23,304 bases of DNA from Candidatus Poribacteria bacterium (GTDB lineage: Bacteria; Poribacteria; DTPJ01; WJIO01). Shown one piece after another: positions 1 through 23,304 of the stretch. The notes under the pieces were generated by a model. The model was not told where the DNA came from and ran no database searches. It was given only the letters and a program-made list of their open reading frames with translations. The stretch is from NCBI GenBank assembly GCA_014730235.1, contig WJIO01000225.1:1-23304 (forward strand), given 5' to 3'. How positions within the stretch are numbered: the first letter of the stretch is position 1; every line of letters begins with the position of its first letter. Both the position numbers and the translations under genes were made by a program.

Positions 1-632
<632 letters not shown>

Positions 633-695
633 TTTAGCAGTAATAACTATACGATTTCTCGTTTTATATGCAATTGTCAATTCTTAATTAAATAT

Positions 696-815
696 TCTTC
701 GGTGACTACAGCGGAAGGGAAACACCCGTACCCATTCCGAACACGGCAGTTAAGCCTTCCAGCGCTTATGGTACTTCGAGGGTAACTTCGTGGGAGAGTA
801 GGTCGTTGCCGAGGA
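696..815 (+). rRNA. rrf: 5S ribosomal RNA
   Basis: The gene is 120 nt, the usual 5S length. The ends form helix I: TCTTCGGTG at 696-704 pairs with TGCCGAGGA at 807-815. The conserved core CCATTCCGAACACGG, the AAG of loop A/helix III and the GGGAGAGTAGG of helix IV/V are all present. It lies 63 nt downstream of the 23S end with nothing between, as in a standard rRNA operon, and is followed at once by a strong terminator. Confidence 0.96.
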
Positions 816-820
816 TCTTT

Positions 821-848
821 AAAAGCCCGTCTTTGACGGGCTTTTTTT
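821..848 (+). terminator. Intrinsic terminator of the rRNA operon
   Basis: GCCCGTC (825-831) pairs perfectly with GACGGGC (835-841) around a TTT loop. It is preceded by AAAA and followed by a run of seven T. This is a textbook Rho-independent terminator 5 nt after the 5S gene. Confidence 0.95.
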
Positions 849-881
849 ATTACCCACCATATAATATCTTTCATATTTCCC

Positions 882-910
882 TTGATATTGATTGCTACTG
901 TAGTTATTAT
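882..910 (+). promoter_or_regulatory. Predicted sigma-70-type promoter for the GH32-like gene
   Basis: TTGATA (882-887) and TATTAT (905-910) are separated by 17 bp. The predicted start near 917 would give a leader of about 120 nt before the ATG at 1037. No known riboswitch was recognised in the leader. The promoter is called from the boxes only. Confidence 0.5.
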
Positions 911-978
911 AGCTATAAGAATATTTAAATTTATTTTCAGGTTTATGCAAGATAATCTGAAAACTTCTAATCATGTTA

Positions 979-1008
979 TTACTGCGAAAGCTGGAACGAC
1001 AAATAAAG
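979..1008 (+). repeat. Degenerate 30-bp direct repeat, copy 1 (REP-like core)
   Basis: This segment matches 2743-2772 at 22 of 30 positions in the same orientation, both ending in ACAAATAAAG. The two copies bracket the GH32-like gene. Its core CTGCGAAAGC resembles the CCTGCGAAAGCAGG palindrome at 5302-5315 (minus strand) and 13526-13539. It could be the remains of a mobile or REP-type repeat, but the match is weak enough that chance is possible. Confidence 0.35.
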
Positions 1009-1036
1009 CCTTGAAACCATAAAAGGGGAATATAAT

Positions 1037-2587
1037 ATGCAAGATTACACCTCTAAAGTTCCAAAATATAAATTTGCCGATACATTGGAAAAGCAGGAAG
1101 AACAGCTCAAGACAAATCCTCTTATGCTAAGACTTATAGAATCACGCAAGAAAATGGCTGGTGATCCTTACCGTCCTGTTTATCATTACGTCAATCCAGA
1201 AAATATATTAAATGATCCCAACGGTCTTTGTTTCTGGAAAGAAAACTGGCATCTGTTCTATCAGGCCTATCCCCCAGAAGATCCTCGTCAACATTGGGGA
1301 CATGCCATAAGTGACGATCTGATACACTGGCGCGATTTACCCTATGCAATTTATCCAAATCCTGAAAGATGTTGTTTCTCTGGTGCAGCCCTTGTTGAAG
1401 AAAAACGGGTAATTGCCATGTATCATGGCACTGAAGCCGGAAATATGGTTGCTATATCCAGCGATCCGCTACTTTTAAACTGGGAAAAGGTAACGGGAAA
1501 GCCGGTTATACCGATGGTAAATCCCGATGGAAGCAAACCCCCATATCGGGTCTTTGATCCTTGTATTTGGAAAAAAGACGGTGTTTATTATTCCTTATCA
1601 GGTGGTACCTTGCCCAACGGACCTGGTGGGAAGCATATGAGGGCCAATTTTCTACTGCGATCTGAAGACCTGATCCATTGGGAATATCTTCATCCTTTCC
1701 TGGAGGATGATATGTTTTCATTAGTAGGTGATGATGGTGCATGTCCATATTTCTGGCCTATTGGTGATCAGTATATGCTACTGCATTTCAGCCACATGAG
1801 CGGTGGTCAATATTTTCTGGGTGATTATGATAAACAGCAGGATAAGCTTGTAGTTACTCATCACGGCAAATTCAATTTTGGCCCAGCAGCTCCAGCTGGG
1901 GTTCATGCCCCATCGGCAACACCTGACGGAAAAGGTGGGATCATCGTTATTTTCAACATGAATCCGTCAAAGCCAACAAAAGGCTGGAATCAGATCATGA
2001 CATTACCCCGACGATTAACTCTGGAAGCTAAAGACAAAATTAGTATGAACCCTGTTGGCGATTTTGAATCATTAAGATATGGTCATAGGCATATAGATAA
2101 CATGACACTATCGGCAAATCAAGAGATAGTTCTGGATAAAATAAGCGGAAACGCCATGGAAATCGTAGCTGAAATTAATCCAAAAAATGCTCCAATGGTG
2201 GAGATAAACGTCCTGCGTTCAACGGGTAAAGAGGAAACAACCCGGATAATGTTCTATAAAAATCGCGGCTTCAGAAATAGAAACTACCGAAATGGTGCTC
2301 CGGCCAGTTTAATTTCCATTGATTCGTCGTATTCATCCATATTGCCGGATGTAGTCTCCCGCGCACCTGAAACAGCTCCAGTATTTATTGATCAGGATGA
2401 AAACCTGAAACTGCGAATATTTATTGATAAAAGTGTTGTGGAAGTTTTTGTAAATGATAAACAATGTGTAGCTCTACGCGTCTATCCAGGCAGAAATGAC
2501 AGCCTTGGTGTTTCTTTGCGTTCTCAGGGTCAGGATGCAGAACTTGTATCCCTGGACGCATGGCAGATGAGAAGTATTTATGAATGA
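1037..2587 (+). CDS. GH32-like glycoside hydrolase (fructosidase/invertase fold) lacking the acid/base Glu
   Basis: The 516-aa protein has the five-bladed propeller of GH32 followed by a C-terminal beta-sandwich (about 400-516, with LKLRIFIDKSVVEVFVND). The nucleophile motif NDPNG is at 59-63 (Asp60). The transition-state-stabilising Asp is in RVFDP at 171-175 (Asp174), and WNQIMTLPRRLTL near 317 fits the usual W..xxxPRxL. The third catalytic motif, normally (W)EC with the acid/base Glu, reads DDGACPYF at 232-239, so Ala235 sits where Glu is expected; Asp232 or Asp233 might substitute. No signal peptide is visible, so it is probably cytoplasmic. The ATG follows AAGGGG at a good distance. The start is well supported; the substrate (fructan, sucrose or another furanoside) is not known. 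It may be a divergent, still active subfamily or a non-hydrolytic relative. Confidence 0.88.
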   Translation: MQDYTSKVPKYKFADTLEKQEEQLKTNPLMLRLIESRKKMAGDPYRPVYHYVNPENILNDPNGLCFWKENWHLFYQAYPPEDPRQHWGHAISDDLIHWRDLPYAIYPNPERCCFSGAALVEEKRVIAMYHGTEAGNMVAISSDPLLLNWEKVTGKPVIPMVNPDGSKPPYRVFDPCIWKKDGVYYSLSGGTLPNGPGGKHMRANFLLRSEDLIHWEYLHPFLEDDMFSLVGDDGACPYFWPIGDQYMLLHFSHMSGGQYFLGDYDKQQDKLVVTHHGKFNFGPAAPAGVHAPSATPDGKGGIIVIFNMNPSKPTKGWNQIMTLPRRLTLEAKDKISMNPVGDFESLRYGHRHIDNMTLSANQEIVLDKISGNAMEIVAEINPKNAPMVEINVLRSTGKEETTRIMFYKNRGFRNRNYRNGAPASLISIDSSYSSILPDVVSRAPETAPVFIDQDENLKLRIFIDKSVVEVFVNDKQCVALRVYPGRNDSLGVSLRSQGQDAELVSLDAWQMRSIYE

Positions 2588-2742
2588 GCCGTAATCTGAT
2601 CTCCAAATAGGCTTCTGGAAAAATATCAACAGGTAGTAAAACTTATAACCACACTCAGAGGAAAACAAGAAAGCGATGATGAGGAATTGATAAAATTGCA
2701 GATAGACGTTATTTAGGCCAAGCATAATTTTACATCCCTCTG

Positions 2743-2772
2743 TTATTGCAAAGAATGGAGTAACAAATAAAG
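2743..2772 (+). repeat. Degenerate 30-bp direct repeat, copy 2
   Basis: This is the partner of 979-1008 (22 of 30 identical, ending ACAAATAAAG). The similarity begins with TGTTATT upstream of both copies, with a 2-nt length difference. It lies about 155 bp after the GH32-like stop codon. Confidence 0.35.
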
Positions 2773-2906
2773 TTGGCTCTTCCGGGTTCAGTGTGGTTAT
2801 CCTTCAGCATTTCATTTTTAACAAACTTAACACTTAAGAACTAAATAATTTTGCTTATTCTTAATGGCGTCTTAGCTAAGGCTTAGTAGTATAGGTGTTA
2901 TAATAA

Positions 2907-3137
2907 TACAAAGAATATTCAGGAGAAACCAGCCTCTATTCTTATGGAATTAATTATAAAAAATTGCTTTGTTGCTATACGGGAATTCAAAACGAGGACG
3001 GCGCACAGGCGGAAATTAACAGACCTATTATGACAAACATGCTGTATCATGCAGCAACATTTATTGAAAGTAACGCCCCTGTGGAATCAAAAGATAAACT
3101 TGCGACCAAATGGGGAAATATTAAAGATACCCGCTAG
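2907..3137 (+). pseudogene. Possible C-terminal remnant of a secreted-type protein
   Basis: The frame is open for 76 codons from a TAA at 2904-2906 to the TAG at 3135-3137. An internal ATG at 3030 would give a 35-aa peptide without a clear ribosome-binding site. The last part reads like real protein, with LYHAATFIES and then the tail KLATKWGNIKDTR. The tail recalls KLxTTWGxIK-type endings that I remember from poribacterial extracellular proteins; that is recollection, not a search result. The upstream half has few protein-like features, suggesting a truncated gene. It may equally be a non-coding chance frame. Confidence 0.3.
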
Positions 3138-3150
3138 AGCTATTCAAACC

Positions 3151-3170
3151 GGGCACGCGTCGGCGTGCCC
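3151..3170 (-). terminator. Hairpin just after cobU
   Basis: GGGCACGC (3151-3158) pairs perfectly with GCGTGCCC (3163-3170) around a 4-nt loop. It begins 1 nt after the cobU stop codon on the minus strand. There is no U-run after it, so it may be a weak terminator or an mRNA 3'-end stabiliser. Confidence 0.5.
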
Positions 3171-3171
3171 A

Positions 3172-3693
3172 CTATTTCAACCTCAAAGGCATACCCGAAA
3201 AGCACACATAGAATTCATCAGCCGCTTCTACGATCATTTGATTAGCCCGACCCGCATAATCCCGAAAATCCCGGGAAAGCTTATTATCCGGTACAATACC
3301 CATACCTACCTCATTTGATACGATTATCACTGCACCGTTAAATTCCCGGATGGCACTAATCATTTCCTTGATACCCTTAACAACTGTATTTTCATCAGCT
3401 GATTCATCTGAAAACATAAGGTTTGTCACCAGTAAGGTTATGCAATCAATAATTATTAGATCATGATCCAGGACTGATCTTATAGCAGAAGCAATATCCA
3501 GGGGTTCTTCTATAGTTGACCAATCCAGAGGACGATTATCTTTGTGAATTTCAATCCGTTTTTTCATCTCCTCGTCTTTTGCTGTGGCAGTGGCAATAAA
3601 TGCAATTTTATTCCCTCGTTCTCCAGCCAATTTTAGCGCGAGGTTGCTCTTGCCGCTTCTAGCCCCACCGGTAATAAATGTTATACATGACAT
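3172..3693 (-). CDS. cobU: Adenosylcobinamide kinase / adenosylcobinamide-phosphate guanylyltransferase (CobU/CobP)
   Basis: This 173-aa bifunctional cytoplasmic enzyme phosphorylates adenosylcobinamide and then transfers GMP to it, in the nucleotide-loop assembly branch of B12 synthesis and salvage. The P-loop is GGARSGKS at 9-16. His50 in RIEIHKDNRPLDW matches the guanylylated His of Salmonella CobU (His46). The family's ending appears as DYAGRANQM..AADEFYV.FSGMPLRLK, with length as usual. AAGGAG 6 nt before the ATG fixes the start. It lies 23 nt after dinB and is probably co-transcribed with it, although no other cobalamin gene is in the window, so it looks metabolically isolated here. Confidence 0.95.
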   Translation of the reverse strand: MSCITFITGGARSGKSNLALKLAGERGNKIAFIATATAKDEEMKKRIEIHKDNRPLDWSTIEEPLDIASAIRSVLDHDLIIIDCITLLVTNLMFSDESADENTVVKGIKEMISAIREFNGAVIIVSNEVGMGIVPDNKLSRDFRDYAGRANQMIVEAADEFYVCFSGMPLRLK

Positions 3694-3716
3694 ATTTGAC
3701 TCCTTTGATATCCTTC

Positions 3717-4913
3717 TTAATTGTTTTTAAAACGCTTATCAGCACTCATAATTAAAATACTCGCCGGCTTTATGGTAAAATCGCCGAATTTATCGTTAAT
3801 TTCGCTTATAGCCTTGTTCAGTCGGCTTTCTTTTTCAAGATCATCCAGCAGGTAAAGCTGTCTCCCGCCTTCGGCCAGGCCTGAGAGGGTTACGCCCAGA
3901 AGCCTTACCGGCTTTGTTAACTCTCCTATGCTTTCCAGTATTTTCAGGCATATATTGTATATTCCCTGCATAGTTTCCATGAAATAGCCCACAGTTTTAC
4001 GCCGGGAAAAGGTGGTGAAATCGCTGTATCTCACGGTTAGGGCAACTGTTTTTGCCGATCTTTTTTTGTCTCTCATTCGGGTGGTAACTCTAAGGCACAG
4101 CATTAGGATGCAGGCCTTTATCAAGTCCATGTCCAGAGTATCAAAGGGCAAGGTGTGATAATGGCCTATGGACTTTTCTTTTCTATGTTCCCAGTAACAG
4201 GGAACTTTAGAATTATCAATTCCGTTTCCCATAAGCCTGAGTATATGGCCACTGAAACCGAAATGGGATTTCAGTAAATCCGGCGGAGCATTGCCCAGGT
4301 CACTGGCTTTGGCTATTCCCATCTGTCTCAGCCTGATACCTGTGCTTTTGCCGATGCCGTGAAGTTTATCAACAGGCAGTTTCTTTAGTATATCCATTAC
4401 TTTCTCCGGATATATAATTACTAGGCCGTCGGGCTTTTCCATATTTGATCCCAATTTTGCCAGAAGTTTGTTGGGTGCAAGACCACATGAACATTTGAGC
4501 TTTGTTTCCCTCTTTATCCTGAGTTTTATTTCCTTCAGCATGTCCTCAGGTGTATTATATTTTTTTATCTTCCGGGTCAGGTCCATAAAGAATTTATCTA
4601 TAGAATACATTTTAACCCTGTCCGTAAAACCGATAAGTATTTCACGTATTTTCAGGGTTGTATATACATATTTTTCCAGATTGTCCGGAACTCTTATTAC
4701 CCCCGGACACAACCGCTTTGCCTGATAGACGGTCATGCCTGTTTTGATACCATACTTCCGGGCATTGTAGCTGGCGGTAACGACAATAGTTCTCTCGCCC
4801 ACGCCGGTTATTATAACAGGTTTACCCCGGATAAACGGGTTGGAGACCTGTTCCACCGAAGCGAAGTACGCGTCCATGTCAAGATGAAGTATAGCCCTTG
4901 AACTATGCCACAT
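3717..4913 (-). CDS. dinB: Y-family DNA polymerase, DinB/Pol IV type, with SIDK instead of SIDE
   Basis: The 398-aa protein has the palm/fingers (LDMDAYFASVEQ at 11-22, Asp12 as metal ligand, Phe17 at the steric-gate position), thumb with helix-hairpin-helix (LHGIGKSTGIRLRQMG near 184-199) and little-finger domain of DinB enzymes, which bypass DNA lesions. The catalytic carboxylate motif, SIDE in Pol IV (Asp103, Glu104), reads YSIDKFFMDL at 103-111. Lys107 is encoded by AAA at 4593-4595, one base from GAA. Everything else looks intact, so this is either a real loss or change of a catalytic metal ligand or a single-base error. Its ATG overlaps the end of the upstream DUF6504-like ORF by 11 nt, implying translational coupling. 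It belongs to an SOS-type block downstream of lexA. Confidence 0.92.
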   Translation of the reverse strand: MWHSSRAILHLDMDAYFASVEQVSNPFIRGKPVIITGVGERTIVVTASYNARKYGIKTGMTVYQAKRLCPGVIRVPDNLEKYVYTTLKIREILIGFTDRVKMYSIDKFFMDLTRKIKKYNTPEDMLKEIKLRIKRETKLKCSCGLAPNKLLAKLGSNMEKPDGLVIIYPEKVMDILKKLPVDKLHGIGKSTGIRLRQMGIAKASDLGNAPPDLLKSHFGFSGHILRLMGNGIDNSKVPCYWEHRKEKSIGHYHTLPFDTLDMDLIKACILMLCLRVTTRMRDKKRSAKTVALTVRYSDFTTFSRRKTVGYFMETMQGIYNICLKILESIGELTKPVRLLGVTLSGLAEGGRQLYLLDDLEKESRLNKAISEINDKFGDFTIKPASILIMSADKRFKNN

Positions 4914-5148
4914 AAAGCTTTTCCAATTGCCAGTTAAAAGACTTCAGGTTGTATGAAATTTCATAAAAAGTCTTTTCGGTTGTAACAGAAAAATGAATTA
5001 TTGGCACCGAGCCTATCTTTGTCCGCCAAAGGTATGTCACTTCTTCTATGGAGTATTTGCGTTTTTTCCATATAAAGAAGCGTGGTATAATTTTTCCAGA
5101 AGAAAAGATAGCCACAACGGAAATGGGTTCTTTTACCAATACATACAT
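4903..5148 (-). CDS. Small DUF6504-like protein translated with dinB
   Basis: This 81-aa protein has a central core with the pattern IPRFFIWKKRKYSIEEV followed by W and a run ending YNLKSFNWQLEKLYVA. It resembles the remembered DUF6504 pattern (P..F.WrgR.y.V..v...W, then Y.L..... .W.L..v) of short proteins found beside imuB/dinB-type polymerases. That assignment is from memory. GGAAGGG 8-9 nt before the ATG supports the start, and its 3' end overlaps dinB by 11 nt. The genetic setting suggests a partner or regulator of the polymerase, but no catalytic motif is visible. Confidence 0.7.
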   Translation of the reverse strand: MYVLVKEPISVVAIFSSGKIIPRFFIWKKRKYSIEEVTYLWRTKIGSVPIIHFSVTTEKTFYEISYNLKSFNWQLEKLYVA

Positions 5149-5153
5149 AAAAA

Positions 5154-5288
5154 TTATCCCTTCCTGTTTGTAGTATGCCGCCCTTCCTCCAGTTGATATA
5201 CAGGTTTTGGGTCTTGCGGTTTAAGTATGGAAAATTTCTGTATTAATGCTTGGGATTGCTTCTGCTGATTTACCACATTTAACTCCAA
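5154..5288 (-). CDS. Possible 44-aa small protein heading the dinB operon
   Basis: The frame begins with TTG at 5286-5288 and ends at a TAA only 5 nt before the DUF6504-like ATG. The product is hydrophilic and Gln-rich (NQQKQSQALIQKFSILKP...), with no known motif. AGGAAAG lies about 12 nt upstream, somewhat far; a GTG five codons in is an alternative. The frame stays open upstream through the REP-like palindrome, where it gives the IPAKAG peptide typical of such repeats, so the 5' limit is uncertain. Its tight spacing with the next gene favours real translation; it could also be a leader peptide or a gene remnant. Confidence 0.4.
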   Translation of the reverse strand: MELNVVNQQKQSQALIQKFSILKPQDPKPVYQLEEGRHTTNRKG

Positions 5289-5299
5289 AGAGCCAATCT

Positions 5300-5317
5300 T
5301 TCCTGCTTTCGCAGGAA
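5300..5317 (-). repeat. REP-like palindrome with GAAA tetraloop
   Basis: On the minus strand the sequence is TTCCTGCGAAAGCAGGAA, a 7-bp perfect stem closed by a GAAA loop. The inner 14 bp are identical to 13526-13539. It falls right after the predicted dinB-operon promoter and before the small ORF, so it would be at the 5' end of that mRNA. Confidence 0.6.
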
Positions 5318-5345
5318 TTATAGCAAAGTAGATTCTTCCTGTATA
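5317..5345 (-). promoter_or_regulatory. Predicted promoter for the small ORF-DUF6504-dinB-cobU operon
   Basis: On the minus strand, TATACA (5345-5340) and TATAAT (5322-5317) are 17 bp apart, and the -10 box is preceded by TGC, an extended -10. The -35 overlaps one arm of the inverted repeat 5331-5388. It lacks the lexA-type palindrome found at 6054-6071. Confidence 0.5.
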
Positions 5346-5388
5346 ATTTGTGATTTTTCTTTATTACCAAATTAAATCAGGAAGAATC
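5331..5388. repeat. Inverted repeat between lexA and the dinB operon
   Basis: GATTCTTCCTG (5331-5341) and CAGGAAGAATC (5378-5388) are perfect 11-bp arms. Imperfect similarity continues inward (TATAATTTG against CAAATTA). It begins 7 bp after the lexA stop, so it may act as a lexA terminator, as an operator for the next promoter, or be a remnant of a small palindromic element. Confidence 0.55.
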
Positions 5389-5395
5389 AAGTAAA

Positions 5396-6019
5396 TTATC
5401 CTATCCGGGAGGGATTTACCAGTTGGTAAGAATAATTTCTAAGCATAAATACAACTTTACCCATCATGTTTAGATCATCAGTAAGTTCTTCGTTTGGATA
5501 TTCCCCTTCCAGAGCATTGGCTTGAAGGTATAAGCCATTATCATTTTTTCGAAGCCACCTGATGAAAGCTTCACCGTTTCTGACTACCACTACTAGATCT
5601 CCTGGATCGGCAAACGGTTGTCTACAAACTACCACTATATCCTGATCGTGTATACCCGCCCCGGCCATGCTGCTGCCTTTGACTCTGAGGCCAAAGAGGT
5701 CTTTGCTTGTAGTAAGAATTTTACCTACATCTATATAACCTTCTATATCCTGCTCAGCAATGACTTTGCCTGCGCCGACACGCCCCAAAACCGGTATTTC
5801 GATAAGATGCGGGGACAATTCTATACCTCTGGAAACCTTGTTTTTAATGGTAAGATAACCTTTTCTCTGTAAGATTTTAAGGTGATCCTGGACCGGTCGG
5901 GGTGAGGAAAAACCTAAACCCCTCATAATCTCCCTAACGGTAGGAGGTACAGAGTTATCACGAACAAAATTAATAATAAATTGTAAAACTCTATCTTGTT
6001 TCTCAGTCAGGCTTTTCAT
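5396..6019 (-). CDS. lexA: LexA-type SOS repressor with Arg at the catalytic-Lys position
   Basis: The 207-aa protein has the N-terminal winged helix of LexA (PPTVREIMRGLGFSSPRPVQ at 25-44, then HLKILQRKGYL at 46-56) and a C-terminal S24 self-cleavage domain. The scissile Ala-Gly is in VLGRVGAGK (Ala83-Gly84), and the nucleophile Ser117 is in VKGSSMAGAGI. In E. coli LexA the Lys partner lies 37 residues after the Ser (119 to 156); here the residue 37 after Ser117 is Arg154, in GEAFIRWLRK, codon AGG at 5558-5560. Cleavage may therefore be slow, shifted in pH, or lost. The ATG follows GGGGGTGG. The promoter at 6049-6077 has a palindrome in its spacer, as expected for autoregulation. It precedes the DUF6504-dinB operon on the same strand. 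Confidence 0.92.
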   Translation of the reverse strand: MKSLTEKQDRVLQFIINFVRDNSVPPTVREIMRGLGFSSPRPVQDHLKILQRKGYLTIKNKVSRGIELSPHLIEIPVLGRVGAGKVIAEQDIEGYIDVGKILTTSKDLFGLRVKGSSMAGAGIHDQDIVVVCRQPFADPGDLVVVVRNGEAFIRWLRKNDNGLYLQANALEGEYPNEELTDDLNMMGKVVFMLRNYSYQLVNPSRIG

Positions 6020-6048
6020 AGTGCCACCCCCTTAAATGTTCTAAATAA

Positions 6049-6077
6049 ATTATACAATACAAATGTATTGTTGTCAA
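6049..6077 (-). promoter_or_regulatory. lexA promoter with palindromic operator filling its spacer
   Basis: On the minus strand a consensus TTGACA (6077-6072), a 17-bp spacer and a consensus TATAAT (6054-6049) are present. The palindrome ACAATACA-AA-TGTATTGT (6054-6071) has perfect 8-bp half-sites and lies exactly between the boxes. It is most likely the LexA operator of this lineage. It resembles neither the E. coli CTGT-N8-ACAG nor the Bacillus GAAC-N4-GTTC box. It is about 130 bp before the divergent response-regulator gene. Confidence 0.8.
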
Positions 6078-6199
6078 GGCCGTGTGGAATATTTAAATAT
6101 GAAATAAAGTTTTATTATTATTACACCGATATATAAAACGGGTATATATTTTGAATATATTTGGGGAGTAGATCACTGGAAAACAGAGGGAATATCGTT

Positions 6200-6955
6200 A
6201 TGGAATACAGAGAAGGCAGGAATAACCGTGTTCTGGTTGTAGATGATCAGGAGGAGATACACCAGGACTTTGAGGAGATGCTGAACCCGGGGTCAAATAA
6301 ATCCAAGGCGGATGAACTGGCAAGTGTTTTTGAATCGGAAGTAGAGGATAAGTTTCTTCCGGATTTTGAAATTATTCACGCCCGGAGCGGCAGAGAAGCT
6401 TTTGAAATAGTAAAGAAAGCCGTCAAAGACCAGAAGCCTATAGCAGTAGCTTATATGGACGTAAGGATGCCTCCAGGGTGGGACGGTGTGGAGACAACCC
6501 GGCACATCAGAGAGATTGATAATGACATTGAAATTGTAATTATGACGGCTTACACCAGCAGGCCTCTGTCTGAAATAGTTTCAAATATAAAGCTGCTTCA
6601 CAAATTGCTTTATGTAAGAAAACCTTTCGCCCGGGAAGAAATTCAGCAGATGACTATCGCCCTTGTGGAAAAATGGAACATAGGTAAAGAACTGGAAAAG
6701 AAAAATCGTCAGCTTGCTAAAAGTCGAGAAGAACTCAAAGCCCAGTTGGATAACGCCCTGGCCAAGATACTGGGAGGCTTTTTACCTATTTGTGCAGGAT
6801 GCAAAAAAATCCGGGACGAAGAGGGTAACTGGAACCAGATTGATGTATATCTCCGGAAACATACTGAGGCCGAATTTACGTATAGTATATGTCCTGATTG
6901 TAAAAACGAATTCTATTCTGAATTATATGATGACGAAGAAAAAAAATCCTCTTGA
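6200..6955 (+). CDS. Orphan response regulator: receiver, coiled coil, two-CxxC C-terminal module
   Basis: The 251-aa protein opens with an acidic receiver: RVLVVDDQEE near 10-19, the phosphoacceptor Asp in YMDVRMPPGWDG, Thr in IMTAY and Lys in VRKPF. The receiver carries an insert of about 20 residues after its first helix. A charged coiled coil (KELEKKNRQLAKSREELKAQ) links it to a C-terminal module, LPICAGCKKIRDEEG...Y.....ICPDC, whose two CxxC pairs probably bind zinc. This module recurs at the ends of response regulators and PAS/GAF proteins in many anaerobes. No histidine kinase or DNA-binding domain is present, so output is likely by protein contact. ATG at 6200 follows AGAGGG; an upstream in-frame TTG at 6161 lacks a good RBS. 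Confidence 0.9.
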   Translation: MEYREGRNNRVLVVDDQEEIHQDFEEMLNPGSNKSKADELASVFESEVEDKFLPDFEIIHARSGREAFEIVKKAVKDQKPIAVAYMDVRMPPGWDGVETTRHIREIDNDIEIVIMTAYTSRPLSEIVSNIKLLHKLLYVRKPFAREEIQQMTIALVEKWNIGKELEKKNRQLAKSREELKAQLDNALAKILGGFLPICAGCKKIRDEEGNWNQIDVYLRKHTEAEFTYSICPDCKNEFYSELYDDEEKKSS

Positions 6956-7011
6956 TTCCTTTATCCCGCCTTTGGAATTTTTGACATATTTTTCAACCCT
7001 AACCTACAATA

Positions 7012-8067
7012 CTACCAATCCTTTTTGCCTACATATATGTTTCTGTTCTCCATAGGTAGTAACAGGCGTTTGCCGCCGTATTTATGGGATGCGACTATAC
7101 CCAGTATAATCTCCTGACTCCGTCGGGCCAGATGGACGTTTCCCATAGTTTCGTTGTCGTTGTCAATAGCTTCGACCAGATTTTCAATGCATTTCACCGT
7201 TCCGCTTTCTATCTTTACATCCGGGAAAGGTGCTTCTTCCTTTATATTCCATTGTCCCTGGGCTTTCCATAACCTGGCTCCCAGACCGTTATTAAGGGTA
7301 TGAATTCTACCTTTAGAACCGATCACCTCGAATTCATAAGCTCCTCCAGCCACAATATATCCTTCAACTCCGTTGGCAAAGCCCACATGACCGCAGATTA
7401 TACCCGGATCAGCATACAGATAATCACCATCCCAATCTTTTTCTTTTGCGTTTACCGTTCCCTGGACATAGCTGACTTCCGGGTCTCCCGCCAGTTGCAT
7501 TACCATGTCTGCAGTATGGGTATGAGACCACTGGGCGGCCCCTGAACCGCATTTTGCTATGACGCAAAGGGCATTCCCGATCTCATCGGCTTCTATTAGC
7601 TTCCTGACAGTATGATAAAGCTCAACATACCGACGCTGGGTTCCGTAGTTAAACTTGACGTTATATTTTTCACAGGATTCTACTATAATATCGGCTTCTT
7701 TCATGGAACAGCAGAGGGGTTTTTCGCAGTATATACCCTTTACGCCATTTTCAGCGCAAAAAGCCACCATTTCTGCATGAGGGCCTGGTCGGGTTGCTAT
7801 GCTGACGATCTCCGGTTTTTCTTTTTCTATCATTTCTTTATAATCAGTATAACCAGCGGGAACATCATATCTTTTCTGTATGGCTTCAACCTTATTCTCC
7901 ATAACGTCAGAAACGGCTACCATCTCAGTTCTCTCCACAGCCACATAACCGGCGGCATGGGAATAAGGCATCCACCGTTGGCTATGAGGCCGGTCTTTCA
8001 CTTCGTCGTCTATAGTTGCGCCCATTCTGCCGCAGCCGATAAGACATACTTTGTATATTTTATCCAT
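7012..8067 (-). CDS. Gfo/Idh/MocA-family NAD(P)-dependent oxidoreductase
   Basis: The 351-aa product has an N-terminal Rossmann fold with GCGRMG in the first 15 residues, and the family's EKP signature as YCEKPLCCSMKEAD. An alpha/beta substrate domain follows (FNYGTQRRYVELYHTVRKL onward). Members oxidise or reduce sugars, inositols, amino sugars and related compounds; the substrate cannot be told. AGGAGA 7 nt before the ATG at 8067 supports this start over an in-frame TTG at 8097. It begins 22 nt after a small membrane-protein gene, so the two are probably an operon, and it converges on the response regulator with only 56 bp between. Poribacteria-type genomes carry many such dehydrogenases next to glycoside-use genes, consistent with the GH32 and GH51 genes nearby. 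Confidence 0.93.
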   Translation of the reverse strand: MDKIYKVCLIGCGRMGATIDDEVKDRPHSQRWMPYSHAAGYVAVERTEMVAVSDVMENKVEAIQKRYDVPAGYTDYKEMIEKEKPEIVSIATRPGPHAEMVAFCAENGVKGIYCEKPLCCSMKEADIIVESCEKYNVKFNYGTQRRYVELYHTVRKLIEADEIGNALCVIAKCGSGAAQWSHTHTADMVMQLAGDPEVSYVQGTVNAKEKDWDGDYLYADPGIICGHVGFANGVEGYIVAGGAYEFEVIGSKGRIHTLNNGLGARLWKAQGQWNIKEEAPFPDVKIESGTVKCIENLVEAIDNDNETMGNVHLARRSQEIILGIVASHKYGGKRLLLPMENRNIYVGKKDW

Positions 8068-8089
8068 TTCTTTGTCTCCTGTTTTGTAT

Positions 8090-8302
8090 CTAACCAAATT
8101 TTATAATAACATCCGCAATCTGTTCCTTTATTTCTTCGATAGATTGCTTCATCTCGGCAATATCCTGGTGTATTTTCTCAAGCTGTTTTCGATTAGCGCC
8201 CCTGTTACCTATGGCCTTTCCCAGGGCTGCAAAAACTGATATGATAACAATTCCACCTGTTACTATTGATACCAGGGCTATTGTCATTACTTCTTCTGGC
8301 AT
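8090..8302 (-). CDS. 70-aa single-pass membrane protein with coiled coil
   Basis: The N-terminal third is one membrane helix (about 6-29, TIALVSIVTGGIVIISVFAAL). After a basic turn comes an amphipathic heptad-like helix (QLEKIHQDIAEMKQSIEEIK) to near the end. The layout, though not the sequence, is like PspB: membrane anchor plus cytosolic coiled coil. AGGAG 6 nt before the ATG fixes the start. It is the first gene of a likely two-gene operon with the dehydrogenase. Its function is not recognised; it may oligomerise or tether a partner at the membrane. Confidence 0.8.
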   Translation of the reverse strand: MPEEVMTIALVSIVTGGIVIISVFAALGKAIGNRGANRKQLEKIHQDIAEMKQSIEEIKEQIADVIIKFG

Positions 8303-8334
8303 GTTAAACTCCTGTTTTTATAGTTAAAATGGTA

Positions 8335-8371
8335 TAATCCAGACCGTCATTTTTAATGACGGTCTGGATTA
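8335..8371 (-). terminator. Perfect 16-bp hairpin after the LamG/dockerin gene
   Basis: TAATCCAGACCGTCAT (8335-8350) pairs perfectly with ATGACGGTCTGGATTA (8356-8371) around a 5-nt loop. It starts 23 nt past the stop of the LamG protein gene and ends 33 nt before the next ATG on the same strand. The stem is strong, but the following T-tract is broken (TACCATTTTAA), so it may terminate only partly. Confidence 0.7.
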
Positions 8372-8393
8372 CTATTGGAGTTTACATAATATG

Positions 8394-11264
8394 CTATCGC
8401 AAAATTGTCATTTTTCTTGTTTCTGTAAATTTATCCGTATGAATTGTATAGAAGTAAATTCCGCTTGATACGGATTCACCGGATTGGTTTTTACCATCCC
8501 AGTAAAAGGCCCTGTCTTGGCTTAAGTAGACACCAGCCTTTTTGCGTCCTAAATCGATCTTCCTTATCAGACCGCCGTTTGTGGAATGTATCCAAATTTC
8601 TATGTTGTTATCTTCAGCCAGTTGGTAAGGTATCCATGTTTCCGGGTTGAAGGGATTTGGATAGTTTTGCATCAATACATTTTTCTCCGCTGGTATTGCC
8701 CAGGATTTAAACAATCCATCTTCTTTCACAACTCTTAAAGGAACAGCGTCTTTTCTATAAAGTTCCGCACCACTTATTATAATTGGTGATACATTATCCT
8801 TAAGTATCCGGAACTGGATACTTGCCATAATACTACTTTCTAGAGTATCCATTGACGCAAAAGAAAGCTTGATTAGATCTGATTTGGTAACATTAACGGC
8901 AAAAGTTCCCCTGTTTTCGGATGTTACTCCCAAAACCTGGAGTACAGAGTTATCATAATTTATATTTATGTCACCGCCTGCTATGGATTCAGGATTATCC
9001 ACCATTAGAGGAACATTTATGTTTTGACCTGATACTCCGTAAGCGTGTTTGAGATGTATACCTGTAGACCTTACTATCGGTGATTTAATCTCCCTGACCG
9101 GAGCTTCGAGACCGGCGGATTTTCGCAGTATTAATATCGCATCATTAGACCTGACTTTACCGTCATCGTTCATATCGGCAGCGCATAACTGCTGTGGTGT
9201 GGGATTAATCAATTCGGCAGAAATGCGCAAGGTCAATATAGCATCGTTGGATTTAACAGAGCCGTCGCCGCTTACATCTCCTTTCACGCAGGAATTGGCT
9301 ATCTCCACCTTGCCATTTTCTGTATTTACAGAAATACTCAATCCCTGGGCATTAAAAGCTTCTGCAGTCTGGATGTTTACATAGGCTTCTGCACCCTCGG
9401 AGGTATTGGAATTTACAGCAAACACCATCTCTACCAACGCTCCACTACTGGCAGAAATAGCACTTGTTCCAGCCAGACGAAGGATAATTTTTCCTGGTGT
9501 ATTGGTGTTTGAGACAAGGCTCATACCACTGGATAAAGTTGTGGAACGAGCTTCCGTTATAGTTAGCTTGCTGTTGTCATAAGATATTTCTAAATCCGCA
9601 CCGGCGATGTCTGAACCATTTTCAACGTTCACCGGTAAAACTGCAGAATCTCCTGGTGCTGCGCTGATGGTTGGAATGACAAATTTTCTGGAAGTTCCCG
9701 GATCGGCTCCCGGATCATCCGTAGATACTGTGACAGTGTTGCTTGTGGCAAGAAGGGGATCATAATCGTCATTAGGGAACATGCGGAAATTATATTGTCC
9801 AGGGGTGCTGGGGGCTTTAAAATTAAGGCTTCCGCTTTTATTTCCCTCCAGGTATTGCCATGATATCCATCCCCGGTCATTTGCGTTGACAGAATATATA
9901 CCTATCCAGTCTATAGATGATCCCGGTGCGCCGGTGTAGGATACAGTAATATTCGCTCCGGTTTTTACGCTGGAAGGTGATGCTGTGATCTTAGCATCTT
10001 CCACATCTGGATCGGGATCAGGTTCACTGCCGGGAGTATAGGTGTAATAACCAGTATCAGGGGCATAATCAAAGGAATCATCTGTATGATATGTCCACAC
10101 AACGAAGTCAAAAGTATCCGGATTGCCTATATCAGTCTTACGAATTGTGAATTCAAGGTTTGAACTGTTAGGATTAAAAACTATGTTATGCACTGTGGCA
10201 TCAGTCATTACATAGCCGGAATCCGATGGGCTGTAGGTAAGTAAATAAGCATAAATATCACCATCTAGCAGATAAAATTCCACGTAATATTCAATACCCA
10301 GGTCAGGATCTCCGGTGTTTGGGTTCTGGTCAATATCTATGTCAACATATATCTCCAGCTCATTGGGCCAATTACCATAGGAAGTAATTTTAATCTTTAT
10401 TTCATCTGTATTAGAACCAACATAAACCTGATTTATATTTGCCTGCTGTAAATCATTAGGGTCTGTTCCCATTAGTGAATAGTCACTACCAGGACCAGAA
10501 TCAGGATCGGGATCAGGGTCTGGATCGGGATCTGGATCAGGATCTGGATCGGGATCTGGATCAGAAGGACCGTCATCACTGGGTTTAAAGGAATTCATAA
10601 GATTGATAATTTCATTCTGGCTTAAGGCATTGTTATATATTCTGAATTCGTCAACAGTGGCTTCAAGCATTGGAGAACTTGATCTGTTATCACCACCAAT
10701 ACGGTGAAGGTCGTCAAAGACTATATCACTAGATGCAGTAGTGGTATAGTCTTTATCCAGTTTACCATCCACATACATAAAAAATCCGGGATAGGATACG
10801 TTTCTTACAAAGGCTATATGGTGCCATTTATCATCTCTTAAGTCTGTGTTTCCGCGTATATCCTTTTTACCTCCAGCCCACCATAAACGCATTTTGCCGT
10901 TAGAGTAAATTTCCCAGTTTGAGTTAGGACTATCGTTGTAATTTCCCAGTATTATACCAACCCTTCCTTTAGCATTTGACGGAACTTTTACCCAAAGGGC
11001 TACAGTACTGCTGCCTGTTCCAATGGGGAGTAACTTATTTAGCTGGATATATTCACCTTTTACGGCATTAAAGCGAAGTCCACCATTAACCCATTGTAAA
11101 TTACCATTGATTTCTCCATCAAAACCATTTCCAGATATATCTTTTACAATAGAGCCAACGCCCTCGTTAAATGAATAATAGAGGATTAGTTCGCTGTATG
11201 CTGGTATACTAATTCCCAGAATTATTAAGGTAAATAAAGTTAGTACAATAGATAATTTTTTCAT
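8394..11264 (-). CDS. Secreted LamG / cohesin-dockerin-cohesin protein with C-terminal FlgD-like sorting domain
   Basis: The 956-aa protein starts with a signal peptide (MKKLSIVLTLFTLIILG...AYS, 1-24). Regions in order: LamG/concanavalin-like fold (25-225); an Asp-Pro repeat linker (235-255); a beta-rich domain with Asp-rich loops (265-412); an Ig-like domain (424-514); a cohesin-type domain (526-656); a type I dockerin with two Ca-binding loops, DVSGDGSVKSNDAIL (663-677) and DMNDDGKVRSNDAIL (697-711); a second cohesin-like domain (about 729-850); and a C-terminal domain with NYPNPFNPETWIPYQL and GIYFYT motifs resembling type IX secretion/FlgD-like tails (860-956). It is probably cell-surface or extracellular, binding or organising polysaccharide. 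No catalytic domain is seen. AGGAGG 6 nt before the ATG and a consensus promoter support the start. The tail style is the best lineage clue in the window. Confidence 0.92.
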   Translation of the reverse strand: MKKLSIVLTLFTLIILGISIPAYSELILYYSFNEGVGSIVKDISGNGFDGEINGNLQWVNGGLRFNAVKGEYIQLNKLLPIGTGSSTVALWVKVPSNAKGRVGIILGNYNDSPNSNWEIYSNGKMRLWWAGGKKDIRGNTDLRDDKWHHIAFVRNVSYPGFFMYVDGKLDKDYTTTASSDIVFDDLHRIGGDNRSSSPMLEATVDEFRIYNNALSQNEIINLMNSFKPSDDGPSDPDPDPDPDPDPDPDPDPDPDSGPGSDYSLMGTDPNDLQQANINQVYVGSNTDEIKIKITSYGNWPNELEIYVDIDIDQNPNTGDPDLGIEYYVEFYLLDGDIYAYLLTYSPSDSGYVMTDATVHNIVFNPNSSNLEFTIRKTDIGNPDTFDFVVWTYHTDDSFDYAPDTGYYTYTPGSEPDPDPDVEDAKITASPSSVKTGANITVSYTGAPGSSIDWIGIYSVNANDRGWISWQYLEGNKSGSLNFKAPSTPGQYNFRMFPNDDYDPLLATSNTVTVSTDDPGADPGTSRKFVIPTISAAPGDSAVLPVNVENGSDIAGADLEISYDNSKLTITEARSTTLSSGMSLVSNTNTPGKIILRLAGTSAISASSGALVEMVFAVNSNTSEGAEAYVNIQTAEAFNAQGLSISVNTENGKVEIANSCVKGDVSGDGSVKSNDAILTLRISAELINPTPQQLCAADMNDDGKVRSNDAILILRKSAGLEAPVREIKSPIVRSTGIHLKHAYGVSGQNINVPLMVDNPESIAGGDININYDNSVLQVLGVTSENRGTFAVNVTKSDLIKLSFASMDTLESSIMASIQFRILKDNVSPIIISGAELYRKDAVPLRVVKEDGLFKSWAIPAEKNVLMQNYPNPFNPETWIPYQLAEDNNIEIWIHSTNGGLIRKIDLGRKKAGVYLSQDRAFYWDGKNQSGESVSSGIYFYTIHTDKFTETRKMTILR
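10500..10562 (-). repeat. Hexanucleotide tandem repeat encoding (Asp-Pro)n
   Basis: About ten 6-bp units of the GGATCN type (plus-strand view) encode alternating Asp and Pro at residues 235-255 of the LamG protein. The third bases vary between units. It forms an extended acidic linker and can change in length by slippage in steps of two residues without frameshift. Confidence 0.9.
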
Positions 11265-11345
11265 ACTTTCCTCCTGGAAGTATTTGATTCATTCTTTATT
11301 AAAATCTGAAGCATAACATTATTGTTTCATAGCCCTCTCTTGCAT

Positions 11346-11374
11346 AGTATAATCTATAGGTAAATTTATGTCAA
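11346..11374 (-). promoter_or_regulatory. Promoter of the LamG/dockerin gene
   Basis: On the minus strand a consensus TTGACA (11374-11369) and TATACT (11351-11346) are 17 bp apart, about 80 bp before the ATG at 11264. Confidence 0.75.
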
Positions 11375-11410
11375 CAATTAGAAACATTTTACAAATTTAA
11401 TGAAAAATCG

Positions 11411-11440
11411 TTGACAATAAGGGTTTAGAGGTGCTAATCT
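11411..11440 (+). promoter_or_regulatory. Possible promoter of the DUF6785-GH51 operon
   Basis: TTGACA (11411-11416) and, 18 bp later, TAATCT (11435-11440) preceded by TGC as an extended -10. The -10 match is modest. It lies about 57 bp before the TTG start at 11497 and is divergent from the LamG promoter. Confidence 0.4.
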
Positions 11441-11496
11441 GTTGTCAGTAAAAAGCAAGAATTTCTGATACTCACATATTTACAGGGGAAAGTAAT

Positions 11497-13461
11497 TTGC
11501 GTCGTGATAGTAATAGATCAGGTACGTCTTTCAGAGCCATTTTTCTGGGTATAATATTTGTTGTTGCTGTATGTTTTGTTGTCTCATATGCCGAACTTGT
11601 TATCAGGTATATTCAGATCGGATTTCTTCAGTTTCCGCCTGTAGTTATTGGTATATTCTTTTTCTTGGTTTTGGGTAATGGATTATTGCAGAAGTTTCTG
11701 AAGCGGTTCCAGTTTTCTCATCAGGAAATGATGACTATATATTGTATGATGCTGGTGGCATCCATGATCTCATCTCGTGGGCTTATGGAGAAGCTTATTC
11801 CTGCTTTGATTGCTGTAAACTACTACGCCAATGAAGCCAATGCTTGGTCGGAAATTTTCTTCCCCCATATCAAACCCTGGTTAGTGCCTTTTGATCCTGG
11901 CAAAGGTGAAATGCAAAAGGTTTCGATGGGTTTTTATGAAAAGATGGAGGAATGGCAAAGCATCCCCTGGGATAAATGGGCTGTGCCGCTTTTTGTATGG
12001 GGTGGTCTGGTGATTATTGTGTTTTTTGGCTTTATGTGTCTGGCTTCTCTGCTTCGCAGGCAATGGGTGGACAACGAAAAACTTTCTTTTCCATTTGCTC
12101 AGCTTCCCTTGGAATTTGTAAACGGAACAAATCCCGACGGTCTTTTCAGAAACAGACTTACGTGGATAGGATTTGCTATACCAGCGATAATATTTACCCT
12201 GAATGGTATACATGGTATAATACCTGCTGTTCCAGGTGTATCCTTAAGTACAACTCTTAACCGCTATTTTACCGAAAAACCTTTTAACAGCATAGCCTAT
12301 ACACCTTTATATTTCTCTTTCGCTGCTGTTGGTTTCTTTTACTTGCTGCCTACACAGTTGCTTTTTAGTCTGTGGATTTTCTTCTGGCTGACCAGAGTCC
12401 AGGATGTTATAGCTGCTATATTCAGTATGCGTATATCCACCATGCCGCTATATCCAACTCATTCTTTTATTGGGTACCAGATTGCCGGGGCCTATATGGT
12501 GCTGGTATTTTACTTGCTCTATGTGAGTTTACCTTATCTAAAAAAGGTTTTTGGAAGTGTATTCCGGCGCGAAAAACTTGATGATTCAAATGAGCTTATG
12601 CCCTACAGTATGGCCTTCTGGGGTTTAATTATAAGCTTTGTATTGACAATAGCATGGTGTTACATGGCTGGTATAACTTTGTGGTTTGCGGCTTTTGAAG
12701 TGCTGATATACATGTTTTTTGTTGCCATTGTTATGGCCAGAAGCACTGCCGAAGGTGGTTTATTGATGACTGAAACATCGTTCAGGCCTGTAGATTTGTA
12801 TTCCATGGTTTTACCTAAGGTTACTCTGGGAGGTTCTACCCTCACGGTTTTATCCATGTTTGACGCGGTGTTTACGAGGGATCAACGTGGACTTATACTC
12901 ACCGGTTTTCTGGATAGTCTGAAGATAACCGATGGTGTAAATATGAAACGCCGGTCTTTGCTGTTAATACTCACTACCGGAATATTAGTTGCGTTGATCA
13001 GCGCAGGGGTAATACACCTTTGGCTTCCATACAATCGAGGGGCACTCAATATGTATTCTTACGCTTATTGGGGGAATCCGCTGTGGGGATTTCTTGATAA
13101 CGCTGCTGCTGTGGAAAGATCAGGTGGTCAGTTTGTTGATTGGTCAATGTTTGGTTTCTTTACACTTGGTATAGTTATTACAATTGGTTTGGTAGTAATG
13201 AGAACCCTTTTCTGGTGGTGGCCTTTTCATCCTCTTGGATACGCCCTCTCGGCTTCATGGACTATGATCGTGTTCTGGTTTCCGGTGTTTGTGGCCTGGG
13301 GTATAAAGTATCCATTGATGCGTTATGGAGGTTTAAAACAGTATCAGAAATTCAGACCGTTTTTTCTTGGTATGGTTTTTGGTGAATTTGGTATAGCTGT
13401 TTTGTGGACTATAGTAAGTTGGGCGGCGGGTATTCCTGCTCCTTCTTTCCCATGGCCTTAA
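11497..13461 (+). CDS. Polytopic membrane protein, DUF6785/DUF6784 type
   Basis: The 654-aa protein has roughly a dozen hydrophobic segments, the first near 13-32 and 45-63. Conserved-looking elements include SHQEMMTIYCMMLVASMISSRG (about 74-95), RRQWVDNEKLSFPFAQLPLE (about 187-206) and the ending WWWPFHPLGYALS ... KYPLMRYGGLKQYQKFRPFFLG. I recall these as DUF6785 followed by DUF6784, an uncharacterised, oligopeptide-transporter-like family common in Poribacteria, Planctomycetes and Armatimonadetes. Its role is unknown, possibly transport of a breakdown product. The TTG start has AGGGGA about 8 nt upstream; no nearby in-frame ATG is better. The GH51-like gene follows after 95 bp on the same strand, suggesting coupled uptake and hydrolysis of a sugar. 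Confidence 0.82.
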   Translation: MRRDSNRSGTSFRAIFLGIIFVVAVCFVVSYAELVIRYIQIGFLQFPPVVIGIFFFLVLGNGLLQKFLKRFQFSHQEMMTIYCMMLVASMISSRGLMEKLIPALIAVNYYANEANAWSEIFFPHIKPWLVPFDPGKGEMQKVSMGFYEKMEEWQSIPWDKWAVPLFVWGGLVIIVFFGFMCLASLLRRQWVDNEKLSFPFAQLPLEFVNGTNPDGLFRNRLTWIGFAIPAIIFTLNGIHGIIPAVPGVSLSTTLNRYFTEKPFNSIAYTPLYFSFAAVGFFYLLPTQLLFSLWIFFWLTRVQDVIAAIFSMRISTMPLYPTHSFIGYQIAGAYMVLVFYLLYVSLPYLKKVFGSVFRREKLDDSNELMPYSMAFWGLIISFVLTIAWCYMAGITLWFAAFEVLIYMFFVAIVMARSTAEGGLLMTETSFRPVDLYSMVLPKVTLGGSTLTVLSMFDAVFTRDQRGLILTGFLDSLKITDGVNMKRRSLLLILTTGILVALISAGVIHLWLPYNRGALNMYSYAYWGNPLWGFLDNAAAVERSGGQFVDWSMFGFFTLGIVITIGLVVMRTLFWWWPFHPLGYALSASWTMIVFWFPVFVAWGIKYPLMRYGGLKQYQKFRPFFLGMVFGEFGIAVLWTIVSWAAGIPAPSFPWP

Positions 13462-13525
13462 GTTAATAACGGATATCGGGTTTCATGAGATTGGTTTTGA
13501 TGACTTAAAGTTTAACTATGAAGCT

Positions 13526-13539
13526 CCTGCGAAAGCAGG
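13526..13539 (+). repeat. REP-like palindrome CCTGCGAAAGCAGG
   Basis: It is identical over 14 bp to the minus-strand element at 5302-5315: a 5-bp stem with GAAA loop, in the leader of the GH51-like gene. An ATG at 13518 just before it would read through it, which argues that the longer start is false. Confidence 0.55.
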
Positions 13540-13556
13540 GCGATAGGAGAAAACAA

Positions 13557-15020
13557 TTGGATAATAGACTTAGAAATAAGAAATTTGCACTTGTTGTTGA
13601 TCCGGAACCAAAATTTGACCTTTCACCTTATCTCTATATGCAATTCATGGAACCCCTGGGAACTACAGATTCATCAGTAGAAGCAGGATGGGATTTTATG
13701 AGGAACTGCTGGAGGGAAGATTTAATTGAAGTGACAAGGGAACTTGCGCCAACCATTATAAGGTGGCCGGGAGGTTGTCTTGCTTCATATTATCGATGGC
13801 GAGAAGGTGTTGGGCCAAGAGATAAACGTATACCCATGTATAACCTCTGCTGGGGAGGGATAGAAACAAACCAGATAGGTACTCATGAGTTTATGGACTT
13901 TTGCCGTCAAGTAAATGCTGATCCACTTATAACAGTTAATTTCCGATCCGATGGAAGAAAGTATTGGGCTAAACCAGTTGTTGGAGGTAACCGCTCCGCA
14001 GATTCAGAAGAAGCCGCAGAATGGATTGACTATTGCAATAATCCATCAAACAAAGAGAGGATACAAAACGGCTCAAAAGAACCCTTTGGCGTTAAAACAT
14101 GGCAGATAGGAAATGAAACTTCCTATGCCAGAGATGCTTTTGATTGTGAAACATCGGCAAAGTTGACCCGAGAATTTGCCCGGGAAATGCACAAGGCTGA
14201 TCCTGATATAGCTTTAATCGGCTGGGGTGACAGTGGATGGGCCAGGAAAGTTGCAGAAATTGCCGGTGAAGAACTGGAATATATTGCTTTTCATCACCAT
14301 TTCAATTCAGGAATGGATAATTCGCCCTTGAAAAGCGTTGATTACAGAGAAGATCCGGAATTGACATGGGAACACCTTATGAATGCTTATAAGTCCAGTG
14401 AAACCAGGATACACCAGATTCGGGATGAAGTAAAAGACTACAATATAAAACTGGCCATAACTGAAGGGCACTTTGCACTACCGGGACGTAATCGCTGTGA
14501 AGTGCTTTCATCATGGGGTGCAGGGGTGGCAAATGCTAGAGTGCTTAACGTTCATGCAAGAAATGGAGATATAATTAAAATAGCTACGCTGGCGGATTTT
14601 TGTGGAAACCGATGGATGGTAAATGCCATTATGATTCCCACCCCTGGCGGCAAATCATACATGATGCCTGTAGCCCGGGTTATGTCACTTTTTAGACATC
14701 ACACAGGACGAAAGGCTTTGGACGTTTTATCCATACCTGATGGGCTTGATATTACTGCAAGTCGTTCTGACGATAAAATCTATTTGCACGTAATTAACAC
14801 CAAAATGAAAATGGCAATCGCTGCTGATATTCAGATAAAAGGAACTAAGATTAATTCGGGACAGGTTTTTGAAATTACGGCTGATCCAACGGATGAAATA
14901 GATGAAACAAGACCTGATTTATTTTCACCAGTTCAACATAATATGACTGATGGCTCAATCTGGCAGTTTCCTGCAGCATCTGTAACGGCTTTGGAATTGG
15001 AGATAGAAAATTTGGAATAA
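13557..15020 (+). CDS. GH51-like alpha-L-arabinofuranosidase
   Basis: The 487-aa product has the (beta/alpha)8 barrel of clan A: IIRWPGGCLASYYRWREGVG (67-86), the acid/base Glu187 in FGVKTWQIGNET, and the nucleophile Glu303 in KLAITEGHF, about 116 residues later as in GH51. A C-terminal beta-sandwich (about 390-487) ends the protein. It likely releases arabinofuranose or a related residue from plant-, algal- or sponge-derived glycans. There is no signal peptide, so it is probably cytoplasmic, acting on imported oligosaccharides. The TTG at 13557 is preceded by AGGAGA at 6 nt. The in-frame ATG at 13518 has no RBS and its extra 13 codons cover a REP-like repeat, so the shorter start is preferred. 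It is probably co-transcribed with the DUF6785 gene and converges on the subtilase gene with 14 bp between. Confidence 0.87.
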   Translation: MDNRLRNKKFALVVDPEPKFDLSPYLYMQFMEPLGTTDSSVEAGWDFMRNCWREDLIEVTRELAPTIIRWPGGCLASYYRWREGVGPRDKRIPMYNLCWGGIETNQIGTHEFMDFCRQVNADPLITVNFRSDGRKYWAKPVVGGNRSADSEEAAEWIDYCNNPSNKERIQNGSKEPFGVKTWQIGNETSYARDAFDCETSAKLTREFAREMHKADPDIALIGWGDSGWARKVAEIAGEELEYIAFHHHFNSGMDNSPLKSVDYREDPELTWEHLMNAYKSSETRIHQIRDEVKDYNIKLAITEGHFALPGRNRCEVLSSWGAGVANARVLNVHARNGDIIKIATLADFCGNRWMVNAIMIPTPGGKSYMMPVARVMSLFRHHTGRKALDVLSIPDGLDITASRSDDKIYLHVINTKMKMAIAADIQIKGTKINSGQVFEITADPTDEIDETRPDLFSPVQHNMTDGSIWQFPAASVTALELEIENLE

Positions 15021-15034
15021 TCCTGCCTTGTTAT

Positions 15035-18000
15035 TTAATAATCAGAAATAGAACCATTGATTGAACGTAAGTTTATCATATAACCTTCTCCGGGCTTAAA
15101 GGTTTTGAGAGAATTAAGATATTCCGGCGCGCCTTCTGTATAATTCAACCAGGATTTTTGCTTACCATCATAAGCATAGATAAAATCAAAATCCAGTTCA
15201 TCAATAGTTCCTTGTATATTTTTTTCTTTTGTAGACGTGTAGCCCAGCATGTTCCACCTTTGCCAAAGGAATATTGTTACGCTTTCCAATTCCCTGCCAA
15301 TTATCTTGATATTTACTGCTTCCGAAGATTTCATATTTATCCAATAACTTTTTCCGGCTTCGATAAACAAAAGGTTATTATCAGAATGACCGGGAAAATA
15401 TCTTAGCCACAATTCTGATTCGGCATCATAGGTCCATATTGAACTGTATAAACCGTCAATGGGTGAAAATAGTGATTCAATATTGTTATTTAAAACATCC
15501 AGGGCGATGGATATAAGATTCCAACCGGGATATAATGTTATATCATGCATCTGTCCATCAATAGTTACTGCAGGGGATGTTCTGGCTTCGCCGGTGTCAA
15601 TTCCATCATCAGGTATTACCATAAAGAACCAGTTTTCACCGGGTAATGTGGCGCTGGTTGGCAGGATTTTTAACCCATCATAATCCGACTGATGTTCATC
15701 GTTACGATACCAGATAATAATACTGTTGTCAGGATCGTCTTCAATATCAATGAAGGTATATAATGCCTGAAGATCATCATCGGGACCGGGAGGTGCAGGT
15801 TCAATATGAAGGTTAGTAACTAATGGAGGGTCATTTATTGGTTCAATAGTTACTTTTAGAGAATCACTATCAGTCAAGCCGGCGGGATCTGATGCTGTAA
15901 AGGTGATTTCTTCCTCTCCGTTCCAGTTTGTCGGAAAAGAGAATATTACCTTACGATTATCTGAATTTATCTCTACTGATATATTTTCATTACCTGCATA
16001 AGACCAGTTTATATCATTCTTTTGATCGCTGGTATCAACTACATAATCATCTAAGTTGATCTCACTATCTATGTTGTCCTCCTGAAAGCTTATATCCGGA
16101 ATATCAGATACTTCAGGAGCAGTATTGGCTTTTATACCATCGGAGAAAGCCGGATCAGACCATAATCCAGCACCGTTTTTTGCTTTTATACCGACAAAAT
16201 AAGTTTCACCGGGTTGCAGTTCTAATCCTTCAAGTGTTAACTCCATCTTTATCCCGGCAGAAGTCCAGCCATATATATCTTCGGGTGTTATTCCCAGGGA
16301 ATACCGGTATTCCACAACACCAGATTCAGGATCATTGGATGTGCTCCAGTTAAACTGGAGCACATCCAATGTATTGGTAAAATTCCCTTCATCATAAACT
16401 GTTGGGGTTGTGGGTTTGGTCTTATCTATGTTTGCCATCAAATTCAGGGATGTAGCTTCATTTCCCGCAATATCAATCCCCTTATAATGAATCTCTGATG
16501 ATTCTGATACAATAAAACTTTCGGTATATATTTCCCATGAATTATCACCGATCTTATATAATATTTCCTTTACTCCTGAAACATCATCCAGGGCTGATAA
16601 AGTAAATGACAAGTCAGATGTATACCAGCCATTTTCACCTTCAACACCTTCCAATACTGCTGAAATTTCCGGGGGTAATTTATCTATGTTTATATCAATG
16701 GATTTTTCCGCTTCTATATTACCCAAGTTATCCTCTGAATAATAAGTTAGTTTTGTTCCTGTTATCAATATAGGTTCCGAATATATCTGCCAGTCTTCAT
16801 CGTTAATTCTATAATTTGTGGTTTTTATTTCTGAAAGATTGTCTGCGGCAGAAATAGTAACCAGGACATCAGTTGTATACCATTCCTCATTTCCCTCTGT
16901 ACCTTCAATTTCCAGAGTGGTTTCAGGCGCAGAACTATCAATTGTAAATTCTTCCGTTATATATTCCGCAAGCTGCTGGTCATCGGCGTTTTTGATAATG
17001 GCTTTTATTTTTACTGAAGAGGAATCAATAGTGGGTACTGGCTGCCATTTATATTCCCCTGAATTTTCCGTATTGATGACTATGTCCTGATAATTCTCAA
17101 AACCATCTGTGGAATACATTAATTGAATATGATCTATCCACAACCCTGTGGCTTCCCATAATATTCTATATAAGTCGCCACCTTTTATTAATTCAGATCC
17201 CTGGGGGGAATTAATGACAATGCTAACCTGGCTTATATTTAGGGCATTATAAGTATTAAGACGCTTTTTAGGTCCGATAACCCACCAATCCAGTTTGTCA
17301 CCGGATTCTACCAATATTTGCGTTATTGTTTCAGCAGTCAGTTCCGGGTATTGGGAGAGAATAAGGGCGGCAGTTCCAGAGACAAAGGGAGTGGCCATTG
17401 ATGTTCCCCTGGCATATGTGTATGTATCATTATTTTCCGATGAATGAAAAGCTGTGGTGTAAATACTCTCACCTGGAGCGGCAATATCTACCCATTCGCC
17501 ATAATTTGAATAACCTGGTCTGGCATCGTTCTGGTTACTGGCTGCGACGGCTATTACTCCGGGGTAATTTGCCGGATAATGGGGTGAATCATCCCGACCT
17601 TCGTTTCCTGCTGCGGCTACCAGAACGCATCCTTTTTGGAGAGCATATTCCACAGCCGTCTCTAAAATGTAAGAACCTTTACCTCCCCAACTCATGCTTA
17701 TTACATGTGCTCCATTATCCGCTGCATAAACAATGGCCTCGGCTGAATCACAATCAGCTAGAGAACCGCCTGTGGAATCTTTGACTTTATATCCGGAACG
17801 CAGTGTCATTATTTTGCAATTCCAGGTCATTCCAGCTATACCTATACTGTTATTAGTAGCGGCAGATGCGATGCCTGAACAAATTGTTCCATGCCCGTGA
17901 AAATCCATAGGGTCTGGATCTGGAGGGGAAATATCCTCATCGGGATCAGGTTTGGGATACTGAAAACCAAGAATACTTACAAAATCCCAACCTATATCAT

Positions 18001-18628
18001 CATCTATATAGCCATTTCCATCATCGTCTATACCATTCCCGGGAATTTCATCCGAATTATGCCATATATTTCCCCATAGGTCTGTATGGTCATAATCAAC
18101 ACCAGTGTCAATTATTGCAATAACAATATCTGAACTACCTTTAGTAATATCCCAGGCCTGATCAGCTTTAATTTTAGACAAACCCCACTGAATTCCGAAT
18201 TCTGGATCGTCAGGTATTTCAGAAATATACGAAAAATAACAGGGTTCAATCCATTGTATGTCAGAATTCTGAGCTATTATATTTATTGCATCTTCAAGGG
18301 GAAATGAATCATCAATTTTCATCCGGTATATATTATCCAGACCGGATTTAGCTTTGCGAAAGACTTTTGATATTGATTGAATCTGTTGAAGGGGTATTTT
18401 AGACTTCAATGAATCCAGCTTATCAATTACCTGAGAGGTACCAGCAGAATCTTCTGATTTAAATTTAAATAATATTTCACCCGGAACAGAAGCACGATCA
18501 GGTATGAAATTTATCTTACTCAGACCGTTATTTTTAAAATTTTGGTCGTCAAAGGCATAGACATAATTTACTATATTAAAAATGAAAACCAGAACACAAA
18601 GAGATATAATAAAGGGAGAAAATTTCAT
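15035..18628 (-). CDS. Secreted subtilisin-family (S8) protease with multiple adhesive/Ig-like repeats
   Basis: The 1197-aa protein has a signal peptide (1-25), a propeptide of the fervidolysin type (about 45-130, PGEILFKFK ... IQWIEPCY) and an S8 catalytic domain. The triad is Asp174 (IAIIDTGVDYDH), His244 (DFHGHGT) and Ser410 (GTSMATPF), with oxyanion Asn342 (AAAGNEG). Acidic DDDGNG loops near 200-210 look Ca-binding. Downstream come an Ig-like region, two OmpL47-like repeats (each W-Y-T/S-D...S...D......Y.I....W.IY), an FN3-like domain, a cadherin-like domain and a C-terminal pair of repeats (GWNLIS...IEAGKSYWINM; RWNMLGY...FKPGEGYMINL). All key residues are present, so it should be an active extracellular or surface protease. 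The ATG at 18628 has AGGA upstream and begins a clean signal peptide; the ATG at 18649 has no RBS. The FN3-like part carries a perfect DNA palindrome. Confidence 0.93.
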   Translation of the reverse strand: MKFSPFIISLCVLVFIFNIVNYVYAFDDQNFKNNGLSKINFIPDRASVPGEILFKFKSEDSAGTSQVIDKLDSLKSKIPLQQIQSISKVFRKAKSGLDNIYRMKIDDSFPLEDAINIIAQNSDIQWIEPCYFSYISEIPDDPEFGIQWGLSKIKADQAWDITKGSSDIVIAIIDTGVDYDHTDLWGNIWHNSDEIPGNGIDDDGNGYIDDDIGWDFVSILGFQYPKPDPDEDISPPDPDPMDFHGHGTICSGIASAATNNSIGIAGMTWNCKIMTLRSGYKVKDSTGGSLADCDSAEAIVYAADNGAHVISMSWGGKGSYILETAVEYALQKGCVLVAAAGNEGRDDSPHYPANYPGVIAVAASNQNDARPGYSNYGEWVDIAAPGESIYTTAFHSSENNDTYTYARGTSMATPFVSGTAALILSQYPELTAETITQILVESGDKLDWWVIGPKKRLNTYNALNISQVSIVINSPQGSELIKGGDLYRILWEATGLWIDHIQLMYSTDGFENYQDIVINTENSGEYKWQPVPTIDSSSVKIKAIIKNADDQQLAEYITEEFTIDSSAPETTLEIEGTEGNEEWYTTDVLVTISAADNLSEIKTTNYRINDEDWQIYSEPILITGTKLTYYSEDNLGNIEAEKSIDINIDKLPPEISAVLEGVEGENGWYTSDLSFTLSALDDVSGVKEILYKIGDNSWEIYTESFIVSESSEIHYKGIDIAGNEATSLNLMANIDKTKPTTPTVYDEGNFTNTLDVLQFNWSTSNDPESGVVEYRYSLGITPEDIYGWTSAGIKMELTLEGLELQPGETYFVGIKAKNGAGLWSDPAFSDGIKANTAPEVSDIPDISFQEDNIDSEINLDDYVVDTSDQKNDINWSYAGNENISVEINSDNRKVIFSFPTNWNGEEEITFTASDPAGLTDSDSLKVTIEPINDPPLVTNLHIEPAPPGPDDDLQALYTFIDIEDDPDNSIIIWYRNDEHQSDYDGLKILPTSATLPGENWFFMVIPDDGIDTGEARTSPAVTIDGQMHDITLYPGWNLISIALDVLNNNIESLFSPIDGLYSSIWTYDAESELWLRYFPGHSDNNLLFIEAGKSYWINMKSSEAVNIKIIGRELESVTIFLWQRWNMLGYTSTKEKNIQGTIDELDFDFIYAYDGKQKSWLNYTEGAPEYLNSLKTFKPGEGYMINLRSINGSISDY
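16334..16370. repeat. Perfect 18-bp-arm palindrome inside the subtilase gene
   Basis: ATTGGATGTGCTCCAGTT (16334-16351) and AACTGGAGCACATCCAAT (16353-16370) are exact reverse complements with one base between. It is wholly coding, giving LDVLQFNWSTSN (about residues 753-764) at the start of the FN3-like domain. Confidence 0.95.
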
Positions 18629-18826
18629 CTCTATAAATCCTGTATACATATGTTAATAATTTGCAGATCACATATACTAAAGAGGATACTCATACGGCGT
18701 GTGACGAGGTGGGAGATTTGGCATGATTCTGCAATTTCTGTCGGATTTACCGGATTAAACCTGTTTTTCACATTAAAAACGTTAGAAAAATATGAATACG
18801 AAACAGGTAGGAATAAAACTACTTAA

Positions 18827-19102
18827 TTACTTGGTGGTAACAGATTGTCTTTTCATACCCAGAACGGGTATACTGGCTACCAATGCTACTGAACCATCTT
18901 CCTTTTGCAGATTCATTTCCACATCATCCTCACTGACATCAAAGTATTTGGATATTACAGTAAATATATCATCTTTAATACTATCAAGAGTTTCGTGAGA
19001 TACTCCTAGCCTGTCATCAATAAGGATTAACTGTAATCTGTTTTTTCCGATTTCTTTGCTATCTTCTTTTTTGCGAAGCCATTTTGTTAATATTTCAAAC
19101 AC
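18827..19102 (-). CDS. minE: Cell division topological specificity factor MinE
   Basis: The 91-aa protein matches MinE in length and order: a short amphipathic N-terminus (MFEILTKWLRKKEDSK), then the MinD-binding/antiMinCD stretch (NRLQLILIDDRLGVS) and the dimerising topological-specificity domain (LDSIKDDIFTVISKYFDVSEDDVEMNLQKE...VALVASIPV). It stimulates MinD ATPase and confines MinC activity to the poles. The GTG at 19102 has AAGGAG 9 nt upstream and overlaps the end of minD by 8 nt, implying translational coupling. A longer frame from 19129 would add nine residues lacking any family match. It is the last gene of the run. Confidence 0.95.
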   Translation of the reverse strand: MFEILTKWLRKKEDSKEIGKNRLQLILIDDRLGVSHETLDSIKDDIFTVISKYFDVSEDDVEMNLQKEDGSVALVASIPVLGMKRQSVTTK

Positions 19103-19922
19103 GTTCAGGCTCCTTTCTATTAATACCAAACAGTCTTTTTATACGATTCAAAAGAGTTTCTTCAATATCACCAGTAAGGGAAATAGGGATATTTTCACCT
19201 TCAAGTCTTCTGGCGATTCTTTTAAATGCAGGGCCTGCTTTTTCGTTTTCAAGCAAGACAATTGGAACACCCATGTTGGTAGATGCTACTATACCTTCAT
19301 CTTCTGGTATAATACCCAGAAGTTCAATTGACAGGATGTCAATTATGTCATCTTGGTCCATCATATCACCCTTTTTAACTAATTCGGTGGATAGGCGATT
19401 TATGACCAGCTTGGGTTCATACATTTCATCAGCCTGAAGGAGACCGATAATCCTGTCCGCGTCTCTAATAGCAGAGACTTCAGGTGTTGTGACTATCAAA
19501 GCTTCATCTGCGCCTGCTATTGCGTTTCTAAATCCGCGTTCTATACCCGCAGGAGAATCAACCAATATATAATCAAATAATTCTTCTTCCTTCATCCTGA
19601 TCATTAGCTCTTTCATCTGTTTAGGGCTAATGGCTTCCTTATTTCTGGTTTGAGATGCGGGAAGCAAAAAAAGCTTATCGGCTTTTTTATGTTTAATAAG
19701 GGCTTGCTTGGGTCTGCATGTCCCTTCTATAACATCAATAAGGTCATAAACAATACGGTTTTCCAAACCCATAACCACATCAAGATTTCTTAATCCAATA
19801 TCGGAATCAATAACACATACTTTATTCCCTCTTAAAGCAAGCGCCGTTCCCAGGTTTGCAGTTACCGTTGTTTTGCCTACACCGCCTTTACCGGAAGTAA
19901 CAACGTAGCTTTTTCCTGCCAT
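19095..19922 (-). CDS. minD: Septum site-determining ATPase MinD
   Basis: The 275-aa ParA/MinD-family ATPase carries the deviant Walker A motif GKGGVGKTT (11-19), DSDIGLRNLDVVMGLE (about 39-54), and VDSPAGIERG as switch II. It ends with an amphipathic membrane-targeting helix (ETLLNRIKRLFGI, about 255-267). It binds the membrane as an ATP dimer and recruits MinC. The length is normal, and the ATG follows a strong GAGGGGGG. It starts 12 nt after minC and overlaps minE. Confidence 0.97.
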   Translation of the reverse strand: MAGKSYVVTSGKGGVGKTTVTANLGTALALRGNKVCVIDSDIGLRNLDVVMGLENRIVYDLIDVIEGTCRPKQALIKHKKADKLFLLPASQTRNKEAISPKQMKELMIRMKEEELFDYILVDSPAGIERGFRNAIAGADEALIVTTPEVSAIRDADRIIGLLQADEMYEPKLVINRLSTELVKKGDMMDQDDIIDILSIELLGIIPEDEGIVASTNMGVPIVLLENEKAGPAFKRIARRLEGENIPISLTGDIEETLLNRIKRLFGINRKEPERV

Positions 19923-19934
19923 ACCATTCCCCCC

Positions 19935-20708
19935 TCATTTTATTCTTTGAATAACTATGCTTCCGTTTTCGACACTTGCTTTCTCGGGGTAGCTACCTGA
20001 TTCTGGATCTTGGTCCGGTGCTCTTCCGATATAGTCAGCAATTCTAAGCTGCATTGGTTGTAAATGAAGGGCAATTATTTCAGCGGAACTATTTCCTCCA
20101 GCACCGGCATGAGCCATACCTCGGAGTCTCCCTATAACTACTATATCGCCAGTAGCGATAATTTCGCCGCCTGGATTTACATCACCAATAATCAGAAGGT
20201 TACCAACATGGGCTTTACGTTGTCCAGATCTAATAGTGCCTCTATATAAGTAAGTGTCGTTTTTGTCATCAGAATTAGGCTTTAATTTTTTATCATCTTG
20301 CTCTACAATTACATTCTTTTTTACAGGATTGACTTTTCGATTCCTGATTTTACTGCTTGATAATTTTTCAATAATCTTTTTTCTTTGCTGGCGACGGTGC
20401 TCAACTTTCCAACCGTTTACTACAGCCAATCTGCGAGTTTGTTCAGAATTTGTTCTAATAGCTGAAACCATTATATTAAATCTGTCGTTTAAGATTTGGT
20501 TAAGCTTGACAAATTGTTGCGGACTAAGGGAACGATTACCTACATCCAGAATTACCGGAACACCCTTTAAAAAATCTTTTGCCCCCATCAATTTATTGAG
20601 TAATTCAGCTTCAACCTCGGAAAAAGACGCATCATTACTAACTATTATATTTATATTATCCTCATAACCTTTAATTTCAACTGCTTTGGAAGATGCTCTT
20701 CTGGACAA
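19935..20708 (-). CDS. minC: Septum formation inhibitor MinC
   Basis: The 257-aa protein has the N-terminal FtsZ-inhibiting domain (about 8-105, with VILDVGNRSLSPQQFVKLNQ) and the C-terminal right-handed beta-helix domain (about 153-257). The latter has the MinD-contacting RSGQ motif at 160-163 and GDVNPGGEIIATGDIVVIG at 175-193. A charged linker (106-152) joins them. The start is TTG with AGGAG 7 nt upstream. It begins 12 nt after larA, so the min genes appear to be transcribed with larA. Confidence 0.95.
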   Translation of the reverse strand: MSRRASSKAVEIKGYEDNINIIVSNDASFSEVEAELLNKLMGAKDFLKGVPVILDVGNRSLSPQQFVKLNQILNDRFNIMVSAIRTNSEQTRRLAVVNGWKVEHRRQQRKKIIEKLSSSKIRNRKVNPVKKNVIVEQDDKKLKPNSDDKNDTYLYRGTIRSGQRKAHVGNLLIIGDVNPGGEIIATGDIVVIGRLRGMAHAGAGGNSSAEIIALHLQPMQLRIADYIGRAPDQDPESGSYPEKASVENGSIVIQRIK

Positions 20709-20720
20709 AGTCCTACTCCT

Positions 20721-22004
20721 CTAAACAGATTTTTTACGGCTAACTGCCAGAACGTATGGTCCCTCGGGGATTACAAGAATTTTAGCATTTTCTCCTTTTT
20801 CTTTTAAAGCCGCCCTTAACCCAAGTTCCGGAGAAGGTATGGATTTTAAAGAGAGTTGCTCTAAAATATGGTCTTCAACACCTTCACAATAACAATAGAC
20901 CTGCGCTTTATCTATAACTTTTATTAATTCTTCCAGCATCCATTGGTCTACGACGAAAAAGTCCGGTTCGTATAGCTTCTTAACAAATGCGCGAACATCA
21001 GTTGTTTCCAATACAAGTTGGGTAAATTCTTTTCCTCCCAACCCATCACAACATTCAGCAACAAGGATAATAATTCCACCCTCTTTTATTACTCCCAGGG
21101 CGGCTATCATTCCCTTGATGGCCTGATAAAAGTTTGTATCCAGAGGGTATCCCGCGTTGGATACCAATACTATATCAGCGGGTTCATCAACTTCCACTTT
21201 AACAATCTGTTCAACATGCTTTATGCCCTGAAGATGGGCTTTTTCCAGATCACCAGCAAAGACTCCGGTTATTTCTCTTTCTTCATTAAGAGCTACATTG
21301 AGGATAAAGTCCACCCCGGCCATCCTGGCTACTTTTGAAGCCCCTTCATGGAATGGATTACCTTCAATTACACCGGTGGTTGCTCTTTCATCCTCCAGTA
21401 TATGGGGACCGTGCATATATCGCATGGTTTCTACCGAGCATATTCCCGGGCAGATGGCCTTTCTGCCGCCAGAATATCCGGCCATGAGATGAGGTTCAAT
21501 CAGACCTGTAAGTATTTTTAAGTCTGATTGTAGATAGGTTTTATCCACATAAACTGGAATATTGTCAAATATATTTCCCAGGTGTTTATGGGTTTCTAAA
21601 TCCCTGGCAATATGATTTACAACTCTATAATTATTGGCAATTTCCCAGCCTATTAATTCTTCCAGTTCTTCGCCTTCGTTGGGTCTGTGGATACCTGTAG
21701 CCACAAGTATGACTATATTTTCTTGCTTAATACCAGCATCCTCCAGGATTTCCAACATAGGAGGTAGTATAATTTTATTTGGAACAGGTCTTGTAATGTC
21801 AGAGATCACAATACAAGCTGTATCCTTACCTTTTGCCAGTTCTCTAAGAGGTTTGGATGCTAGAGGTGAATTCAGTGCCTTCCTGATACTTTCCGGGGGG
21901 GTTTCAATTCTTCTGGATTCTTTTATCCTTAATATCCCGGCCAGATTGCTGTCAGGTACTTCTACATCCAGGCCCTGCTTGCCGTATTTCATAGTAATAA
22001 GCAT
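20721..22004 (-). CDS. larA: LarA-family nickel-dependent racemase/epimerase
   Basis: The 427-aa protein matches LarA throughout. Conserved positions include Asp69/Arg72 (SDITRPVP), His106 (ATGIHRP), His172 and Lys182 (EPHLMAGYSGGRKAICPG) and His198 (MRYMHGPH), at spacing nearly identical to Lactobacillus plantarum LarA (Asp72, His108, His174, Lys184, His200). Lys182 would carry the nickel-pincer nucleotide cofactor. LarA itself racemises lactate; relatives act on malate or other 2-hydroxy acids, so the substrate is open. The cofactor genes larB, larC and larE are not in the window. ATG at 22004 has AAGGA upstream. It heads a run with minC-minD-minE behind its own promoter (22063-22091). Confidence 0.93.
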   Translation of the reverse strand: MLITMKYGKQGLDVEVPDSNLAGILRIKESRRIETPPESIRKALNSPLASKPLRELAKGKDTACIVISDITRPVPNKIILPPMLEILEDAGIKQENIVILVATGIHRPNEGEELEELIGWEIANNYRVVNHIARDLETHKHLGNIFDNIPVYVDKTYLQSDLKILTGLIEPHLMAGYSGGRKAICPGICSVETMRYMHGPHILEDERATTGVIEGNPFHEGASKVARMAGVDFILNVALNEEREITGVFAGDLEKAHLQGIKHVEQIVKVEVDEPADIVLVSNAGYPLDTNFYQAIKGMIAALGVIKEGGIIILVAECCDGLGGKEFTQLVLETTDVRAFVKKLYEPDFFVVDQWMLEELIKVIDKAQVYCYCEGVEDHILEQLSLKSIPSPELGLRAALKEKGENAKILVIPEGPYVLAVSRKKSV

Positions 22005-22062
22005 TTAAAATTATCCTTGTGGTACCTGCTGTCATAACATGTCACATATATATATATTATAT

Positions 22063-22091
22063 ATTATACCATAGTAATTTACCGAAGTCTA
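22063..22091 (-). promoter_or_regulatory. Promoter of the larA-minCDE operon
   Basis: On the minus strand TAGACT (22091-22086), 17 bp, and consensus TATAAT (22068-22063). An alternating AT tract (22045-22067) follows, then a TGTCA direct repeat spaced 10 bp (TGTCATAACATGTCA, 22030-22044). It lies about 60 bp before the larA ATG. Confidence 0.6.
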
Positions 22092-22116
22092 TAGAGTATT
22101 TTTAGCTTCAGATGAT

Positions 22117-22863
22117 TTATGTATTATGCACGGCTTCTGAAAATTCTTGTATAAGTTTTAATTCTGACTCTTTCTCAAGGATATTCCCTGTAACTATAAA
22201 GTCAGCCCCGGCTTTTACTTTTGCGGCGGCTTCCTCTGGTTTTCTTATTCCTCCGCCTACGATTAGCGGTATTTCTATGTGGGATTTTACAGCCCTGATC
22301 ATCTCATCGGGAACAGATCTTTTTGCACCGCTTCCGCATTCCAGGTAGACCATTTTCATGCCAAGAAGTTCCGCCGCCACAGCATGAGCTATGGCGATAT
22401 CCACTTTGTCTCTTGGAATTGGCATAGTCGCGCTGATAAACTGGACAGATGTGCAACAACCTCCATCTATTAGCATATAACCTGTTGGGATAGCTTCAAT
22501 ACCATGACGCTTAATAACCGGGGCGGCTTTTATATGCTCACCGATAAGGAATTCGGGATTTCTCCCACTTATAAGGCTTAGAAACAGGATGGCATCGGCA
22601 TAGGGTGAAATATGGCTTGATGCACCGGGAAATATTATTGTGGGCAGTTTTGATATACCTCTAATGGTCTTTACCACTTCGTCGAGTTGATCTGACATCA
22701 TAAAACTGCTGCCGACCAGAAAAGCGTCAACTCCTGCCTTATCGGCCCGAGCGGCGAAATCAGTGGATTGTGATAAATCCTGCTTGTCAGGATCAATCAA
22801 TACTAGATATCCAGCACCTTTTTCTTCTTTTATTTTGATAAGATGGTCAACCACAAAGCTCAT
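22117..22863 (-). CDS. Geranylgeranylglyceryl phosphate synthase family protein (GGGPS/PcrB)
   Basis: The 248-aa TIM-barrel prenyltransferase joins a polyprenyl diphosphate to sn-glycerol-1-phosphate by an ether bond. Motifs: LVLIDPDK (Asp24 and Asp26, Mg/phosphate side), PTIIFPGASSHISPYADA, SGRNPEFLIGEH, IPTGYMLIDGG, YLECGSGA (Glu175) and the phosphate loop VGGGIRKPEEA with GADFIVTGN. The SGRNPEFLIGEH style fits the archaeal/FCB group II type rather than Bacillus PcrB. The ATG at 22863 is chosen because it matches the family's N-terminus and sits 8 nt after the GGR-type gene; an in-frame TTG at 22884 would overlap that gene by 13 nt. The adjacent reductase suggests a shared lipid pathway. 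Product chain length cannot be told from this view. Confidence 0.93.
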   Translation of the reverse strand: MSFVVDHLIKIKEEKGAGYLVLIDPDKQDLSQSTDFAARADKAGVDAFLVGSSFMMSDQLDEVVKTIRGISKLPTIIFPGASSHISPYADAILFLSLISGRNPEFLIGEHIKAAPVIKRHGIEAIPTGYMLIDGGCCTSVQFISATMPIPRDKVDIAIAHAVAAELLGMKMVYLECGSGAKRSVPDEMIRAVKSHIEIPLIVGGGIRKPEEAAAKVKAGADFIVTGNILEKESELKLIQEFSEAVHNT

Positions 22864-22871
22864 TTTAAAAT

Positions 22872-23304
22872 CTACTGCCCCCAACCTATGGATATAAGAT
22901 GTCTTAACTCAAGTAAAAGCCTTGGCTCATTTTTAAGGGCTGTCCAGAACAGATCAACCATTCCAATTTTTCTTGAATAAATTTTTGATAACATTCTGGC
23001 AATATCATTAAGGGTGTTATCACTAAATTTTAGAACTCCCTCTCTTATTGTTTTAAGGTGTCGGAAAGTCCTTCCTATCTCTTTATGCCATTGCTGGCTG
23101 TAATCATCCAGAACTGCCTGGGAAACATCACCGTCTATTATGGCTTTTCCGGCTACTTCCCCGGCAATTTGTCCTGAAATCATGGCATTAATAATACCTC
23201 CACCGGATACTGGATCATTTAAATGGGCTGCATCACCAATTACCATAAAACCATCCTGAGTCAACTGGGAAATAGTTCCTGAAATCGGGACTGCACCTAC
23301 AACC
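22872..23304 (-). CDS. Geranylgeranyl-reductase-family FAD oxidoreductase (C-terminal part, cut by window edge)
   Basis: The frame is open to the window end (VVGAVPISG at the edge), so the N-terminal FAD-binding half is missing. The visible 143 residues hold the second FAD motif GFMVIGDAAHLNDPVSGGGI and the following helix (INAMISGQIAGEVAGKAI), typical of the GGR/FixC/ChlP group. Such enzymes saturate double bonds of geranylgeranyl chains in archaeal lipids, menaquinone or chlorophyll. Placement immediately before GGGPS makes an ether-lipid chain reductase the favoured role; menaquinone reduction is the main alternative. It is the first visible gene of a likely operon that continues upstream. 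Confidence 0.87.
   Translation of the reverse strand, partial: VVGAVPISGTISQLTQDGFMVIGDAAHLNDPVSGGGIINAMISGQIAGEVAGKAIIDGDVSQAVLDDYSQQWHKEIGRTFRHLKTIREGVLKFSDNTLNDIARMLSKIYSRKIGMVDLFWTALKNEPRLLLELRHLISIGWGQ

Follow-up and report, generated by a model that had tools for sequence, protein, structure and literature searches.

LexA is the standard Ser-Lys self-cleaving repressor, and its Lys is nearly invariant. In LexA, as in the S24 peptidases, this Lys in its uncharged form activates a Ser to attack an Ala-Gly bond. The gene lexA2 (5396..6019, minus strand), from a Candidatus Poribacteria genome, encodes a 207-residue LexA paralogue in which the dyad is altered, which raises the question of what a LexA with an Arg in place of this Lys would do, and of whether such a protein is the repressor that governs the SOS response of its cell. 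The window, by which we mean the whole 23,304-nucleotide stretch of DNA that was analysed, corresponds to contig C153; the draft genome to which this contig belongs measures 5.53 Mb and is 91.6% complete, with an estimated contamination of 4.77%. The contig opens within a 23S rRNA gene, after which comes a 5S rRNA gene (1-814), and it also encodes a large secreted protein (8394-11264, minus strand) that carries dockerin-like repeats and, at its C terminus, a NPFNPETWIPYQLAE motif, features typical of Poribacteria.

A LexA paralogue with an altered Ser-Lys dyad

LexA2 scores 150 bits against the TIGR00498 lexA model (cut-off 111) and matches both Pfam LexA domains, the winged-helix DNA-binding domain (PF01726) and the S24 domain (PF00717). 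Alignments with E. coli LexA and with homologues place an intact Ala83-Gly84 scissile bond at 5768..5773 and an intact catalytic Ser117 at 5669..5671, both on the minus strand. The dyad Lys (E. coli Lys156) is replaced by Arg154, encoded by AGG at 5558..5560, and the conserved Thr two residues before it (E. coli Thr154) by Phe152, encoded by TTC at 5564..5566, again on the minus strand. The original prediction, which gave no strand, had named and numbered Ser117, Ala83-Gly84 and Arg154 correctly. Since LexA2 and E. coli LexA align without interruption from the Ser to the dyad position, Arg154 does occupy the Lys156 position, and misalignment is ruled out as the cause of the Arg. Lys158 had been raised as a possible displaced dyad Lys; in the alignment it matches Lys160 of wild-type E. 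coli LexA instead, and therefore there is no displaced dyad Lys.

An AlphaFold (AF2) model of LexA2, with a mean pLDDT of 84.6, indicates that the fold is kept and that the catalytic pocket is changed. In the model, residue 154 lies within strand 150-159; the best structural match is T. maritima LexA (3k2z, Z 16.7), and the structure of the E. coli LexA C-terminal domain is matched at 2.6 A. By descent and predicted fold, LexA2 is a LexA; with Arg154 in place of the dyad Lys, it may not be a self-cleaving one.

The proposal that this region reflects real divergence was supported by comparison with 126 homologues, LexAs and S24 relatives drawn from the phylum itself and from many other bacterial families. 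Lys occupies the dyad column in 124 of them and Arg in none, so that Arg is not a frequent residue here, either within the phylum or among LexAs elsewhere, and the neighbouring Thr, present in 125 of the 126, is also changed in LexA2. The two exceptions at the dyad position are L024, which has a gap, and L075, a UmuD-like protein with Gln; in a second, overlapping set of 121 homologues the column held 120 Lys and one gap. Two sequences, L020 and L021, that seemed to carry Arg in a first pairwise pass proved to be gap artefacts, their open reading frames (ORFs) reading ATVKR and ATLKR. At the 27 positions conserved in at least 85% of homologues, LexA2 departs only three times, from Gly126 to Gln, Thr152 to Phe and Lys154 to Arg, with the latter two both on the catalytic strand. 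Sequencing error is an unlikely source of these changes, because the Phe152 codon is at least two base changes away from every Thr codon and because the polymerase encoded downstream carries an independent change. Among 97 relatives, no orthologue shared these changes, nor was a natural Lys to Arg LexA reported in the literature searched, with most subscription journals falling outside that search.

The homologue L024 (203-778, genome G016 of the same phylum) is a 191-residue LexA that has neither the Ser nor the Lys region nor an Ala-Gly bond; it is the sole match to LexA2 in its genome and is apparently an independent, non-cleavable LexA. Many genomes of genus g3 of this phylum (for example G002, G005 and G010) have no match to LexA2 at all, even where, as for G010, the genome is a single contig, and these genomes may lack LexA.

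Severe impairment or loss of self-cleavage would be the likeliest outcome of the substitutions in LexA2, because Arg is a poor base, because the K156R form of E. coli LexA provides a precedent, and because the flanking Thr is lost. K156R is a laboratory allele employed where an uncleavable, SOS-negative repressor is wanted (PMC5760743); it has the same Lys to Arg change in an otherwise wild-type pocket, whereas in LexA2 the neighbouring Thr is also replaced, by Phe. Natural LexAs without cleavage residues are already known, as in Synechocystis PCC 6803, whose LexA has lost the self-cleavage residues and is thought to be uncleaved (PMC3091678). That protein has other residues at the positions of the scissile Ala and the Ser, both of which LexA2 keeps; in LexA2 it is the Lys and its Thr neighbour that are changed. 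Unlike the Synechocystis protein, LexA2 is an additional LexA in a genome that also encodes a normal one.

The lexA2-imuB-C-polY cassette and the LexA on contig C135

Downstream of lexA2, and on the same strand, lie an 81-residue ORF (4903..5148) and polY (3717..4913), which encodes a DinB-type Y-family polymerase (PF00817, PF11799). The small ORF has a weak Pfam DUF6504 match and a counterpart in the Geobacter cassette, and we refer to it as a standalone ImuB-C, a name taken from the description of a lexA-imuB-C-polY operon with a role in SOS mutagenesis (PMC6511836). That Geobacter-type, GeoPolY-like operon matches the window in its three genes and in their order, with lexA at its head. The order of lexA, small ORF and polymerase recurs on plasmid pSD of Geobacter anodireducens, where the polymerase is 43% and the small ORF 39% identical to those of the window, and at least six further genomes have it as well; the ImuB-C ORF is found in other cassettes too. 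All of the cassettes compared (pSD and at least six genomes) keep both the LexA Lys and the PolY Glu. The window differs from the GeoPolY-like operon in the Arg and Phe of its LexA, in a Lys for the catalytic Glu of PolY, in a dispersed repeat between lexA2 and imuB-C, and in that its genome has another LexA, very probably the one that serves the main SOS genes.

In E. coli DinB, Glu104 holds the metal ions together with D8 and D103 (PMC4564189). The corresponding residue of the window PolY is Lys107 (codon AAA, 4593..4595, minus strand), so that the motif reads SIDK where its relatives have SIDE; in their alignment the position is Glu in 44 sequences out of 46 and Asp in the other 2. A second charge reversal, E101K, lies six residues before Lys107 (4611-4613, minus strand). 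With SIDK, PolY does not have the appearance of an active Y-family polymerase and is probably catalytically impaired. No further Y-family (PF00817) protein was found in the genome, and no matching Y-family protein was found in that of the nearest relative. The genome, at 91.6% completeness, has a single match to the replicative polymerase family PF07733, and therefore no DnaE2 (second DnaE) was detected as a partner for an inactive PolY; an imuA-imuB-dnaE2 mutasome is thus not what the genome presents. Inactive Y-family proteins in mutagenesis cassettes are already known: in lexA2-imuA-imuB-imuC cassettes, a second LexA controls a mutagenesis operon that includes the catalytically inactive Y-family protein ImuB (PMC3901139). 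The window resembles these cassettes in having a second LexA and a Y-family protein with a lost catalytic residue, and it differs from them in lacking imuA and in that no DnaE2 was found in its genome.

The dispersed repeat (5297..5394, minus strand) is about 98 bp long and resembles a small non-coding mobile repeat; some 40 partial copies of it are scattered over the genome, including one on contig C135. Together with a second promoter-like site, it lies in the 247-bp gap between lexA2 and imuB-C. The distance from lexA to polY is about 245-260 bp in most of the cassettes compared, 400-467 bp in two, and 482 bp in the window.

Contig C135 of the same genome encodes another LexA, 41% identical to LexA2, which has the normal Lys in the motif EATVKRF. 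SOS-box-like sites of the type CTTAAC-N4-GTATAG are common to lexA promoters across the phylum, and in this genome they lie before lexA on C135 (CTTAACGTATGTATAG; L001 1146-1161), recA (CTTAACGTTTGTAAAG; L189 1501-1516) and uvrA (CTTAACGTATGTGTAG, 283 bp upstream of the gene; L168 1501-1516), where recA and uvrA were named from their translations and recA also by TIGR02012. Since such boxes precede lexA, recA and uvrA, it is very probably the C135 LexA that controls the main SOS response. The suggestion that LexA2 is the cell's repressor, with impaired cleavage, thus stands only for the impairment, which remains the likeliest outcome given the E. coli K156R precedent; the part that made LexA2 the repressor of the cell meets the second, Lys-bearing LexA on C135. 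Mis-binning of contig C153 is unlikely, as its dispersed repeat recurs some 40 times in the genome, although the assembly is a draft with 4.77% estimated contamination; the copy on C135 ties the two contigs to one genome.

The two LexAs take different places in phylogenetic trees. The C135 LexA groups with that of the nearest relative, a member of the same order, with support of 99/94 (100/97 in a wider tree), and in the wider tree it falls inside the LexA clade of the phylum (100/89), with LexA2 outside. There, LexA2 and most of the cassette LexAs form one loose group with weak support (43/89), and this grouping makes it likely that the cassette was acquired horizontally. A Spirochaetaceae LexA that appeared as a close relative in a first tree (94/88) no longer grouped with LexA2 once sampling was widened. 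The base composition of the cassette is like that of the rest of the window and is therefore of no help for or against import. No match of at least 60% identity to LexA2 was found in plasmids or phages, and its viral relatives come down to one weak locus.

Promoter and candidate operator of lexA2

Upstream of lexA2 lies a promoter, TTGACA-17-TATAAT (6049..6077, minus strand), that agrees with the consensus at 12 of 12 positions. Its spacer is filled by a perfect 18-bp palindrome, ACAATACA-TT-TGTATTGT (6054..6071), which we propose as the lexA2 operator. The layout of the palindrome, xxAC-N4-GTxx, is that of the LexA boxes of the phylum, but the outer bases differ, and its 16-bp core has no other perfect copy in the genome. 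A comparable palindrome occurs in 2-8% of Markov shuffles of the 141 AT-rich bases; on its own, the palindrome is modest evidence, and its exact fit into the promoter spacer is the stronger point. LexA2 probably binds the palindrome at 6054-6071, although its being the only candidate site limits the strength of this prediction. Near-matches to it in the genome numbered 36, compared with 34 for a reversed control, a chance level that does not support further lexA2 targets or a wider regulon. Autoregulation without a wider regulon would be the simplest reading.

Alternative readings of the cassette

The explanation that we favour, and hold to be somewhat better than an even bet, is that LexA2 is an imported, self-repressing paralogue that cleaves itself very poorly or not at all, and that the cassette is uncoupled from the SOS response. 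In this model, the second LexA would have arrived with a lexA-imuB-C-polY SOS mutagenesis cassette. It would still fold, probably dimerise and probably repress its own promoter, while the exchange of the dyad Lys for Arg and of the neighbouring Thr for Phe would have severely impaired or abolished its autoproteolysis. With cleavage impaired, and with the Lys-bearing C135 LexA as the presumed SOS switch of the cell through the boxes at lexA, recA and uvrA, LexA2 would most likely be a near-static autorepressor that sits at its own 18-bp operator and is seldom, if ever, removed by RecA. Expression of the polymerase would then no longer be coupled to DNA damage by the cassette LexA, PolY itself would probably be catalytically impaired by its Glu to Lys change, and the repeat would part lexA2 from imuB-C. 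Against this model, LexA2 still has Ser117 and its scissile bond, which would be expected if cleavage remained important or had been lost only recently, E. coli K156R keeps some activity at very high pH, the deep branch that unites LexA2 with cassette LexAs has weak support, and ongoing gene loss would produce many of the same signs.

Such gene loss is the substance of the main rival, to which we assign an appreciable probability, though one well below that of the favoured model. Here the whole cassette would be decaying, with lexA2 and polY as early-stage pseudogenes and the catalytic changes as neutral, functionless damage. Both LexA2 and PolY have lost a catalytic residue, PolY has the second charge reversal nearby, a repeat has inserted between lexA2 and imuB-C, and none of the 97 relatives holds an orthologue with the same changes, all of which would be expected of decay. 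However, the three ORFs are uninterrupted, the 12/12 promoter still holds a perfect 18-bp palindrome, and the departures of LexA2 at conserved positions are just 3 of 27, with two of them in one pocket. In our view, the flawless promoter and operator, together with the narrow range of LexA changes, speak for retained DNA binding. The cassette is probably governed by an uncuttable self-repressor, or is decaying.

It is unlikely, in our estimation, that the imported cassette is now a stable module outside the SOS response, in which a Ser-Arg autorepressor, uncleavable or cleavable only in trans, would be combined with a dead PolY acting as an ImuB-like structural partner. We are a shade more doubtful that LexA2 is a working switch, its Ser-Arg dyad cutting Ala83-Gly84 slowly or at high pH, so that derepression would be delayed and would come only under heavy damage. 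The E. coli K156R protein is not fully dead and shows some cleavage at very high pH, and the Ser, the scissile bond and the fold of LexA2 are intact. However, K156R serves as an SOS-negative allele (PMC5760743), the paired Thr to Phe change is unlike tuning, and Arg occurs in none of the 126 homologues. Least probable of all, and by our estimate very improbable, is that LexA2 is a substrate only, cleaved in trans by the canonical, Lys-bearing LexA, which would make the cassette subordinate to the main SOS switch. In E. coli, LexA domains are known to cleave one another in trans, the scissile bond of LexA2 is kept and the two LexAs are 41% identical, yet a protein of this kind would have no need for the Ser117 that has been kept.

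A natural Ser-Arg LexA beside an intact paralogue offers a ready test of how far the dyad can drift when the SOS response is in the charge of a different LexA, and likewise of the fate of imported mutagenesis cassettes. A lexA-polY operon in a genome is not by itself proof of damage-inducible mutagenesis.
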